Shown here piece after piece: positions 1-64,000 of a DNA stretch of 64,000 bases (positions are counted from its first letter, which is position 1; the number at the start of each line of letters is the position of its first letter). The DNA is from Brachybacterium sp. P6-10-X1 (GTDB taxonomy: Bacteria > Actinomycetota > Actinomycetes > Actinomycetales > Dermabacteraceae): assembly GCF_001969445.1 (NCBI RefSeq), contig NZ_CP017297.1, positions 1,984,001 to 2,048,000 of the forward strand. The letters are read 5' to 3'. A model generated the notes under the pieces. It had not been told where the DNA came from. It worked only from the letters and a program-made list of their open reading frames with translations, and did no database searches. Both the position numbers and the translations under genes were made by a program.

Positions 1-1472
1 GGGGCGCCGGCAGATATCGAGGTCCCGGAGCCCTTCAGGGTGTCGGCGCGCTCCGGTTCTCCGGTGCCCTCCGGGGTGAGAGTGATGTCCGTGGCGGTGT
101 CGTACTCGGTCTGCGAGATGCGCAGGGCGTCCTCCGTCCGCAGCAGGTCGCGTGCGCGGGTCTCGGGGACCAGGAAGGTCGCGGCGGTGGTGATGGCCGC
201 GAGGGTCGCCATGTACAGGGCCAGGACCATCCAGTTGCCGCCGGTCCAGGCGAGCAGCGCGGCGCCGAGCACGCCGGCCAGTCCTCCGGCGAGGACGGCG
301 GAGATCTCGCGGGCCATGGCTACACCGAGGTAGCGGTGCCTGTTGCCGAACAGCTCCGGCAGCATCGCGCACTGCGGGCCGAGCATCGAGTTGACGGCCA
401 CGCCGAGGCCCACGGCGATCACGGCGATCGCGACGACCTCGTTGCCGAGGGAGAGCAGATACCAGGCGGGGACGGAGAAGACCAGCATGAAGACCGCGCC
501 GAAGCGATACACGGGCACACGGCCGACGCGGTCGGAGATCCGCCCGGTCAACGGCACGGAGAAGATGCCGATCAGGGAGCCGAGGGTGACGCCCCAGGTG
601 ACCATCCCGCGGTCCATGCCGATGGCCGCGGAGGTCACGAAGGCCAGCGCGATCGACTGGAACATGTAGGAACCGCCGTTCTCGGCCATGCGCAGGCCGA
701 TGCCGACGACGACGCCGGCGCGGCCCCGGGTGAAGATCTCCCGGATCGGGCGCTCGGCGACCTGCTCCTGCTTCTCGAGCTGGATGAAGGACGGGGTCTC
801 ACGCAGTCGGGCGCGGATGAACAGGGCGATGAGGATCAGCCCCGCCGAGGCCAGGAACGGCAGCCTCCAGCCCCAGCTCAAGAAGGCCTCGTCCGGCAGC
901 ATGGTGAGCAGGAAGAACACGACGGAGGCGAGCAGCGTGCCGGCCTGGATGCCGATGAACGGCAGGGCCGAGAAGAAGCCGCGGCGCCGGACGGGCGCGT
1001 ACTCGGCCATCAGCACCGTGGCCCCAGCCTGTTCGGCGCCGGCGCCGAAGCCCTGGGCGAGCCGCAGGACGACCAGCAGGATCGGCGCCAGCACACCGAC
1101 CTGCTCGTACGTGGGCAGCACGCCGATCAGGGTGGAGGCGCCGCCCATGAGCAGGATCGTCGCCACCAGCACCCAGCGTCGCCCGATCCGGTCGCCGATG
1201 GTGCCGAAGAACAGTCCGCCGAAGGGACGGGCGAGGAAGCCGACGCCGTAGATGCCGAAGGCGGCGACCGTGGCCATCGCGGGATGGGCGCTGGAGAAGA
1301 ACAGGCGGTCGAAGACCAGGGCGGTCATCAGGCCGTACATGGCGAAGTCGAAGTACTCCAGCGCGCTGCCGACGCTCGAGGACAGGGTCGCCCTCTTCAG
1401 GTTCGCGGCGTACTCCGCCGGGGACATCGTCCCCGCGCCGTCGGCGCGAGGAGCAGTGGGTGTCAAGCTCAC
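1..1472 (-). CDS. MFS transporter, metabolite:H+ symporter (MHS) type, 3' end beyond the window
   Basis: Inner-membrane secondary transporter, probably for an organic acid taken up with protons. The frame is open from a GTG at 1472 to the window edge (at least 490 residues), so its C-terminus is missing here. The N-terminal motif ALEYFDFAMYGLM before the first helices, the loop FFGTIGDRIGRRWVL and the repeat of this motif in the second half (GRISDRVGRVPVYRFGA) are typical of the MHS branch of the major facilitator superfamily. The start is fixed by GAAGGAGA six bases upstream. The neighbouring IclR regulator and 2-hydroxyacid dehydrogenase suggest a hydroxy- or ketoacid substrate; this is inference, and the exact substrate cannot be read from the sequence. 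Confidence 0.88.
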   Translation of the reverse strand, partial: MSLTPTAPRADGAGTMSPAEYAANLKRATLSSSVGSALEYFDFAMYGLMTALVFDRLFFSSAHPAMATVAAFGIYGVGFLARPFGGLFFGTIGDRIGRRWVLVATILLMGGASTLIGVLPTYEQVGVLAPILLVVLRLAQGFGAGAEQAGATVLMAEYAPVRRRGFFSALPFIGIQAGTLLASVVFFLLTMLPDEAFLSWGWRLPFLASAGLILIALFIRARLRETPSFIQLEKQEQVAERPIREIFTRGRAGVVVGIGLRMAENGGSYMFQSIALAFVTSAAIGMDRGMVTWGVTLGSLIGIFSVPLTGRISDRVGRVPVYRFGAVFMLVFSVPAWYLLSLGNEVVAIAVIAVGLGVAVNSMLGPQCAMLPELFGNRHRYLGVAMAREISAVLAGGLAGVLGAALLAWTGGNWMVLALYMATLAAITTAATFLVPETRARDLLRTEDALRISQTEYDTATDITLTPEGTGEPERADTLKGSGTSISAGA

Positions 1473-1550
1473 GACATCTCCTTCGATGCGGTTCGCGGGC
1501 CACGTCGGAAGCGGGCCCCGGTCACGTTCACTGCGCCAACGTACTCTCTT

Positions 1551-1575
1551 TTGAACGATGTGCAACCCCTTGAAC
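1551..1575. promoter_or_regulatory. Paired TTGAAC direct repeats upstream of MFS gene, candidate operator
   Basis: TTGAAC occurs at 1551-1556 and again at 1570-1575, 19 bases apart, just upstream of the presumed promoter of the MFS gene. The adjacent IclR-type regulator is the natural candidate ligand, but the assignment is inference from position only. Confidence 0.3.
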
Positions 1576-1620
1576 ACGCGGTCATCCGCGACGAGATCCC
1601 GACCCCAACGGAGTCCGTCG

Positions 1621-1710
1621 GGCGAGAGCCGGCGAGCGTCGGCGGGAGTCAGCGGGAGTCAGTGGGAGTCAGCGAGCGTCGGCGGCAGTCAGCGCGATTC
1701 AGCGAGCGTC
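1621..1710. repeat. Degenerate 10-bp tandem repeat, nine units
   Basis: Nine consecutive 10-base units of the form RGCGRGMGTC, for example AGCGGGAGTC at 1651 and AGCGAGCGTC at 1671 and 1701. The period equals about one helical turn. It lies 97 bases downstream of the IclR stop codon and shows no coding potential. Confidence 0.8.
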
Positions 1711-1806
1711 GGCCGCGCGCGCACGCCGCCCGGGCGGGAAGCGGGCGGGCGGGTGCGCGAGGACAGCCCGGCCCGGAGCATTCGGACGGGACTGGTCGCG
1801 GGCATC

Positions 1807-2586
1807 TCAGGCCGTGGCCTCCGGGCGTCGGGCCAGGGGGTTCGTCAGCCTCGTGGCGATACGGAGGACGGCCGCTCCGATGCGCTCGATGGTCGCGTCA
1901 TCGGCCTCGTCAGTCGACAGGGCCACCCCGATCGCCATCGGCGGATCGCCCGGCCGCCACGGCTCCAGCGGCGCCGCGACGCCGTGGACCCCTTCGATGG
2001 ACTCTCCGCGATCGACGGCGTAGCCGACCTCGCGGGCGCGGCGGATCCGCGCGCTGATCACGCCGGCGTCCCGGGAGGACCGGGAGGTGGGCGGGCGCAG
2101 CGCGTCCTGTCGGAGCAGAGGGGCGATCTGGTCCTCGGGCTCCCGGAGGAGCATCGCGGTCCCGACGGCGCAGTAGACCAGCGGCAGGCGGGACCCCAGC
2201 GGGGTGCCGAGACGGTGGCGACGACCCTCGTGACGAGCGAGGTAGATGGCATCGACCTCGTCACGGGTGGCGATCTGGACCACGTGCTCGGACAGCTGCG
2301 GATCCGCCTCCACGACGGTGAAGAACTCGCGAACCTGGTTGAACTGGAGGGCGAAGGACCCACCCAGCTCAGCCGTCCGCATGCCCAGCCGGTAGCCGCT
2401 GTCCACCCTCTGGATCATCCGTTCCGCCTCCAGGGCGGCGCAGATGTTGGAGGCGGAGGATTTCGCGATGCCGACGGCGCGGGCGATGTCGGACAGGGTC
2501 TGGGGGTTCCCGGCCGCCCTTTCGAGCACGTCGAGGATGCGCAGTCCGCGGGTGATGGCGGGCGAGGGGTCCCTGGTTTCGCTCAT
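1807..2586 (-). CDS. IclR family transcriptional regulator
   Basis: DNA-binding regulator of 259 residues. An N-terminal winged helix-turn-helix (about residues 8-70, with ITRGLRILDVLERAAG and TLSDIARAVGIAKSSASNI) is followed by the effector-binding IclR domain (about 80-250, including GYAVDRGESIEGVHGVAAPL). This is the normal length for the family. It starts four bases after the stop of the 2-hydroxyacid dehydrogenase, so both are probably co-transcribed, with the MFS transporter further downstream on the same strand. IclR proteins commonly control the catabolic genes next to them and bind small carboxylates; the ligand here is unknown. Confidence 0.93.
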   Translation of the reverse strand: MSETRDPSPAITRGLRILDVLERAAGNPQTLSDIARAVGIAKSSASNICAALEAERMIQRVDSGYRLGMRTAELGGSFALQFNQVREFFTVVEADPQLSEHVVQIATRDEVDAIYLARHEGRRHRLGTPLGSRLPLVYCAVGTAMLLREPEDQIAPLLRQDALRPPTSRSSRDAGVISARIRRAREVGYAVDRGESIEGVHGVAAPLEPWRPGDPPMAIGVALSTDEADDATIERIGAAVLRIATRLTNPLARRPEATA

Positions 2587-2589
2587 GGG

Positions 2590-3795
2590 TCAGTAGAACT
2601 CCACGGTGTCGACGACGTTTCGCAGCTCCCGGCCCTCGAGGTGACGGCGCAGGTTGTCGATGAACAGCTCCGCGATCCGCGCTTCCTCGGCGGAGGACAG
2701 TGCTGCGGTGTGCGGACTGATCAGGACATTCGGATGATCCCACAGCGGGCTGTCGGCGGGGAGGGGTTCGGTCGCGGTCACGTCGAGGGCCGCGAAACCG
2801 ATCCGGCCGTCGTCCAGCGCGCCCACCAGGGCGTCCTCGTCCACCACGGTGCCGCGGCCGACGTTGACCAGGATCATGCCGGGCGCTGCGGACTCCAGCA
2901 GCCCCTCCCCCACCAGGCCGTCGGTCGACGCGGTCCCGGGGAGGGTGAGGACCACGGCGTCGGCGCGGGAGAGGGCCCGCGGGAGCTGATCCATCGGCAC
3001 CAGCTCGTCCACGTGCGGGACGGGGGTGCTGCTGCGCGAGGAGCCCAGCACCCGACTGCCGAGGGCGGAGAACGTCAGCGCGCAGGCACGCCCGATCCCG
3101 CCGAGGCCGAGGATCAGGATCGTCATGTCCTCGAGCTGTCGCATCTCCCAGCGCTCGCCCCAGTGGTGGTCCCTCTGCAGCGACGTCAGGCGCGGAAGCG
3201 TCTTGGCGCCGGCCAGCACGCCGAAGAGGGCGAACTCGGCCAGGGGCGAGCCGTGCACCCCGGCGGAGGTCGTCACCGCGACCCGCTCGAGCTCCTCCGA
3301 TGCGAGGCCCGCGGCCCGCAGCTGGGACCCGCCGCCGGCGGCCATCGCCTGCACCCAGCGCAGGCGGGGGTTGGCGCGCACGGTCCTTGCCAACTGCGCG
3401 GGGTCGACGTCCGGGAGGCTGAACAGCACGTCAGCAGAATCGACCATCGCCTCGTAGGCACGCTGCTGCTCCGGGGAGCGGCGGTGGTCGGGGTCCCCGC
3501 TCCAGTCGGCCGGCCCCCGGCGAGGGTGGTACAGGGCGTGGTCCCACACGACGTCCACCTCGGGCACCCGCCGCCGGACCTCCTGGCACAGCGGTTCCGG
3601 GAGATCGACGGCGATCACGACGCGGGGACGCCCGGACCCGGCCTCGCTGGTCCCTGCCGGGGCCTCGCGGGCCTGCGGGGCGCGAGCGGCCTCGCCGGTC
3701 CCTGCCGGGGCCTCGCGGGCCTGCGGGGTGCGAGGGGAACGGGACCCCCGAGCCCCCTCGGGAGGCTCGTGCGCGCTGAGGGGGTGCTGGGTCAT
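2590..3795 (-). CDS. D-isomer-specific 2-hydroxyacid dehydrogenase (NAD-binding)
   Basis: Cytosolic oxidoreductase interconverting 2-hydroxy- and 2-ketoacids with NAD(P)H. The Rossmann fingerprint ILGLGGIGRACALTFSALG lies near residue 225, the substrate arginine in NVGRGTVVDEDAL near 315, and the catalytic histidine in NVLISPHTAAL near 360. The family is usually 310-340 residues; this frame has 401 because of an N-terminal stretch rich in Pro, Ala and Glu that holds a duplicated 16-residue block (PQAREAPAGT twice). A CAGGAGC ribosome site eight bases before the ATG at 3795 supports the long form; a shorter protein starting nearer the VVIAVDLPEP segment is possible. It heads a likely operon with the IclR gene. 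Confidence 0.88.
   Translation of the reverse strand: MTQHPLSAHEPPEGARGSRSPRTPQAREAPAGTGEAARAPQAREAPAGTSEAGSGRPRVVIAVDLPEPLCQEVRRRVPEVDVVWDHALYHPRRGPADWSGDPDHRRSPEQQRAYEAMVDSADVLFSLPDVDPAQLARTVRANPRLRWVQAMAAGGGSQLRAAGLASEELERVAVTTSAGVHGSPLAEFALFGVLAGAKTLPRLTSLQRDHHWGERWEMRQLEDMTILILGLGGIGRACALTFSALGSRVLGSSRSSTPVPHVDELVPMDQLPRALSRADAVVLTLPGTASTDGLVGEGLLESAAPGMILVNVGRGTVVDEDALVGALDDGRIGFAALDVTATEPLPADSPLWDHPNVLISPHTAALSSAEEARIAELFIDNLRRHLEGRELRNVVDTVEFY
3641..3736. repeat. 48-bp direct repeat, two copies, inside coding sequence
   Basis: Copies at 3641-3688 and 3689-3736 differ at only three of 48 bases. The length is 16 codons, so the duplication keeps the frame and yields a doubled Pro/Ala/Glu-rich block at the N-terminus of the dehydrogenase. 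Confidence 0.85.
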
Positions 3796-4121
3796 GGGAG
3801 CTCCTGTGCTCGATGTCGACGGCTGGCGGGCCGGGCGCCGCGTCCGGGCCCTCGATCACTGTACAAGCATGTCCAATGGGTTGGCCGCTGTTCTCTGTAT
3901 TGCACTGCGGCATGACGCCAGGTCATCTCACCGGCACGTGGCACCGCGGGCTCCGCCCCTCCAGGCCCCTCCGGCACGGGCCAGGCCCGGATTCCCGCCA
4001 CGGCGGATCCATGACGCTCCCCCGCCCTTCATCGGAGGACACCACCTGGGCGGACCCGTGGATTCGAGGCATCGCGCGAGGGCCGACCGCCCGCCGACCG
4101 CCATCGACCGTCCCCGTGACA
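3796..4121. other. Gene-free spacer, promoter region of the dehydrogenase operon
   Basis: No credible gene. On the minus strand the part near 3860-3900 reads TTGGAC and TTGTACAGTGATC, a plausible promoter/operator stretch for the dehydrogenase-iclR transcript. The remainder is GC-rich spacer between this promoter and the nrdE terminator. Confidence 0.4.
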
Positions 4122-4169
4122 GACGCCGACGGGCGGGCCTCCCCGGAAGGAGACCCGCCCGTCGGCGTC
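4122..4169 (-). terminator. Rho-independent-type hairpin after nrdE
   Basis: Perfect 16-bp inverted repeat (4122-4137 with 4154-4169, arm GACGCCGACGGGCGGG) around a 16-base loop, 21 bases past the nrdE stop. There is no clear T run, as is usual in such GC-rich genomes. Confidence 0.8.
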
Positions 4170-4190
4170 GTGCGAGATCGCGGTGCGAGC

Positions 4191-6323
4191 TCAGAGCATG
4201 CAGCTGACGCAGCCCTCGACCTCGGTGCCCTCGATCGCCATCTGACGCAGGCGGATGTAGTACAGGGTCTTGATGCCCTTGCGCCAGGCGTAGATCTGCG
4301 CCTTGTTGATGTCACGCGTGGTGGCGGTGTCCGGGAAGAACAGCGTCAGCGACAGGCCCTGGTCCACGTGCTGGGTGGCCTCGGCGTAGGTGTCGACGAT
4401 CTTCTCGTAGCCGATCTCGTACGCGTCCTCGTAGTACTCGAGGTTGTCGTTGGTCATGTAGGGCGCGGGGTAGTAGACCCGGCCGATCTTGCCTTCCTTG
4501 CGGATCTCGATCTTGGAGACGATCGGGTGGATCGAGCTCGTGGAGTGGTTGATGTAGGAGATCGACCCGGTCGGCGGGACCGCCTGCAGGTAGGCGTTGT
4601 ACATGCCGTGGGCCGCGACCTCCTCGCGCAGCTGCTTCCAGTCCTCCTGAGTGGGCAGGTGCACGCCGGAGTCCTCGAACAGGCCGCGGACCTTCTCGGT
4701 GCGGGGCTCCCACACCTGGTCGATGTACTTGTCGAAGTACGCACCGGTGCCGTAGGCCGAGTTCTCGAAATCGTAGAAGACCTCACCGCGCTCCTTGGCG
4801 ATCTTGTTCGACGCCTTGATGGCGTTGAACGTGACCGCGTAGAAGTACATGTTCGTGAAGTCCAGACCCTCCTCGGAGCCGTAGAAGATGGACTCCCGCG
4901 CCAGGTAGCCGTGGAGGTTCATCTGCCCCAGGCCGATCGCGTGCGACTTGCGGTTGCCCTCGGCGATCGTCGGCACCGACTCGATGTCCGAGTGGTCCGA
5001 GACGGAGGTCAGACCGCGGATCGCCGTCTCGATCGTCCGCGAGAAGTCCTGTGAGTCCATCGCCTTGGCGATGTTCATCGAGCCGAGGTTGCAGGAGATG
5101 TCCCGGCCGAGCTCGTCGTAGGTCAGGTCGACGTTCATCGACGACGGGGTCGAGACCTGCAGGATCTCCGAGCACAGGTTCGAGTGGGTGACCTTTCCGG
5201 GGATCGGGTTGGCCCGGTTCACGGTGTCCTCGAACATGATGTACGGGTAGCCGGACTCGAACTGGATCTCCGCGAGATTCTGGAAGAAGTCGCGCGCCTT
5301 GATCTTCTTCTTGGAGATGTTCGGGTTGTCGACCATATCGTGGTAGACGTCCGAGACGTTGACCTCGGCGAACGGCTTGCCGTACTCGCGCTCCACGTCG
5401 TACGGGGAGAACAGGTACATCGGCTCGTTGCGCTTCGCGAGCTCGAAGGTGATGTCGGGGATGACCACGCCGAGGGAGAGGGTCTTGATGCGGATCTTCT
5501 CGTCGGCGTTCTCGCGCTTGGTGTCCAGGAACCGCAGGATGTCCGGGTGGTGCGCGTTGAGGTACACGGCCCCGGCGCCCTGGCGGGCCCCCAGCTGGTT
5601 CGCGTAGGAGAAGGAGTCCTCGAGCAGCTTCATGACCGGGATGACGCCGCTGGACTGGTTCTCGATGTGCTTAATCGGCGCACCGTACTCGCGCAGGTTG
5701 GACAGCAGCAGTGCGACGCCGCCGCCGCGCTTGGACAGCTGCAGCGCGGAGTTGATGGAGCGCCCGATGGACTCCATGTTGTCCTCGATGCGCAGCAGGA
5801 AGCAGCTCACGAGCTCGCCGCGCTGGGCCTTGCCCGCGTTAAGGAAGGTGGGGGTGGCCGGCTGGAAGCGGCCGTCGAGGATCTCGTCGACCAGGTTCCG
5901 GGCGAGCTGCTCGTCCCCCTCGGCGAGGGTGAGGGCCACCATCACCACGCGGTCCTCGAAGCGCTCCAGGTACCGCTTGCCGTCGAAGGTCTTCAGCGTG
6001 TACGAGGTGTAGTACTTGAACGCGCCGAGGAAGGTCGGGAAGCGGAACTTCTTCGCGAAGGCCTGCTCCGACAGGGACTCGATGAAGGAGAAGTCGTACT
6101 GGGCGAGCACCTCGGGCTCGTAGTACTTGTTCTCCACCAGGTAGTCCATCTTCTCGCGCAGCGAGTGGAAGAACACCGTGTTGGGGTTCACGTGCTGCAG
6201 GAAGTACTCCCGAGCGGCGAGGCGGTCCTTGTCGAACTGGATCCTGCCGTCGGCTCCGTAGAGGTTGAGCATCGCGTTCAGCGCGTGGAAGTCGAGCTGC
6301 CTGTTGTGCTCGACCGGGGGCAT
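4191..6323 (-). CDS. nrdE: Class Ib ribonucleoside-diphosphate reductase, alpha subunit
   Basis: Catalytic subunit of the aerobic class Ib ribonucleotide reductase, which makes deoxyribonucleoside diphosphates with the NrdF radical subunit, NrdI and NrdH. About 710 residues, the usual size. It lacks the ATP-cone typical of class Ia, and carries the active-site cysteines in [16 protein letters not shown] and in NLCSEILQ, the substrate-site motif [12 protein letters not shown] and a C-terminal CVSC pair that NrdH reduces. I take the ATG at 6323, five bases after the nrdI stop, because the open frame further upstream overlaps nrdI. It is the last gene of nrdHIE and is followed by a strong hairpin; nrdF is not in this window. 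Confidence 0.97.
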
Positions 6324-6328
6324 CTCGG

Positions 6329-6727
6329 TCAGTGTCGCCAAAACTCTTCCAATCCGTCGTGCACCCGCTGCACATCGCGGGGGGTGCCGAACAGCTCGAA
6401 CTTGTACATGTACGGGACGCGGCACTTGGCGGAGATGATGTCCCCGGCCAAGCAGTACGCCTCCCCGAAGTTGGTGTTCCCCGCACCGATCACGCCCCGG
6501 ATCCGTGCCCGGTTGCGTTCGTCGTTGAGGAACTTGATGACCTGCTTGGGCACGGCACCGCGGCCGTTGCCCCCGCCATAGGTCGGGACCACGAGGACGA
6601 ACTCCTCGTCGGCGACGAGGTGCTCCTCCTTGGGGTAGAGCGGGATGCGCGACGCCGGCATCCCGAGCTTCTCGACGAAGCGGCGCGTGTTGCCCGAGAC
6701 CGAGGAGAAGTAGACGAGGTTGGTCAC
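6329..6727 (-). CDS. nrdI: NrdI flavodoxin-like ribonucleotide reductase maturase
   Basis: Flavodoxin-like protein of 132 residues that supplies oxidant for building the dimanganese-tyrosyl cofactor of NrdF. The family signature is visible: [15 protein letters not shown] at the N-terminus for the FMN phosphate, [20 protein letters not shown] in the middle and [19 protein letters not shown]. The start is the GTG at 6727, preceded by GGGAGGTG at good distance. It begins 22 bases after nrdH and ends just before nrdE, forming a tight three-gene operon. Confidence 0.97.
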
Positions 6728-6749
6728 GCCGACACCTCCCGGAGGCCGA

Positions 6750-7007
6750 TCAGATCGCGGTGGCGCGGCGCTCCGCGCCGGCGCCCGCCGAGAGCGCCTT
6801 GATCTTGTCGGGCCGGAAGCCGGCCCAGTGGTCCTGCTCGGTGATGACGACCGGGGCCTGGACGTAACCCATCGACTTGATGCGGGCGAGCGCGTCGGCA
6901 TCCTCGGTGATGTCGACGACGTCATAGGCCACGCCCGCCTTGTTGAGGGCGCGCTTGGTCGCGTCGCACTGCACGCAGAGGGGCTTGGAGTACACGGTGA
7001 TGTCCAA
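6750..7007 (-). CDS. nrdH: NrdH glutaredoxin-like redoxin
   Basis: Small thiol-disulfide protein (85 residues) that passes electrons from thioredoxin reductase to NrdE. The redox motif CVQC follows the first strand ([19 protein letters not shown]), and the C-terminal half has the NrdH-typical [20 protein letters not shown]. The start is a TTG at 7007 (LDITVYSK), because the frame upstream has no conserved sequence and AAAGG sits nine bases before the TTG. It is the first gene of nrdHIE; the long upstream region carries two NrdR-like boxes. Confidence 0.95.
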
Positions 7008-7185
7008 GGGAAGGGCCTTTCTCGAGCGCCGCGCCGACGGCGCGAAGAGGGTGGTTTCTTGCTGGTGGTACAGGAGGTCCTCAGACCGTGTCGCGGAGCT
7101 CCGGAATCTCCCCACCACCCCCGGCTCCATGGCTTCTGAAGCGGCGGCTGGTCCCCGGGGAGACCGGATCACTGCGACAACGTCA

Positions 7186-7233
7186 ACACTACACCTAGTG
7201 GTGCCTCGACGGAACGACCACAAGATGTACTGA
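7186..7233 (-). promoter_or_regulatory. Tandem NrdR-box-like sites overlapping the nrdHIE promoter
   Basis: Two 16-base imperfect palindromes, ACACTACACCTAGTGG at 7186-7201 and CCACAAGATGTACTGA at 7218-7233, start 32 bases apart, i.e. three helical turns, with a 16-base gap. Known NrdR sites are such 16-base boxes in pairs at this spacing. On the minus strand box 1 contains the hexamer TAGTGT, a plausible -10, with TTCCGT 17 bases upstream, so NrdR binding would block the promoter. Assignment is by pattern; nrdR itself is not in the window. Confidence 0.75.
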
Positions 7234-7460
7234 GTTACAACCCTGTCATCCACAATCGGGTGTTGATGGGTTGTGGACGGATCGGGAGGAGTGGGGACAG
7301 GGCGCGGGGCCCACGCACGAAAGCCGAGGACCCGTGCACACAGCAGTGTGGACGAGGGGTCCGACAGACGGTCCCGACGGTGGATGACGCACGGCCCGCA
7401 GGGCCCGGGACAGCCCCGGATCGGACCGGACGTGAGGTGGATCCTCGGCGTGTCCGAGGT

Positions 7461-7590
7461 GCGTCCCGGCGTGTCGTCGGCGTGTCGTGATCCGGCCTCC
7501 CGGTGCGGCGGCATCGGCGTCCCGGCGTGTCGTCGGCGTGTCGTGATCCGGCCTCCCGGTGCGGCGGCATCGGCGTCCCGGCGTGTCGTG
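7461..7590. repeat. 56-bp tandem repeat, two full copies and a partial third
   Basis: Units at 7461-7516 and 7517-7572 are identical, and a third copy starts at 7573 and diverges after about 18 bases. Each unit starts GCGTCCCGGCGTGTCG and contains an internal repeat of GGCGTGTCGT. The array lies in the 728-base spacer between nrdH and the oxidoreductase gene and shows no coding signal. Confidence 0.9.
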
Positions 7591-7654
7591 CGCGCGCCTC
7601 CGGGCATGTCGGGTCCGCGCCCGGATCGACCCGGCTCCGGGACGCCCGGTGCAT

Positions 7655-7695
7655 GCACAGGACCCCCGGAGCGCCGGGCTCCGGGGGTCCTGTGC
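7655..7695 (-). terminator. Perfect 18-bp hairpin, second terminator of the oxidoreductase gene
   Basis: GCACAGGACCCCCGGAGC at 7655-7672 pairs perfectly with 7678-7695 around a five-base loop. It follows the shorter hairpin at 7705-7730 on the minus strand. Confidence 0.8.
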
Positions 7696-7704
7696 GGCTC
7701 GCGC

Positions 7705-7730
7705 GAGGAGACCGTCCGAGCGGTCTCCTC
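7705..7730 (-). terminator. 10-bp hairpin just after the oxidoreductase stop
   Basis: GAGGAGACCG at 7705-7714 pairs with CGGTCTCCTC at 7721-7730 around a six-base loop, five bases after the stop codon. With the next hairpin it forms a tandem terminator. Confidence 0.65.
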
Positions 7731-7735
7731 GACGC

Positions 7736-9682
7736 TCAGCGGGTCGGGTCCTCCGGTCGCTCGAGGGCGCGCTCGGCAGTCGTCGTGCCATCCTCGCCGT
7801 CCGCGCCCGTGTCATTCTCCGCGCCCGTGTCCGTGCCGGCGTCGGCGTCGGCGTCGGCGGGCACCGTGCCGTCGTCGGCGACCGGCGCGTCGTGCGGGTC
7901 CGTGGTGCCGTCGTCGGGCGTCGTGGTGTCGGTGCCCGCGGCGTTCGTCGTCCGGACGGTGGGCGGCCAGGTCGACTCGGTCGAGGTCTCCAGGTTCCAG
8001 ACGTCCACGGGCTCCGCGTCCGCCGGGGCGGCGCGATCCTTCCCCGCGGGAGCAGCGGAGCGATCCGCCTCCGCGGGCGCGGTGGAATCGTCCGCGTCGG
8101 GGCCGCTCCCCCTGGTCTCCTCGAGCGCATCGAGCTCCTCCGGTGACGGGAGCCGTTCGGTCATCTGGGCCCCGGCCGGTGCAGGCCGCTCCCCTATGCC
8201 GGAGGTCGGAGCGACCTCGACCTGCTCGAGGGTCTCGGCCGCCGGTTCGCGAGCACCGGATGCCTGCTCGGTCCCGACGTCGGGCTGGCCGGCCGAGTCC
8301 TCGGGCGCCCGATCGGAGGCCCCTGCCGGCTCCGCGTCCCCCGTCGACATCGCACGGTCCCCCGACTCCGCGCGGGTCGTCACCGACCCCACCGTGGTCA
8401 TCGCCGGTGCGGCGGGAGTCGTGGCCGGCGCGTCACCTGCCACGGCCGGCGTCCCGTCGACCGCCGCCTCCGCAGGGTCATCGGCGTCCGCGCCTGCCGT
8501 GTCGGCGGCCCCGTCCTCCGCGTCGTCGGCTGCCGTCTCCTCCTCAAAATCCTTCTCGATGCTGCGGCCGTCGGCGGCCACGATCGCGGCCAGCACCTCC
8601 CGCAGCAGCATGACCTGGGTGCGCGCCTGCTCGGCCCCGGAGATCGGTGGAGTGCCCTTCTCGACGAAGGCGTGGAAGGCCTCCCACATCAGCTCGGCCG
8701 AGCCCTTCGTGGCGGTCGTGGCGGTCTCCTGGACCACACCGCTCTTCTTCTCCCTCAGCGCGACCGTCGAACGGCGATCGCCGTGCGAGGGGGCGGGCAG
8801 CTCGACCCGCATCCGACGGCGGGCCGAGAGCACCTCGATGCGCTCGGAGTACTCGGGCGCGAAGGGCAGGTAGTGCCAGACCAGCCGCACCTGCGCACCG
8901 CCGCCGAGGGAGCCGAGCAGCTCGATCGACCCGGGGATGACGCCCTTGGGCCAGTGCCTCACCGCGACCAGGTCCGTGATCGGCCCGTAGACGGCCTCGA
9001 GGACGGCCATCTGGTGGGCGACGCCGGTCAGCAGCCCTTTGACGTAGAGGTCGCGATCGCGCTGGGTGGCCCCGTCGCCGGAGCCGGCCACCACTGCGGC
9101 CTGCAGGTCACCGCGGCGCTGGGTGCGGACCTCGGACGGCAGATCGTAGGAGGAGGTGGTCACGTGCGCGCCGCCGAACAGCGGCTGGCTCGCCGGCATC
9201 AGCACCTCGTGGTCGACCATCCGCAGATCCTTCAGGGCGATCTGCTCCGCCATCTTCCGCACGGAGTCGTCGTACTGCTGGGGGTAGGCCATCATCAGCA
9301 AGGGCCGGCCGGTCATCCGCTCGAAGTCGGCGACCTTCGCGATCTCCTCGGCGGAGTAGCCCAGCGGCGGCTCGCCCAGGACGGGGATTCCCCGCCGCAT
9401 GAGCTGCAGCAGGTCCTCCGTGTGCAGGCCATCGGTCGACAGCACGGCGGCGTCGACGCTCACCGTCTTCGCCCGCACCGCGGTGATGAGGTCCGCGACC
9501 GATTCGTAGCGCTCGCCCTCATCCAGCCCCCACACCTCGGAAGCCTCCCGACGCCGCCGCGGCGAGTGGTCCACGAGCGCGGTCACCGCGAACCGGTCCC
9601 AGCGCCGCCGCAGCACCGGCAGGTGCACGGCCTGGGCCATGGTTCCGGCGCCGATCACGGCGATGTTCAGGGTCTTCGGCAT
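7736..9682 (-). CDS. Gfo/Idh/MocA-type oxidoreductase with long acidic C-terminal tail
   Basis: NAD(P)-dependent oxidoreductase of the glucose-fructose oxidoreductase/inositol dehydrogenase type, 648 residues. The N-terminal Rossmann fold begins MPKTLNIAVIGAGTMAQAVHLPVL and continues through AVLSTDGLHTEDLLQLMRRGIPVLGEPPLGYSAEEI, where the expected EKP lysine motif is replaced by GEPPLG, so catalysis may be altered or lost. The substrate domain runs to about residue 390. Beyond it lie about 260 residues of low-complexity Ala/Asp/Glu/Thr/Pro sequence, probably disordered. The ATG at 9682 has GAGGAGCC upstream. It is divergent from the acyltransferase gene. Normal family length is 330-390 residues, so the tail is the unusual part. 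Confidence 0.85.
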   Translation of the reverse strand: MPKTLNIAVIGAGTMAQAVHLPVLRRRWDRFAVTALVDHSPRRRREASEVWGLDEGERYESVADLITAVRAKTVSVDAAVLSTDGLHTEDLLQLMRRGIPVLGEPPLGYSAEEIAKVADFERMTGRPLLMMAYPQQYDDSVRKMAEQIALKDLRMVDHEVLMPASQPLFGGAHVTTSSYDLPSEVRTQRRGDLQAAVVAGSGDGATQRDRDLYVKGLLTGVAHQMAVLEAVYGPITDLVAVRHWPKGVIPGSIELLGSLGGGAQVRLVWHYLPFAPEYSERIEVLSARRRMRVELPAPSHGDRRSTVALREKKSGVVQETATTATKGSAELMWEAFHAFVEKGTPPISGAEQARTQVMLLREVLAAIVAADGRSIEKDFEEETAADDAEDGAADTAGADADDPAEAAVDGTPAVAGDAPATTPAAPAMTTVGSVTTRAESGDRAMSTGDAEPAGASDRAPEDSAGQPDVGTEQASGAREPAAETLEQVEVAPTSGIGERPAPAGAQMTERLPSPEELDALEETRGSGPDADDSTAPAEADRSAAPAGKDRAAPADAEPVDVWNLETSTESTWPPTVRTTNAAGTDTTTPDDGTTDPHDAPVADDGTVPADADADAGTDTGAENDTGADGEDGTTTAERALERPEDPTR

Positions 9683-9938
9683 CGACAGGCTCCTCGGGCT
9701 CAGCAGGGATCGGCAGCCGCCACGGGCGCGCCGCAGCGCCTCGGCCGTCCCCGGCTCCTCGCGTCCGGTCCGGCGCGTGACGCACGCCTGTTCTACCACA
9801 CCGGCGGTGACCGCCACCTGGCCGCTTCCCCGGTGCGACCTGCGCATCATCGAAGCGCACGACGGGATGCGGCGTCCCGCACGGGCCCGGAGCGGATATA
9901 TCGTGGCACGCAGTCCAGGACATCTTCAGGAGGACCCC

Positions 9939-10613
9939 GTGACCCAGCGCTTCTACATGGGTGTTCGCACCGCCGTGCGTCCCTTCGTCTCGCTCATCTG
10001 GAACCCTCGGGTCACGGGACTGGAGAACGTGCCGCGCGACGGCGGTTTCATCATCGCCTCGAACCACCTCTCCAACATAGACAGCTTCGTGATCCCGGTG
10101 GCCTTCCCGCGCCAGATCCGGTTCGTCGCCAAGAAGAGCCTGTGGACCCAGAAGGGGATCAAGGGCCGGATCCTGAGGTGGTTCTTCACCGCCGTCGACG
10201 CCGTCCCCGTGGATCGCGAGGCACTGTCCTCCGGGAAGGGCGCCCTGCAGTCCGCCCAGATCATCCTCCGCGAGGGCGCCGGGTTCGGCATCTACCCCGA
10301 GGGCTCCCGGTCCAAGGACGGCAAGCTCCACCCGGGCAAGCAGGGCGCGGCCTGGCTCGCCCTCGAATCCGGGCGCCCGATCATCCCCGTCGGCCTCAAG
10401 GGCACCCAGGAGCTGATGAAGCCGAAGCTGCCCGAGCGCGGAGCGGTCACGGTGCGCATCGGCGCGCCGATCGACTTCAGCGACCTCGACCCCGCCGCCT
10501 CCAAGGGTGTCAAGCGCCGCCTGATGACCGCACGGATCATGGACGAGATCCAGGCCCTGTCCGGCCAGCAGCGGTCGGACGTCCCCACCTCCTCCTCCCG
10601 GTCGGAGTTCTGA
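9939..10613 (+). CDS. PlsC-type 1-acylglycerol-3-phosphate acyltransferase
   Basis: Membrane-associated acyltransferase of 224 residues that puts an acyl chain on a lysophospholipid or similar acceptor. The catalytic box is SNHLSNID (HX4D), followed by FVAKKSLW, the acceptor box YPEGSRSKDGKLHPGKQG and the late motif PIIPVGLKG. The GTG start at 9939 has a perfect AGGAGG five bases upstream, and residues further upstream in the open frame are not family-like. It is followed by the universal stress gene about 100 bases downstream on the same strand. Confidence 0.92.
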   Translation: MTQRFYMGVRTAVRPFVSLIWNPRVTGLENVPRDGGFIIASNHLSNIDSFVIPVAFPRQIRFVAKKSLWTQKGIKGRILRWFFTAVDAVPVDREALSSGKGALQSAQIILREGAGFGIYPEGSRSKDGKLHPGKQGAAWLALESGRPIIPVGLKGTQELMKPKLPERGAVTVRIGAPIDFSDLDPAASKGVKRRLMTARIMDEIQALSGQQRSDVPTSSSRSEF

Positions 10614-10716
10614 GCGCTCTCCCGACCGCGCCGGGACCATCCCGGACCCCGTAGGATCGGGGCAGGCCGCGCATCCCGGGCGCGGCCGACGCCCGGACCG
10701 CACCCGAGGAGAGCAG

Positions 10717-11100
10717 ATGGCAGTCGTCGTCGGATTCATCCCCACCGAGGTGGGCTTCAAGGCGCTGGCGGCCGCACGCGAACAGGCAGAACGACGCGGA
10801 GGCCCACTCATCGTCGTCAACGTGGTGCGCGAGGGTGTCCAGGAGGACCCCCGCCACGCCGATGATCAGCAGCTCGAGATCGCCCGGGACCAGCTGCGGC
10901 AGTCCTCCGTGCGGGTCGCGATGCGCCAGGAGCACACCGAGGAGGACATCGCCGACGTGCTGCTGGACGTGGTCGAGGAGGAGAAGGCGGAGCTGCTGGT
11001 GCTCGGCATCCGCCACCAGAACGATCTCGCCCGCCACCTGCTGGGCCTGACCGTGCAGAAGCTGCTGCTCTCCTCCCCCAGCGAGGTCCTCGTCGTCTGA
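10717..11100 (+). CDS. Universal stress protein (UspA domain)
   Basis: Single UspA-domain protein of 127 residues. It opens with MAVVVGFIPTEVGFKALAAA, has the helix/strand order of the family, and ends LVLGIRHQNDLARHLLGLTVQKLLLSSPSEVLVV, which corresponds to the ATP-binding tail G-X2-G-X9-G-(S/T) but with the first glycine spacing changed, so nucleotide binding is uncertain. GAGGAGAGCAG precedes the ATG. A TAGGAT hexamer about 65 bases upstream is a plausible -10, so it probably has its own promoter rather than depending on the acyltransferase gene. Confidence 0.88.
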   Translation: MAVVVGFIPTEVGFKALAAAREQAERRGGPLIVVNVVREGVQEDPRHADDQQLEIARDQLRQSSVRVAMRQEHTEEDIADVLLDVVEEEKAELLVLGIRHQNDLARHLLGLTVQKLLLSSPSEVLVV

Positions 11101-11185
11101 CCTCGGCAGCGGCCGACGTCGGCCCATCTCGGATGCGAGGGCGCGCACGAGCAGCCTCTGCTTCGCAGGAGATGCAGGAGAACCC

Positions 11186-11449
11186 ATGACTCGAGCCACG
11201 ACGATCGATCGCGAGGCCTGACTGGGCTACCGCTGGGCCCGGCACGGTCTGGGCCACGAGATGGCGAACAGCGACCTCGACGACCTGTAGATGCTCGGCA
11301 TGCAGGGCAATCGCCAGTCCCACGGGGAGCACGCTCTCTCGCAGCGCGTCGAGCACGTGGACGGCACCTCGATCGCCGAGGCGATCACCCCGAACGGCCC
11401 GCTGGTGTGCATGTGGTCGGTGCGGTGCCTGACCCCTGAGGGCAACGAC
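11186..11449 (+). pseudogene. Decayed winged-helix DNA-binding-domain protein gene
   Basis: From an ATG at 11186 with GCAGGAGAA upstream, one frame reads MTRATTIDREA, then TGA (11219), LGYRWARHGLGHEMANSDLDDL, then TAG (11288), then MLGMQGNRQSHGEHALSQ and ITPNGPLVCMWSVR. The parts join in the same frame as one coherent N-terminus interrupted by two stop codons, and after about 11440 the similarity to a protein stops. By memory the sequence resembles the start of the winged-helix DNA-binding-domain family (AlkX/HTH_42 type). The full family protein is about 200 or more residues, so this is a 5' remnant with stops and a deleted 3' part. Confidence 0.55.
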
Positions 11450-11485
11450 GGCGCGGCCCGTCCCCTCGAGGGGACGGGCCGCGCC
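11450..11485 (-). terminator. Perfect 36-bp palindrome, terminator of katA
   Basis: GGCGCGGCCCGTCCCCTC at 11450-11467 is followed directly by its exact reverse complement to 11485. It lies 50 bases past the catalase stop. Confidence 0.8.
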
Positions 11486-11535
11486 ACCGTGGAAGACCGG
11501 GTCCGTGCTCAGCGCCCGGTCACCGGATCACCGGA

Positions 11536-13029
11536 TCAGGCGTCCAGCGGATCGCCGCCCGGCTGGTCGTCGGCCGCACCGGTGCCGATGGCCTTCTCGA
11601 TGCGCTCACCGATGGTCTGGTCGATGTTCTTCCAGTACTGGATCGCGTTGGACAGCACCGGCTCCTTCACGGTGCTCAGGCCACCGGAGACCGTCTGGAC
11701 CAGCTGATCGCGCTGCGCGTCGTCGAAGACCTCGCGCACCATGATGCCGGGCTGGACGAAGTCGCCGTCCTCGGCGTGCAGGGAATAGGCGGCGCGGACC
11801 ATCTCGCCGTCGGCCTCCCAGCCGTTGTCGACCGGGCCCTGCTCCGCGGCGTACTTGCGGCCGTAGGAGTTCGGCGCGTAGACCGGCGCGTCCTCGCTGT
11901 GGAAGAACTCCATCGCCCCCTCCTTGTCGTAGGAGTTGGTGGGAACGATCGGACGGTTCACCGGCAGCTGGTTGAAGTTGGTGCCGATGCGGTTGCGCTG
12001 CGCATCCGGGTAGGAGAACGAGCGACCCAGCAGCATCTTGTCCGGGGACAGGCCGATGCCGGGCACCGTGTTCGAGGGGCTGAAGGCGGCCTGCTCGATC
12101 TGGGCGAAGTGGTTCTTCGGGTTCTGGTTCAGCGTGATGCGGCCGACCTTGATCAGCGGGTAGTCCTTGTGGGACACCGTCTTGGTGAGATCGAAGATGT
12201 TGTAGCGGTAGGTCTTCGCCTCCTCGTACGGGATCACCTGCACCGAGAGGGTCCAGCTGGGGAAGTCGCCCTGGGCGATCGACTCGAAGAGGTCGCGGCG
12301 GTGGTAGTCGCCGTCGACGCCGGCGAGGCGGTCGGCCTCCTCGTTGGAGAGGAACTCCATGCCCTGGTCGGTGTGGAAGTGGTACTTGACCCAGAACTTC
12401 TCGCCGGACTCGTTGATCCACATGTAGGTGTGCGAGCCGTAGCCGTTCATGTGGCGCCAGGACTTGGGCAGACCACGCTGACCCATCACGTAGGTGACCT
12501 GGTGGGCGCTCTCGGGCACCGAGGTCCAGAAGTCCCACTGCATCGTGTTGTCGCGCAGACCGGAGTCCGCGGTCCGCTTCTGGGAATGGATGAAGTCGGG
12601 GAACTTCATCGGGTCGCGCAGGAAGAAGACCGGGGTGTTGTTGCCGACCAGGTCATAGTTGCCCTGCTGGGTGTAGAACTTCATCGAGAAGCCGCGCACA
12701 TCGCGCCAGGTGTCGGGCGAGCCGAGCTCACCGGCGACGGTCGAGAAGCGCTGCACCATCGGGGTCTTCCGACCCGGCTGGAACAGGTCCGCCTTGGTGT
12801 ACATCGAGACGTCCTCGGTCACCTCGAGCTCACCGAAGGCGCCGGAGCCCTTCGCGTGCGGGCTGCGCTCCGGGACGCGCTCGCGATCGAAGCGGGCGAG
12901 CTTCTCGACCAGGTTGACGTCGTGGAGCAGCAGGGGGCCGTCGGCGCCGATGCTCAGCGAGTGAGCATCGGACTCGCGGGGAGCGCCGGATTCCGTGGTG
13001 CTCGGGATCGTCGGGTCGAAGTCGGTCAT
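11536..13029 (-). CDS. katA: Monofunctional haem catalase
   Basis: Cytosolic haem catalase of 497 residues that dismutates hydrogen peroxide; the length matches small-subunit clade 3 enzymes. The distal histidine is in [17 protein letters not shown], the asparagine region in [19 protein letters not shown], and the proximal haem tyrosine in [15 protein letters not shown]. Two ATG codons are possible; I use the one at 13029, six bases after AGGAG, because the first overlaps the ribosome site. A Fur-family regulator lies directly upstream on the same strand, and a perfect TGACAA-TTGTCA palindrome sits in the spacer, so peroxide-controlled repression is likely. Confidence 0.97.
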
Positions 13030-13056
13030 GTGCATCTCCTGAGGTCGTGCGGTTTC

Positions 13057-13069
13057 TGACAAGTTGTCA
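13057..13069. promoter_or_regulatory. Perfect palindrome in the fur-katA spacer, candidate Fur/PerR-type operator
   Basis: TGACAAGTTGTCA, a perfect 13-base dyad, lies 28 bases upstream of the katA start and 70 bases past the regulator stop. The position and the neighbouring regulator make it the likely peroxide-responsive operator; binding is inferred. Confidence 0.55.
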
Positions 13070-13139
13070 CGTAATGTTCGGATAGTGGTGGGAGGGATCA
13101 GGAAACCCTGAGTGGAGGCCCTGCGGGCAGGGCCGAGGC

Positions 13140-13622
13140 TCAGGGGGTCTCGGGGGTGCGGGGCACGGGGTCGGCCGACGGGGCCGTCGCGGCGGTGAGA
13201 GTCTTCGTCACCCGGCACTCGGAGCACACGCCTCGGTAGACGACGTCGGCGATCTCGATCTCGAAGCCGTGGTCGTCGTGCGGGAGCAGGCAGGGAGCCT
13301 CGCCGATCGCGCAGGGGACGTCCTCCAGGCGGCCGCATTCGCGGCACACCAGGTGGTGGTGGTTGTCGTGCCGATGCAGCTCGTACTGCATGCTGCGGCC
13401 GCCGACGGAGACCCGGCGCAGCAGCTGGGCGTCGGAGAGCGCGTTGAGCACGTCGTAGACGGCCTGACGGGACACGGTGCCCAGGCGCTCGCGCACCTGC
13501 CGGGCGATCGTCTCGGCGTCGGCGTGGGGATGTGCGGCGACCGCGTCCAGCGTCGCGAGCCGCGGAGCGGTCACGCGCAGTCCGGCACCTCGCAGAGCGG
13601 AGGTGTGATCGGTGCTCGACAT
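13140..13622 (-). CDS. Fur family metalloregulator, probably peroxide-sensing
   Basis: Metal-dependent repressor of 160 residues. The winged helix occupies about residues 10-80 ([25 protein letters not shown] and [14 protein letters not shown]), followed by the sensing region [18 protein letters not shown] and a second zinc pair CSEC, so both structural CXXC motifs are present. The ATG at 13622 lies six bases after a TACGAT hexamer, indicating a leaderless transcript. It is directly upstream of katA, the arrangement of CatR/FurA-type pairs in actinobacteria in which the regulator represses itself and the catalase gene. A role in iron uptake cannot be excluded. Confidence 0.9.
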
Positions 13623-13628
13623 GACGCC

Positions 13629-13634
13629 ATCGTA
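13629..13634 (-). promoter_or_regulatory. -10 hexamer, leaderless promoter of the Fur-family gene
   Basis: TACGAT on the minus strand, exactly six bases before the ATG at 13622, so the start codon coincides with the expected transcription start. Confidence 0.65.
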
Positions 13635-13782
13635 GCGGCTTTTCTGGACTCGTTCAAGAAACGGTGGTGTTCCAGATCGAGGCGATGGGGTCCGGGTCGC
13701 GACGCGAGGCGGCGCACGATGCGCGACACTCCAGGGCGTGGCGGCACCGCCCGCTCCGCTCACGCCGCCGCTCCCGACGAGA

Positions 13783-13826
13783 AAGACCCCTCCGCCCGGG
13801 CACATCCTGCCGGGCGAAGGGGTCTT
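13783..13826 (-). terminator. 17-bp hairpin after tRNA-Thr
   Basis: AAGACCCCTCCGCCCGG at 13783-13799 pairs with 13810-13826 with one mismatch around a ten-base loop, 12 bases beyond the tRNA 3' end. Confidence 0.75.
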
Positions 13827-13837
13827 CTGCACGCTCG

Positions 13838-13910
13838 AGCCGCCTGCCGGAATCGAACCGGCGACCTATTCATTACGAGTGAATCGCTCTACCGACTGAG
13901 CTAAGGCGGC
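13838..13910 (-). tRNA. tRNA-Thr (CGT)
   Basis: 73-base cloverleaf on the minus strand. Acceptor GCCGCCT/AGGCGGC, D-arm GCTC-AGTCGGTA-GAGC, anticodon stem ATTCA/TGAAT with loop CTCGTAA (anticodon CGT), and T-arm GCCGG-TTCGATT-CCGGC. Discriminator base U; no encoded CCA. Confidence 0.95.
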
Positions 13911-14078
13911 GTTCCCGCCGGTCACGCGGCGGACCGCATCACTGTACGGGACACGAGGCGGCGGGCGCAAAACGATCCGGGGCGATCCCCGTCACGCCGG
14001 GTCCGCCGCCGGGACCCCGTCGGCCGCTGCCCGTCGCCCGGAGCCCCCCGAATGCGGCGTCGCGTCCTCGCGGCCCGC

Positions 14079-15713
14079 TCAACAGGTGAAGCCGTCCGCG
14101 GGCACCGTGTCCTCCAGGAGGTAGGCGTCGACCTGCTCCTCGATGCAGCCGCCGGAGCGCCCGTAGGCGGTGTGGCCGTTGCCCTCGAAGGTCAGGTGCA
14201 CGCCGCTGGAGAGCTGATCGGCCAAGGAGACGGACCATTCGTACGGCGTGGCCGGGTCACCGGTCGTGCCGATCACCACGATGGGATCCGCACCCTCGGC
14301 GGAGATCGGGGCGGGCTCGCGCAGCGGCGGGACCGGCCACTGGGCACAGCCGTCCCCGCCCATCACCGGGCCGAAGGTCGGGAACTGCTCGGCCAGGCGC
14401 TCAGCCTCCTGCTCCTGCCACTGCTCGTCAGCGATGCCGGGATGGTCCAGGCAGTTGATGGCGGTGATCGCGTAGGTGGCGTTCGTGCGGTAGGACCCGT
14501 CGTCCTGCCGGCCGGCGGACTGGTCGGCGAGGCTCAGCAGCTCCTTGCCGTCCCCGTTCATGGCCTCGGAGAGGGCTTGGCGTCCGTTGGGCCACAGCGC
14601 GTCGTTGTACATCAGCATCAGCACGGCCGACCGGGCGAGCGCCCCGGTCAGCGGGCGGTCCGGGTCGCCACTGTCCAGGGGGTTCTCGTCGACGGCGGCG
14701 AAGAAGGCCCGCAGCTGCTGCTTCCCCTCCTCGACATCGCCCTTGAGCGGGCAGGAATCCGCGTTCTCGAGGCAGTCCTCGACGAACGCGCTGGTGGCCT
14801 GCTCGAAGCCTTCGGCCTGCCCGGCCGTGAGCTCGTCCATGGTGATCGTGGGGTCGATCGCCCCGTCGAACACGAAATGCCCCACCCGATCGGCGTACAG
14901 ATCCGCGTAGGTCGACCCGAGATAGGTGCCGTAGGAGTACCCGAAGTAGTCGAGCTTCTCGGAGTCCAGCGCGGCGCGGAGCACGTCCATGTCCCGCGCG
15001 GTGGAGTAGGTGTCGAGGTAGGGCAGCACGTCGCCGGAGTTCGCCTCGCAGGCCTCGGCGATCTTCGTGCCCCATTTCTGGGACATCTCCTCGGCCTCGG
15101 CGGTGCCCGGTTCCGCGGTCTCGGCGCGGTACCGGTCGGTCTCCTCGTCGCTGAGGCACTCGATCCCGGCGGAGCGGGACACGCCGCGCGGGTCGAAGCC
15201 GACCATGTCGTAGGCCCCGCGCACCTCCGGGGAGAACAGGTACGGGACGGACTCCAGGAAGTCCACGCCGGAGCCGCCGGGGCCTCCGGGGTTGACCACG
15301 AGGGAGCCGGCGTCCTGCTCGCTGCCGGGCAGACGGCCGACGGCGATCTCGATGTCACCCTGGGAGGGGTCGTCCCAGGCCAGCGGGACGGTCAGGGTGC
15401 CGCATTCGGCGTCCTCGGCCGCGAGGTCCTCGCACGGACCCCACTCGATGTCCTGCTCGTAGTACTCGGCGTACGCCGGATCCGAGGCGGGGTCCGAGGG
15501 CAGGTCCTGGGCCGCGGAGGTGCCGAGGTCGTCGAGCGGGAGATCCGCCTCCTCGGCCGGGGCGTGCCGGCCGGACTCTTTCTCCTCGTCAGCGGGCGAG
15601 GAGGCGTCCTGCCCGCCACCGAGCTCGGTGCATCCACTCATCAGCAGCACCGTCGCGGCCGCTGCCGCGATCAGTCGGGTCAGCGGCCGGCGCGACAGGG
15701 CGGCAAGAGTCAT
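14079..15713 (-). CDS. Secreted alpha/beta-hydrolase lipoprotein, tripeptidyl aminopeptidase-like
   Basis: Exported hydrolase of 544 residues. A signal peptide ends in the lipobox LLMSGC (cysteine near residue 28), followed by a Ser/Asp/Glu-rich linker, so the mature protein should be lipid-anchored outside the membrane. The fold shows the oxyanion motif NPGGPGGSG, the nucleophile serine in GYSYGTYLG, and the histidine in FEGNGHTAYG inside the C-terminal TAP-like domain. Such Streptomyces-type enzymes release N-terminal tripeptides or act as proline iminopeptidases. AAGGA lies upstream of the ATG at 15713. It stands alone; the exporter genes upstream are on the same strand but 119 bases away. 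Confidence 0.92.
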   Translation of the reverse strand: MTLAALSRRPLTRLIAAAAATVLLMSGCTELGGGQDASSPADEEKESGRHAPAEEADLPLDDLGTSAAQDLPSDPASDPAYAEYYEQDIEWGPCEDLAAEDAECGTLTVPLAWDDPSQGDIEIAVGRLPGSEQDAGSLVVNPGGPGGSGVDFLESVPYLFSPEVRGAYDMVGFDPRGVSRSAGIECLSDEETDRYRAETAEPGTAEAEEMSQKWGTKIAEACEANSGDVLPYLDTYSTARDMDVLRAALDSEKLDYFGYSYGTYLGSTYADLYADRVGHFVFDGAIDPTITMDELTAGQAEGFEQATSAFVEDCLENADSCPLKGDVEEGKQQLRAFFAAVDENPLDSGDPDRPLTGALARSAVLMLMYNDALWPNGRQALSEAMNGDGKELLSLADQSAGRQDDGSYRTNATYAITAINCLDHPGIADEQWQEQEAERLAEQFPTFGPVMGGDGCAQWPVPPLREPAPISAEGADPIVVIGTTGDPATPYEWSVSLADQLSSGVHLTFEGNGHTAYGRSGGCIEEQVDAYLLEDTVPADGFTC

Positions 15714-15832
15714 GCGGGAGGTCCTTGTCCTGGGAAGCGGGAGCGGGGAGGTCGGGCGAGGAGTCTGCGGCCACCGTGCGGGCGGACGACCGCGGCCATC
15801 CTAGGCCTCCCGCTGCTCCGAGGCGGCGAGGC

Positions 15833-16567
15833 TCATCCGACCTCGCGGTGGTTCCAGCGCCAGGCCCCGTAGGCGGCCGGGAGGATCACCAGCAGCACGA
15901 GCGGGATCAGCTCGAAGGCCCCGGCCTGCCCGTCGGCGAGCGCCACGGCGGCCGCTTGCAGGTCCAGGGCGCGGACCACGTCGGTGACCGTCTCGGACCC
16001 GGTCAGCATCGCGACGCTGCCCGCCGTGGCGACGACGAAGGGGAAGCCGATCGCTGCGAGCAGACCCAGCACGGTGGACTGCAGGGCGAGGCCCATGGCG
16101 AGGGAGAACAGCAGCACCGCGGCGAGCGAGGCGAGCTGGGTGGTGAACACGCCCTCGAGGGAGTCGAAGCGGGCGCCGTCGCCGATCAGGTCCCCGCCGA
16201 TCCACGTGGTCAGGGCGGCCAGCGCGATCGACAGCAGCACGATCACGGCGATCACCACGATGGTGGCCACGGCCTTCGAGGCCAGCACGCCTCCGCGACC
16301 GGGGCGCTGGAGGAAGGTGTTCTGGATCGAGCCGTCGGACCACTCCCCCGCGATCATCATCACCGTGATGATCGGGATGATCAGAGACAGCGGCAGGGAC
16401 AGGACGATGACGGAGATCTCCACGTCGGAGGTGCCTCCGGGGACGATCGCGGGCTGGACGAGTCCGCCGAGGGCGGCGAAGGCCACGATCAGCAGCAGGG
16501 AGATGGCCATCAGGATGGCGGCGCCGCGGGTGTCGAGATGGGCGCGGATGTCGAGTGCGGGTCTCAT
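15833..16567 (-). CDS. ABC-2 type transporter permease
   Basis: Membrane subunit of 244 residues with about six hydrophobic segments (for example AAILMAISLLLIVAFAALGG near residue 16). The segment TVMMIAGEWSDGSIQNTFLQRPGR after the second helix is the usual coupling region of this permease class. The ATG at 16567 has GAGGAGAG upstream. The matching ATPase gene precedes it on the same strand by 121 bases, so the two form one exporter. The divergent DesK/DesR-like pair is the probable regulator, as is common for such exporters of lipids, peptides or drugs. Confidence 0.88.
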   Translation of the reverse strand: MRPALDIRAHLDTRGAAILMAISLLLIVAFAALGGLVQPAIVPGGTSDVEISVIVLSLPLSLIIPIITVMMIAGEWSDGSIQNTFLQRPGRGGVLASKAVATIVVIAVIVLLSIALAALTTWIGGDLIGDGARFDSLEGVFTTQLASLAAVLLFSLAMGLALQSTVLGLLAAIGFPFVVATAGSVAMLTGSETVTDVVRALDLQAAAVALADGQAGAFELIPLVLLVILPAAYGAWRWNHREVG

Positions 16568-16627
16568 GGGTCTCTCCTCGAAGAGGGATACGAAGGGGTG
16601 GAGGGCGCGGACGGGGTCATCGCCGGG

Positions 16628-16700
16628 CCGGGATCCGGACGGGGTCGGAGCCGAGCCGGAATCCGGACGGGGTCGGAGCAGGGCGGGGTCAGAGCAGGGC
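16628..16700. repeat. 28-bp and 16-bp direct repeats spanning the ABC ATPase stop codon
   Basis: Two 28-base units start at 16628 and 16656 (CCGGRATCCGGACGGGGTCG). A 16-base unit GGGGTCRGAGCAGGGC is repeated at 16669 and 16685. The second 16-base copy contains the stop codon of the ATPase gene (16689-16691). Confidence 0.75.
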
Positions 16701-17720
16701 GGCGGTGGCCGCGGCGGTGGTGTTCGCCGTGGGATCGTCGGCGGGCTGTCCCGCATCCGGTTCGGTCTGCCCGGTGAGGGCGAAGAAGACCTCCTCGAGG
16801 CCGCCGTGGTCGGTGGCGCCCAGCGAGGTGAGCACGATCTGCTCACGCAGGGCGAGGCGTCCGACGTCCTCGGGGGCGAGGCTCACTTCGAGCTCGTCGC
16901 CGGAGCGGTGCTCGTAGGCGATGCCGTGGGCGTCCAGCGCGGCGCGAAGGGCCTTCGGGTCCAGCGCTCCCACGCGGGTGCCGCCCTCGCTGGTCAGCTC
17001 ATCGAGGGTGCCTTCGCGGACCAGACGCCCGCCGGCGATCACCACCAGCCGATCGACGGTGGCCTGGACCTCGCGCAGCTGGTGGCTGGACAGCAGCACG
17101 GTGCCGCCGGCGTCGGCGAAGGAGCGCAGCAGGCGGCGCATCCAGCGGATCCCCTCCGGGTCCAGACCGTTGGCGGGTTCGTCGAGCACCAGCACGGCGG
17201 GGTCCCCGATGAGGGCGACGCCGATGCCGAGCCGCTGGCGCATGCCGTAGGAGTAGCCGCCCACGCGCTTGGCGCCGGCGTGGGCCAGTCCCACCGTCTC
17301 CAACACCTCGTCGGCCCGCGTGGCAGGCATGCCGATCGTGCGGGCGGTCAGGCGCAGGGTCTCCAGCCCGGTGCGGCCGCGGTGGAGGCCGCCGGCGTCG
17401 AGCATCACGCCGATGGTGCGGGCGGGATGGTCGAGGCTGCGGTACTCGGCACCGCCGACGAGGGCCTGGCCGGCATCGGCGTCGGCGAGGCCGGTGAGGA
17501 TGCGCAGGGTGGTGGACTTGCCGGCGCCGTTGGGGCCCAGGAAGCCGGTGACGCTACCGGGGTGGCAGACGAAGTCCAGGTCATCGACCGCGGCGCGGCC
17601 GCCGTAGCGCTTGGTCACGCCGCGGATCTCGAGGGCGGCGGCACCGGGGACGGTGGTGGCGGGGGCGCCGGCGGGGGCTGCTGGGCCGCGGCCGGTCGGG
17701 GCGGAGGTCTGTTCGCTCAT
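16689..17720 (-). CDS. ABC transporter ATP-binding protein
   Basis: ATPase subunit of 343 residues for the ABC-2 exporter. Walker A is GPNGAGKST near residue 67, the signature region YSYGMRQRLGIGVALIGDP near 145, Walker B LVLDEPANGLDPEG directly after, and the switch histidine in LSSHQLREV. The first 28 residues are a Pro/Ala-rich extension before LEIRGVTKRYGGRAAVDDLDF. The stop codon sits inside a short tandem repeat. The adjacent permease gene follows, and the divergent sensor kinase gene starts 200 bases away. Confidence 0.93.
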   Translation of the reverse strand: MSEQTSAPTGRGPAAPAGAPATTVPGAAALEIRGVTKRYGGRAAVDDLDFVCHPGSVTGFLGPNGAGKSTTLRILTGLADADAGQALVGGAEYRSLDHPARTIGVMLDAGGLHRGRTGLETLRLTARTIGMPATRADEVLETVGLAHAGAKRVGGYSYGMRQRLGIGVALIGDPAVLVLDEPANGLDPEGIRWMRRLLRSFADAGGTVLLSSHQLREVQATVDRLVVIAGGRLVREGTLDELTSEGGTRVGALDPKALRAALDAHGIAYEHRSGDELEVSLAPEDVGRLALREQIVLTSLGATDHGGLEEVFFALTGQTEPDAGQPADDPTANTTAAATAALL

Positions 17721-17907
17721 GCCTCGAGGTTCCCCCGTCGGCCGTGCCGGCGGACAGCGACCACGGGTCAGGAGCCGGGCGACGAACGTCGGCCGACGGG
17801 GGCCCGGTGCCGTCCGGGCCCCCGACCTCCGTCGGGGGCGAGAACGACCTGCGGCTCGATCACGGCGCCCCCGACGGTCGCGGAGTCAGGTGCGCGGCCG
17901 CCGCCGA

Positions 17908-17913
17908 TACAGT
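17908..17913 (+). promoter_or_regulatory. -10 hexamer, leaderless promoter of the sensor kinase
   Basis: TACAGT ends six bases before the GTG at 17920; no ribosome site exists upstream of that start. Confidence 0.65.
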
Positions 17914-17919
17914 GACCGG

Positions 17920-19059
17920 GTGGATGAACTGGGAGCGCCGGTGCGGCGGATCTGGCAGGAGGTGCTGCTCCTCGCCGTCGTGCTGGCCGAGGTGGTGTTA
18001 GGGGTCGTCCTGAGCTCCACCGCCCAGGACGTGTGGCGGGCGGCCGCCACCGTCGTGCTCGGTCTCGCACTGCTGGCGCGGCACCGGCACTGGCCGTGGC
18101 TGCTGCCGCTGATCCTGATAGCGAACGCCGGGACATGGTCGCTGGCGATCCTGATCATCGGCACCTACACCTATGCCACGCGCAGCCACCACCGGCTGCG
18201 CACGCTGCTGGTCTCGCTGCTCGCCGCCGCCAGCGGAGTGGTGCCCTCGCTGGTGGCGGGGACCGCGAGCGCCACCGGCTCCGTCGGGATCATGGGGATC
18301 GTGGTCACGGTGCTTGTCGTCGCCGCCTCGGCCGCCACCGGTATGTACACCTCGACACGGCGGATGCTGCTGGCGCAGCTGCAGAAGCGCGCCGAACAGG
18401 CCGAGTCGGGTCAGGCCGCCGCGGAGGAGCAGGCGCGCCGCGCCGAGCGCACCCGCATCGCCCGCGAGATGCACGACATCGTCGCCCACAAGATCTCCCT
18501 GGTGGCCCTGCAGGCCGGCGCGCTCGAGGTCAACCCCACCCTCGAGCGTGAGCAGGTCCAGCAGTCCGCGGGGCTGATCCGGCAGACGGCCACCACTGCT
18601 CTCTCGGAGCTGCGGGAGGTGCTGGGGGTGCTGCGCAGCGACGGCGAGGAGGCCCCGCTCGCCCCGCAGCCCACCTGGGAGGACGTGCGGCGCCTGGTGG
18701 CCACCTCGAAGGATGCCGGCATCGCGGTGGACCTGTTCGACTTCATCGACGACCCGGTGCCGGACCAGCTCGCCCGCACCGCCTTCCGCGTGGTGCAGGA
18801 GGGGCTGACGAACATCCACAAGCATGCCCTGCACACCCGGGCACGGGTGGCGCTGATCGGTGAGCCGGGCACGGAACTGGTGATCGAGGTCAGTAATGTA
18901 CTGCCCAAGGGGTTCACGACGGACCTGCCCGGGGCCCGGATGGGCCTGTCGGGGATCGAGACCCGCGTGTCGCACGCGGGCGGCACGATCACGTCGGGCC
19001 CCACCGATGATGGACGCTTCGAAGTGAGGGCGGTGATCCCGTGGCCGATGACGACGTGA
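17920..19059 (+). CDS. Sensor histidine kinase, DesK-like (HisKA_3)
   Basis: Membrane-bound two-component sensor of 379 residues. Four to six hydrophobic segments fill residues 10-150, followed by a coiled region and the dimerisation/phosphorylation box RTRIAREMHDIVAHKISLV, whose histidine in MHD is the phospho-acceptor. The ATPase domain shows AFRVVQEGLTNIHKHA (N box) and MGLSGIETRV (G box). I choose the GTG at 17920 (VDELGAPVRRI) because it sits at a leaderless promoter and the upstream frame is Arg/Gly-rich noise. It overlaps the response regulator by 19 bases and is divergent from the ABC exporter, which it probably controls. Confidence 0.93.
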   Translation: MDELGAPVRRIWQEVLLLAVVLAEVVLGVVLSSTAQDVWRAAATVVLGLALLARHRHWPWLLPLILIANAGTWSLAILIIGTYTYATRSHHRLRTLLVSLLAAASGVVPSLVAGTASATGSVGIMGIVVTVLVVAASAATGMYTSTRRMLLAQLQKRAEQAESGQAAAEEQARRAERTRIAREMHDIVAHKISLVALQAGALEVNPTLEREQVQQSAGLIRQTATTALSELREVLGVLRSDGEEAPLAPQPTWEDVRRLVATSKDAGIAVDLFDFIDDPVPDQLARTAFRVVQEGLTNIHKHALHTRARVALIGEPGTELVIEVSNVLPKGFTTDLPGARMGLSGIETRVSHAGGTITSGPTDDGRFEVRAVIPWPMTT

Positions 19060-19727
19060 CGCGCGTGGGACTGATCGACGACGACTCCCTGGTGCGCGCC
19101 GGTCTGGCGATGATCCTGGGGGCCGATCCGGCCCTTGAGGTGGTCTGCCAGGGCAGCGACGGCTCCGAGGCGGTGACCCTGGTGCAGAAGCACCGCCCCG
19201 ACGTGCTGCTGATGGACGTGCGCATGCCCGGACTCGACGGCATCGCGGCGACGAAGGCGGTCTCGGCGCTGCCCAACCCGCCCAAGATCGTCATGCTCAC
19301 CACCTTCGACATGGACGAGTACGTGTTCCAGGCGCTCGAGGCGGGGGCCAGCGGATTCCTGCTCAAGGACACCCCGCCCCAGGAGCTGGCACGCGCCGTG
19401 CACGTGGTCGCCGGCGGTGAGGCCATGCTCTCGCCGACGGTGACGCGGCGGATGCTCTCGCACTTCTCCGAGGCGAACCCCGGCACCCGCCAGGACCGCC
19501 ACCCCGGTCTCGATCAGCTCACCGACCGGGAGACCGAGGTGCTCGGCGCCGTCGGCGCGGGGCTGTCGAACGCGCAGATCGGGATGCGGCTGTTCATGAG
19601 CGAGGCGACGGTCAAGGCCCACGTCTCGAAGATCTTCGCGAAGCTCGACTGCACCAACCGCGTGCAGATCGCGATCATCGCCCATGAGGCCGGGCTCAGC
19701 GACCTCGACGCCGACGCCGCGGAGTGA
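19041..19727 (+). CDS. NarL/LuxR family response regulator
   Basis: DNA-binding response regulator of 228 residues. The receiver domain has the acidic pair in VGLIDDDSLVRAG, the phospho-accepting aspartate in DVLLMDVRMPGLDGI, and the switch residues in MLTTFD and LLKDTP. A C-terminal LuxR helix-turn-helix follows (LTDRETEVLGAVGAGLSNAQIG and SEATVKAHVSKIFAKL). The GTG start overlaps the kinase frame, so the pair is translationally coupled. Likely target is the divergent ABC exporter promoter. Confidence 0.95.
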   Translation: MADDDVTRVGLIDDDSLVRAGLAMILGADPALEVVCQGSDGSEAVTLVQKHRPDVLLMDVRMPGLDGIAATKAVSALPNPPKIVMLTTFDMDEYVFQALEAGASGFLLKDTPPQELARAVHVVAGGEAMLSPTVTRRMLSHFSEANPGTRQDRHPGLDQLTDRETEVLGAVGAGLSNAQIGMRLFMSEATVKAHVSKIFAKLDCTNRVQIAIIAHEAGLSDLDADAAE

Positions 19728-19780
19728 GCTGTGCGGCCGGCGCGGGAGCCGCGATCGGCCCCGACGCCGCGACGTGAGGC

Positions 19781-20146
19781 TCAGCCCCAGCCGAGCTCGT
19801 GCAGGCGGGCGTCGCTGATGCCGAACAGGTGCCCCAGTTCATGCAGGACGGTCACCGCGATCTGCTCGACCAGGTGGTCGCGGGAGCGCGCCACGCGCTG
19901 CAGCGGGCCGCGGAAGACGAAGATCCGGTCGGGCTGGGCGAAACCGTCGAACACGGAGCGCTTGTCCAGCGGGACCCCCTCGTACAGACCCAGCAGCTCG
20001 GTGCCGCCGGACTGCGCGCGGTCGGGCTCCTCCTCGACCAGGATCGCCACGTTCGCCTCGGCGATGGTCCGCGCGATCTCCTCCGGCAGCGAGTCCAGGG
20101 CGTCGTCGACCGCCTCGTCGAAGTCCTCACGGCTGATCCGGATCAT
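19781..20146 (-). CDS. Metallopeptidase family (zincin-like) protein
   Basis: Small zincin-like protein of 121 residues with the metal motif HELGHLFGI near residue 103 (HEXXH) and the family ending DARLHELGWG. Residues 1-60 are acidic (DFDEAVDDALDSLPEEIARTI), which is the usual pattern of this short actinobacterial family found in many genomes; substrate unknown. The ATG at 20146 is used because the long open frame upstream runs into tRNA-Glu. It converges with the response-regulator gene. Confidence 0.85.
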   Translation of the reverse strand: MIRISREDFDEAVDDALDSLPEEIARTIAEANVAILVEEEPDRAQSGGTELLGLYEGVPLDKRSVFDGFAQPDRIFVFRGPLQRVARSRDHLVEQIAVTVLHELGHLFGISDARLHELGWG

Positions 20147-20266
20147 GGGTCCATCGAACCATGGCGTTCCCGGCGTGGCCGTGTCGGATACGCCGCATCC
20201 GCGGTCCTGGCCTCGGCGCGACGCCGCCAGGATGGGTATGCTCTTCCCGGGCAGTTCTCTGCTCGG

Positions 20267-20339
<73 letters not shown>

Positions 20340-20470
20340 CTCCGACCGCTCGGCGGACGGAGCGGAGGAGACCGGAGTGCGAGGCGGCTCACAGCCCATG
20401 TGGTTCGAAGCCCCGAGAACGTCCGGTAGAGTTGTCCAGGTCGAAGCGCGCGAGCGCCGAGAAAACGTAA

Positions 20471-20544
20471 GGCCCTGTAGCTCAGTTGGTTAGAGCGCCG
20501 CCCTGTCACGGCGGAGGTCGCCGGTTCAAGTCCGGTCAGGGTCG
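20471..20544 (+). tRNA. tRNA-Asp (GTC)
   Basis: 74-base cloverleaf. Acceptor GGCCCTG/CAGGGTC, D-arm GCTC-AGTTGGTTA-GAGC, anticodon stem CCGCC/GGCGG with loop CTGTCAC (anticodon GTC), T-arm GCCGG-TTCAAGT-CCGGT. Its own promoter is probable, with TAGAGT about 35 bases upstream. Confidence 0.95.
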
Positions 20545-20552
20545 CCGCAGAT

Positions 20553-20582
20553 GAAGGCCCCGGAACCTGTTCCGGGGCCTTC
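20553..20582 (+). terminator. Terminator after tRNA-Asp
   Basis: GAAGGCCCCGGAAC at 20553-20566 pairs perfectly with 20569-20582, nine bases after the tRNA. Confidence 0.8.
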
Positions 20583-20714
20583 GTCGTGTCCGGGGGCCGC
20601 GGGCCGCACGGCGGTGGACCCCGTCGGCGTCGCAGACCCCCGTCGGCCCAGGGCCCGCCCCGTCGTGGCTCATCGCACGCGGGGCGGGGCCACATCGCAC
20701 CGGAGGCACGGGCA

Positions 20715-20720
20715 TACGCT
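20715..20720 (+). promoter_or_regulatory. -10 hexamer, leaderless promoter of the MDR oxidoreductase
   Basis: TACGCT ends six bases before the ATG at 20727. A GAGGA also lies in these six bases, so a very short leader with a ribosome site is an alternative. Confidence 0.55.
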
Positions 20721-20726
20721 CGAGGA

Positions 20727-21749
20727 ATGAGCACCCCCACGCTGAACCACCGCATCCGCCTCGCCGCGAGGCCGCACGGCGAACCCGGCCGCGACGACTT
20801 CCAGCACGACGCCGTCGAGATCCGCTCCCCCGGACCCGGCGACGTCCTGCTGCGCACCCGCTACGTCTCCCTGGACCCCTACGTGCGCGGGCGCATGAGC
20901 GATGCGAAGTCCTACGCCGCCCCCATGGAGATCGGGGACGTGATCGTCGGCGGCACCGTCTCCGAGGTGGTCGAGTCCGCGGACGACGCCTTCTCCCCGG
21001 GCGACGTCGTCCTGTCCTACGGCGGCTGGCAGGAGTACAGCGTCGAACCGGCCGCAAGCCTGCGCCGCCTGGACCCCGCGGCCGCACCGATCACCACCGC
21101 CCTGGGCGTGCTGGGCATGCCCGGCTTCACCGCCTACGCGGGCCTGCTGGGGATCGGCAGGCCGCAGCCCGGCGAGACCGTCGCCGTGGCCGCGGCGACC
21201 GGCCCCGTGGGTTCCGCCGTCGCCCAGATCGCCCGCATCCACGGGGCGCGCGCGATCGGCATCGCCGGCGGGGAGCAGAAGATCGCCCGACTGCGGGAGC
21301 TCGGCGTCGACGCGGCCCTGGATCACCGCGCCCCGGACCTGCCCGGCCGGCTCGCCGAGGCCGCGCCCGACGGGATCGACGTGTACTTCGAGAACGTCGG
21401 CGGACCGGTGTGGGACGCCGTGCTGCCGCAGCTGAACGAGTTCGCCCGGGTGCCGGTGTGCGGCCTGGCCGCGACCTACAACGCGACCGACCTCCCCGAG
21501 GGGCCGGACCGTTCCGGGCTGCTGATGGGCGCCGTGCTGACCAAGAGCCTCACCCTGCGCGGCTTCATCCAGCGCGAGTTCGTCGAGGCGATGTTCGAGG
21601 ACTTCCTGCGCGACATGACCGGGTGGGTGGCCGACGGCCGCGTCCGGTACACCGAGGACATCACCGAGGGTCTGGACAGCGCCCCGGAGGCCTTCGGGGG
21701 ACTGCTGCGCGGGGAGAACTTCGGCAAGGCCATCGTCCAGGTCTCCTGA
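20727..21749 (+). CDS. NADP-dependent MDR oxidoreductase (leukotriene B4 dehydrogenase/CurA-like)
   Basis: Medium-chain reductase of 340 residues, zinc-free branch that reduces the double bond of enones or alkenals with NADPH. The N-terminal domain holds SLDPYVRGRMSDAKSY, which is the hallmark of this branch, and the cofactor domain VAVAAATGPVGSAVAQIARI followed by GIAGGEQKI. DVYFENVGGPVWDAVLPQLN and FIQREFVEAMFEDF are also family-typical. Length is normal. A role in detoxifying reactive carbonyls is likely. The gene is monocistronic, after the tRNA-Asp terminator. Confidence 0.93.
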   Translation: MSTPTLNHRIRLAARPHGEPGRDDFQHDAVEIRSPGPGDVLLRTRYVSLDPYVRGRMSDAKSYAAPMEIGDVIVGGTVSEVVESADDAFSPGDVVLSYGGWQEYSVEPAASLRRLDPAAAPITTALGVLGMPGFTAYAGLLGIGRPQPGETVAVAAATGPVGSAVAQIARIHGARAIGIAGGEQKIARLRELGVDAALDHRAPDLPGRLAEAAPDGIDVYFENVGGPVWDAVLPQLNEFARVPVCGLAATYNATDLPEGPDRSGLLMGAVLTKSLTLRGFIQREFVEAMFEDFLRDMTGWVADGRVRYTEDITEGLDSAPEAFGGLLRGENFGKAIVQVS

Positions 21750-21751
21750 CC

Positions 21752-21850
21752 GGGCCGCGTCGGGCGCGTCGGCCGCGTCAGGCGCGACCGGCGCGACCGG
21801 CGGGCCCCGCGGATCTCGCGGACCTCGCGGGCCTCACGGACCTCTCCCGG
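21752..21850. repeat. Degenerate 9-bp tandem repeat, eleven units
   Basis: Directly after the MDR stop codon, eleven 9-base units run in series, for example GGGCCGCGT, CGGGCGCGT, CGGCCGCGT, then CCGGCGCGA and CTCGCGGAC variants. The period of three codons means it could not shift a frame if read through. Confidence 0.7.
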
Positions 21851-22043
21851 CGCAGCCACCCAGAGCGCCCGGGGCGCGCTCGCGACACCGCACCCGCGGA
21901 ACCCGGCGGACGGGGCTCCGGCGGCGGCCCACTCCGACGGGGTCCGTCGGCCGTGCCCGTGGCATGCCTCTCACTGCGCAGAGCCGGTTGGGTGCAGCGC
22001 TCGGACCCTGTTAACCTGGGCTTCGGCCGCTCTCGGCGGTCAC

Positions 22044-22116
22044 GGCTCTGTAGCTCAGTTGGTAGAGCGTTCGACTGAAAATCGAAAGGTCACCGGATCG
22101 ACGCCGGTCGGAGCCA
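22044..22116 (+). tRNA. tRNA-Phe (GAA), probable integration site
   Basis: 73-base cloverleaf. Acceptor GGCTCTG/CGGAGCC, anticodon stem TTCGA/TCGAA with loop CTGAAAA (anticodon GAA), T-stem ACCGG/CCGGT. The T-loop reads ATCGACG rather than the usual TTCGANT. A promoter with TTGGGT and TAACCT 18 bases apart lies upstream. An integrase gene begins 68 bases beyond its 3' end, so this tRNA is the likely attachment site of the following island. Confidence 0.93.
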
Positions 22117-22118
22117 CG

Positions 22119-22143
22119 AAACCCCCCGGAAACCGGGGGTTTT
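22119..22143 (+). terminator. Terminator after tRNA-Phe
   Basis: AAACCCCCCGG at 22119-22129 pairs with CCGGGGGTTTT at 22133-22143 with one mismatch, followed by a T-rich stretch. Confidence 0.75.
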
Positions 22144-22184
22144 CTGTTTCTAAGAGTCAGAGGCCCCGCACAAACCCCGCACTT

Positions 22185-23332
22185 TCAGATCAAGTCGGAC
22201 AGCTGTTCCTGCATGACCGAGCCTGCCCGCGTGTCCCCCTTGAGGGTGTTCATGTAGACGTCCTGGGTCATCGACGGGTTTGCGTGGCCCAGGTAGGCGG
22301 CGATCTCCGCCGCGCTCATGTCGGCTCGATCCAGCATCGTCGCGGCAGTCTTGCGGAACGTGTGCGTCGACAGCTTTGGGAACCCGATCGACTCGCGGAT
22401 GTCGCGCAGCTCGCGCTGCGTGTTCGACGGGTCGCGCAGGCGCATGAGCACGGTCGGGAACAGTAGGGTTGTGTCGTCCTTCAACCTCTTGTGGCGACGA
22501 CGCAAGAGGTCCATTGTCGGCCGAGGAAGCGGGGTGACGCGCCAGGCCGACTCGGTCTTCGGCACCAACTGCCGGACGATCCCCCGACCCGTCACGCGAA
22601 CGTTTGTCGCTTCGACCTCGGCAGTCTCGGCGTCAAAGTCGATGGAGCCGATGTCGAGCGCACAGACCTCCCCGACGCGCCAACCGGAGGCCAACATGAA
22701 CTCGAATAACTCGACGGTGTCCTGCTCGATCAGCGATGGCGCGGCGCGCAGCTTCTTCAGGAGATCCGGCAGATCTTGCGGCTCGATCGCCGAGGAGCCC
22801 CTCTTGCCCTTCGCCTGACTGATCCGCGCAATGTCACGGACCGGATTGCGCGGGGCCGCACCGTTGCTCACGGCCAGCGCCATCATCCCGCTCAGCGTCG
22901 ACCGGCAGTTCTTCGCCGCCCCTGGACCTGACTCCTTGTGGACGGTGTTGAGGAACTTCTGCAGACGGTCCGGCTTGGCCTCGACGACGGTGAGGTCACC
23001 CAGGCGCGGGGTGATGTGCGCGGTCACGGCGTAGCCGTAGGTCTCGATGGTGCCATCGGACCGCTCGAGGTCGCGCTTGTGAGCGAGGAACCGCTGACCG
23101 AGTTGCCGCAGCGTCGTCGAGGGCGTCAATTCACCTCCCTGGCTGTCCTCGATGGTCAGCAGCGCCTTCTTCAACGCCGCCTCGGCCTTCGTCCGACTCG
23201 TGCCGGAGCGCTCGACCTGACGGGATTTGCCGTCGGCGAATCGATATCGTGTACGCGCCCGCCAACTCCCCCGGACGTCTCAACGAGATGGACCCTGCCG
23301 TAGGTGCCGATCTCGAGCCTCGGCCGGCCCAT
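22185..23332 (-). pseudogene. Tyrosine integrase with a one-base frameshift near its N-terminus
   Basis: Site-specific recombinase of the phage/ICE type. The main frame (from about 23267 to 22185) carries the SAM-like arm LRQLGQRFLAHKRDLERSDG and the catalytic domain with arginine in SGWRVGEVCALD, HTFRKTAATML and the LGHANPSMTQDVYM box. The true N-terminus MGRPRLEIGTYGRVHLVE is in another frame, starting at the ATG at 23332, which overlaps the stop of the upstream repressor gene. The two frames join at a run of five G (23268-23272); one extra base would restore SGGSWRARTRYRFADGKSRQ. So the gene is either inactivated, uses an internal start at 23174, or has a sequencing error. Confidence 0.85.
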
Positions 23333-24129
23333 CAGATTCCCGCCTCGATCGCTTCACGCAGCTCGGCGACGAGTACGCGGGTCACTCGCCCCCGCGCCTG
23401 CGGCGTACTGCGCTCTCCTGCCCGTTCGGCGGCCTCCGCCTCGAGACCCTGCTCCCAGAGAGCGCGCGCGAGGTACTGCAGCTCCTCCGGAGCGATCTCG
23501 AGCTTCCTCGCCGCACGTGCCTCGGCGAGGCTCGGCGGAAGCGACGTCGCTTCGCCGCCATCGGGCTCCGGCGGCTGCTGGCTCTGCTCTACCAGCTCGT
23601 CGAGCGCGTCGGACATCTCCTCGTCCGTCAGCGGCGCTCCGCCGCGGCCGTGGACTGCGGACTCGATCGCCAGGTCGACGCGCGAGAGCCGTTCTGCGCT
23701 CAAGCCATCGGCGGGGTCGCCGGGCCGGCCGAACGGTTCGCCGCCTTGGATGCGGGCGTCCAGCAAAAGCGCGCGGTCCTCGCCGGCGACCTCGACCGGC
23801 TCACCACGCAGGGCACGCTCGACCACGGCCCGAGGGATCGGCCTGCCCTGGTCTCCGACAGCCGGCTTCTCGAATGCCTCGGCGGGCCCGAGGAGATCGA
23901 CGAGCGTGAGCGGCCTACCCCTCAGCTCCCCGAGAACGAGCGCCAGCGTGAGTAGCGAGGGCAGCGTCGGCGCTGCGCGCCCCTCCTCGATGGCCTGGAT
24001 GCTCGACACGCTCCACGTCGCTCCGTACCGACGGCCGCTCAACGCGATGGACTCGAGCGTGAGCCCGTGCTGACGCCGAAACGTTCGGACGGCGGCACCG
24101 ACGGACTGCGCGATTGATGAAAACTCCAT
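23332..24129 (-). CDS. XRE family helix-turn-helix regulator of the island
   Basis: Probable repressor of 265 residues. The N-terminal helix-turn-helix covers about residues 8-70 (VGAAVRTFRRQHGLTLESIAL and WSVSSIQAIEEGRAAPTLPSLLTLALVL). The rest is an acidic helical region without a recognised domain. The start codon ATG at 24129 has no ribosome site but lies seven bases after TAGGCT, so the message is probably leaderless. Its TGA overlaps the integrase ATG by one base. It is divergent from the Xis-like gene, and inverted repeats fill the shared promoter, as in a lysogeny switch. Confidence 0.8.
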   Translation of the reverse strand: MEFSSIAQSVGAAVRTFRRQHGLTLESIALSGRRYGATWSVSSIQAIEEGRAAPTLPSLLTLALVLGELRGRPLTLVDLLGPAEAFEKPAVGDQGRPIPRAVVERALRGEPVEVAGEDRALLLDARIQGGEPFGRPGDPADGLSAERLSRVDLAIESAVHGRGGAPLTDEEMSDALDELVEQSQQPPEPDGGEATSLPPSLAEARAARKLEIAPEELQYLARALWEQGLEAEAAERAGERSTPQARGRVTRVLVAELREAIEAGI

Positions 24130-24176
24130 ACATAACAGCCTACCAGTTATATGTAACCTGTGATAGCGTGGCGCAC
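24126..24176. promoter_or_regulatory. Divergent promoter region with inverted repeats between repressor and xis-like gene
   Basis: An AT-rich spacer unlike its surroundings. ATAAC and GTTAT face each other around the repressor -10 (TAGGCT, 24137-24142 on the minus strand), and GTTATATGTAAC lies at 24147-24158. TAGCGT at 24164-24169 is a plausible -10 for the rightward gene. Repressor binding to these dyads would control both directions. Confidence 0.5.
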
Positions 24177-24210
24177 ACGTTACAAGATTCTGAAAGAAGG
24201 AGGACGGGTG

Positions 24211-24417
24211 ATGAACGAGAACTCACGAGGCGCACTGCTCGACGTGAAGGAGCTGTCCGCGCTCACTGGTATGTCTGTGTCGACGATCTACCGCAAGCGT
24301 TCCCTCGGCGAGCCTCTGCCGCGGGCACTGAAGATCGGCACTGCTGTCCGCTGGAGGCGGGCGGACGTCGACGCCTGGCTCGAGGCACAGCTCGAGCCCG
24401 CGGGCGCGAGCAATTGA
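24211..24417 (+). CDS. Excisionase/AlpA-like helix-turn-helix protein
   Basis: Small MerR-like winged-helix protein of 68 residues: LLDVKELSALTGMSVSTIYRKRS, then the wing ALKIGTAVRWRRADVDAWLEAQLE. This is the typical layout of recombination directionality factors (Xis) and AlpA regulators. The ATG at 24211 lies seven bases after AGGAGG, better placed than the adjacent GTG. Its position opposite a repressor and next to an integrase supports a role in excision of the island. Confidence 0.85.
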   Translation: MNENSRGALLDVKELSALTGMSVSTIYRKRSLGEPLPRALKIGTAVRWRRADVDAWLEAQLEPAGASN

Positions 24418-24974
24418 AGGGGCTCAGGGTGCCGGGAGGAAACAGCACCACGGCCCGCGATGGGAAGTGACGGGACGAAGAGCCACTTCCATCTGGAAGT
24501 CCGAGCAGGCGTTAAGAAGCAACATCTCTTTCCGGACGGCAAGCCAAGACCTTGTCCCCTTATGGGAGTGACGCCGGGTCGCGCCCAACTATATCTAGAG
24601 CACTCCTCGGTAACCGCCACCATGCGCATCGATCCCGCCCTGCACTCCAGTTAGCGCAGATGGTCGTGAGCGCGGCCCTGCCTGTCAGGCATCGAACCGG
24701 GACTCGACCGAGTTCCGCTACAAACCAACCTCTGACGATGAGTAGTCAAGTTGCCAGCGCTAATCATCCCGCGGGTCAGAGCGTTGCTCTGATCCGTTCG
24801 TACAGTGCACGGCCGAGACCAGGTGCGCATAGCCACCGGCGACGCAAAGGAGCATTCTCACCGCGATGCGGTCGGCCAGCTATGACCGAGGATCGCAGTT
24901 GAAAAGCAAAGCGCGTCGCTCGCTCCTGAGCACCGCGATCGGGCGCAGAAGGATCTCAGATAGAGGTTGCCAGG
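24418..24974. other. Gene-free, comparatively AT-rich stretch inside the island
   Basis: No open frame here looks like a protein; codon bias is absent in all frames. A perfect ACTTCCA/TGGAAGT dyad lies at 24485-24500. The lower GC than the flanks fits foreign DNA from which the cargo genes of the integrated element have been lost. I could not find a copy of the tRNA-Phe 3' end here. Confidence 0.5.
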
Positions 24975-26141
24975 TCATCGCCGGTTATCGAGCGCCGACT
25001 GTTTCGATGTCGTGTACGCGGTGTGGGCGGCGAGAATAGCCGTCACGGAGAGTACAGCGACGCTCAACGCAATCACCGGCAGGTGATCGATCAGCAGCAT
25101 CGCGGCGATCATGATCCCCACCAGCACGGCTGCTGCGATGAATCGTGACCGTGCGAGGCGTCCGAATCGGGACCGGAGGAACAGCAGGTTCCCTGCCAGG
25201 TATACGAGCGGACCTGCGGCCGTCACGAGAACGATTGCGGGCGTGAGGTGGTCGTGGGAGAGCCGCAGCTCGATGGAGACGGCGACGAGGATCGCGCCCA
25301 AGACCATAAAAGCATGCGCATAGGCGTAGGCCGATCGGAGAGCCCCAGTTGACGAGTCCCCGCCGTGGGTATCAGGGCCAGCGAGGGCGAAGTAGTTCCA
25401 CCAGAGCACGAACAGGGACGCGAAGCCGACGATCAAGCTCAGAGCGAGGCCGGGGGTGAGCTGCCCGTGGGAGACGATGCTGCCGCCCATGAGCAGGATG
25501 GACTCGCCCAGGGCGATGATGAAGACGAGACGGTTGCGCTCGGCCAGGTGCTCGGCGTCGGTGTCCCACTGGTGCATGGGGGCTGCGCCGATACCGGGGA
25601 TCCGGTAGTGGGCGAGCGGGGCCGCGTAGTCGATGAGCACCGCGATCAACCAGAGACCCAGCCGCCACTCGAGGGGCAGTGCCGCACCGAGGACCCAGAA
25701 CATGCCGGCCAGCAGGGTCCACAGCAGCAGCATGCGGTAGTTGGCTGCGAGCTGGTGGCCGCGGTAGGTGATCATCATGAACATAGGACGGAGGAGGCCC
25801 ATGAACAGGTAGCACCCGACGAAGAGCCAGGCTCCGTCGCCGAAGGCGCTGGGTATAGCGATCGACATGCCCAGTGCGGCGAGCATGAGCACCCCGGAGA
25901 GCAGCTGCACTGGGGTGCGGCTCGGATCCAGCCAGTTCATCGCCCAGGCGGTGTAGTTCCAGCCCCACCACACCGCGGCGAACACCACGATGGTCTGGGC
26001 AGCGCCCTCCCAGGAGAGGTGCTCGATGAGCAGGTGCGAGAGTTGGATGATGGCGAAGACGTAGACCAGGTCGAAGAAGAGCTCGACGGGGCCGACCTCG
26101 GATCGACGGTGCCCGATGCGGGCGAGCGGGACGGTAGTCAT
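24975..26141 (-). CDS. Low temperature requirement protein A (LtrA) family membrane protein
   Basis: Integral membrane protein of 388 residues with about eleven hydrophobic segments. The family opening is clear: VGPVELFFDLVYVFAIIQLSHLL, followed by FAAVWWGWNYTAWAMNWLDP and later HLAERNRLVFIIALGESIL. LtrA was named for a Listeria cold-growth gene; molecular function is unknown, and many actinobacterial copies sit in stress or drug islands. It follows the SDR/NTF2 genes on the same strand but behind a hairpin, so it may be expressed separately. Confidence 0.93.
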   Translation of the reverse strand: MTTVPLARIGHRRSEVGPVELFFDLVYVFAIIQLSHLLIEHLSWEGAAQTIVVFAAVWWGWNYTAWAMNWLDPSRTPVQLLSGVLMLAALGMSIAIPSAFGDGAWLFVGCYLFMGLLRPMFMMITYRGHQLAANYRMLLLWTLLAGMFWVLGAALPLEWRLGLWLIAVLIDYAAPLAHYRIPGIGAAPMHQWDTDAEHLAERNRLVFIIALGESILLMGGSIVSHGQLTPGLALSLIVGFASLFVLWWNYFALAGPDTHGGDSSTGALRSAYAYAHAFMVLGAILVAVSIELRLSHDHLTPAIVLVTAAGPLVYLAGNLLFLRSRFGRLARSRFIAAAVLVGIMIAAMLLIDHLPVIALSVAVLSVTAILAAHTAYTTSKQSALDNRR

Positions 26142-26191
26142 GGTTGGTGAACCTCGTATGTGTGGTGCGGGGGCCTCGAAGACGACAGCGA

Positions 26192-26225
26192 CGAGCGGGC
26201 GTCCAACTGGCTGGACGCCCGCTCG
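26192..26225 (-). terminator. 14-bp hairpin between the NTF2-like gene and ltrA
   Basis: CGAGCGGGCGTCCA at 26192-26205 pairs perfectly with 26212-26225 around six bases, 19 bases past the NTF2-like stop. Confidence 0.75.
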
Positions 26226-26243
26226 AGACGCTCGTGCCGGCTC

Positions 26244-26573
26244 TCAGCCTTCGCGGATCGTCATCTTCGCGAGCTTGTCGCCGTCGACGTCGAAGACGAA
26301 CTTCGAGCGGCCGTTCGCGTGGTTGGAGCGCCAGTCGCCGATGACGGTGATCGTGCTAGCGGCGATGTCGACCTCCTCGACCGCGAGGGTGCCGCGCGAA
26401 CCGATGAACTCCTTGTCGCTCCAGGTTTTGATCTGCTCGCGCCCAGTGAAGTCGCGGCCCCAGTCGTCGACGGTCCCGTCAGGAGCGAAGGCGTCGAGGA
26501 AGGCTTGTTCGTCGTGGTCGTTGACCGCGGTGATGAACGAGGCCACGGGTTCGGGGATGGTGGGTGCTGCCAT
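26244..26573 (-). CDS. NTF2-like / SnoaL-like small protein
   Basis: Protein of 109 residues with the NTF2-like cone pattern: VASFITAVNDHDEQAFLDAFAPDGTVDDWGRDFTGREQIKTW, then strands ending TVIGDWRSNHANGRSKFVFDVDGDKLAKMTIRE. Such proteins act as small isomerases, hydrolases or ligand binders. AAGGAGCG precedes the ATG at 26573. It follows the SDR gene by 29 bases, so they are one operon under the divergent TetR regulator. Confidence 0.85.
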   Translation of the reverse strand: MAAPTIPEPVASFITAVNDHDEQAFLDAFAPDGTVDDWGRDFTGREQIKTWSDKEFIGSRGTLAVEEVDIAASTITVIGDWRSNHANGRSKFVFDVDGDKLAKMTIREG

Positions 26574-26602
26574 GGGGCGCTCCTTATTTCGTAGGGTCGA
26601 GC

Positions 26603-27358
26603 TCAGCGGGTGGTGTAGCCGCCGTTGGCAAAGATCGTCTGGCCGGTGATCCACCAGCCCTCGGAGGCGAGGAAGCGGACGATCGGGGCGATGTCCTCGA
26701 TCTTCGTGAGCTGACCGCCCATACCCTGCGACTTGTGGAACTCGACCCGCTCCGGGGTCTCCTGGCCGTAGAAGAACGGCGTGTCCATCGGACCGGGCGC
26801 GATCGCGGTGACGGAGATGCCTCGGTCGGCGAACTCCTTGGCCGCGGCGCGAGTGAAGTGCTCCACCGGCGACTTGCCTCCGGCGTAGGTGGAGTAGCCG
26901 TCGGTGAACGCGGCCAGCAGCGCGGTGACGATGGTGATGATCTTGCCGCCGTCGGCGAGGTTCTTGCCGGCCTCCTGGATGAAGAAGTAAGCGGCCTTGG
27001 AGTTGATGTCGAACATCGAGTCGTACTCGTCCTCGGTGGTCTCCACGATCGGCTTGCGCAGCACCTTGCCCGCCGTGTTCACCGCGACATCGATCGTCCC
27101 CAGAGCCGCCTCAGCGTCGGCGAACAGTTCGGCCACGTTCGCCGGAACCGTGAGGTCCCCCTGAAACACCGCGCCCTTGCCTCCAGCCGCTTCGACGGCG
27201 GCCAGCGTCTGCTCCGCGTCCGCGCGACTGGAGTCGGAGTTGTAGTGGATCGCGACGTTCGCGCCGGCCTCGGCTGCTTGACGAGCGACCAGCCCGCCGA
27301 GGTTCTTCGCGCCGCCCGCGATCAGGACGTTCTTGCCGTTGAGCGTGTGATCGGCCAT
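26603..27358 (-). CDS. Short-chain dehydrogenase/reductase (SDR)
   Basis: NAD(P)-dependent oxidoreductase of 251 residues. The cofactor loop reads VLIAGGAKNLGGLVARQAAE near residue 12, the NAG motif appears as NTAGKVLRKP, and the catalytic YXXXK is in GYSTYAGGKSPVEHFTRA. The serine normally found before the tyrosine is replaced in TIVTALLAAFTDG, so activity should be confirmed. The C-terminal WWITGQTIFANGGYTTR is family-normal. It is first in the operon with the NTF2-like gene and divergent from tetR, which probably represses it until an inducing compound is present. Confidence 0.93.
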   Translation of the reverse strand: MADHTLNGKNVLIAGGAKNLGGLVARQAAEAGANVAIHYNSDSSRADAEQTLAAVEAAGGKGAVFQGDLTVPANVAELFADAEAALGTIDVAVNTAGKVLRKPIVETTEDEYDSMFDINSKAAYFFIQEAGKNLADGGKIITIVTALLAAFTDGYSTYAGGKSPVEHFTRAAAKEFADRGISVTAIAPGPMDTPFFYGQETPERVEFHKSQGMGGQLTKIEDIAPIVRFLASEGWWITGQTIFANGGYTTR

Positions 27359-27378
27359 GACAGCCCTCCATATCGTTG

Positions 27379-27407
27379 GTATGCAACAGTATTACTCTGC
27401 TACATAC
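27379..27407. promoter_or_regulatory. Imperfect inverted repeat, candidate TetR operator
   Basis: GTATGCAACAG at 27379-27389 faces CTGCTACATAC at 27397-27407, 9 of 11 positions matching, seven-base centre. It sits between the SDR operon and the divergent tetR, overlapping the region just upstream of the tetR -10. Confidence 0.6.
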
Positions 27408-27409
27408 GC

Positions 27410-27415
27410 TAACGT
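27410..27415 (+). promoter_or_regulatory. -10 hexamer, leaderless promoter of tetR
   Basis: TAACGT ends six bases before the ATG at 27422, with no ribosome site in between. Confidence 0.65.
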
Positions 27416-27421
27416 AGCACT

Positions 27422-28111
27422 ATGACAGGAGCACCGACAAGCGATACACGGGAGCGACTGATAGCGGCAGCCGCCGACTTCATCGCCGCCGCCCCCGGCG
27501 AGGAGTTCTCCCTGCGCGCGGTGTGCGACGCAGTCGGGGTGAAGATGCCGACGCTCTACCACTTCTTCGGCTCCAAGCAAGGGCTGATCGACGCTGTCAT
27601 CGAGCACGGGTTCGACCTCTACCTGAACGAGAAGTCGTCGATGGAGTCCTCGGGCGATCCCATCCAGGACATCCGTGCCGGCTGGGATGCCCACGTCGCC
27701 TTCGGTCTGGCCAACCCCGGGTTCTACACTCTGATGTACGGGAAGGTCCGCCCTGGGCACTCCCCCGAGGCGCAGTCCCGTCCCAGCGAGATCCTGCGCG
27801 CGCTCACGGCGCGGGCCGCCGAACAGGGCAGGCTTCTGGTGCCCTCTGAGCAGGCTGCCGCGCACATCCTAGTGACCAACATCGGCGTCACCCTGCGCCA
27901 GATCATCCTGGCAGCGCCGGATCCTGCCCTGTCTCAAACTGTCCGTGAAGGCGCTATCTCGGCGATCACCGGCAAGGGAACACGAGCCAACGACTCGCTC
28001 ACCACTGCCATCGAGCTCGCTGCAGCACAACCAGATGTCCTCGGCAGGGCGGAGACCAAGCTCCTCATCGAATGGCTCGGCCGGTTGAGCAGGGTTGAGA
28101 AGCTGCAGTAG
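27422..28111 (+). CDS. TetR/AcrR family transcriptional regulator
   Basis: Repressor of 229 residues. The N-terminal helix-turn-helix is RERLIAAAADFIAAAPGEEFSLRAVCDAVGVKMPTLYHFF split over residues 10-50, followed by the all-helical ligand domain (for example VAFGLANPGFYTLMYGKVRPGH, typical of the TetR C-terminal group that binds small lipophilic ligands). Its start is leaderless. The inverted repeat in the spacer to the SDR gene is the probable operator, so the cassette SDR-NTF2-(LtrA) is likely induced by a compound that this protein senses. Confidence 0.92.
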   Translation: MTGAPTSDTRERLIAAAADFIAAAPGEEFSLRAVCDAVGVKMPTLYHFFGSKQGLIDAVIEHGFDLYLNEKSSMESSGDPIQDIRAGWDAHVAFGLANPGFYTLMYGKVRPGHSPEAQSRPSEILRALTARAAEQGRLLVPSEQAAAHILVTNIGVTLRQIILAAPDPALSQTVREGAISAITGKGTRANDSLTTAIELAAAQPDVLGRAETKLLIEWLGRLSRVEKLQ

Positions 28112-28286
28112 GCGAGTGCCACGAGCTTCGGAGAGGCACAGCGGTTCAGGAGGTAGACAAGAGACCTTCTTCGATCAAACCAACGCCGTGCCAGCGGGCA
28201 GGATTCGCGCCGCGCGTACAGAGTGCCTAACTCAACACTAGGCCGTCGTAGATGGGGACTGATGCGCCATCAGGTGTCAGCTGGGG

Positions 28287-29147
28287 TTAGGCCGCCAGGC
28301 TGACGGTCGGGTTCATGATGGTCTCGTATTCGATGGGGGTCAATCGGCCCAGACGGGCCTGCCGGCGACGTCGGTGATAGGTCCTCTCGATCCAGGTGAT
28401 GATCGCGATGCGGAGCTCTTCTCGGGTCCGCCACCGTTTGCGATCCAGGACGTTCTTCTGGAGCAGTGCGAAGAACGACTCCATTGCAGCGTTATCACCG
28501 GCAGCACCGACCTGGCCCATCGATCCGATGAGGTGGTGACGGTTCAGAGCGTGCACGAACTTCCGTGACCTGAACTGAGATCCACGGTCCGAGTGGACAA
28601 GGCAACCGGCCGCGTCGCGGCGCCTGGATATCGCGTTGTCCAGGGCGTTGACCGCGAGGCGGGCCTTCATCCGGTCGCTGATCGAGTAGCCGACGATCCG
28701 GCCGGAGAACACGTCCTTGATCGCGCAGAGGTAGAGCTTGCCCTCGTCGGTCCAGTGCTCAGTGATGTCTGTTAGCCAGAGTTCGTTCACGTCGTCGGCG
28801 GTGAAGTCCCGCTTGACCAGGTCATCGTGGACGGGTGCGCCTGGTCGCTTCCTGTTCTTGCCGCGCTTCTTCCCAAATGCGGACCACCACCGGTTGTCCC
28901 GGCAGATCCTCCACGCGGTCCGTTCGCACATTGGCTCGCCGGCATCTGCGGCTTCGCCGGCCAGGAACCGGTAGCCGAACTCGGGATCGTCGCGGTGGGC
29001 GTCCAGCAGGGCGTTGGCGCGATACGCCTCGACCACCTCCGCCTCCGTGACCTGATGTTTCCGCCAGCGATAGTAGGGCTGACGGGAGAGCTTCAAGACC
29101 CGCAAGGACACCGCGACGGGGATCCCGTCGGTGGCGAGCTCGCTCAC
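28287..29147 (-). CDS. IS3-family transposase OrfB (DDE integrase core)
   Basis: Transposase catalytic part, 286 residues from the GTG at 29147. An HTH_21-like segment RVLKLSRQPYYRWRKHQ precedes the integrase core with D in LWLTDITEHWTDEGKLYL, D in LVHSDRGSQFRSRKF and E in GDNAAMESFFALLQKNVL. The frame is open further upstream (KKLYPLV), meaning that the normal product is an OrfA-OrfB fusion made by -1 slippage on the A5G run at 29160-29165. The coding region is intact, so the element may still be mobile. Confidence 0.93.
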   Translation of the reverse strand: MSELATDGIPVAVSLRVLKLSRQPYYRWRKHQVTEAEVVEAYRANALLDAHRDDPEFGYRFLAGEAADAGEPMCERTAWRICRDNRWWSAFGKKRGKNRKRPGAPVHDDLVKRDFTADDVNELWLTDITEHWTDEGKLYLCAIKDVFSGRIVGYSISDRMKARLAVNALDNAISRRRDAAGCLVHSDRGSQFRSRKFVHALNRHHLIGSMGQVGAAGDNAAMESFFALLQKNVLDRKRWRTREELRIAIITWIERTYHRRRRQARLGRLTPIEYETIMNPTVSLAA

Positions 29148-29452
29148 GAGCGGGTAGAGCTTTTTCCCGGCAGGTTCGCCTGGGAAAGGTAGGCGGCAGC
29201 GCGGCGCAGGACCTCGTTCTCCTGCTCGAGCAGCCGGTTGCGTCGCCGCAGATCACGTAGTTCGGTCGAGTCTTCTCGGGTCTTCCCGGGCCGGGCACCG
29301 TCTTCGACGTCGGCCTGGCGCATCCAGTTCGTCAGGCAGGATTCGGAGATCCCGAAGTCCTTCGCGATCACGGCGAGCTTCTGGCCAGGTTCACGGTTCC
29401 TCGCGACGCGGACGACGTCGTCTCGAAACTCTTGGGGGTAGGGAGCAGGCAT
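29144..29452 (-). CDS. IS3-family transposase OrfA (HTH and leucine zipper)
   Basis: DNA-binding part of the transposase, 102 residues from the ATG at 29452 preceded by AAAGGA. MPAPYPQEFRDDVVRVARN and LAVIAKDFGISESCLTNWM form the HTH_Tnp_1 domain, and LRDLRRRNRLLEQENEVLRRAAAYL is the leucine zipper. It ends four bases inside orfB. A GGGAAAAAGC slippery site lies just before its stop codon. Confidence 0.93.
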   Translation of the reverse strand: MPAPYPQEFRDDVVRVARNREPGQKLAVIAKDFGISESCLTNWMRQADVEDGARPGKTREDSTELRDLRRRNRLLEQENEVLRRAAAYLSQANLPGKSSTRS

Positions 29453-29522
29453 GATGCACATCCTTTCCTGCAACGCCGCTGGGCGCCACAGATCATTTGA
29501 CACCTGATGGCGCATCAGTCCC

Positions 29523-29769
29523 GAAGGCCATTGCGTGCAGCGAGGTGAAGCCGCACCGCATCGTCCATCGGGATCAGAAGTCCTACTTCGCCGTTCTGAT
29601 CGACGACAACAATCGCAAGCCCGTTGCTCGTCTGCACTTCAATACGAAGCAGAAGTACCTGGGGCTTCTCGACGAGTCGAAGACGGAGACCCGCCACCCC
29701 ATCGACTCCACTGATGAGATCTACGCGCACTCCGACTCGATCAGAGAAGCCGTGCAGCGTTACCTCTGA
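29523..29769 (+). pseudogene. 3' fragment of a restriction-endonuclease-like gene truncated by the IS
   Basis: The open frame enters from the right inverted repeat of the IS and gives about 82 residues: IACSEVKPHRIVHRDQKSYF, LIDDNNRKPVARLHFN, QKYLGLLD and a C-terminal IREAVQRYL. From memory this matches the C-terminal part of predicted type IV restriction endonucleases (HSDR_N-type nuclease followed by this conserved tail). The nuclease domain itself is missing, so the IS insertion or a deletion at it removed the 5' part. It was probably island cargo. Confidence 0.5.
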
Positions 29770-29814
29770 AAGGTCACGCACAGGTCGGGCCCCGTGGGGT
29801 GCGAGCCTGAGGCG

Positions 29815-29840
29815 CCCGCCGCCGGTACATCGACGGCGGG
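29815..29840. terminator. Weak hairpin between two convergent gene fragments
   Basis: CCCGCCG at 29815-29821 pairs with CGGCGGG at 29834-29840. It lies between the restriction fragment and the kinase-like fragment and could serve both. Confidence 0.35.
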
Positions 29841-29845
29841 GCACT

Positions 29846-30064
29846 TCACTCCCCGTGCTGCGCCCTCGCCGCAGCCAGGATCTTCTCGACCGTCCCGTCC
29901 AGGCTCATCTGCGAGGTGTCGATGATCAGGTGGTAGCGGGTCGGCTCGGACGGGCCCCAGCCCATCGTCCGACCCGACATCCGCGGGCGCATGCGGTCCT
30001 CGCGCACCTGGTGCTGGGCGGCGACCTCGGCGGTGAGATCGTCGGTCTCGCCGGCGCGGGTCAC
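29846..30064 (-). pseudogene. C-terminal fragment resembling a cytidylate-kinase-like protein
   Basis: A frame of 72 codons from a GTG at 30064: RAGETDDLTAEVAAQHQVRE, RMRPRMSGRTMGWGPSEPTR and YHLIIDTSQMSLDGTVEKIL. The last part looks like the end of cytidylate-kinase-like or small AAA kinases (LID region, then a strand and final helix), but the P-loop half is absent, and the upstream DNA runs straight into the next gene. I read it as a truncated remnant. A genuine small protein cannot be excluded. Confidence 0.4.
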
Positions 30065-30115
30065 GCGTTCCTCTCGAGAGAGGCCCGGGCGCGGTCCCGA
30101 CGGCGCGGAAGGAGC

Positions 30116-30478
30116 TCACCTCCGGCTGAGGCGCTCCTCCACGTCCGGCCAGGCCACCTCGAGGTTCTCCGTGGCCATCAGGCCTTTCGTCGCCAGGTAG
30201 TCCGCCAGTCGCACACCCTGGGGCGACAGCTCCACGATGGTCAGGCCCGCGACCTCACCCTCGGTATCGGCGTCGAGCACCCACTGCTCGGCGAGCTCGG
30301 AGATGCCGTGCGCGGTCAACCGCTGCTCCCCGTCCTCGAACTCCCCCGGGCTGCCCAGAGCATGACCGAGCAGCGTACGGGGCTGGACGACGTCGTAGTC
30401 CTCGGTGAGCGGCTCGAGGTACCCCACGGTCTCCCCGTCCTCCCGGGTGACGCTGACCCACTCGTGCTTCTCGCTCAT
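30116..30478 (-). CDS. Conserved hypothetical protein
   Basis: Soluble acidic protein of 120 residues; I do not recognise the family. MSEKHEWVSVTREDGETVGYLEPL opens with strands, then VQPRTLLGHALGSPGEFEDG and a helical C-terminal half LADYLATKGLMATENLEVAWPDVEERL. No membrane segment, signal peptide or metal motif. The ATG at 30478 lies eight bases after a TACGAT hexamer on the minus strand, so its mRNA is nearly or fully leaderless. It ends 51 bases before the kinase-like fragment and marks the return to chromosome-typical sequence after the island. Confidence 0.7.
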   Translation of the reverse strand: MSEKHEWVSVTREDGETVGYLEPLTEDYDVVQPRTLLGHALGSPGEFEDGEQRLTAHGISELAEQWVLDADTEGEVAGLTIVELSPQGVRLADYLATKGLMATENLEVAWPDVEERLSRR

Positions 30479-30740
30479 GACGGTCCATCGTAAGCCCACC
30501 CGGCCGATCCTCGCCTCCGGAACGAGATCCCGCTGAATACGCTCCGTACTGAGCTCGCATGGAGCGCGCCTGCGCCCGAATCGTCGCGGCTGACGGTGCC
30601 CGAGGTGCTGGCGGGCGAGGGGTCCGAGGACGAGGAATAGCTCGCCCGACGCCCCCTCGCGGGCGCACCGCCGGGCACCATAGGGTGAGGGGCATCACCC
30701 ACCCGGATTGGCCCGGGCCCCGACCCCGTGGAGGACGACG

Positions 30741-32471
30741 ATGTCTGCCGAGAACCCGGATCTGGCGATCGCCCAAGCAGCGACCCTGCGACCGATCGCC
30801 GAGATCGCCGAGAGGGCGGGGATCCCCGCCGACGCCCTGGTGCCCTACGGCTCCGACAAGGCGAAGGTCGACGTGCGGAAGATGTCTGCCCCCGCCTCGC
30901 ACGGCAAGCTCGTGCTGGTCTCGGCCATGTCCCCGACCCCTGCGGGAGAGGGCAAGTCGACCACCACCGTGGGCCTTGCCGACTCGTTCACCCTCCGAGG
31001 GCTGAGCACGATGGTCGCGCTGCGCGAGCCGGCGCTCGGCCCGATCATGGGGATCAAGGGCGGCGCCACCGGCGGCGGCTACGCGCAGGTGGTCCCCATG
31101 GAGGACATCAACCTGCACTTCACCGGTGACTTCCACGCCATCCAGATCGCCAACAACACCCTCGCCGCCCTCATCGACAACCATATCCAGCAGGGCAATC
31201 AGCTCCGCATCGACCCCCGGCGCATTCAGTGGAAGCGTGTGCTCGACGTCAACGATCGCGCGCTGCGCTCGATCGTGGTCGGCCTCGGCGGACCCACCCA
31301 GGGCGTGCCCCGCGAGGACGGCTTCGACATCGTCGTCGCCTCCGAGATCATGGCGATCCTGTGTCTGGCCTCCGACCTCGCCGATCTCGAGGCCCGGGTC
31401 AGCCGGGTCGTGGTCGGCTTCACCTATGACCGCTCCCCCGTGACCGTCGAGGACCTCGGCGTCGCCGGGGCCATCACCATGCTGCTGAAGGACGCCCTGC
31501 TGCCGAACCTGGTCCAGACCCTCGGCGGCACCCCGGCACTCGTGCACGGCGGCCCCTTCGCGAACATCGCCCACGGCTGCAACTCGCTCGCGGCCACCCA
31601 GCTGGCGCTGTCGCTGTCCGAGGTCACCGTGACCGAGGCCGGTTTCGGCTCGGATCTCGGCGCCGAGAAGTTCCTGGACATCAAGGCGCGTCTGGGCGGC
31701 CTCTCCCCCGACGGCGCCGTCGTGGTCGCCACCGTGCGCGCCCTGAAGATGCACGGCGGCGTCGCCAAGGACGACCTCGCCTCCGAGAACGTCGAGGCCG
31801 CCCTGGCCGGCACCGCGAACCTCGGCCGGCACGTCGAGAACCTCCGCAAGTTCGGGCTCGAGCCCGTCGTGGCCGTGAACCGCTTCCCCACCGACACCGA
31901 GGCCGAGCTGCAGGCCGTGCTCGACTGGGCCCGGCAGCAGGGCTTCCGCGCCGCGCTCAGCGAGGTCTGGGCCAAGGGCGGCGAGGGCGGGCTCGCGGTG
32001 GCCGACGAACTGCTCGCGGCGATGGAGCCCGCCGACGGGAGCGACGGGGCCGGTGGTCAGGGAGGGCCTCACGCACGCCGCGGGGGCGGCACAGAGGGCT
32101 TCCACCACCTCTACGACCCCGCCGACGGGATCGAGGAGTCGCTGCGCACCCTGGCCCGGGAGATCTACGGGGCCGACGACGTCGTCTTCGAGGACCGGGC
32201 GCCCGCCCAGCTGCGGATGCTGAAGCGCAACAGCTGGGACCAGCTGCCGGTATGCGTGGCCAAGACCCAGTACTCCCTCTCCGACGACCCGAAGCTGCTG
32301 GGTGCGCCCACCGGACACGTGCTGCACGTGCGGGACCTGGTGCCGAAGATCGGGGCAGGCTTCGTCGTCGCCATGACCGGCGCGATCATGACCATGCCGG
32401 GGCTGCCGAAGGAACCGGCCGCGACCCGCATGGGCGTCACCGACGACGGGGAGTCGGTCGGGCTGTTCTGA
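30741..32471 (+). CDS. fhs: Formate-tetrahydrofolate ligase
   Basis: Cytosolic enzyme that makes 10-formyl-tetrahydrofolate from formate, ATP and tetrahydrofolate. The P-loop is [16 protein letters not shown] near residue 70, preceded by [10 protein letters not shown], and the family motifs [20 protein letters not shown] and [21 protein letters not shown] follow. The C-terminal [21 protein letters not shown] is present. At 576 residues it is a little longer than usual because of a Gly-rich insertion around residue 440 ([18 protein letters not shown]). The ATG at 30741 has GGAGGA upstream. It converges with the mrp operon across a perfect hairpin. Confidence 0.97.
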
Positions 32472-32510
32472 GCTGACGGGCTCCGACCGCTCGTCTCACA
32501 CATCGCCTCT

Positions 32511-32564
32511 CACGCCATGGCGCGCTGTGCTTCCACGAACGCGAGCACAGCGCGCCATGGCGTG
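32511..32564. terminator. Perfect 21-bp hairpin, bidirectional terminator between fhs and mrpG
   Basis: 32511-32531 and 32544-32564 are exact reverse complements (arm starts CACGCCATGGCGCGC) around a 12-base loop, between the convergent stops of fhs and mrpG. Confidence 0.88.
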
Positions 32565-32605
32565 CGCCAGGATCCATGCGCCGGTGCGTCAGGATCCGAG
32601 GTCGC

Positions 32606-33196
32606 TCAAGGACGCGGGTCGCGTTCGGCGATCTCCTCGGCCTCCCGCTCGGTCTCGTCCTCGAGATCGACGTCGATGATGTCGCCGTCGTCCACGTCCG
32701 CGGAGCCTGCCTCCGGTTCCTCCCAGTTGTGATCGGTGACCGCGTCCGCCGTGGTGGCCACGACGTTCTCGGGGAACCGCTCCTCGCCGTCGGAGGCCAT
32801 CCCCTCGTGGTCGTCGCCCGCCTCGTCGATGAAGCCGTCCTCGTCGTCATCGTCGTCCGACGGGGTCGCCAGGCGCGGGCTGAGCTCGTCGATCGCGTAG
32901 TCGCCGCCGCGCACGAACCCGCGGCGGAAGGCGGCTCGTCCCACCATGATGCTCGCCACCGGCACGGTGGTCATCTGCGCCAGGAGCACGACCACCAGGA
33001 ACGAGGCCAGGCCCCACGAGCCCACGTGGAGGCTGACCCCCGTGAAGACCAGCAGGAGGCCGAGGGTCTGCGGCTTGGAGGCGGCGTGCAGACGCATCAG
33101 CACCCCGTCGAAGCGGTTCAGGCCGATCGCGGCCACCACCGCGAGCAGCAGCCCGATGCCGATCAGCACCGTGGCGGCGACGTCGAGCGCGCTCAT
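32606..33196 (-). CDS. mrpG: Mrp Na+/H+ antiporter subunit G
   Basis: Last subunit of the Mrp cation/proton antiporter, 196 residues. Three helices (VAATVLIGIGLLLAVVAAIGL, TLGLLLVFTGVSLHVGS and the SFLVVVLLAQMTTVPVASIMVG stretch) are followed by about 90 residues of acidic tail (DDDDDEDGFIDEAGDD). Normal MrpG is about 100-120 residues, so the tail is an addition. Its start overlaps the mrpF stop by four bases. The complex expels Na+ at alkaline pH or high salt using the proton gradient. Confidence 0.93.
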   Translation of the reverse strand: MSALDVAATVLIGIGLLLAVVAAIGLNRFDGVLMRLHAASKPQTLGLLLVFTGVSLHVGSWGLASFLVVVLLAQMTTVPVASIMVGRAAFRRGFVRGGDYAIDELSPRLATPSDDDDDEDGFIDEAGDDHEGMASDGEERFPENVVATTADAVTDHNWEEPEAGSADVDDGDIIDVDLEDETEREAEEIAERDPRP

Positions 33197-33804
33197 CGAT
33201 GCTCCTCCGTCCCGTCCGTGGCCGTCCCGTCCGGACTCGTCCCGTCCGGGTCCCCGAAGCCGAGCTCGCCGCCGGGCTCCCGGTCCTCCTCGGTGTTCCG
33301 CCAGTCGTCGGCGGCACCCACGCCGTGCTCAGGATCCTCGTCCTCGAACCCGCGTGTGCCCTCCTCGGCACCGAAGCCGTGGGCGGAGTCCTGGGACGTC
33401 CCCAGCGTCTCGTCGACCTCGTTGACGGGCTCGGCCGACCGGGCCTCCCGGGACGGATCGAGGTGCTGGAAGTGGATGGATTCCATCGGCCCGGTGGTGG
33501 TCGCCGATCCGTCGCGGCGCAGGCGCCGCCCGGGCACGGGCTCCTCGCGTCCCACGAAGCGGGCGAAGGTGACCGTGCCGATGAACGCCAGCCCGGTCAG
33601 CCCGAGCATCGCCGGGCCCGCCCACGGCGCCTCCGCCGACGCCGCGTACAGCGCCATGCCGAGCACGACGAGGACCACCAGCGAGTCGATCGCGACGGCG
33701 CGGTCGAGGATCGTGGGTCCGACGATCATGCGGTAGACGACAGCCAGCGCGGTCAGGCTGAGCACCCCGCCGCCGACCACCAGGACGATGTCGAAGGGTG
33801 TCAT
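33193..33804 (-). CDS. mrpF: Mrp Na+/H+ antiporter subunit F
   Basis: Small membrane subunit, 203 residues. Three helices lie in residues 1-90 (FDIVLVVGGGVLSLTALAVVY, TILDRAVAIDSLVVLVVLGMAL and AMLGLTGLAFIGTVTFARFV), then about 110 residues of hydrophilic acidic tail rich in Glu, Asp, Gly and Thr. The core matches MrpF, which is usually 85-100 residues. Four-base overlaps on both sides couple it to mrpE and mrpG. Confidence 0.92.
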   Translation of the reverse strand: MTPFDIVLVVGGGVLSLTALAVVYRMIVGPTILDRAVAIDSLVVLVVLGMALYAASAEAPWAGPAMLGLTGLAFIGTVTFARFVGREEPVPGRRLRRDGSATTTGPMESIHFQHLDPSREARSAEPVNEVDETLGTSQDSAHGFGAEEGTRGFEDEDPEHGVGAADDWRNTEEDREPGGELGFGDPDGTSPDGTATDGTEEHR

Positions 33805-34340
33805 CGCAGACCCGCCTCCTCGAGCACCTCACGGTTGCCGACGGCCCACAGCAGCCGCTCCTCCTGGGCGTGGACCCGGCGTCGGGCGGCCTCGACCTCG
33901 TCGGGCGTGCCCGCCCCGATCACGTGCATGAACAGGGTGCCGGTGGCGCGCTGCGCCTCGACCACCACGGAGCCGGGGATCAGCGTGCACAGCACCCCGG
34001 TGGTGGTGAGGAAGAGGTCCGAGCGCGAGGCCATCCGCACCGCGATCACGGAGCTGGGCACCTGCGGCCCGGGACGGATCGCGTACCAGCCCACCTGCAG
34101 CGCGGACTCGCACAGGTCGTACATGAAGCGCAGCAGGAACCGCGCGAACCACAGCGGGCGAACGGTCAGCTCGTGGCCCATCGGCGGCATCGGGAACAGC
34201 ACGAACACGAGGACCGCGACGAAGGTGCCGCCCAGGACGTTCTTGAGGTCGACCCCGCCCCACAGCAGGCACCACAGGGCCACGGCCAGGACGATCCACA
34301 GCCAGGAACGGCGCAGGTCGCGCAGTCGCTTGCTCGTCAT
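33801..34340 (-). CDS. mrpE: Mrp Na+/H+ antiporter subunit E
   Basis: Membrane subunit of 179 residues. The N-terminal helices (SWLWIVLAVALWCLLWGG and NVLGGTFVAVLVFVLFPMPP) and the C-terminal IRPGPQVPSSVIAVRM with TTTGVLCTLIPGSVVVE are the MrpE pattern. It has normal family length without a tail. It overlaps mrpD and mrpF by four bases each. MrpE is needed for assembly of the complex. Confidence 0.93.
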   Translation of the reverse strand: MTSKRLRDLRRSWLWIVLAVALWCLLWGGVDLKNVLGGTFVAVLVFVLFPMPPMGHELTVRPLWFARFLLRFMYDLCESALQVGWYAIRPGPQVPSSVIAVRMASRSDLFLTTTGVLCTLIPGSVVVEAQRATGTLFMHVIGAGTPDEVEAARRRVHAQEERLLWAVGNREVLEEAGLR

Positions 34341-35899
34341 CGCGCGTCCACCTTCTCTCCGGCGTCATCGATGCGGTAGACGAGATCCGCGGCGCGGTCG
34401 TCGCCGAGCACCGCGCTGACGTACGGCGTGCGCTCGAGCACCGAGGAGGCGGCCTCGTTCGCGTAGGTCATGATCGGCCCGGCCAGCACCGTCAGCAGCA
34501 GGGAGAACGCGATCAGCGCCGCCGTGGCACCGGTCATCACCCGAGGGATCACCACGGCGCGGGAGATGATCTCCTCGCTGGGGGGCTGCCAGAAGGCCCG
34601 GTTCCAGATCTTCGCGATCGCGTAGAGGGTCAGCAGGCTGGTGATCACGCTGATCCCGATCAGGATCCAACCCGAAGCGCGGTCGTACTCGATGCCGGCT
34701 TCGATCAGCCCCACCTTCCCGATGAAGCCGGAGAACGGCGGGATGCCCGCGAGGTTCATCGCCGGGACGAAGAAGAGGACCGCGATCAGCGGGGCCAGCT
34801 TCGCCATCCCGCCGAGCTTGATGAGGTTCGTGGTCCCGCCGCGGGTCTCGATGAGGCCGGCGCCGAGGAACAGCACGGACTGCACGGTGATGTGGTGGGC
34901 GACGTAGTAGATCGTCGCACCCATGCCCAGCTGCGTGCTCATCCCGATGCCGAACAGCATGTATCCCATGTGGGAGACCAGCGTGAAGGACAGCACACGC
35001 TTGAGATCCGTCTGCGCGACCGCGCCGAGGATGCCCACGAACAGGCTCAGCGCCGCCGCGCCCAGCAGCAGGTTCTGGATCTGCGAGGCCGGGAACAGCA
35101 GCGTCTCCAGGCGCAGGATCGCGTAGATGCCCACCTTGGTCAGCAGTCCCGCGAACACCGCGGTCACCGGAGCGGGCGCCGTCGGGTAGGAGTCCGGCAG
35201 CCAGGCGCTGAGGGGGAAGATCGCGGCCTTGATCGCGAACGCCACCAGCAGCATCAGCTCGAGCATCATGCGGGTTCCCGGCTCGAGGCCGTCCAGGCGC
35301 ACGGCCAGCTCGGCCAGGTTCACGGTGCCGGTCGCGGCGTACACGGCGGCGATCGCCGACAGGAAGATCACGGAGCTCAGCAGGGAGACGATCACGTAGG
35401 TGGTGGCGGCGCGGATGCGGCTGGCGGAGCCGCCGAGGGTGAGCAGCACGTAGCTCGCCGCCAGCAGCACCTCGAATCCGACGTAGAGATTGAACAGGTC
35501 CCCGGCGAGGAAGGCCATCGACACCCCGGCCACCAGCGCCAGGTAGGTGGGGTGGTAGATCGCCACCGGGGTGCGTCCCACTCGTTCGTCGACCGTCTGC
35601 GCGCTGGAGTAGATCAGCACCGTGAGGGTGACGAAGCTGGAGACGACGAGCATCAGGGCGGTCAGTCGGTCGGCGACCAGCACGATGCCCAGCTGCGGGG
35701 TCCAGTTGCCGATCTGCAGGACCAGCACGCTCTCCTGGGTGACGTACCAGCCCATCGTCAGGGCGACGACGAGGATGGCGACCAGGGTGAGGATCGACAG
35801 CCACATCTGGATGCGGGCGTGGTGGCGCAGCAGCAGCGAGGCCGCGGCACCGCCCAGCGGGAGCATCACCGGCAGGGCGAGGAGGAGCTCGATGCTCAT
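34337..35899 (-). CDS. mrpD: Mrp Na+/H+ antiporter subunit D
   Basis: Large antiporter-like subunit of 520 residues related to NuoM/NuoN of complex I. About 14 helices; the proton-channel lysine and glutamate regions are seen in YLALVAGVSMAFLAGDLFNLYVGFEVL and IKAAIFPLSAWLPDSYPTAP, and the discontinuous-helix region in LLTKVGIYAILRLETLL. The ATG at 35899 overlaps the mrpC stop (ATGA). The longer open frame upstream lies in mrpC. Confidence 0.96.
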   Translation of the reverse strand: MSIELLLALPVMLPLGGAAASLLLRHHARIQMWLSILTLVAILVVALTMGWYVTQESVLVLQIGNWTPQLGIVLVADRLTALMLVVSSFVTLTVLIYSSAQTVDERVGRTPVAIYHPTYLALVAGVSMAFLAGDLFNLYVGFEVLLAASYVLLTLGGSASRIRAATTYVIVSLLSSVIFLSAIAAVYAATGTVNLAELAVRLDGLEPGTRMMLELMLLVAFAIKAAIFPLSAWLPDSYPTAPAPVTAVFAGLLTKVGIYAILRLETLLFPASQIQNLLLGAAALSLFVGILGAVAQTDLKRVLSFTLVSHMGYMLFGIGMSTQLGMGATIYYVAHHITVQSVLFLGAGLIETRGGTTNLIKLGGMAKLAPLIAVLFFVPAMNLAGIPPFSGFIGKVGLIEAGIEYDRASGWILIGISVITSLLTLYAIAKIWNRAFWQPPSEEIISRAVVIPRVMTGATAALIAFSLLLTVLAGPIMTYANEAASSVLERTPYVSAVLGDDRAADLVYRIDDAGEKVDAR

Positions 35900-36552
35900 A
35901 GTTCCCCCCGTCCGTCGGTGTGTTCCCGGTCGGTCTCCGTCGCGGGGCCGGCTCCGGGGGCGTCGGCCGCGTGGTGATCGCGTTCGCTGCGGCGGAATCC
36001 TCGCCGCGGCGAGGACGTGCCGCCCTCGTCGGCCTCGGTGGCGTCCTGGGGGACGTCCTCGGCGCTGGTGAGGTCGGAGCCGAGCTGGTCCTCGTCGGTC
36101 GGGGCGAAGCCCTGGGAGTGCATCAGCGCGCCACGGCGCGACTCCTCCGACAGGGCCTGCGACCACGGCAGCTTCTCGGTGTCCTCGGAGCGGCGGCGAC
36201 GGCGGCGCAGCACGCGGCGGTCCTCGACGTCGTCGGGAACCTCGTCGTGGCCGAACAGCTGCCAGGCGCGGTAGGCCAGGGCGATGCCGAAGGCGGTGAT
36301 GCCCAGGGAGATGACGATCGCGGTGAGCACCATCGCGAACGGCAGCGGGTCGGTCATGTCCTCCGGGTCGGCGGTGCCCTCGAAGGGCGGCAGCCCGGGC
36401 CGGCCGGCGGCGACGATGAACAGCAGGTTCACGCCGTTGCTCAGCAGCACGAAGCCGAGGACCACCCGGGTCAGCGTGCGCTCGAGCACGAGGTAGACGC
36501 CGCAGGCGACGAGCACCCCCGCGGTCAGCAGCAGGGCGAGGCTAACGGACAT
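35896..36552 (-). CDS. mrpC: Mrp Na+/H+ antiporter subunit C
   Basis: NuoK-like subunit with three helices (SLALLLTAGVLVACGVYLVL, LTRVVLGFVLLSNGVNLLF and the AMVLTAIVISLGITAFGIAL region) in residues 1-100. A hydrophilic extension of about 115 residues follows (RRRRRRSEDTEKLPW, then an acidic stretch), while normal MrpC has 110-125 residues in total. It overlaps the mrpAB gene by 11 bases and mrpD by four. Confidence 0.94.
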   Translation of the reverse strand: MSVSLALLLTAGVLVACGVYLVLERTLTRVVLGFVLLSNGVNLLFIVAAGRPGLPPFEGTADPEDMTDPLPFAMVLTAIVISLGITAFGIALAYRAWQLFGHDEVPDDVEDRRVLRRRRRRSEDTEKLPWSQALSEESRRGALMHSQGFAPTDEDQLGSDLTSAEDVPQDATEADEGGTSSPRRGFRRSERDHHAADAPGAGPATETDREHTDGRGEL

Positions 36553-39475
36553 CGCTCTCCACCTCCTGCTGCTGGTCGATCTGGGCGCCGAGGGTGCGCA
36601 GGAAGTCGAGGATCACGCCGACCACCACGAGGTACACGCCGGTGTCGAACAGCAGGGCGCTGGGGAAGTGCAGCTCGCCCAGAATCGGCACGTGGACCAC
36701 CGGGGTCGCGGTGGAGAACACGCTGCCGCCCATCAGCACCGGCAGCACACCGGCCAGGACCGCGATGGCCATCCCGGTGCCGAGCACGAACCCGGCCTGC
36801 ACGGGCGCGGCCTCGGAGAGCTCGTAGCGCCCGCCGGCGAGGTAGCGCAGCGCGAGGGCGAGACCGGCGACGAGACCTCCGGCGAAGCCGCCGCCGGGCA
36901 GGTTGTGCCCCGCCATCAGCAGGTACAGCGAGAACATCATCATCAAGGGGAAGGCGATGCGGGTGACCACCTCGAGCACCACCATGCGCCGCTCCGGAGC
37001 CAGGGTGAGCCCGGCCGAGAGCCAGGTGCGCCAGCGGTTGCCTCCGGCGACGTCCTCGGGGCGCGCATCGAAGTCCAGGGCGTTCTGAGGCAGGGCGGAG
37101 TCGGTGCGGCGCCTCCAGATCGACGTGTCGGTGTCGAGGTCCCGGACGCGCGAGATCGACTGCTCGCGCCGGGTGACGAAGATCAGCGAGGCGACACCGG
37201 TGGCGACCACCAGCAGCACCGAGATCTCGCCCATGGTGTCCCACACGCGGGCGTCGACCAGGGTCACGTTGACGACGTTGTGGCCGCCGCCGATCGTGTA
37301 GGCCGTCTCGATCAATCCCGGGCCGAGGGGGTCGAGGTAGCGGGCATCGGCGGCGTACAGAGCGGCGCCGCACAGCACGACAGCGGTGCTGATCGCGATC
37401 GCCCAGCGGCCCCAGGCCCCGATCTTCAGCGGCCGGCGCGAGAAGTGGGTGGGCAGCCGGCGCAGCACCAGCACCAGCACCACGGTCATCGCGGTCTCGA
37501 CCAGCACCTGGGTGGTCGCCACGTCCGGGGCGCCCGCGACCAGGAACAGCACGGCGACGGCATAGCCGGTCACGGAGATCAGGAACACGGCGCGCAGCCG
37601 GCGCCGGGAGCGGGCGGCGCCGAGAGCCGCGAGCGCCGCGACCGGCAGCACGATCAGCTCGACGGGATGGTGGAAGAGCACCAGGTTGTCCGGCACGGGC
37701 GACAGGGAGACGGCGACCGGGGTGACCAGCGCGATCAGCACCAGCAGCATGGTGCCCAGCGTGTAGGGCAGCGACCCTCGCTGGTACAGCGGCGTGATCG
37801 CGACCGCGGCGGCATCGACCAGACGCATGATGCGGCGGAAGGCGCGCTCGGCATCGATCCGGTCGAGCAGCTCCTCGTTCGCCCAGCTCTGCGGCGAGAC
37901 CTTCTTCTGGAACCGGGCCAGCGGCTTCGCCGCCAGGCACGCCAGGATCCCGACGCCGAGGGCGACGACGGAGGCCAGCAGCGGCACCCCCAGGTGCGGG
38001 ATCACCACGAGGTGGACACCCTCGCCGGTGTCCGGCAGCGCCGAGGAGAAGCCGCGCAGGATCGTCTCGAGCGGCCCGGTCAGCGCCGCCAGGGCGATCG
38101 ACGCCGTCGCGACCAGGGCGGGCGGGAGCCAGAACAGCACCGGGATGGTCGGCTTCTCGACGGCGGGCGCCCCCGGGGCGCTGCCGAAGGCGCCGTGGAC
38201 GAACCGCCAGGAGTACGCGACGGTCAGGATCGAGCCGGCGACCAGCGCGATCAGCAGGACCCGCTGCCAGCTCCCGCCGTACCAGAGCGCGGTGAACAGC
38301 GCCTCCTTCGCGACGAAGCCGAACAGCGGGGGCACCGCCGCCATCGAGGCCGCCGAGACGACGCCGATCACGGTGACCACCGGCGCGACCTTCGCCACAC
38401 CGGAGAGCACCCGCAGGTCACGGGTGCCGAACTTCTTGTCGATGATGCCGACGACCATGAACAGCGGCGCCTTGAACACGGCATGGGCGATGAGCATCGC
38501 GAGCCCCGCCAGCAGGGCGTCGTGCGTGGCCACGCCCGCCACGGCGGAGAGGAAGCCGAGCTGGGAGACGGTGCCGTAGGCCAGCAGGAGCTTGATGTCG
38601 GTCTGGCGCAGCGCGCGCCAGCCGCCGAGGATCATCGTCGCCGCTCCGAGGGCGGCGATGATCATGGTGATGATCTCCACGTGGGTCAGCGCCGGACCCA
38701 TCCGCAGGATCAGGTACACCCCGGCCTTCACCATCGCCGCGGCGTGGAGGTATGCGGAGACCGGGGTGGGGGCGGCCATCGCACCGGGCAGCCAGAAGTG
38801 GGTGGGGATCAGGGCGGACTTGGTCGTGGCCCCGGCGAGGATCAGCAGCACCGCCACGATCAGGAACGGCCCGGCGTCGGCCCACATCGGCGAGGCGACG
38901 ATGTCCGAGAGCCGCAGGGAGTCGGCCTCGCCGGCGAGCATCAGCAGTCCCACCAGCATCGCCAGCCCGCCGGCGGTCGTGGAGATCAGCGCGTTCATGG
39001 CCGCACGGCGGGAGGCCTGCTTCTCCTGGTAGTGGCCGACGAGCAGGTAGGAGAAGACGGTCGTGAGCTCCCAGAAGGTGTAGAGCACCATCACGTCGTC
39101 GGAGAGCACCAGACCGACCATGGCGCCCGCGAAGGCCGTCAGCACTCCGGCGAAACGGCCCAGCCCCGGTTCGGTGTCCTTGAAGTACCGCGCGCAGTAC
39201 AGCAGCACCATGGCGCCGATGCCGGTGGCAATCAGGGCCATCACCCAGCTCAGCGGGTCCAGACGGAAGGCGAGGTCGATACCGAAGGCGGGGATCCACG
39301 GGACGGAGATCTCCAGCGGATCCTCGGCGAGTGCGACCGGGTCGATCGTGGCCAGCCAGATCGCGGACGCGGCGGGCACCGCGGACAGCGGGAAGAACGC
39401 GCTGCGCCCCATCAGCCGCACCAGGAGAGGCCCCAGCAGGGCCGCCACCAGATGGGCGAGGAGCATCGAGTACAC
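36542..39475 (-). CDS. mrpA: Mrp Na+/H+ antiporter subunit A fused to subunit B
   Basis: Largest subunit, about 977 residues. The NuoL-like MrpA part fills roughly residues 1-780, with VLYTFWELTTVFSYLLVGHY and SALIPTHFWLPGAMAAPTPVSAYLHAA as channel motifs. The C-terminal 150 residues (EVVTRIAFPLMMMFSLYLLM, AGHNLPGGGFAGGLVAGLAL) are the MnhB/MrpB domain, so A and B are one protein, as in several actinobacteria. I prefer the GTG at 39475, five bases after GGAG; an ATG 15 bases upstream lacks a ribosome site. It is first in the operon mrpAB-C-D-E-F-G; a TAGAAT -10 lies upstream. Confidence 0.95.
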   Translation of the reverse strand: MYSMLLAHLVAALLGPLLVRLMGRSAFFPLSAVPAASAIWLATIDPVALAEDPLEISVPWIPAFGIDLAFRLDPLSWVMALIATGIGAMVLLYCARYFKDTEPGLGRFAGVLTAFAGAMVGLVLSDDVMVLYTFWELTTVFSYLLVGHYQEKQASRRAAMNALISTTAGGLAMLVGLLMLAGEADSLRLSDIVASPMWADAGPFLIVAVLLILAGATTKSALIPTHFWLPGAMAAPTPVSAYLHAAAMVKAGVYLILRMGPALTHVEIITMIIAALGAATMILGGWRALRQTDIKLLLAYGTVSQLGFLSAVAGVATHDALLAGLAMLIAHAVFKAPLFMVVGIIDKKFGTRDLRVLSGVAKVAPVVTVIGVVSAASMAAVPPLFGFVAKEALFTALWYGGSWQRVLLIALVAGSILTVAYSWRFVHGAFGSAPGAPAVEKPTIPVLFWLPPALVATASIALAALTGPLETILRGFSSALPDTGEGVHLVVIPHLGVPLLASVVALGVGILACLAAKPLARFQKKVSPQSWANEELLDRIDAERAFRRIMRLVDAAAVAITPLYQRGSLPYTLGTMLLVLIALVTPVAVSLSPVPDNLVLFHHPVELIVLPVAALAALGAARSRRRLRAVFLISVTGYAVAVLFLVAGAPDVATTQVLVETAMTVVLVLVLRRLPTHFSRRPLKIGAWGRWAIAISTAVVLCGAALYAADARYLDPLGPGLIETAYTIGGGHNVVNVTLVDARVWDTMGEISVLLVVATGVASLIFVTRREQSISRVRDLDTDTSIWRRRTDSALPQNALDFDARPEDVAGGNRWRTWLSAGLTLAPERRMVVLEVVTRIAFPLMMMFSLYLLMAGHNLPGGGFAGGLVAGLALALRYLAGGRYELSEAAPVQAGFVLGTGMAIAVLAGVLPVLMGGSVFSTATPVVHVPILGELHFPSALLFDTGVYLVVVGVILDFLRTLGAQIDQQQEVESDVR

Positions 39476-39517
39476 GCAGTCTCCGTCCATCGTGCAGGAG
39501 TGAAGGGGGCCGCGAAC

Positions 39518-39523
39518 ATTCTA
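39518..39523 (-). promoter_or_regulatory. -10 hexamer of the mrp operon
   Basis: TAGAAT on the minus strand, placing the transcription start near 39510 and giving a leader of about 30 bases before the mrpA start. Confidence 0.5.
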
Positions 39524-39589
39524 CGGGAGGTCGCACCCCGGTTCCTGGGGGAAATGTCGCCCCGGGCCCGCGAGAAGTCTCGCTCTTCT

Positions 39590-39684
39590 CGCGGGTCCGG
39601 GCTCTTTCCGCGGGTCCGGGATCTTCCCGCGGGTCCGGGATCTTCGCGCCGGTCCGGGCTCTTCCCGCGGGTCCGGGATCTTCG
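39590..39684. repeat. 19-bp tandem repeat, five units
   Basis: Five consecutive 19-base units at 39590, 39609, 39628, 39647 and 39666, each close to CGCGGGTCCGGGATCTTCC; a sixth begins and diverges. The array fills the spacer between the divergent mrp operon and the MFS gene. Confidence 0.88.
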
Positions 39685-39745
39685 CGCGGGCGCAGGAGCT
39701 CTCCTGGCGTGCCTCGCGGGTGCGGGATCGACCCCGCGGGCTCCG

Positions 39746-39751
39746 TAGAGT
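39746..39751 (+). promoter_or_regulatory. -10 hexamer, leaderless promoter of the Atg22-like MFS gene
   Basis: TAGAGT ends six bases before the ATG at 39758. Confidence 0.65.
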
Positions 39752-39757
39752 GTGTCC

Positions 39758-41119
39758 ATGGCCACCACCGAGGACCAGGGCGACCGTCCGGAGACGCGGA
39801 CCGCACCCCGACTCGCCCGTCGCCCCGTCGTCTCCTTCGCCCTGTGGGACGGAGGGATGTCCGCCTTCAGCTCTGTGATCCTGACGTTCGTGTTCGCGAC
39901 CTATGTCGCCAGTGCCGTCGCCGCCGAGGGCGCCGTCGGCCGTGAGGCGATCACCGCGGCCCAGGACCACGGCTCCCGGGTGCTGACCACCTGGCAGGCG
40001 ATCGGCGCCGTCGCCGTCGCGCTGCTGGCCCCGCTGCTGGGCAATCTCGCCGACCGCGGCGGAGCCCGCAACGCTCTGCTGCGGATCACGACGCTGGCCA
40101 CCGTGGTGGTGGTGGCGCTGATGCCCATGGTCGCCCTCGATGCCGACTACCTGGTGCTCGGCGCCGCCCTGATCGCGCTCGCCGTCGTGTTCAGCGAGCT
40201 GGCCGGGGTGTTCGTCAACTCCGTGCTGCCGGAGGTGTCCACCCCCGCCAACCGTGGCCGGGTCTCCGGGACCGCCTGGGCGGTGGGCTACTGGGGCTCG
40301 ATCGTGTGCCTGGCTGCGGTGCTCGTGCTCTTCGTGATGCCGGGGACGGGTCTGCTCGGGATCACCGGAGAGGGTGGCTGGAACTACCGGGCGATCCCGC
40401 TGTTCGTGGCGCTGTGGATCCTGGTCGGGACGCTGCCGCTGATGCTCTGGGCCCCGAAGCATCCCGCCTCCGCCCCCGGCGAGAGGTGGACCCCGTGGCA
40501 GGGCTACGCCAGCATCGCCCGGCGCGTGGTGCGGGCCTTCCGCGAGGAGCCCGTGATGCTGCAGTACCTGGTCGCCTCGGCGGTCTACCGCGACGGGCTG
40601 GGCGCTGTCTTCTCCATCGCCGGAGTGCTGGCCGCCAACGCCTACGGCTTCACCACCGTCGAGATCATCATCTTCGGCATCTCCGCCAACCTCATCGCCG
40701 GTGTCGGGGTCTTCCTCGGGGGTCGGGCCGACGACCGCATCGGCACCCGCTGGATCATCATCATCGGCTGCCTCGGCATCATCGTGCTCGGCCTGGTGGT
40801 GCTGGCCTTCGGCTCCACCCTGGTGTTCTGGGTGGCGGGCCTGGCGATCTGCCTGTTCGTCGGCCCGGTGCAGTCCGCCTCCAGGAACCTGCTCACGCGC
40901 CTGTCGCAGCCCGGCCGCGAGACGGAGAACTTCGGCCTGTACGCCACCACCGGGCGCGCGCTGGGCTTCCTGGGCACCGCAGCCTTCGCCGCATCCGTGG
41001 CGATCTTCGGGTCCACCCAGGCCGGGATCCTCGGCATCGTGGTGGTGATGGCGGTGGGGCTGCTCGCCTTCCTGCCGATCCGGCTCGGCGCTGCGGGACG
41101 GGCTCCCGCCGACACCTGA
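39758..41119 (+). CDS. MFS transporter, UMF1/Atg22-like
   Basis: Membrane transporter of 453 residues with about twelve helices. The N-terminal segment VVSFALWDGGMSAFSSVILTF and the loop GNLADRGGARNALLRI are typical of the Atg22-like (UMF1) branch, as is VGPVQSASRNLLTRLSQPGRE in the second half. Eukaryotic Atg22 exports amino acids from the vacuole; the bacterial substrate is unknown. The start at 39758 agrees with a leaderless promoter, and an in-frame ATG two codons upstream would fall inside that promoter spacer. Divergent from the mrp operon. Confidence 0.92.
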   Translation: MATTEDQGDRPETRTAPRLARRPVVSFALWDGGMSAFSSVILTFVFATYVASAVAAEGAVGREAITAAQDHGSRVLTTWQAIGAVAVALLAPLLGNLADRGGARNALLRITTLATVVVVALMPMVALDADYLVLGAALIALAVVFSELAGVFVNSVLPEVSTPANRGRVSGTAWAVGYWGSIVCLAAVLVLFVMPGTGLLGITGEGGWNYRAIPLFVALWILVGTLPLMLWAPKHPASAPGERWTPWQGYASIARRVVRAFREEPVMLQYLVASAVYRDGLGAVFSIAGVLAANAYGFTTVEIIIFGISANLIAGVGVFLGGRADDRIGTRWIIIIGCLGIIVLGLVVLAFGSTLVFWVAGLAICLFVGPVQSASRNLLTRLSQPGRETENFGLYATTGRALGFLGTAAFAASVAIFGSTQAGILGIVVVMAVGLLAFLPIRLGAAGRAPADT

Positions 41120-41230
41120 GGCCGACGGGACCGGCCGTTCAGGTGCCCACAGGAGACCGGACCCGAAGGCGCCGGCGCCGGTCAGCCGCGGAGCGGGACA
41201 GCCGCGCAGCCCGATCAGCCGGTGTGGCCG

Positions 41231-41320
41231 GAACAGTCGAGGTAGCTGGATCAGTCGAGGTGGCCCGATCAGGCGAGGTGGCCGGATCAGTCGAGGTGGC
41301 CCGATCAGGCGAGGTGGCCG
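41231..41320. repeat. 18-bp tandem repeat, five units, covering a stop codon
   Basis: Units start at 41231, 41249, 41267, 41285 and 41303, each close to GATCAGTCGAGGTGGCCC with alternating AGTC/AGGC. The last unit contains the stop codon of the unknown gene at 41305, and on the minus strand each of the following units carries the same TGA in the same frame. Confidence 0.9.
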
Positions 41321-42138
41321 GGATCGACGAGGAACCCCTCGAGGTCGACGATGTAACCGCCGACGGTCTCGGTGAGCAGTCCCGCGATCAGGCCGATCCG
41401 CCGGTAGGCCTGCGACCAGCGTTCGGCGGTCTCGACGTCGGGTGCCTCGACGGCGTCCTCCGCCTCGTCGGCCGGCACGTGCACCAGCTCGTAGTCGACC
41501 GCATCGTCCAACCAGCTCAGCTCTGCCAGGGCCGTCGGTCGGGAGCTGCGCGTGACCCGCACGCCGATGTGGCCCCCTTCGTCCAGAGGGATGGTGGCGC
41601 TGTAGCCGGAACGCGGGACGTCCTCGGGGACCTCGTCGAGCTCCGCCTCGGGCTCCAGCGGCGCCAGCAGCTGGGCGAACGACTCCGGGGCCAGGACATG
41701 CGGGGAGACCACGGTCAGGTCGCGCACATGGAAGGGATGCGGCTCCAGGCGGCTGCCGTCGTCGGTGACCACCGCGCCGTGCAGCCTCCGGCCCAGCGAC
41801 CAGGCGAGGTCGAGGGCGCGCCGCTCCGCCCCGAAGGGCGCTCCGTCCGGGAAGGCCCGGCCGTAGCCGTGGGAGTCCGTCATGCCCTCGGGCATCGGAT
41901 CCTCCCGCTCGCGCGGCGTGTCCAGGGTCCAGCGGCCGGCACCGCGCGGAGAGGGGTCCGGGACCAGACGGGCACCGTCCCCGCAGTCGATGGCCCCGTC
42001 GGCCCCGAGCTGTGCCGACGGACGGACGTTGCGCACCATCGCCAGCACGTCCTGCGGGTCGGTCCCCCGCGGCAGCTGCACCCGGTGGCCGGTGCGGCCG
42101 GACATGTCGCCGCCGGTCGCGGCGCTGTGGTCGGTCAC
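41305..42138 (-). CDS. Hypothetical protein coupled to dcd
   Basis: Soluble acidic protein of 277 residues of a family I do not recognise. The N-terminal part has [23 protein letters not shown] and a Pro-rich stretch; the middle reads [21 protein letters not shown] and a strand-rich [21 protein letters not shown]; the end is [31 protein letters not shown]. No membrane segment or catalytic motif is visible. Its GTG overlaps the dcd stop as GTGA, so translation is coupled to dCTP deaminase; a link to nucleotide metabolism is only suggested by that. The stop lies inside an 18-base tandem repeat. Confidence 0.8.
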
Positions 42139-42728
42139 TGTCCCTCCTGCACGGGGATCGGGGTGCGATGGAAGTTCTGGGAGGACCGTGAGGGCGTCGG
42201 CCCCCGCTGGCCGAGGTACCGGTTGAGGTTGCCGGCGCTGCCGTAGGGGTTGTCCGCGGCGCTCGAGAGCCGGAAGAAGCACAGCTGGCCGATCTTCATG
42301 CCCGGCCAGAGCGCCACGGGCAGGGTCGCCATGTTCGACAGCTCCAGGGTGATGTGCCCCTGGAAGCCGGGGTCGATGAAGCCGGCCGTCGAGTGCGTCA
42401 GCAGGCCCAGCCGACCCAGCGAGCTCTTGCCCTCCAGCCGGGCGGCGACATCCTCGGGCAGGGTGATCTGCTCGAAGGTGGAGGCGAGCACGAACTCACC
42501 GGGATGGAGCATGTACGGTTCCTGCGGGTCCACGGCGACCTCGCGGGTGAGATCTCCCTGCTCCTGGGCGGGGTCGATCATCGCGTACTTGTGGTTGTCG
42601 AAGAGCCGGAAGTAGCGGTCGATCCGCACGTCGACGGAGGCGGGTTGGATCATCGAGGCGTCGAAGGGGTCCAGCCGCACCCGTCCGGCATCGATCTGGC
42701 TCCGGATGTCATGGTCGCTCAGCAGCAC
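42135..42728 (-). CDS. dcd: dCTP deaminase, probably bifunctional (dUMP-forming)
   Basis: Trimeric nucleotide enzyme of 197 residues that deaminates dCTP; actinobacterial forms such as that of Mycobacterium tuberculosis also hydrolyse the dUTP to dUMP. Family motifs are [20 protein letters not shown] and [15 protein letters not shown], with the catalytic glutamate in the latter, and [10 protein letters not shown] near the end. The C-terminal [17 protein letters not shown] matches the actinobacterial type. The GTG start at 42728 lies six bases after TAGGCT, so the mRNA is leaderless. A coupled unknown gene follows. Confidence 0.96.
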
Positions 42729-42734
42729 GGCGCC

Positions 42735-42740
42735 AGCCTA
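42735..42740 (-). promoter_or_regulatory. -10 hexamer, leaderless promoter of dcd
   Basis: TAGGCT on the minus strand ends six bases before the GTG at 42728. Confidence 0.65.
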
Positions 42741-43032
42741 TCCGCACCGCTGCCACGAGGGCAGGGGTGACCACTCCGTCGGCCGCCGCAGCTCGGGGCT
42801 CATGGTCGCCTACGGGCGACATAGCGTGAGCGCTGCCCATATCGCCACTACGCACGCCACACCGCCAGTACCCGACGATGCATCTGCCCTCCTCCTGCGG
42901 TACGACGCCGCGCTCCGACCCGGCACGCGCCTCTCGGCACGGTTCGCACCATGGTCCCAGCTCAGGTATGCTGGTCCGCGTTGCCCCGAGCAACGGCGAT
43001 CGCGGAGGTCGTCGAGGCCCGGTCGGCGATGC
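42741..43032. other. Gene-free spacer between dcd and tRNA-Gly
   Basis: I see no protein or RNA gene here. The end near the tRNA has TATGCT about 65 bases upstream of tRNA-Gly as a plausible -10, and the other end is the dcd promoter. Confidence 0.4.
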
Positions 43033-43103
43033 GCGGGTGTAGTTCAATGGTAGAACTTCAGCTTCCCAAGCTGACAGCGCGGGTTCGATTCCCGTCACCC
43101 GCT
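43033..43103 (+). tRNA. tRNA-Gly (CCC)
   Basis: 71-base cloverleaf. Acceptor GCGGGTG/CACCCGC, D-arm GTTC-AATGGTA-GAAC, anticodon stem TCAGC/GCTGA with loop TTCCCAA (anticodon CCC), T-arm GCGGG-TTCGATT-CCCGT. No encoded CCA. Confidence 0.95.
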
Positions 43104-43109
43104 CTCCTG

Positions 43110-43137
43110 GAACCGTCGGCCCCACAGCCGACGGTTC
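43110..43137 (+). terminator. Terminator after tRNA-Gly
   Basis: GAACCGTCGGC at 43110-43120 pairs perfectly with 43127-43137 around six bases, followed by TTCC. Confidence 0.8.
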
Positions 43138-43211
43138 TTCCGTGTCCGGCCCCGACAGGAGAGCTGCACCGCAGGCGTCGGCGCGATTCTCCGCCCCCTT
43201 TCGTCGTGGTG

Positions 43212-43217
43212 TAAGAA
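43212..43217 (+). promoter_or_regulatory. Candidate -10 of the tetR gene at 43224, leaderless spacing
   Basis: TAAGAA sits six bases before the ATG at 43224. It differs from TANNNT at the last base, so this is the weakest of the leaderless set. Confidence 0.4.
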
Positions 43218-43223
43218 TGCGTC

Positions 43224-43799
43224 ATGCCCAAGATCATCGGAGGCTCCCTCGAGGAGCATCGCGAACGCACGCGCGAGAAGATCTTCATCGCGCTCGCCGA
43301 GCTGCTGGAGACCCAGGACTTCGAGAGGATCACGTTCTCGCGGATCGCGACCGCCGCCGGAGTCGGCCGCACCGCGATGTACAACCACTTCCCGGACCGC
43401 GAGACCCTGCTGGTCGAGTACGCGCTCCATGAGACCTCCGACTACATCGCCCAGCTGCGGGCCGGGGTCAGCGACTCGGCCACGCCGCGTGAGGCCGCGC
43501 TCGCCTACGTGCGCACCCAGCTGGAGCTGACGGTCTCCTTCCACATGCCGCAGTCGATGGGCAAGGCGTCCTTGACCCAGGATGCCGTCGCGCGGATGCG
43601 TGAGCACGTGGTGCTGATCGAGGACGTGCTGCGTCGGATCGTGCACGACGGGATCACCAGCGGTGACTTCGCCGCCGACCTCGACGTCGATGCGACCGTG
43701 CCGATCATCAACTCGCTGCTGGTCGGTTCGGCCGCTCGACGGTTCTCGCGGCCCGCGCTGGAGCGGTTCGTGCTGCGGGGGCTCGGCGCGGCGGTCTGA
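43224..43799 (+). CDS. TetR/AcrR family transcriptional regulator
   Basis: Regulator of 191 residues. The helix-turn-helix covers about residues 15-62 (REKIFIALAELLETQDFERI, then FSRIATAAGVGRTAMYNHFP), followed by a helical ligand domain (ETLLVEYALHETSDYIAQLRAG and onward). There is no ribosome site, and the spacing to TAAGAA suggests a leaderless message. No divergent partner exists; the next gene converges on it. Target and ligand are unknown. Confidence 0.9.
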   Translation: MPKIIGGSLEEHRERTREKIFIALAELLETQDFERITFSRIATAAGVGRTAMYNHFPDRETLLVEYALHETSDYIAQLRAGVSDSATPREAALAYVRTQLELTVSFHMPQSMGKASLTQDAVARMREHVVLIEDVLRRIVHDGITSGDFAADLDVDATVPIINSLLVGSAARRFSRPALERFVLRGLGAAV

Positions 43800-43844
43800 T
43801 CCGCGACGTCCCGTCCCGGGGTCTGCGCGCCCTGTCCGCAGAAA

Positions 43845-43901
43845 CGGGACGTGAGCGGCGCGAGCTGTACTCATGGCTCAGCGCGTGCCGCTCACGTCCC
43901 G
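43845..43901. terminator. Long inverted repeat between convergent genes
   Basis: CGGGACGTGAGCGGC at 43845-43859 pairs perfectly with 43887-43901 around a 27-base loop that itself holds GCGAGC facing GCTC. It lies between the tetR stop and the stop of the large membrane gene, so it is probably a bidirectional terminator. Confidence 0.6.
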
Positions 43902-43948
43902 AATCCGTCGACGCAACAGCACGGGTCCCGCCCGGCACTGACCGGTCA

Positions 43949-44035
43949 GCGGACGTCGTCGCCCTTCCACCGACCGCTCAGCGGACGTCGTCGCCCTTCC
44001 ACCGACCGCTCAGCGGACGTCGTCGCCCTTCCCGC
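43949..44035. repeat. 32-bp tandem repeat spanning the stop codon of the large membrane gene
   Basis: Units start at 43949, 43981 and 44013, each beginning GCGGACGTCGTCGCCCTTCC. The stop codon (44010-44012) lies at the junction of units two and three, so the last codons of the gene are copied twice downstream of its stop. Confidence 0.9.
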
Positions 44036-46481
44036 GCCGGCCCCGCTTCCCGGAGCGGGCAGATTTCTGAGCCGCCGCCGGAACCTGCTCGGCGTCCTCC
44101 TCGACCTCCCAGTCCATGGCGTCCAGACCGTCCGAGGACTCCTCCTCGGCGCGGGAGAACAGCGGGCGGGAGATCTCCCCGACCTCGTCCTCCAGGTCGA
44201 CCTCGGCCGCCGTCGAGGCGATCACCCAGCAGGTCAACGCGATGATCAGGGCGATCACGGCGATACCCCAGCGCAGATACACACTGGTTCCGTCGGTGTT
44301 CATCGCCACGATGGCGGAGACGCCGAGGGCCGAGAGCAGGGACGAGGTCAGCAGCAGCGGCAGCGCCACGGACCCGATCACGGAGCGCAGGGTGCCGGTC
44401 AGCACCGCACCGCCGAGGGCACCGGAGTGTCCCCAGGAGCCGGGGCCGCCGTAGCGTCCGTGACCGATGATCGCGGCCGCGTTCTCCAGGGTCGCACCGG
44501 CCCCGAGCGACCACAGGCCGAGGGCGAGGGCGGTCAGGACCGCCCCGATGACCAGCCCCGGCAGCGCGGCCGGGCCGAGGCCGAAGCCGGCCACGATCGG
44601 CATCAGCACGACGATCACCACGGCGGGCAGCACCGCACGGCGCACCATGTCCGGCAGGTCCTCGAGGTTCACGGAGGCGCGCTTCTCGAGCATCGCCGCC
44701 CGGGTCCCGACGACGGCGCTGGCGCCCAGTCGGCGGGCGCCGTCCAGGAGCGAGGCGGTCACCAGCAGCACCGCGACCACGCCGAGGCCGATCCCGCCCA
44801 CCAGGGACAGTGAGGTGGGGCTCAGCCCGTGCAGGGCGCGGTCCTCCCAGACGGTCGCCGCCCGGGGTGCGACCTGGAGCGCGGTGACGATGGGGCCGAG
44901 CGCGGCCAGCCCCGTGAGCGTCGCCGCGAGCAGCAGGGCGGCCCGAGGGCCGGTGGAGGCGCCGGCACCGGCATCGCGCAGCGAGCGCTCCGCCTCCGGT
45001 CGGTCCACGAGGGTCGGCGCCATCAGCGATCCGGCGTGGGCGACGGCCACCACCAGCGCTCCGAGGCCCGTGTAGGACAGCAGGGCCAGTGCCATGCCCG
45101 GCACGCCCGCGCTGAGCACGCTGAGCACGCCGGCGACGATCAGCAGCAGGGCGAGGGCCCCCGCCGCGAGCAGCGCGGTGGAGCCGAGGCCGGCGGCGGT
45201 GCCCAGTGCGCCACCGGTGCGGCTGGTGCGGGCGGTGCGCAGCACGGTGGAGCCGACCCGATTGCCGGTCCCGTCCAGCAGCAGGATCGCGGCGAGCGCG
45301 ACGACGACGCCGATCCCCAGGGCGGAGGCGGCCACCACGCTGGGCGAGATCGTGTACAGCGTGACCATGTCCAGCAGTGCGCTCGCGGGGCGGGAGTCGT
45401 CGGTCTGGGAGACCAGCTTCCCCAGATCGGCGCCGGCCTGGGCGATCTGCGGTTCGAGCTGTTCACGGGGCAACGGCTGCGGACCGGCGATGGCCTGATC
45501 GGTGAAGTTCTCCATGCCGACGTGGCCGAAGCGCAGGTCCTTGTAGGCCGAGGGGAGCCACAGCGCGGCGGCCGCGACCATCCCGGCGCCGCCGAGGAGA
45601 GCGGGGATGACCCCGCCCAGACGCAGCGCCCCGCGCTCGTGGCCGGGCCGTCCCCGGTGCGGGACGACAGCGACGACGCCGCCGGCGAGCAGGGCGACGC
45701 CGAGGGCGAGCAGCACGACCAGGATGCCCTCGGCGGCCAGCACCGGGACCCCCAGCATGATGCCCATGGCCGAGGCCGCGGTGGTCAGCGCGACCAGGTC
45801 GGCGCTGCCGGCGGCGCCGCGGCGGAACATGCGCGCACCCCGCAGCGGGGCGGCTCCGAGGTTGGCCGGGTCGTCGGTGTCGATCTCGTGCTCGTCGGCC
45901 CCGACCAGGATCGCGGAGGAGGCCGCGGCGGTCTCGAGCGGGGCGGAGGTCACCCGGAGGGCGAGCGCCGAGATGGCCGCGCCCCCGGCCAGCGCCATCA
46001 GCGCCGAGGACCCGGCCGCCTGCAGGAACCACACGATGATGGCGACCGGGAGGATCGCCAGGGCCAGCGCCCCGGTGACGGTCAGCGCCCCCAGCCGGGA
46101 GATCAGGGCGGGGCGGCGCTCGGGGTCCAGGCCCAGAGAGGCCAGCTGCACGGCCAGTCCGCGCCAGGCGGCCAGCGGTCCCAGCGCCAGGCCGACCAGC
46201 ATCATCGCCGAGCGCAGGATGCGGTCGTCGGTCGATCCCGGCACCAGGTACAGCAGCACCACGGCAGGCAGTCCGACCCACAGGATGATCGATCCTGCGG
46301 CGGACAGCTGTCGGCCGAGGCGGCGTCCGAGGTCGTCGTCCACCTCGACCGCGTCCTCGTCGCGCTGCAGGCGACTGGGGACGACGGCACCGGCGATCAG
46401 GGCGGCCACCGAGAGCACGCCGAGCACCAGCAGGGTCACGGCGATGTCATCGCCCAAGGGGAATTGAGTGATCAGGTCCAA
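44010..46481 (-). CDS. Large membrane protein, likely catalytically dead membrane pyrophosphatase homologue
   Basis: 823 residues, about 16 hydrophobic segments, then an acidic tail ending in a basic RSGKRGRRGKG stretch. Several segments align in order with H+/Na+-pumping membrane pyrophosphatases known from memory: GARMFRRGAAGSADLV (about 215) with the GADLV motif region, RTSRTGGALGTAAGLGSTAL (418) with the TGPATNIIAGLAVGLESTAL region, and VRRAVLPAVVIVVLMPIVAG (613) plus LENAAAIIGHGRYGGPGSWG (665) with the region around GGAWDNAKKYIE. The aspartates that bind pyrophosphate and metal (DNVGDNVGD, DTVGDPFKD) are all absent. Start TTG at 46481 after GGAAG. It follows the NHLRC2-like gene by 44 bases. 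Function unknown. Confidence 0.7.
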   Translation of the reverse strand: MDLITQFPLGDDIAVTLLVLGVLSVAALIAGAVVPSRLQRDEDAVEVDDDLGRRLGRQLSAAGSIILWVGLPAVVLLYLVPGSTDDRILRSAMMLVGLALGPLAAWRGLAVQLASLGLDPERRPALISRLGALTVTGALALAILPVAIIVWFLQAAGSSALMALAGGAAISALALRVTSAPLETAAASSAILVGADEHEIDTDDPANLGAAPLRGARMFRRGAAGSADLVALTTAASAMGIMLGVPVLAAEGILVVLLALGVALLAGGVVAVVPHRGRPGHERGALRLGGVIPALLGGAGMVAAAALWLPSAYKDLRFGHVGMENFTDQAIAGPQPLPREQLEPQIAQAGADLGKLVSQTDDSRPASALLDMVTLYTISPSVVAASALGIGVVVALAAILLLDGTGNRVGSTVLRTARTSRTGGALGTAAGLGSTALLAAGALALLLIVAGVLSVLSAGVPGMALALLSYTGLGALVVAVAHAGSLMAPTLVDRPEAERSLRDAGAGASTGPRAALLLAATLTGLAALGPIVTALQVAPRAATVWEDRALHGLSPTSLSLVGGIGLGVVAVLLVTASLLDGARRLGASAVVGTRAAMLEKRASVNLEDLPDMVRRAVLPAVVIVVLMPIVAGFGLGPAALPGLVIGAVLTALALGLWSLGAGATLENAAAIIGHGRYGGPGSWGHSGALGGAVLTGTLRSVIGSVALPLLLTSSLLSALGVSAIVAMNTDGTSVYLRWGIAVIALIIALTCWVIASTAAEVDLEDEVGEISRPLFSRAEEESSDGLDAMDWEVEEDAEQVPAAAQKSARSGKRGRRGKGDDVR

Positions 46482-46525
46482 GAGACAGCTTCCGACGTCG
46501 GGGCTCGGCAGAGTCGCAGAGCGGC

Positions 46526-48457
46526 TCAGGCGAGCAGGGACAGATCCAGATGGGTGGGGGCGCCGTCGACGACGCGGATCGGCACGCCCCAGTCCTGCTG
46601 ATGCATGTGGCAGGCGGGGAACTCGACCGCGGGATCGGCGTCACAGGAGGCGGCGCGGGCACTGACGTGCAGCACGCCCTCGGGGTAGGCGGGATCCAGG
46701 GTGAGGGTGCGCTCCAGCGAGGTGTCGACGCCGGAGCCGCCGGTGAGCATGGCCGACGGGGTGGTGGAGACGGTGACCTGCGTGGAGGGGCCCAGCGAGT
46801 CGTCGAGCTTGTGCCCCTCGGGCGGGGTGAACAGCACGCGCACGGTCAGCGGTCCGGGGCCGACGTCGGTCACGGGGCGCTCGGAGCGCTGGGCGCCCAG
46901 GTCGATGACGCGCTCGGCGGCCTTGGCGACCGGAACCCAGGTGACGCGGTGGGCCCCGGACTCGACGACGATCAGCTGGCCGATGCCGTCGACCGGGGGG
47001 CCGACGATCGCCGCGGAGGGCTCGTCGAGGTCGGTCGCGACGGTGACGACGGTGACCGGGGCGCTCGAGGCCGCGTCGTCCTCGGTGTGCTCTTCGATGA
47101 TCCGGATCGACCCGTTGTAGGTGTCGGCGACGGCGATGCGTCCGTCGGGCAGCGCGGTGACCGCCAGGGGATGCTGGAGGCGGGCGATGTCCGCGGACCC
47201 GTCGACATGACCGAAGTCGAACAGGCCCTCTCCGACGAGGGTGCTGACCTGCATGGTCTGCGGGTCCAGCACACGCACCGCAGAGGTCTCGGAGTCGGCG
47301 ACGACGATGCGGCCGTCGCGCAGCTCGTCGAGGCCGGAGGGCTGCGCCCACCAGGAGGAGACGGCGGGCCCGTCGACCAATCCTTCCTGGGTGGTGCCGG
47401 CGAGCACCATGAGAGCCCCGGTGACCGGGTCGAAGGTCCACAGCTGGTGGACGCCGGCCATCGCGATCACCGAGCGGCCGAGCACGCGGGACCAGGTCAC
47501 GTCCCACGGGGTGGACAGCGCGTAGTTGCGCGCGTCGCCCTCGCCGCGCGGCTGCTGATCGCCCTGCATCCACTGGGAGCCCGAACCGGCGACGGTGCTC
47601 ACCTCGGTCGCGGTGCGCGAGCGCAGCAGACGATCCTGGCCCACCTTCACCCCGCGCAGGAGGTGATTGGAGGTGTCGGTGACCAGCAGGTCGTAGCCGA
47701 CCTCCGAGGCGATCTCGTCCGGGAGCGCGAGGACACCGTTGGGCTCGGCGAACTGCGCGGTCTCCCCGTCGCCGTCGACATGGCCGCGAGCGCCGGTGCC
47801 GATGATCTCGTCGACGGTCTGGCCGTCGTTCTGGAAGACCACCAGGCGGTGCTGGCCGGCGTCGGAGACGACCAGTCGCCCGTCGGGCAGGGTGGTGAGC
47901 TTGGAGGGGAAGCGGAGGGTCTGGGGCACCCGCTCGGTCAGCACGGTCGGCGCCGGTCCGCGGCGCAGCGAGCCGTCGGCCTCCCCCTCGACGACGAGAC
48001 GGGCGACCAGTTGGTCGATGTTCTCCCCGTGCCCCTCGCCGGAGAGGTTGCCGGCGATGCGCCCGTGGGTGTCGAGCACCATCAGGGTCGGCCAGGCCCG
48101 GGCGCCGTACTCGGACCAGGTCTCCAGCTCCGGATCGTCGATGACGGGGTGGGAGACCTCGTAGCGCTCGATGTTCGCGGCCAGTGCCTCGGGGTCCTTC
48201 TCGAACTCGAACTTCGGGGAATGGACGCCGACTACGACCAGCTCATCGGCCCATTTCTCCTCCAGGGGCCGCAGCTCGTCCAGGACGTGCAGGCAGTTCA
48301 CGCAGCAGAACGTCCAGAAATCCAGCAGGACGATCTTTCCCCGCAGCGACTCCAGGTCGAGGTCGACGCCGCCCGTGTTCAGCCACCCGCGCCCACGCAG
48401 CGGGGAACCGTGGGCGCGGTCGGTCAAGGGCGCGGAGGGGTCGCTCGGTGTGGTCAT
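46526..48457 (-). CDS. NHLRC2-like protein: thioredoxin domain plus NHL beta-propeller
   Basis: 643 residues. A thioredoxin/TlpA-like domain occupies about residues 20-165 (SLRGKIVLLDFWTFCCVNCL, with CCVNC as the redox site, and WPTLMVLDTHGRIAG). A six-bladed NHL propeller follows (repeats such as GRLVVSDAGQHRLVVFQNDG and GRIAVADTYNGSIRIIEEH), then a C-terminal strand domain with CDADPAVEFPACHMHQQDWG. This is the domain order of NHLRC2. No signal peptide is seen, so it should be cytosolic. It precedes the membrane pyrophosphatase-like gene by 44 bases, probably in one operon. Confidence 0.93.
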   Translation of the reverse strand: MTTPSDPSAPLTDRAHGSPLRGRGWLNTGGVDLDLESLRGKIVLLDFWTFCCVNCLHVLDELRPLEEKWADELVVVGVHSPKFEFEKDPEALAANIERYEVSHPVIDDPELETWSEYGARAWPTLMVLDTHGRIAGNLSGEGHGENIDQLVARLVVEGEADGSLRRGPAPTVLTERVPQTLRFPSKLTTLPDGRLVVSDAGQHRLVVFQNDGQTVDEIIGTGARGHVDGDGETAQFAEPNGVLALPDEIASEVGYDLLVTDTSNHLLRGVKVGQDRLLRSRTATEVSTVAGSGSQWMQGDQQPRGEGDARNYALSTPWDVTWSRVLGRSVIAMAGVHQLWTFDPVTGALMVLAGTTQEGLVDGPAVSSWWAQPSGLDELRDGRIVVADSETSAVRVLDPQTMQVSTLVGEGLFDFGHVDGSADIARLQHPLAVTALPDGRIAVADTYNGSIRIIEEHTEDDAASSAPVTVVTVATDLDEPSAAIVGPPVDGIGQLIVVESGAHRVTWVPVAKAAERVIDLGAQRSERPVTDVGPGPLTVRVLFTPPEGHKLDDSLGPSTQVTVSTTPSAMLTGGSGVDTSLERTLTLDPAYPEGVLHVSARAASCDADPAVEFPACHMHQQDWGVPIRVVDGAPTHLDLSLLA

Positions 48458-48692
48458 GGGGTCCAGTGAACCCTGTTTCGAGGCGCAGTGGCCAACTCAG
48501 ATGACGGTCGTGGACATTCGCACTCCCGACCCGCGGGAGCGGTCGAGGGCGGCGGCGGAGAGGCGACACGGGTTCCGGACCCGTCCGGGGACCGGCGCGT
48601 GGAGCTGTGCGCAGGGAAAAGCGCGAGCAAGGGCACGGGCCGGCGCGCAGGCAGGGGTGCGGGTCGGAGCGCGGGCAGGGACATCGGCCTGC

Positions 48693-49490
48693 TCACCAGG
48701 TGGCGACCCATGCCGCCAGGTCCGGGTCCGTCAGGGAGTCCAGGACGAGATCGGCCGCCGGAGCGGGATGGCCGGGCGCCGGCACCGCGATGAGGCGCAG
48801 CCCGGCGTCGCGGGCGGCGCGCGCTCCGGTCCCGGAATCCTCGAGGGCGAGGGCCTGGCCCGGCCGGACCCCGAGGGCACGGGCCGCCGCGGCGTACATG
48901 TCGGGGGCCGGCTTCGGGCGCTCGACGGTGTCCGAGGCCTCCAGCACCGCGAAGTGCTCGCGCAGGCCTCCGAGGTGCAGCTTGTCCTGGAGGGATTCCA
49001 GCCACGAGTTCGAGGCGCAGCCCAGCGGGACGCGCGCCCCGGCGGCCACGATGATCTCGCGGGCACCCGGGAGCAGGCGGATACCACCGGCGAGCTCACG
49101 GTCGAACGCGCTGTGGAGGTCGGCCAGGAGCGCCTCGCTGCTGCTGTCGGACCGCTCCGCGAGGATCGCGGCCGCGTCCTCGATGGTCGAGCCGTGCAGC
49201 GCGGCGTCGTCCTCCCGGCGCAGTCGAGCCCCGTGGGCGGCGACCACGGCGTCCTGGGCGAGCTGCCAGACGCTCTCGGTGTCCAGCAGCAGCCCGTCGC
49301 AGTCGAAGACGACCGCCTGCGGTGTCCAGTCGCCGAAGACCTGCCGGAACCGCTCGGGGCTGCCCGTGACAGAGGCGGGAGCCGAGGCGCCGGGGGCGGG
49401 ATCAGGAGCCGATGCAGCGGGGAACGCCGCTCCCGGGGACGCCGCTCCGGCCGTGCGATCACCTGCGCCGGGGGCGGGGACGGGACTCAT
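48693..49490 (-). CDS. HAD superfamily phosphatase (beta-phosphoglucomutase-like), copy 1
   Basis: 265 residues. The HAD nucleophile motif is AVVFDCDGLLLDTESVW near residue 60, motif II in LGCASNSWLESL, the lysine in TVERPKPAPDMYAAAARALGV and the acidic motif in ALALEDSGTGARAARDAG. A Pro/Ala-rich stretch of about 45 residues precedes the domain. Its ATG overlaps the stop of the second HAD gene as ATGA, so both are translated together. Sugar-phosphate or nucleotide phosphatase activity is likely; the substrate is not evident. Confidence 0.9.
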   Translation of the reverse strand: MSPVPAPGAGDRTAGAASPGAAFPAASAPDPAPGASAPASVTGSPERFRQVFGDWTPQAVVFDCDGLLLDTESVWQLAQDAVVAAHGARLRREDDAALHGSTIEDAAAILAERSDSSSEALLADLHSAFDRELAGGIRLLPGAREIIVAAGARVPLGCASNSWLESLQDKLHLGGLREHFAVLEASDTVERPKPAPDMYAAAARALGVRPGQALALEDSGTGARAARDAGLRLIAVPAPGHPAPAADLVLDSLTDPDLAAWVATW

Positions 49491-50197
49491 CGCCGCACGT
49501 CCCAGCCGGCGATCCAGTCGGTCAGCACGTCGTCCTCGAGGGTGGTCAGGCGGCGCTGGGCGCGGGGATCCTGCCCGGGGATGGACGGCACGGCGATCAG
49601 GTGCAGCCCGGCGGAGAGCGCGGCGGACGCTCCGGTCTCTGAGTCCTCGAAGCCGAGGCAGTCGGTGGGGTCGACGCCGAGCATCTCGGCGGCCCGCAGG
49701 TAGATGTCCGGTGCGGGCTTGGGATGGGTGATGTCCTCGACCGCGACGTGAGCGTCGACCACCGCGTCCAGGCCGGTGGCCTCGAGCTTGTGATCGAGCA
49801 TGTCCCGCGGTGAGTTCGAGGCGATCGCGACCGGACGCTTCGCCGCCACGGCCCGCACGGCCTCCATGCCTCCGGGCAGCGGCACCAGCTGCTCGCGATC
49901 CCGCAGGCCTTCGCGGTGGGCGGCCAGCAGTTCCTCGGCGACGATCTCGGGAGCCTTGTCGACCAGGCGGCCGATCACGGTCACGACCATCTCCGCCGAT
50001 TGCCCGGTGACCTGGCGTCGGGTGGCGGGGTTCATCCGGACCTGGTGCATCGCGAGGTAGGCGTCCTGCACACGGACCCATTCGGCCTCGGTGTCCACCA
50101 GCAGCCCGTCGAAGTCGAAGATGACGGCGGCGGGGGTCCAGGCGGGCGGCCAGGTGTCCAGCGGGGACGACGGCAGGGGCACGGGTGCGGAGCTCAT
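49487..50197 (-). CDS. HAD superfamily phosphatase (beta-phosphoglucomutase-like), copy 2
   Basis: 236 residues, paralogous to the next gene. Motif I is AVIFDFDGLLVDTEAEW, motif II VAIASNSPRDML, the lysine is in ITHPKPAPDIYLRAAEMLGV and the acidic motif in LGFEDSETGASAALSAG. The ATG at 50197 has GGAGGC upstream. A run of ten C lies about 20 bases before the start. The tandem pair of related HAD genes suggests duplication in this lineage. Confidence 0.92.
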   Translation of the reverse strand: MSSAPVPLPSSPLDTWPPAWTPAAVIFDFDGLLVDTEAEWVRVQDAYLAMHQVRMNPATRRQVTGQSAEMVVTVIGRLVDKAPEIVAEELLAAHREGLRDREQLVPLPGGMEAVRAVAAKRPVAIASNSPRDMLDHKLEATGLDAVVDAHVAVEDITHPKPAPDIYLRAAEMLGVDPTDCLGFEDSETGASAALSAGLHLIAVPSIPGQDPRAQRRLTTLEDDVLTDWIAGWDVRR

Positions 50198-50274
50198 GAT
50201 GCCTCCAGCGTATCGATCCCCCCCCCCTGCACGATGTCTCAGCGCGCCCGGCGCGGCCTCACGGGACCCCCTGG

Positions 50275-50334
50275 CCCCGGCCACGCCGACCGACGGGCCG
50301 CGCTCCCCGGCCACGCCGACCGACGGGCCGCGCG
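50275..50334. repeat. 30-bp tandem repeat, two copies, just behind metY
   Basis: Identical 30-base units at 50275-50304 and 50305-50334 (CCCCGGCCACGCCGACCGAC...), five bases after the metY stop on the minus strand. Confidence 0.88.
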
Positions 50335-50338
50335 GCGC

Positions 50339-51625
50339 TCAGCTCGCGGCGACCAGCCCCCGCTCGATATCGGCGAGGATGTCGTCGATGTGCTCGACGC
50401 CGACGCTCAGGCGCACGAAGCCGGGCTCGATGCCGGCGGCGCGCTGCTCCTCCTCGCTGAGCTGGGAGTGGGTGGTCGAGGCGGGGTGGATCACCAGGGA
50501 CCGCACGTCGCCGATGTTCGCCACGTGCGAGTGCAGGGTGAGAGCGTCGACGAAGCGACGGCCGGCCTCGAGACCACCGGGCAGGACGAATCCGAGCACG
50601 CTGCCCGCACCGCGCGGGAGATACGTGTCCGCGGTCGCCTTGTAGGGGGACGAGTCCAGGGACGCCCAGGTCACGGTGCCCACGCGGTCGTCGGCCTCGA
50701 GGAAGGCTGCGACCTGGTGCGTGTTCTCCAGATGGCGCTCCATGCGCAGCGGCAGCGTCTCCAGGCCCTGCCCGATGAGGAAGGCGTTGAACGGGGAGAT
50801 GGCCGGGCCGAGGTCACGCAGGAGGTTGGTGCGGGCACGGGTCGCGAAAGCGGCGGGCACCCCGGCGAAGACGAGGCCGTTGTAGGACTCGTCGGGCTCG
50901 GTGAACTGCGGGTACTTCTCGGCCTGGGCGGAGAAGTCGAAGCTGTCGCCGTCCACGATCACGCCGGCGATCGAGGTGCCGTGGCCGCCGAGGAACTTGG
51001 TGGCGGAGTGGACGACGACGTCGGCGCCGTGCTCGAGCGGCCGCAGCAGGAACGGGGTGGCGACGGTGTTGTCGACGATCAGCGGCACCCCGACCTCGTG
51101 GGCGACGTCGGCGACGGCCCGCAGGTCCGGGATGTCCTGCTTGGGGTTGGGGATCGACTCGACGAAGAACGCCCGCGTGGTCTCGTCGGCCGCGGCACGC
51201 CAGGAAGCAGGGTCTGTGGGATCGTCCACCCACTGCGCCGTGATGCCCAGGCGGCTCAGGGTGTGCTTGAACAGGTTGTACGACCCGCCGTACAGGCTCG
51301 GCGAGACCGCCACGGAATCCCCGGCGCCGGCGAGGTTCAGGATCGACAGCGTGATGGCGCTCTGCCCGGAGGCCACCAGAAGACCGGCCGCACCGCCCTC
51401 GAGAGCGGCGACCCGGTCCTCGACCGCGCTCTGGGTGGGGTTGGTGATGCGGGTGTAGATGGGGCCGGCCTCCGCCAGCGCGAAACGGTCCGCAGCGGAC
51501 TCCGCCGTCGGGAACACGAAGCTGGTGGTCTGGTGGATCGGCAGGGCGCGCGAACCGGCGTCGGAGTCCGGCTGCTGGCCGGCGTGGACTGCCAGGGTCT
51601 CGAACTTCTGGGGCTGCTCGGTCAC
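50339..51625 (-). CDS. metY: O-acetylhomoserine aminocarboxypropyltransferase (sulfhydrylase)
   Basis: PLP enzyme of 428 residues that joins sulfide to O-acetyl-L-homoserine to give homocysteine. The family start [30 protein letters not shown], the tyrosine in [11 protein letters not shown], and the PLP lysine in [19 protein letters not shown] are present. GTG at 51625 follows AAGGAG at good distance; the frame upstream is not family-like. No metX or SAM riboswitch is visible next to it; a small CCTCG/CGAGG hairpin lies upstream. Confidence 0.95.
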
Positions 51626-51764
51626 GGAGGTCTCCTTGTCGACGTGGTGTTGCCCCCAGCCTGGCGCATCGCCCTCGCAGCACCGAGGATCATGAACCCG
51701 TATGACGTCGTCGTCCACGCCGCGACCGCCCGCGAGGACGTCGCCCGCAGGCCGCAGCCGGGCC

Positions 51765-53552
<1,788 letters not shown>

Positions 53553-53553
53553 G

Positions 53554-53599
53554 GATCAGCTCCGGATCACGAGGAAGCGGTGAGGGGCGGGGGCTGATC
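53554..53599 (-). promoter_or_regulatory. Putative translational attenuator: inverted repeat that masks the ABC-F ribosome site
   Basis: On the minus strand GATCAGC (53599-53593) overlaps the stop codon of the MRL frame, and its exact complement GCTGATC (53560-53554) lies between the GGAG ribosome site and the ATG of the ABC-F gene. If paired, the start region is hidden. A ribosome held on the MRL frame would cover the first arm and free the start. Mechanism is inferred from this geometry. Confidence 0.6.
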
Positions 53600-53609
53600 A
53601 CAAGCGCAT
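53598..53609 (-). CDS. Three-codon leader frame MRL upstream of the ABC-F gene
   Basis: ATG CGC TTG TGA at 53609-53598, seven bases after the TACACT hexamer, so transcription is expected to start at its ATG. The peptide MRL matches the first residues of the macrolide-arrest motif MRLR known from erm leaders. The stop codon overlaps the first arm of the inverted repeat that covers the ABC-F start. Too short for a coding-statistics test, so it rests on position. Confidence 0.5.
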   Translation of the reverse strand: MRL

Positions 53610-53616
53610 GGGAGCG

Positions 53617-53656
53617 AGTGTAAGGATCCGGCGACGGCCGCGTCGAGGGAATTTCC
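53617..53656 (-). promoter_or_regulatory. ABC-F promoter with AT-rich WhiB7-like element
   Basis: -10 TACACT (53622-53617), 18-base spacer, -35 TCGACG (53646-53641), and AAATT three bases upstream of the -35 (53654-53650) in an otherwise very GC-rich stretch. WhiB7 activates promoters with an AT-rich motif directly upstream of the -35, as for resistance genes in other actinobacteria. Assignment is by pattern. Confidence 0.5.
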
Positions 53657-53747
53657 GCAGCCCGTGCAGCGCCTGCTGGTCATGCCGAGCCGGGTGCACC
53701 CGCCGGGCGCTCAACAGGCGCCGAGCCTGGTGCACCGGCTGGGCGTA

Positions 53748-53794
53748 CGGTCCGACGTGTCGGACTGACTCGTCCCATCCGACACGTCGGACCG
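53748..53794. repeat. Perfect 17-bp inverted repeat downstream of murQ
   Basis: CGGTCCGACGTGTCGGA at 53748-53764 faces its exact complement at 53778-53794 around 13 bases. Two further variants of GTCCGACG-type words flank it up to 53825. It may terminate murQ transcription before the ABC-F promoter. Confidence 0.6.
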
Positions 53795-53829
53795 CACCGA
53801 CCGCCCTTCCGACGCGTGGGACCGAGTGG

Positions 53830-54807
53830 TCACGGCCCGGCCGGCTCGTCGGTCCCTTCTCGCAGGGCCGCGACGGCCGAGCGGATCCCGGCGGGGTCAC
53901 CGACCCGTCGGGGGTCCCGGGGGTGATGCGCCAGCGCGGCCTCGGCGGCGGTGACGTCGACCTCGGCGAGAAGGGCGACCAGGGCGGGCCGGACGCTGCC
54001 GGCGGCGGCCTCGAGCACCTCCGCGGCCCGCTCGGCGCTCTGACCGGTGGCCTGCACCAGCATTCGCACGGTGCGGCCGACGAGCTTGGCGTTGGTGGGA
54101 CGCACGTCGATCATGAGGTTCCCGAAGGTGGTGCCCAGACGCACCATGGTGGCGGTGGACAGGGCGTTCAGGGTGAGCTTCTGGGCGGTGCCGGCCTTCA
54201 TCCGGGTCGAGCCGGTGACCACTTCGGGGCCGACGTCCAGCAGGATCGGGATGTCCACAGCGGAGGCGAGCTGCGCCTGGGGGTTCGCGGAGATCAGCGC
54301 GGTCGGCAGGCCCCGCTCGCGGGCCTCGGCCAGGGCGCCGCGCACGAAGGGGGTGCGACCGCTGGCGGCCAGGCCGACGACGACGTCCCCGAGCTCGCAG
54401 TTCTGCGCGACCAGATCCGCACCGGCGTCCGCATCGTCCTCCGCGCCTTCGACGGCGGCGAGGAAGGCGCCCGGGCCGCCGGCCAGGTGCGCGGTGACCA
54501 TGGACTCGTCCGCGTTGAAGGTGGGGGCGAGCTCGACCGCGTCGAGCACGGCCAGCCTCCCCGAGGTGCCGGCGCCGACGTAGTGGACCGTGCGCCCGCC
54601 AGAGATCGCGCTGACGCACACCTCGACCAGCTCGGCCAGGGGCCCGGCCTGCGCCTGGACGGCCGCGGCGACGGTCGCGTCCTCGGAGAGGATCACGTCC
54701 ACCATGCCGCGGGCATCGAGCGCGTCCAGCTCGGCGCTGGCCGGGTTGCGCTCCTCGGTCGGGGAGGCGAGGTCCACCAGGGCCGTCGCATCATCGGGGT
54801 CGGTCAC
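53830..54807 (-). CDS. murQ: N-acetylmuramic acid 6-phosphate etherase
   Basis: Cytosolic SIS-domain lyase of 325 residues that splits the lactyl ether of MurNAc-6-phosphate to give GlcNAc-6-phosphate, a step in cell-wall recycling. The conserved start SPTEERNPASAELDALDA, the SIS loop VHYVGAGTSGRLAVLDAVEL, and LVGLAAS-like VVVGLAASGRTPFV and GPEVVTGSTRMKAGTAQKL are all family marks. GTG at 54807 follows AGGAG. Divergent from the N-acetylglucosamine kinase-like gene, which would complete the recycling pathway. Confidence 0.95.
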   Translation of the reverse strand: MTDPDDATALVDLASPTEERNPASAELDALDARGMVDVILSEDATVAAAVQAQAGPLAELVEVCVSAISGGRTVHYVGAGTSGRLAVLDAVELAPTFNADESMVTAHLAGGPGAFLAAVEGAEDDADAGADLVAQNCELGDVVVGLAASGRTPFVRGALAEARERGLPTALISANPQAQLASAVDIPILLDVGPEVVTGSTRMKAGTAQKLTLNALSTATMVRLGTTFGNLMIDVRPTNAKLVGRTVRMLVQATGQSAERAAEVLEAAAGSVRPALVALLAEVDVTAAEAALAHHPRDPRRVGDPAGIRSAVAALREGTDEPAGP

Positions 54808-54915
54808 GGGGTCTCCTGGGATCGGGGCCGGGGGCCGCTCCCAGCGTAGCGAGACCGCCGTCCCGGTGAACCCCGCCCTACGATGGGGCCCGATCCCGGG
54901 GTCATCGCCACAGGG

Positions 54916-54985
54916 CCACAGCCACCGCACCACAACCACTGCGCCACAACCACTGCGCCACAGCCACCGCCTCACGACCACAGGG
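54916..54985. repeat. 14-bp tandem repeat, five units, in the murQ-kinase spacer
   Basis: Units at 54916, 54930, 54944, 54958 and 54972 resemble CCACAACCACTGCG; the second and third are identical. The array is in the presumed leader between the TACGAT hexamer near 54879 and the kinase start. Confidence 0.8.
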
Positions 54986-55009
54986 CCACAGGGCCACAGG
55001 AGGACCACC

Positions 55010-56014
55010 ATGGACGACGACACCTCCCGCCCGACCGCCGCCCGCCCGACCCGCGTCGTGATCGCCGGGGACATCGGCGGAACCCGTTCGCGCCTGGCCC
55101 TCGCTCCGCTGGGTGGCGGGGTGGCCGCCGAGGTGGAGGGTCCCGGCGCGAACCTGCGCTCCTCGGGCTCCGCCGCCCTGGACCATCTGGCCGACACCGT
55201 GCGCATGGTGCTGGACCGTGGTCGCCACGAGCTCGGCGACGCGATGGACGTCGCAGCGGTCGCGCTCGGCATCTCGGGGGCCGGACCGGCCCGGGCGCGC
55301 GACGTGGCCGCCGCCGTCGGCGAGCGGCTCGAGCGTCTGGACATCCCCGAGGACCGCATCCTGGTCACCGACGATCTGCACACCGCCTTCCTCGCGGGCG
55401 GCATGGGCGATGACGGGCTGCTGGTGCTGGCCGGCACCGGCGCGGTAGCCGTCCGCTTCCAGCAGCGCGAGGCGGTCGCGCGCCGGGACGGGATGGGCTG
55501 GCTGCTCGGCGACATCGGCTCGGCGGTGTGGCTGGGGCGTCGCGCCCTGCAGGCGGTCGCTGCCGATCTCGACGGGCGCGGGCGACGCACCCGACTGACC
55601 GAGCAGGTCGCCGACCTGCTGGACCTGGACCTGCGCGACGGCCTGCTGCCACCCTCCCCGACCGGCGACCCGCGCCAGGACCTGATCCGGGCCCTCGACG
55701 ACGTCCTGCCGGCCGGGGCCCCGGCCGCGCTCGGACGATTCGCCCGCCTGCCCGGGTCGGTCCCCGAGGACCCCGTCGCTCGCGAGATCCTCGACACCGC
55801 GGTGCGGCACGTCATGGACACCGTGCGGGCACTCGACCCGCGGGCGGGCCTTCCCGTGGTGCTGGCCGGTTCGGTGCTGGCCTCCGCGGGCCCGATCCAC
55901 GACGAGGTCGCGACCGGGCTGCGGGCCGACGGGCGCACCTACTGCACCGTCCCGAGCGGCCTCCCGGGCGCACTGCTGCTGGCCCGTGAGAAGGCAGGTG
56001 ACGTCCTTGCATGA
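55010..56014 (+). CDS. N-acetylglucosamine kinase-type protein (BadF/BadG family)
   Basis: ASKHA-fold kinase of 334 residues. The phosphate loop is VVIAGDIGGTRSRLALA, the second phosphate region GLLVLAGTGAVAVRFQ, followed by GMGWLLGDIGSAVWLGRRAL, and the adenosine loop VVLAGSVLASAGPIHDEV. These match the N-acetylglucosamine kinase branch of the BadF/BadG/BcrA/BcrD family. The ATG at 55010 has a perfect AGGAGG seven bases before it. With the divergent murQ it suggests use of peptidoglycan amino sugars; MurNAc as substrate is an alternative. Confidence 0.9.
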   Translation: MDDDTSRPTAARPTRVVIAGDIGGTRSRLALAPLGGGVAAEVEGPGANLRSSGSAALDHLADTVRMVLDRGRHELGDAMDVAAVALGISGAGPARARDVAAAVGERLERLDIPEDRILVTDDLHTAFLAGGMGDDGLLVLAGTGAVAVRFQQREAVARRDGMGWLLGDIGSAVWLGRRALQAVAADLDGRGRRTRLTEQVADLLDLDLRDGLLPPSPTGDPRQDLIRALDDVLPAGAPAALGRFARLPGSVPEDPVAREILDTAVRHVMDTVRALDPRAGLPVVLAGSVLASAGPIHDEVATGLRADGRTYCTVPSGLPGALLLAREKAGDVLA

Positions 56015-56408
56015 GTTTGCATGAGCGATCCCCGGCCCCGCGCCCCGACGTCCTCGGCGAGGGGACCGTCGCCGACGCGTCTCCCGGCCGGCGCCGGACC
56101 GGTCGCAGTCCGTCTCGCCGCCGCCCCGACCACACCGGCACCCGCCGACTCTTGCGCGACCACGTGATCCTCGCCCACGTGTCCCGCACGATCGGCATCA
56201 CCCTGAGGGTCTCGGCGCGTCGCACCGCCATCGGCTGACCACGCCCCACCGTGCCTCGCGTCGGCGCAGTGCGTGCGTGCCCGGAGCCGTGCAGACCAGG
56301 TGCAGACTAGGTGCAGACTAGGATGGCCAGCGTCAGCCCGCCGCTGAGCCGGGCGTCCGGGGAACCTCCCGGCCGCCGCGCGCCGCCCCACCCGGAAGGT
56401 TCTGCTCG
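56015..56408. other. Spacer upstream of the flavin monooxygenase, no convincing gene
   Basis: A 75-codon open frame begins three bases before the kinase stop codon region (ATG at 56011) and is Arg/Pro-rich with no protein-like pattern, so I reject it. The distal part holds a three-unit 11-base repeat before the monooxygenase gene. Confidence 0.5.
56289..56321. repeat. 11-bp tandem repeat, three units, before the monooxygenase gene
   Basis: GTGCAGACCAG, GTGCAGACTAG and GTGCAGACTAG at 56289, 56300 and 56311. The near-helical period and the position before a gene suggest an operator; the last unit runs into TAGGAT, a possible -10. Confidence 0.6.
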
Positions 56409-57845
56409 ATGCCCGACCTCCACGACCAGATCTCCACCCGCGAGAAGGTGCTGATCATCGGCGCCGGGCCCGCCGGTCTCGCGGCCGCCGCGGCCCTGAA
56501 GGCCTTGGAGGTCCCCTTCGACCTGGTCGACCGTGCGAAGCACGTCGGCGGCATCTGGAACGAGGAGCGCGAGGACACCCCGGTGTGGCCGGCGATGGAG
56601 ATGATCTCCTCTCGCGAGTTCACGCAGTACGAGGACATGCTGCAGCCGGTGTCCTTCCCCGAGTTCCTCAGCCCCGGCCACATGGCCAAGTACCTGCGCG
56701 CCTATGCGGCGCGCCATCAGCTGACCGATGAGTTCCGCCCGGGCGTGGCCGTGCGCTCCGCCCGTCCCTTCGACGACGGCGTGTGGCAGGTCGAGCTCTC
56801 CACCGGGGAGATCATGATCTACCGCGCAGTGATCTCCGCCCACGGCATCTCCCAGCGCCCGCACCGGCCGGACTGGGCCGCGGACGTCCCGCGCTCCGTG
56901 CGGGTCATCCACTCCTCGCAGTGGGGCGGGCCCGACGGGCTCGAGGGTCAGCGCGTGCTCGTCGTCGGCTCCGGGCAGTCCGCCGCCGACATCGCGGTCG
57001 ACGCCGCCCGCCGCGCCCTCGAAGTGCGCTGGTCGATGCGGACGGGGCACTGGGTGGTTCCGCGACGGATCGGCGGCGTCCCCGGCGACGTCGCCGCCTC
57101 CCGCGAGCCCTCCGTGCTCGGCGGTCTGAACGCCAAGATCGCGGAGGCCGTCGTCCGCCGCAGCGTCGGCCACCCCGCCGACGCCGGGCTGCCGCGCCCG
57201 GCCGCCCCGCTGCTCGAGGACTCCGTGATCATCTCCGACGATGTGCTGGATCGCGTGCGCGAGGGCCGGATCACGCCCGCCGGAGAGGTCACCGGCATCG
57301 ACGCCGACGGCACCCTCACCCACCACGGCCCCGAGACCCACGCCGGGCACATCCGCTACGCCCCCGACCTGATCGTCCTGGCCACCGGCTATGAAGTCGG
57401 CGCCGATCATCTGAGCGAGGAGATCGTCCCGCGCACCACGCACGGCGAACCCGACCTGTTCCTCGGTGCCTTCCCGCGCGGCCGCGACGACTTCGTGGTG
57501 CTCGGTCAGCAGCGGGTCTCCGGCGGCGTGCTGCCGGTTCTCGTCGAGCAGGCCGATCTGGCGGCCTACGTGCTGGCCGCCACCCGGGACGAGGACTCCC
57601 CCGCCCTGCGGCAGTTCCAGCGCCTGCGGGCGGGATCCGAGAGCGCCGTGCCGACCGCGGCCGCCCCTGCCGAGAACGGCGTGCGGGGCCGTCTGGGCGG
57701 GGTGCTCGGGGCGAATCGGGTCACCGCGCGCAGCACCCCGGCCGGCGGCGGAGGGGCCGACGCCACCGGCGAGGATCTCGTGCCCTCCGTGGATCGCGAC
57801 ACCCTGCTGGCGCGCCTGCGCACGGTGCGCGAGCTGTTCGCCTGA
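56409..57845 (+). CDS. Flavin-dependent monooxygenase (FMO-like, NAD(P)-binding)
   Basis: 478 residues. The FAD Rossmann motif VLIIGAGPAGLAAAAAL is near residue 16, HVGGIWNEERED follows, and the NADPH motif VLVVGSGQSAADIAVDAAR is near 183. The segment VRVIHSSQW before it corresponds to the FMO fingerprint, and the late motif DLIVLATGYEVG is present. Probable oxygenation of a sulfur- or nitrogen-containing substrate. GGAAGG lies upstream of the ATG. The last codons RELFA and the stop are part of a 21-base repeat array. Confidence 0.92.
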   Translation: MPDLHDQISTREKVLIIGAGPAGLAAAAALKALEVPFDLVDRAKHVGGIWNEEREDTPVWPAMEMISSREFTQYEDMLQPVSFPEFLSPGHMAKYLRAYAARHQLTDEFRPGVAVRSARPFDDGVWQVELSTGEIMIYRAVISAHGISQRPHRPDWAADVPRSVRVIHSSQWGGPDGLEGQRVLVVGSGQSAADIAVDAARRALEVRWSMRTGHWVVPRRIGGVPGDVAASREPSVLGGLNAKIAEAVVRRSVGHPADAGLPRPAAPLLEDSVIISDDVLDRVREGRITPAGEVTGIDADGTLTHHGPETHAGHIRYAPDLIVLATGYEVGADHLSEEIVPRTTHGEPDLFLGAFPRGRDDFVVLGQQRVSGGVLPVLVEQADLAAYVLAATRDEDSPALRQFQRLRAGSESAVPTAAAPAENGVRGRLGGVLGANRVTARSTPAGGGGADATGEDLVPSVDRDTLLARLRTVRELFA

Positions 57846-57890
57846 GCACGGGAGCTGTTCGCCCGGGCGCGAGAGCTGTTCGCCGGAACC
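57828..57890. repeat. 21-bp tandem repeat, three units, spanning the monooxygenase stop codon
   Basis: Units at 57828, 57849 and 57870 share GAGCTGTTCGCC. The stop codon TGA (57843-57845) is in the first unit. Reading on in the same frame gives RELFA, stop, ARELFA, RARELFA. Confidence 0.88.
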
Positions 57891-57903
57891 GCCCGGCCGG
57901 GCG

Positions 57904-59748
57904 TCACCGCGCCTGCCGGGCCGCTTCCGGGTCCTGATCGGGGGAGCCCTCACGCCGGGAACTCGGCGTGGGCCGGGGGCCCGTCGCACGTCGGGGCCGC
58001 AGCGCGTAACCGGCCGCGAGGGCCGTCACTGCGACCACGGCGAGCACGGCGATCCCCCCGCGCTGCTGATCCGCCAGAGCGTCGGCGAGCCACGTCCGCC
58101 CGGTCGCCCCGAACCAGCTCGCCGCGATCAGCCGGTCGGTGCCGACCAGCAGGATCCCCCCGGCCAGCCCCAGCGCCAAGGGTGCCGCGGCGACCAGGAG
58201 CCGCGCGCCGACGCCGCTCGCGGCGCGCACCGTGAGGGCGCTCAGCACCCCGCCGCCCAGCGCCAGCAACTGCAGCGCCAGGTGCGCGGCGTGGCCGTCG
58301 AGCGCAGGGCGCAGGAACGGTCCTGCGTACACCGCCCCGAGCAGGGCCGGCGGTGCGGCGGCGATCAGGGCCGCGAACCACCAGCGGCGTCCCACCGCGC
58401 GGCGCAGCAGGGACGGGACCGCGATCGCGCTGCCCAGCAGCACTCCGGCCCCGGCCAGCAGCAGCGCATGCTGGAGCAGATGCGCGGAGACCAGAACCTT
58501 CGAGTACACGTTCAGCGGTCCGCTGGTCAGCAGCACGAGCACGATGCCGGCGAGCACCAGGCGCCGGCTCGCGCCGCGGTCCCGCTGCGGACCGCGCGGC
58601 CTCCACCACACCAGCACCATGACGCAGGCCAGCAGCATCCCGAAGGGGGCGGGCCGCCAGGCGGTGAGCACGGCGCCCAGGTCGGGGGCGGGCGGCAGCG
58701 GATATCCGGTCAGGACACCTGCCGGGCCCGGCGGCGGGGTGCCGTCGTCGGCCGGGGGCGGGGAGGAGCTCATGGCGGCGGCGAGCGCCACGGCCAGACC
58801 CATCAGGGCGAGCTCGAGGATCGCCAGACGGCGATAGGTGCTCGCAGCCTGGCGTCCTGTGTCGTCGGCGCTGAACCCGGTCGCGATCTGCCGGCGCTGC
58901 AGCGCCCCCAGTGCTCCCAGCGCGAGCAGCAGCACGGCCTTGGCCACGCCGAGCTGGACGTACGCGCTGGTGAGGATCTCCCCCACCGAATTCATGCGCA
59001 CCGCCAGCGCCCACACCCCGCTCAGGGCGAGGGCGACCCAGCAGATCAGCGCCAGATGGGAGTAGCCCCGCACCACGCGCGCATCGTCGCGGACGCTGCG
59101 CGGCAGGGTCTGCAGGAGTCCCAGGCCCCCCAGCCAGACCCCCACGGCCAGCAGGTGCACGAGCATCGTGGAGGTGGCCACCTCGTGGTCCTGGCCGCCG
59201 CCGGCATGGCCCGTCATCGCGCTGGAGAAGGCGACCAGACCCGCGGCGACGGCCACGGCGCGGGCGACCGCCGGCGTGGTGCCGATGACCGCGATCGTGG
59301 TGGCGGCCGCCGCGATCACCAGCGCGGTCACGTACCAGACGCCGAGATCGGTGGCCAGGTACACGCTGAGATCGGAGCCGAAGCGGGCCGAGATGATGGG
59401 CTGGCCGGTGGCCAGGGCGTAGGAGAAGGCGAGGGAGGCGCCCCGGGCCAGGGTGGTGACGCCCGCCGCGATCGCGACCAGCGTCATCGCCCGGGCCCGG
59501 TCGGCCTCCTGGTGCAGCAGCCAGCCGGCGACGACCGCCCCTCCCAGGGTCACGGCCGCGGCGAGGTCGGCGATCATCGCGGCGATCGGGCCGCCGTGGC
59601 GCGCCACCGGCCCGGCGTTGCGCAGCACGAGGTTGTCCCCGCCGGCCGCGGCGGCCGCCAGGTCGGAGATCAGGGCGAGCACGACGAGCGCGCCGAGCAG
59701 GATCGCGACGACCGCCGGAGCGGCTCGTCGCTGCGTGGTCGTGGTCAC
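57904..59748 (-). CDS. CopD-CtaG fusion: copper resistance D domain plus cytochrome oxidase assembly domain
   Basis: Polytopic membrane protein of 614 residues with about 16 helices. The N-terminal half has the CopD pattern (AGGGQDHEVATSTMLVHLLAVGVWLGGL, copper-binding histidines) and ends near residue 340. The C-terminal half is a caa3-type CtaG domain (APFGMLLACVMVLVWWRP, VLVSAHLLQHALLLAGAGVLLGS and WWFAALIAAAPPALLGAVYAG). Such fusions move copper for cytochrome c oxidase in actinobacteria. The GTG at 59748 overlaps the upstream fluoride-channel stop (GTGA), so it is co-translated with the two crcB genes. Confidence 0.9.
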   Translation of the reverse strand: MTTTTQRRAAPAVVAILLGALVVLALISDLAAAAAGGDNLVLRNAGPVARHGGPIAAMIADLAAAVTLGGAVVAGWLLHQEADRARAMTLVAIAAGVTTLARGASLAFSYALATGQPIISARFGSDLSVYLATDLGVWYVTALVIAAAATTIAVIGTTPAVARAVAVAAGLVAFSSAMTGHAGGGQDHEVATSTMLVHLLAVGVWLGGLGLLQTLPRSVRDDARVVRGYSHLALICWVALALSGVWALAVRMNSVGEILTSAYVQLGVAKAVLLLALGALGALQRRQIATGFSADDTGRQAASTYRRLAILELALMGLAVALAAAMSSSPPPADDGTPPPGPAGVLTGYPLPPAPDLGAVLTAWRPAPFGMLLACVMVLVWWRPRGPQRDRGASRRLVLAGIVLVLLTSGPLNVYSKVLVSAHLLQHALLLAGAGVLLGSAIAVPSLLRRAVGRRWWFAALIAAAPPALLGAVYAGPFLRPALDGHAAHLALQLLALGGGVLSALTVRAASGVGARLLVAAAPLALGLAGGILLVGTDRLIAASWFGATGRTWLADALADQQRGGIAVLAVVAVTALAAGYALRPRRATGPRPTPSSRREGSPDQDPEAARQAR

Positions 59749-60158
59749 GAGGCGATCACCAGCCCCAGCCACAGCAGGGCCATCCCGGTGCCGATGGTCA
59801 GCAGGAAGTAGGCGACGCCGAGGGCGAAGCTGCCGCGTCGCAGCAGTTCGACGATGTCGAGGGCGGCGGTGGACAGGGTGGACAGACCGCCGCAGAAGCC
59901 CACGGCCAGCAGCAGGAATGCGAGCTCGCCGACTCCGGAGACGGCGGATCCGAGGCGAGCGACCACGATCCCGAGCACGAAGCAGGCCAGGGCGTTGGCG
60001 AGGAAGGTCAGCCAGGGCTTGGCTCTCAGGTCCCCGTCGCTGCTGCGGCGGGCCGCTCGGCGCATGCCGGCCTCGCGCAGCCACCAGCGCAGCACGGAGC
60101 CGCCGGCACCGCCGATCGCGACCAGGACCGCGCCCAGCAGGAAGGGCCCCGCGCTCAT
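59745..60158 (-). CDS. crcB: Fluoride ion channel CrcB/FluC, second gene
   Basis: Small membrane protein of 137 residues with four helices. Conserved marks are IGGAGGSVLRWWL near the N-terminus, WLTFLANALACFVLGIV, the TM3 break motif VGFCGGLSTLSTAALD and a final helix VAYFLLTIGTGMALLWLGL. FluC functions as an antiparallel dimer, and actinobacteria often have two adjacent genes forming a heterodimer. Its ATG overlaps the stop of the first crcB gene. Confidence 0.95.
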   Translation of the reverse strand: MSAGPFLLGAVLVAIGGAGGSVLRWWLREAGMRRAARRSSDGDLRAKPWLTFLANALACFVLGIVVARLGSAVSGVGELAFLLLAVGFCGGLSTLSTAALDIVELLRRGSFALGVAYFLLTIGTGMALLWLGLVIAS

Positions 60159-60895
60159 GACTCCTCCTCCGGGCTCCGGGCGGTGCCCCGCTCGGGGCGG
60201 GCCGCGGGCGGGTCGACGTCGTCCACGGGCCGCTCGGCGTGCGTCTCGCCCGGCACGACGTCCTCCGCGCGGGGCGCGGCGTCGGAGTCGATCTGCTCGG
60301 CGGAGGTGCCGTCCCGTGTGGTGCGGGAGCTCCCGCGCCCGTCGCGCTCGCTCCGCGCGGCCGCCCGGTGAGCGAGCCGCCGCCCGCCGAGGATGCCTCC
60401 GATCATGGCACCGAAGCACACGAAGACGGTCAGCAGGGCGTAGGCGAAGGCCTGCATCGGGAAGTCCGCGCCGATCATCGCCGCGCCCTCCAGCACCACC
60501 ATGGACGTGGTGGTGAACCCGCCGCAGAGACCGGTGCCGAGCAGCGGCTGCATCCAGGGCCGGCCGGGGCGCACCTCGAGCGCGCCCGTGAGCACGCCCA
60601 GGGCCAGGCAGCCCAGCACGTTCGCCCACAGGGTCGACCAGGGCAGCTCGACCAGGGTGGGGGTGGAGACCGTGGGGGCGAGCACCTGGAGCAGGAAGCG
60701 CAGCATCGACCCGATCGCTCCGCCGGCGGCGACCAGCAGGGCGATCCGGCGCGGACTCAGGCGGGCCTGGACCGGCCCCGAGCCGAAGGTGTCGCCGTCG
60801 CTGACGTCCTCGAGCCGCAGGGCGGCCATCTCGACCGTCTGCATCCGCGGGTCGTCGCGGCGCATGTGCGGTGGCGTGGTCGGGCTCGGGGTCAC
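60155..60895 (-). CDS. crcB: Fluoride ion channel CrcB/FluC, first gene with terminal extensions
   Basis: 246 residues. The FluC core spans about 48-175 (LVAAGGAIGSMLRFLLQVLA, WSTLWANVLGCLALGVLTG and GTGLCGGFTTTSMVVLEGA). An N-terminal stretch of about 45 residues and a C-terminal acidic tail of about 65 residues are additions; the usual length is about 125. The GTG at 60895 lies six bases after TACCCT, so the mRNA is leaderless. It heads the operon crcB-crcB-copD/ctaG. Confidence 0.92.
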   Translation of the reverse strand: MTPSPTTPPHMRRDDPRMQTVEMAALRLEDVSDGDTFGSGPVQARLSPRRIALLVAAGGAIGSMLRFLLQVLAPTVSTPTLVELPWSTLWANVLGCLALGVLTGALEVRPGRPWMQPLLGTGLCGGFTTTSMVVLEGAAMIGADFPMQAFAYALLTVFVCFGAMIGGILGGRRLAHRAAARSERDGRGSSRTTRDGTSAEQIDSDAAPRAEDVVPGETHAERPVDDVDPPAARPERGTARSPEEES

Positions 60896-60901
60896 CGGAT
60901 C

Positions 60902-60907
60902 AGGGTA
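60902..60907 (-). promoter_or_regulatory. -10 hexamer, leaderless promoter of the crcB operon
   Basis: TACCCT on the minus strand ends six bases before the GTG at 60895. Confidence 0.65.
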
Positions 60908-60973
60908 CCGACGAGCGTGCCGGGACGGTCCCAGGCTCCCGCAGAGGTGCGCAACCCCGCATCCGGACGCCGG

Positions 60974-62515
60974 TCAGCCCCAGACCAGACCCAGCGCGGG
61001 GTCCTCGAGCACGGCGGAGACGTCGCGCAGCAGCTCGGCGCCGAGCGCCCCGTCGATCAGGCGGTGGTCGAAGCTCAGCGCGAGCTGGGCGACCTGACGC
61101 GGGACGATCTGTCCGTCGACCACCCAGGGCTTCTCCTTGATGGCGCCGACGCCGACGATCACGGATTCGCCCGGGTTGAGGATCGGGGTGCCGGAGTCGA
61201 TCCCGAACACGCCGAAGTTGGTGATGGTGATCGTCCCCTCCCGGGTGTCGGACAGGGAGGTCCGCCCGGCGCGCGCGGTGCGGGCGAGCTCGTCGATCCC
61301 CTCGGCGAGCTCGCGCAGCGTCATCAGGTGCGCGTCCTTGAGATTGGGGACGATGAGCCCGCGCGGGGTGGCGGCGGCGATACCCAGGTTCACGAAATGC
61401 TTGTAGACGATCTCCTGGTTCTGCTCGTCCCAGGAGGCGTTGACCTCGGGGTTGCGACGGATCGCCACCAGCAGCGCCTTCGCGATCACGACCAGGGGGC
61501 TGATCTTCACGTCGGCCCATTCCCGGGAGGCCTTGAGGTCCGCGACGATCCGCACCACCCGGGTCATGTCGATCTCGTTGAAGACCGTCACGTGCGGGGC
61601 GGTGAAGGCCGAGGCCACCATCGCTTCCGCGGTGCGCTTGCGCACCGAGCGGATGGCCACGCGGGTGGTGCGCTCGTCGCTGGTGACCCGGGCGAAGGGC
61701 TGGTCGCGGGTGGTCTTCATGGCGCCTCCGAGCCCTTCCGGAGCCTGCGGGGACTCCTCGGGGAAGTAGTGCCCGTCGGCTCCCGGGTCCGGGGCGTACG
61801 AGGTGTCCCCGGACATCGCCCGCTGCTGGGCGGCGAGGACGTCGTCGCGGGTGACGGTGCCGTCGGGCCCGGTGGCGAACACGTCGGCGAGCGCGATGCC
61901 GAGGTCTCGGGCGAGCTTGCGCACGGGGGGCTTGGCGAGGATGCGGTCGATCGGGATCTGGGGGCCGTCGTCCTGGGCGATCTTCCGCCGACGGCGGCGC
62001 TGCGGGGCTGCCTTCGCGCCGTAGCCGACGAGATTCTTGGGCTCCTCCTCGTTCCCGGGCTTCTCCGTGGCGGGCGCGGCGGGGGTGCCCTGCTGGGCCG
62101 GGGCCGAGACCCGGGGATCCTGCGGGGCGGGTGCTCCCGCGTCGGCCGACGCGCCCTGCGGGGCGACCTCGGCGGCGGTCTGCGCGTCGTCGGCCGCGGC
62201 GGCAGGGGCGGAGCCGCCGCTGAGCGCGGGGCCCCCGGCGGTGTCGATCTCGAGCAGCGGCGTGCCCACGGGCACCTCGTCGCCCACGGCCACCAGGATC
62301 GCGACCACGGTGCCGCCGACGTGGCTGGGCAGCTCCACGGCGCTCTTGGCGGTTTCCACCTCGACCACGGGGGCGTTGATGGCGATCGTGTCGCCCACGG
62401 CGACCTTGATGTCGATGATCTCGGCTTCCGTCAGCCCCTCACCGGGATCGGTGAGCGCGATCGTGACGACCGCCGAGGAGGAGGGAGTCGCAGTCTGGTC
62501 TGGCCCATCGTTCAT
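60974..62515 (-). CDS. 2-oxoacid dehydrogenase E2 component (dihydrolipoamide acyltransferase)
   Basis: Core acyltransferase of a branched-chain 2-oxoacid or pyruvate dehydrogenase complex, 513 residues. One lipoyl domain (about 15-95) with the lipoylated lysine in VVEVETAKSAVELPS; a Pro/Ala/Glu-rich linker; the E3/E1-binding domain VRKLARDLGIALADVFATGP; and the catalytic domain ending in LSFDHRLIDGALGAELL with the active-site HXXXDG. The single lipoyl domain and the neighbouring E1-alpha and E1-beta genes fit the BCKAD-type complex. No lpd gene is seen. The ATG at 62515 has AAAGGA upstream. Confidence 0.95.
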   Translation of the reverse strand: MNDGPDQTATPSSSAVVTIALTDPGEGLTEAEIIDIKVAVGDTIAINAPVVEVETAKSAVELPSHVGGTVVAILVAVGDEVPVGTPLLEIDTAGGPALSGGSAPAAAADDAQTAAEVAPQGASADAGAPAPQDPRVSAPAQQGTPAAPATEKPGNEEEPKNLVGYGAKAAPQRRRRRKIAQDDGPQIPIDRILAKPPVRKLARDLGIALADVFATGPDGTVTRDDVLAAQQRAMSGDTSYAPDPGADGHYFPEESPQAPEGLGGAMKTTRDQPFARVTSDERTTRVAIRSVRKRTAEAMVASAFTAPHVTVFNEIDMTRVVRIVADLKASREWADVKISPLVVIAKALLVAIRRNPEVNASWDEQNQEIVYKHFVNLGIAAATPRGLIVPNLKDAHLMTLRELAEGIDELARTARAGRTSLSDTREGTITITNFGVFGIDSGTPILNPGESVIVGVGAIKEKPWVVDGQIVPRQVAQLALSFDHRLIDGALGAELLRDVSAVLEDPALGLVWG

Positions 62516-62561
62516 GAGTCGATCCTTTCACGCAGGGGCTCGGCCGCCCGGCAGGAGGCCG

Positions 62562-63554
62562 TCAGTGCTCGAGCAGACGGTCCACGCCGTCCAGCACCCG
62601 GTCGAGGTCGGGGAGGTAGGCGTTCTCCATGCGCGCCGGCGGGTAGGGCAGGTGGTAGCCGCCCACCCGCATCACGGGGGCCTCCAGGTGGTAGAAGCAC
62701 TCCTCGGAGATCCGGGCGGCGATCTCGCCGCCGAGCCCGCCGAGCACCGGGGCCTCGTGCGTGATCAGCAGGCGGCCGGTGCGTCGCACCGACGCGGCGA
62801 TGGTCGGATAGTCGACGGGGGCCAGCGAGCGGGCGTCGATGACCTCCAGCTCGATGCCGTCCTCGGTGGCGGCCTCCGCGCTCTCGAGCGCGAGCGGCAT
62901 GCTCGGGCCCCAGGCCAGCAGGGTCGCGTCGGCCCCGGGGCGGACGATCTCCGCCTGCCAGGGGGACAGCTCCGGGCGCCGGTCGGGGTCCACGTCGCCC
63001 TTGACCCAGTACCGCTTCTTGGGCTCGAACATGATCACGGGGTCCTCGCACTCGATGGCCTGACGGGTCATCCAGTACGCGTCCTGCGCGTTCGAGGGGG
63101 CGAGGATCCGCAGGCCCGCGGTGTGGGCGAACAGCGCCTCCGGGCTCTCGGAGTGGTGCTCGATCGCCCCGATGCCGCCGCCGTGGGGGATGCGGATGAC
63201 GATCGGCATGTGCACGGTGCCGTTGGTGCGGTTGTGCATCTTGGCGACCTGGGTGGTGATCTGGTTGAACGCCGGGAACACGAAGCCGTCGAACTGGATC
63301 TCGACCACGGGCCGGTAGCCGCGCACGGCCAGGCCCACGGAGGTGCCGACGATCCCGGCCTCCCCGAGAGGGGTGTCGACCACGCGCTGGGGGCCGAACT
63401 CGGCGTGCAGGCCGTCGGTGACGCGGAAGACGCCGCCGAGCACGCCGATGTCCTCGCCCATCAGCAGGACCTTGTCGTCGGCGCGCAGCGCATCACGCAG
63501 CCCGGCGGTGATCGCCTTCGCGATCGGGAGATTGGTGGTCGATGTCGAGCTCAT
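62562..63554 (-). CDS. 2-oxoacid dehydrogenase E1 beta subunit
   Basis: 330 residues, transketolase-like pyrimidine-binding domain first (AITAGLRDALRADDKVLLMGEDIGVLGGVFR) and the transketolase C-terminal domain after residue 200. DTPLGEAGIVGTSVGLAVRGYRPVVEIQF is a clear E1-beta mark. It binds thiamine diphosphate together with E1-alpha, to which it is coupled by a 4-base overlap. Branched-chain substrate is more likely than pyruvate in actinobacteria, but this cannot be settled from the sequence. Confidence 0.95.
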   Translation of the reverse strand: MSSTSTTNLPIAKAITAGLRDALRADDKVLLMGEDIGVLGGVFRVTDGLHAEFGPQRVVDTPLGEAGIVGTSVGLAVRGYRPVVEIQFDGFVFPAFNQITTQVAKMHNRTNGTVHMPIVIRIPHGGGIGAIEHHSESPEALFAHTAGLRILAPSNAQDAYWMTRQAIECEDPVIMFEPKKRYWVKGDVDPDRRPELSPWQAEIVRPGADATLLAWGPSMPLALESAEAATEDGIELEVIDARSLAPVDYPTIAASVRRTGRLLITHEAPVLGGLGGEIAARISEECFYHLEAPVMRVGGYHLPYPPARMENAYLPDLDRVLDGVDRLLEH

Positions 63555-64000
63555 GAGCGCTCTCCCGTCTGCTCGGCGTCGTCCTCGAACTGGGCGACGT
63601 ACTCGAGGTACTGCTCGCGCTCGGCCTCGACGATCGGGTGGGGCTCGGCGTACGCATGGGTGAACATGTCTGCCGGGTCCGGATCCTCCATGCCGTGGAT
63701 GTGGTGGTGCAGGGCCATGGCGAGGTCGTGGGCCTCCTCGTCACAGCGGGCGATGAACGCCTCGTCGATCTCCCCGAGCTGTTCGAGGTGGCGGCGCAGG
63801 CGCAGGATCGGGTCCTTCTCGGCCCACTCCTCCTCCTCGGAGGACGGGCGGTAGCGGGAGGCGTCGTCGCTGGTGGTGTGGGCGGCCATGCGGTAGGTGA
63901 GGGCCTCGATGAAGCGCGGCCCCTCCCCCGCGCGGGCGGCATCGAGCGCCTCGCGGACGGCGGCGAGGACCGCGAGCACGTCGTTGCCGTCGACCCGTAC
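63551..64000 (-). CDS. 2-oxoacid dehydrogenase E1 alpha subunit, 5' end beyond the window
   Basis: C-terminal 149 residues of the thiamine-diphosphate-binding subunit; the frame is open to the window edge (VRVDGNDVLAVLAAVREALD). FIEALTYRMAAHTTSDDASRYR is the phosphorylation-loop region conserved in E1-alpha, then SEEEEWAEKDPILRLRRHL and a histidine-rich C-terminal helix. It is the first gene of the E1-alpha, E1-beta, E2 operon that continues to the left in this window. Confidence 0.95.
   Translation of the reverse strand, partial: VRVDGNDVLAVLAAVREALDAARAGEGPRFIEALTYRMAAHTTSDDASRYRPSSEEEEWAEKDPILRLRRHLEQLGEIDEAFIARCDEEAHDLAMALHHHIHGMEDPDPADMFTHAYAEPHPIVEAEREQYLEYVAQFEDDAEQTGERS

Follow-up and report, generated by a model that had tools for sequence, protein, structure and literature searches.

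A predicted leaderless three-codon frame and a start-masking stem precede an ABC-F gene in Brachybacterium and suggest a compact translation attenuator

The window, the whole analysed stretch of 64,000 nucleotides from Brachybacterium sp. P6-10-X1 (NZ_CP017297.1, positions 1,984,001 to 2,048,000), contains an ABC-F gene preceded by a compact leader, in which all elements are situated on the minus strand in the order GAAATT-CCC-TCGACG-N18-TACACT-N7-ATGCGCTTGTGATCAGC-...-GGAGCTGATCC-ATG. The gene begins 277 nt behind a same-strand open frame ending at 53830, which we take to resemble murQ. An earlier start of the ABC-F gene is excluded by an in-frame TGA six bases before 53552. The features of the locus, in window coordinates, are the following.

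51765..53552, minus strand: ABC-F ATPase of 595 aa, with the TlrC/CarA/OleB/SrmB ribosomal protection proteins as the nearest named model
53554..53560, minus strand: 3' arm GCTGATC inside GGAGCTGATCCATG, between the Shine-Dalgarno sequence and the ABC-F ATG
53560..53563, minus strand: Shine-Dalgarno sequence GGAG of the ABC-F gene, whose last G opens the 3' arm; GGAG is invariant in 30 of 30 genus leaders
53593..53599, minus strand: 5' arm GATCAGC, at +11 to +17 from the first base of the upstream frame, sharing GA with its stop codon
53598..53609, minus strand: upstream frame ATG CGC TTG TGA (Met-Arg-Leu-stop) ATGCGCTTGTGA, predicted leaderless and present in 30 of 30 genus orthologues
53617..53622, minus strand: -10 element TACACT (TANNNT), with TANNNT in 29 of the 29 genus leaders that have sequence there
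53641..53646, minus strand: -35-like TCGACG, with an 18-nt spacer to the -10, a poor match to the consensus and weakly conserved in the genus
53650..53655, minus strand: GAAATT, an AT-rich motif of WhiB7/WblC type 3 bp upstream of the -35 (published consensus GAAAWY, PMC7157823)

The ABC-F protein possesses two ABC domains. The best NCBIfam model, TlrC/CarA/OleB/SrmB, scores 348 bits against a curated cut-off of 800, followed by the general ABC-F protection model (284, cut-off 380) and CarA (242, cut-off 1050), while the EttA and Uup models score 192-210 and the Msr, Sal, Vga, OptrA and Lsa models 127-156. Because no listed ABC-F model reaches its cut-off, we infer ribosome protection as the likely function, the protein standing nearest to the producer-type macrolide protectors. 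TlrC itself is assigned to ARE4, which protects against macrolides and streptogramin B (PMC10201436).

The earlier note had read a WhiB7-like promoter in front of the gene (AAATT three bases 5' of TCGACG, an 18-base spacer, TACACT and seven bases to the ATG), and all of these elements are found as described on re-reading the minus strand. From the start of the upstream frame to the start of the ABC-F gene the distance is 57 nt. WhiB7/WblC promoters are described with an AT-rich motif 3 bp 5' of the -35, a TANNNT -10 and a spacer of 16-19 bp (PMC7157823, PMC3905903), their -35 being less conserved (PMC7157823). The window promoter agrees with this description in the AT-rich motif, the -10 and the spacer, and its TCGACG departs from the -35 consensus TKGMNN at position 2. 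In 27 of 29 genus leaders, an AT-run of at least four bases ends 25-28 nt before the -10, which is the place of the WhiB7 motif, and WhiB7 with GVWGG and the AT-hook RGRGRPRK is encoded in the same genome (G000:C1:22133-22285); both bear out the proposed layout. A generic sigma-70 scan yields no promoter in 53400-53800. The promoter is WhiB7-like, short of a proven WhiB7 promoter, and would probably be controlled by WhiB7. The whiB7 gene itself (L188) is preceded by an AT-rich promoter, GTCAAAAAATAG ... TAGACT, and inspection by eye shows a frame of roughly 35 codons upstream of the gene, with a Shine-Dalgarno sequence in front of that frame, in agreement with published whiB7 leaders.

In WblC promoters, transcription starts 7-8 bp after the -10 (PMC7157823), and by this rule the transcript is predicted to begin at the A of the upstream frame, position 53609. 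The start codon is located 6-7 nt after TANNNT in all 29 promoter-readable genus leaders, that is, at the expected transcription start, as had been proposed, and this distance fits a leaderless message. The genus search demanded a TANNNT near the frame, and no orthologue failed for lack of it; in one leader (L088) the promoter is cut off by the contig end, and the three-codon frame is present there too.

The upstream frame was followed through 38 genomes of the genus, of which 30 yielded an orthologue with the locus (60-100% identity); in G006 and G009 the orthologue was matched in two pieces of one open frame. Beyond these, one genome gave a split match (G018) and seven gave weaker matches only, four of the seven being less than 90% complete. 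All 30 orthologues carry a start codon (26 ATG, 4 GTG), two variable codons and TGA, so the minimal frame proposed earlier, exact in the window, recurs throughout the set. Eight different triplets occur at codon 2 and eight at codon 3, and the encoded peptides are MRL (12), MSI (5), MLL (3), MRI (2) and eight singletons. Furthermore, T10 of the TGA is invariant in 30 of 30 leaders though it lies outside the stem, and positions 1-3 are ATG or GTG only; hence, the frame is apparently read as a frame. On both strands of the 4.39-Mb genome, TANNNT-N7-RTG-N6-TGA occurs twice, one occurrence being this leader, against none for the backwards control, and the N6-spaced version occurs twice elsewhere, against two for its backwards control. 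The joint arrangement of frame, promoter and stem exceeds chance, and its conservation is the strongest evidence.

The start-masking stem is formed by GATCAGC and its exact complement GCTGATC between the GGAG and the ATG, as the earlier note had stated; the pair stands where it was placed, and the loop from arm to arm measures 32 nt instead of the 33 given there. In addition, the GG of the Shine-Dalgarno sequence is able to pair with a CC behind the 5' arm. The window leader folds at -20.6 kcal/mol (z -2.25), and 4 of 200 shuffles are equally good. The covariation alignment comprises 27 of the 30 genus leaders (26 distinct rows), the long-loop leaders L086, L100 and L110 being left out. In this alignment, 97.0% of 234 cells pair, and compensatory double changes are found at two stem pairs in five cells, A-U to G-C in four and U-A to G-C in one of the 26 rows. 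None of 500 shuffles, which take no account of relatedness, attains the covariation score or the share paired; against an attenuator, the number of double-change pairs is attained by 17 of 500 and the number of pair types by 390 of 500. Sliding the stem registers out of place lowers the pairing to 11-43%. The fifth pair is broken (C-C or C-U) in 6 of the 26 rows and the third (C-A) in one. The stem pattern TGATCNGC-N25..55-GGAGCYGATCC has a single match in the genome of the window, and across the 38 genus genomes it has 37 matches in 29 genomes; 25 of these matches fall at the ABC-F gene.

A search of Rfam with 15 loci at E up to 1, including the window leader (L081), gave three sub-gathering matches, none of them overlapping the window leader, and a known RNA family is rejected for that leader, as nothing relevant was returned. 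RNAalifold gave no consensus structure for 31 order leaders. No intrinsic terminator is present in 53400-53800; terminator-based attenuation is therefore rejected, and only attenuation of the translation type is claimed.

A search of the order found a relative at E up to 1e-78 in 95 of 396 genomes, and 72 order or family upstream regions were fetched (70 non-genus matches, G039, and the genus genome G018). Frames could be assigned in 56 of these, comprising 49 three-codon, four four-codon, one two-codon and two bare ATG-TGA frames, of which 53 end in TGA and three in TAG. Fifteen leaders with no confident frame were left out (L132, L134, L138, L148, L151, L154, L155, L156, L158, L161, L171, L173, L175, L177 and L182), L178 was left out of the helix count as no gene start was found, and some frames, plus the gene starts of L099, L160, L163 and L168, were placed by hand. 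Among the uncounted leaders, L151, L154, L155, L158 and L161 (family f19) contain, by eye, ATG AAG TGA far upstream of the ABC-F gene with a long intervening leader, and L148 a four-codon frame. TANNNT precedes the frame by 6-7 nt in 40 of 55 leaders outside the genus and by 8-10 nt in seven, and is absent in eight.

The arm sequences vary by family, for example ATCCTCA/TGAGGAT, GACCTGCC/GGCAGGTC, GATCTTCGT/ACGAGGATC, GTGATCTCCA/TGGAGATCAC and TCCAGCG/CGCTGGA. Pairing was scored as the longest helix joining the stretch from +4 to +30, counted from the frame start, with the last 24 nt ahead of the gene. Over 56 sequences, the mean score with the own partner is 16.4, compared with 12.9 over 300 partner permutations (maximum 13.8). 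The own partner ranks within the best 5% of foreign partners in 22 of 56 leaders, and against an attenuator it falls below the median in 10. An energy-based duplex analysis (own -16.7 versus -12.9 kcal/mol; 15 of 55 leaders with their own partner among the best 5%) was replaced because distal pairs blurred the arm position. Strong helices, defined as six or more pairs and a score of 14 or more, exist in 57 of 86 leaders. Of the 31 genus leaders, counted with L163, 24 have one, as do 33 of the 55 others; the 22 of those 55 that lack a strong helix count against the attenuator. Of the 33 strong helices outside the genus, 31 begin at +7 to +13 from the first base of the frame. When leaders were instead paired with foreign partners from other families, 2560 pairings gave 558 strong helices, 235 of them beginning in this range. 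Family f10 is an exception, with best arms at +21 to +23, beyond the footprint of a ribosome on the start codon. Within the loop of the masking stem, many families of the order have, by eye, an inner hairpin of near-constant sequence, approximately GTCCCGCGCCCGAGGC..GCCCGGCGGGA (L117, L118, L126 and L130). Its core CCCGGC was counted in the stretch from frame to gene in 30 of the 56 other leaders, compared with one of 30 genus leaders, and the hairpin may bring the arms together.

In the seven frames of other lengths, the best arm begins at +8 to +12, and in four of the seven the helix is strong by the above definition. Two leaders (L164 and L168, genus g58) have a bare ATG-TGA behind an AT-rich promoter, and their arms lie at +9 to +14 and +12 to +18; the arm of the two-codon leader spans +8 to +12, and those of the four-codon leaders span +8 to +14, +9 to +14, +8 to +12 and +12 to +16. 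The steady position across frame lengths suggests, in this small number, that the arm tracks the start codon and not the stop. This bears on the possibility that slow UGA termination is sensed, in which release-blocking drugs would hold the ribosome with the stop codon in its A site. Such a sensor would suit the TGA that ends all 30 genus frames and 53 of the 56 others, the bare ATG-TGA frames and the stop codon lying within the 5' arm in the genus and many relatives; it is at odds with the three TAG frames and with the seven leaders, where the arm stays in place while the stop moves from +4 to +13. TGA is moreover the common stop in such G+C-rich genomes, and sensing of termination is regarded as unlikely.

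Within the class, a search at E up to 1e-85 found a relative in 62 of 394 genomes, and 53 regions outside the order were fetched, four of them without a frame, leaving 49 to be scored. Frames such as MRN, MEL, MKL, MRI, MKN, ATG-TGA or GTG-ATC-TGA occur in many of them, with arms such as GACACCACC/GGTGGTGTC at +11. When frames were taken by the promoter alone, a helix of at least 8 beginning at +8 to +14 was found in 31 of 49 loci, against 8 of 33 other short frames, which lends weak support since the search region is wide. The class start codon is often located 9-10 nt after the -10, so that the message would have a leader of 2-3 nt, and four well-scored five-codon frames of family f45 misfit the arm geometry. 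In family f35 (L193-L196, L198, L199, L205 and L208), the 5' arm pairs over 14-15 nt around the core GACATCGAGACC/GGTCTCGATGTC, its partner ending 44-148 nt ahead of the first residue matched in the protein. Several members contain a similar CATCGAGGCC nearer the gene, perhaps forming a two-state switch.

The leader is probably a translation attenuator that reads ribosome arrest at the first codon or one to two codons later, a reading held with moderate confidence. From the sequence, conservation, covariation and geometry, which are directly supported, we infer the course of events. WhiB7 would raise transcription, with the A of the upstream ATG as the start point. A 70S ribosome would load on the leaderless ATG, make two peptide bonds, terminate at the TGA and depart, and on the ribosome-free leader GATCAGC would pair with GCTGATC, hiding the GGAG and the ABC-F start. 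A drug of the peptidyl-transferase centre would hold the ribosome at the start codon or at codon 2-3. A ribosome on the start codon reaches forward to about +15/16; the footprint of the held ribosome would thus cover most of the 5' arm, block the stem and allow the ABC-F protein to be made. A stem opened by a ribosome that has stopped on the first codons should lie at a constant distance from the start codon, and the geometry favours arrest at that codon or close to it. The frame would act as a landing pad that is vacated at once unless a drug holds the ribosome, and no particular peptide would be necessary. As a three-codon frame is quickly left unless peptide bonds are blocked, the switch would respond, mostly regardless of the peptide, to drugs that act no later than the first peptide bonds. 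The inducers would be lincosamides, pleuromutilins, streptogramin A and perhaps 16-membered macrolides.

Further observations count against such an attenuator. Arrest at the start codon is characteristic of lincosamides, pleuromutilins and streptogramin A, whereas the TlrC-type relatives of the protein protect against macrolides and streptogramin B. In addition, Leu or Ile occupies codon 3 in 27 of the 30 genus frames and in 26 of the 49 other three-codon frames. At codon 2, Arg accounts for 15 of the 30 in the genus, and Trp, Leu or Lys for 40 of those 49; some preference for residue or codon may therefore matter.

Control independent of the drug, in which the leader senses the general state of translation (free 70S ribosomes or starvation-slowed decoding) and WhiB7 gives the drug specificity, is an improbable reading. 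The WhiB7-like promoter means that transcription may already respond to drugs, and leaderless starts use 70S ribosomes (PMC9031893). Against it, codons 2 and 3 are biased yet specify many amino acids, so no single tRNA is read, and published three-codon frames before ABC-F genes respond to drugs (PMC12421871, PMC10201436).

The earlier note had taken Met-Arg-Leu for a macrolide signal; in this reading, drug in the tunnel and peptide together would stall the ribosome. The window and 11 other genus leaders do encode MRL, codon 3 leans to Leu or Ile, and the protein downstream is nearest to the macrolide-protecting TlrC/CarA/OleB/SrmB model. Arrest of the MRLR type, however, requires a sense codon after MRL, and here the stop codon follows directly. 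Across the relatives, MRL turns up in 12 of the 30 frames from the genus and in none of the 56 others; codon 2 is basic, acidic, aromatic, aliphatic or small, two frames lack it altogether, and the leaders encode, among others, MSI, MLL, MWI, VLS, MKL or the bare ATG-TGA. The idea of a conserved macrolide signal does not survive this comparison; an MRLR macrolide arrest leader is not supported, and any sequence-specific macrolide arrest is unlikely. That the inverted repeat is a DNA operator, with the short frame untranslated, is highly improbable: compensatory changes would also suit the site of a dimeric repressor, but the spacing from frame stop to gene start ranges from 39 to 90 nt in the genus, the arms change between families without shifting relative to the start of the frame, and in all 30 genus leaders the 3' arm reaches the Shine-Dalgarno sequence.

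An extension of the translation attenuator to the Actinomycetes is proposed tentatively, as something that may or may not hold: a widespread sensor of start-codon arrest that does without a particular peptide, whose 5' arm would lie at the front of a ribosome on the first codon of a leaderless or nearly leaderless message, and whose frame has in some lineages shrunk to AUG-UGA. If this sensor reading is true, any drug that freezes initiation or the first peptide bonds would be read, and sensing by distance predicts as inducers the drugs that stop the first peptide bonds.

The genome contains a second ABC-F gene (L257:157-1674, minus strand; G000:C1:976808-978037; leaders L245-L256), which encodes a protein of 505 aa scoring 267 bits with the general ABC-F model (cut-off 380). 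Its promoter has a similar AT-rich layout, with a predicted leaderless frame of 17-19 codons located 6-7 nt after TANNNT. In all 12 leaders fetched the frame ends R-P-R-x-R-R-stop; the script sought an R-x-R-R end, and the 12 were picked from the stronger paralogue matches. Such an end resembles the macrolide arrest peptides of the +x+ type, and the leader looks like a peptide-specific arrest leader, perhaps macrolide-sensing. The peptide end is conserved in the second leader, whereas no one peptide is kept in the three-codon leader, and two sensing modes could be compared in one organism.

Among known systems, the MRLR-type macrolide leaders of erm and msr genes combine a short frame with a start-masking stem, and their peptide is conserved and needed; compared with these, leaders of the window's kind vary in peptide, and the stop follows MRL. 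The polycysteine leaderless attenuators of mycobacteria, reportedly described by Canestrari in 2020, are said to use a short frame that controls the gene behind it by attenuation and to read the cysteine supply through Cys codons. They share the leaderless short frame with the window, whose frame contains no Cys codons. In Firmicutes, the cplR, vmlR and vmlR2 leaders have three-codon frames (consensus MR[I/M], MIN and MK[L/Q]) before ABC-F genes, for which little context specificity is expected; in cplR, Shine-Dalgarno masking contributes as in the window, and the upstream region, unlike that of the window, is 212 nt long and has an intrinsic terminator (PMC10201436).

A close counterpart in Actinobacteria, to which WhiB proteins are described as exclusive (PMC6282962), is the are5sc leader of Streptomyces coelicolor. 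Like the window leader, it has a three-codon frame (MLV) before an actinobacterial ABC-F gene; it belongs to the WblC regulon, and toeprints place drug-held ribosomes at the start codon of the frame (PMC12421871). Unlike the window leader, it possesses a 232-nt 5' UTR, its own ribosome binding site, a TTG start and a predicted terminator/antiterminator, and reporters place its control at transcription (PMC12421871), whereas the window has no terminator and its Shine-Dalgarno sequence would be directly masked. The mycobacterial ABC-F gene Rv1473/OcrA is likewise an actinobacterial gene under WhiB7, according to a title cited in PMC9159947, and the portion of that paper drawn on here mentions no leader of the three-codon kind. 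In the literature searched, mostly open papers, we came across no account of a leaderless frame ahead of an ABC-F gene.

As the three-codon leaders of are5sc, cplR, vmlR and vmlR2 are published, the principle is already known, including stalling at the start codon. The features that appear new, on the evidence of sequence comparison, are the predicted leaderless start, the WhiB7-like promoter, the plain masking of the Shine-Dalgarno sequence without a terminator, and the minimal size. The comparison supports a hint given by the published leaders, namely that selection acts mainly on the distance from start codon to stem and not on a fixed peptide, and the 57-nt part would provide a very small tool for studying the arrest of leaderless initiation.
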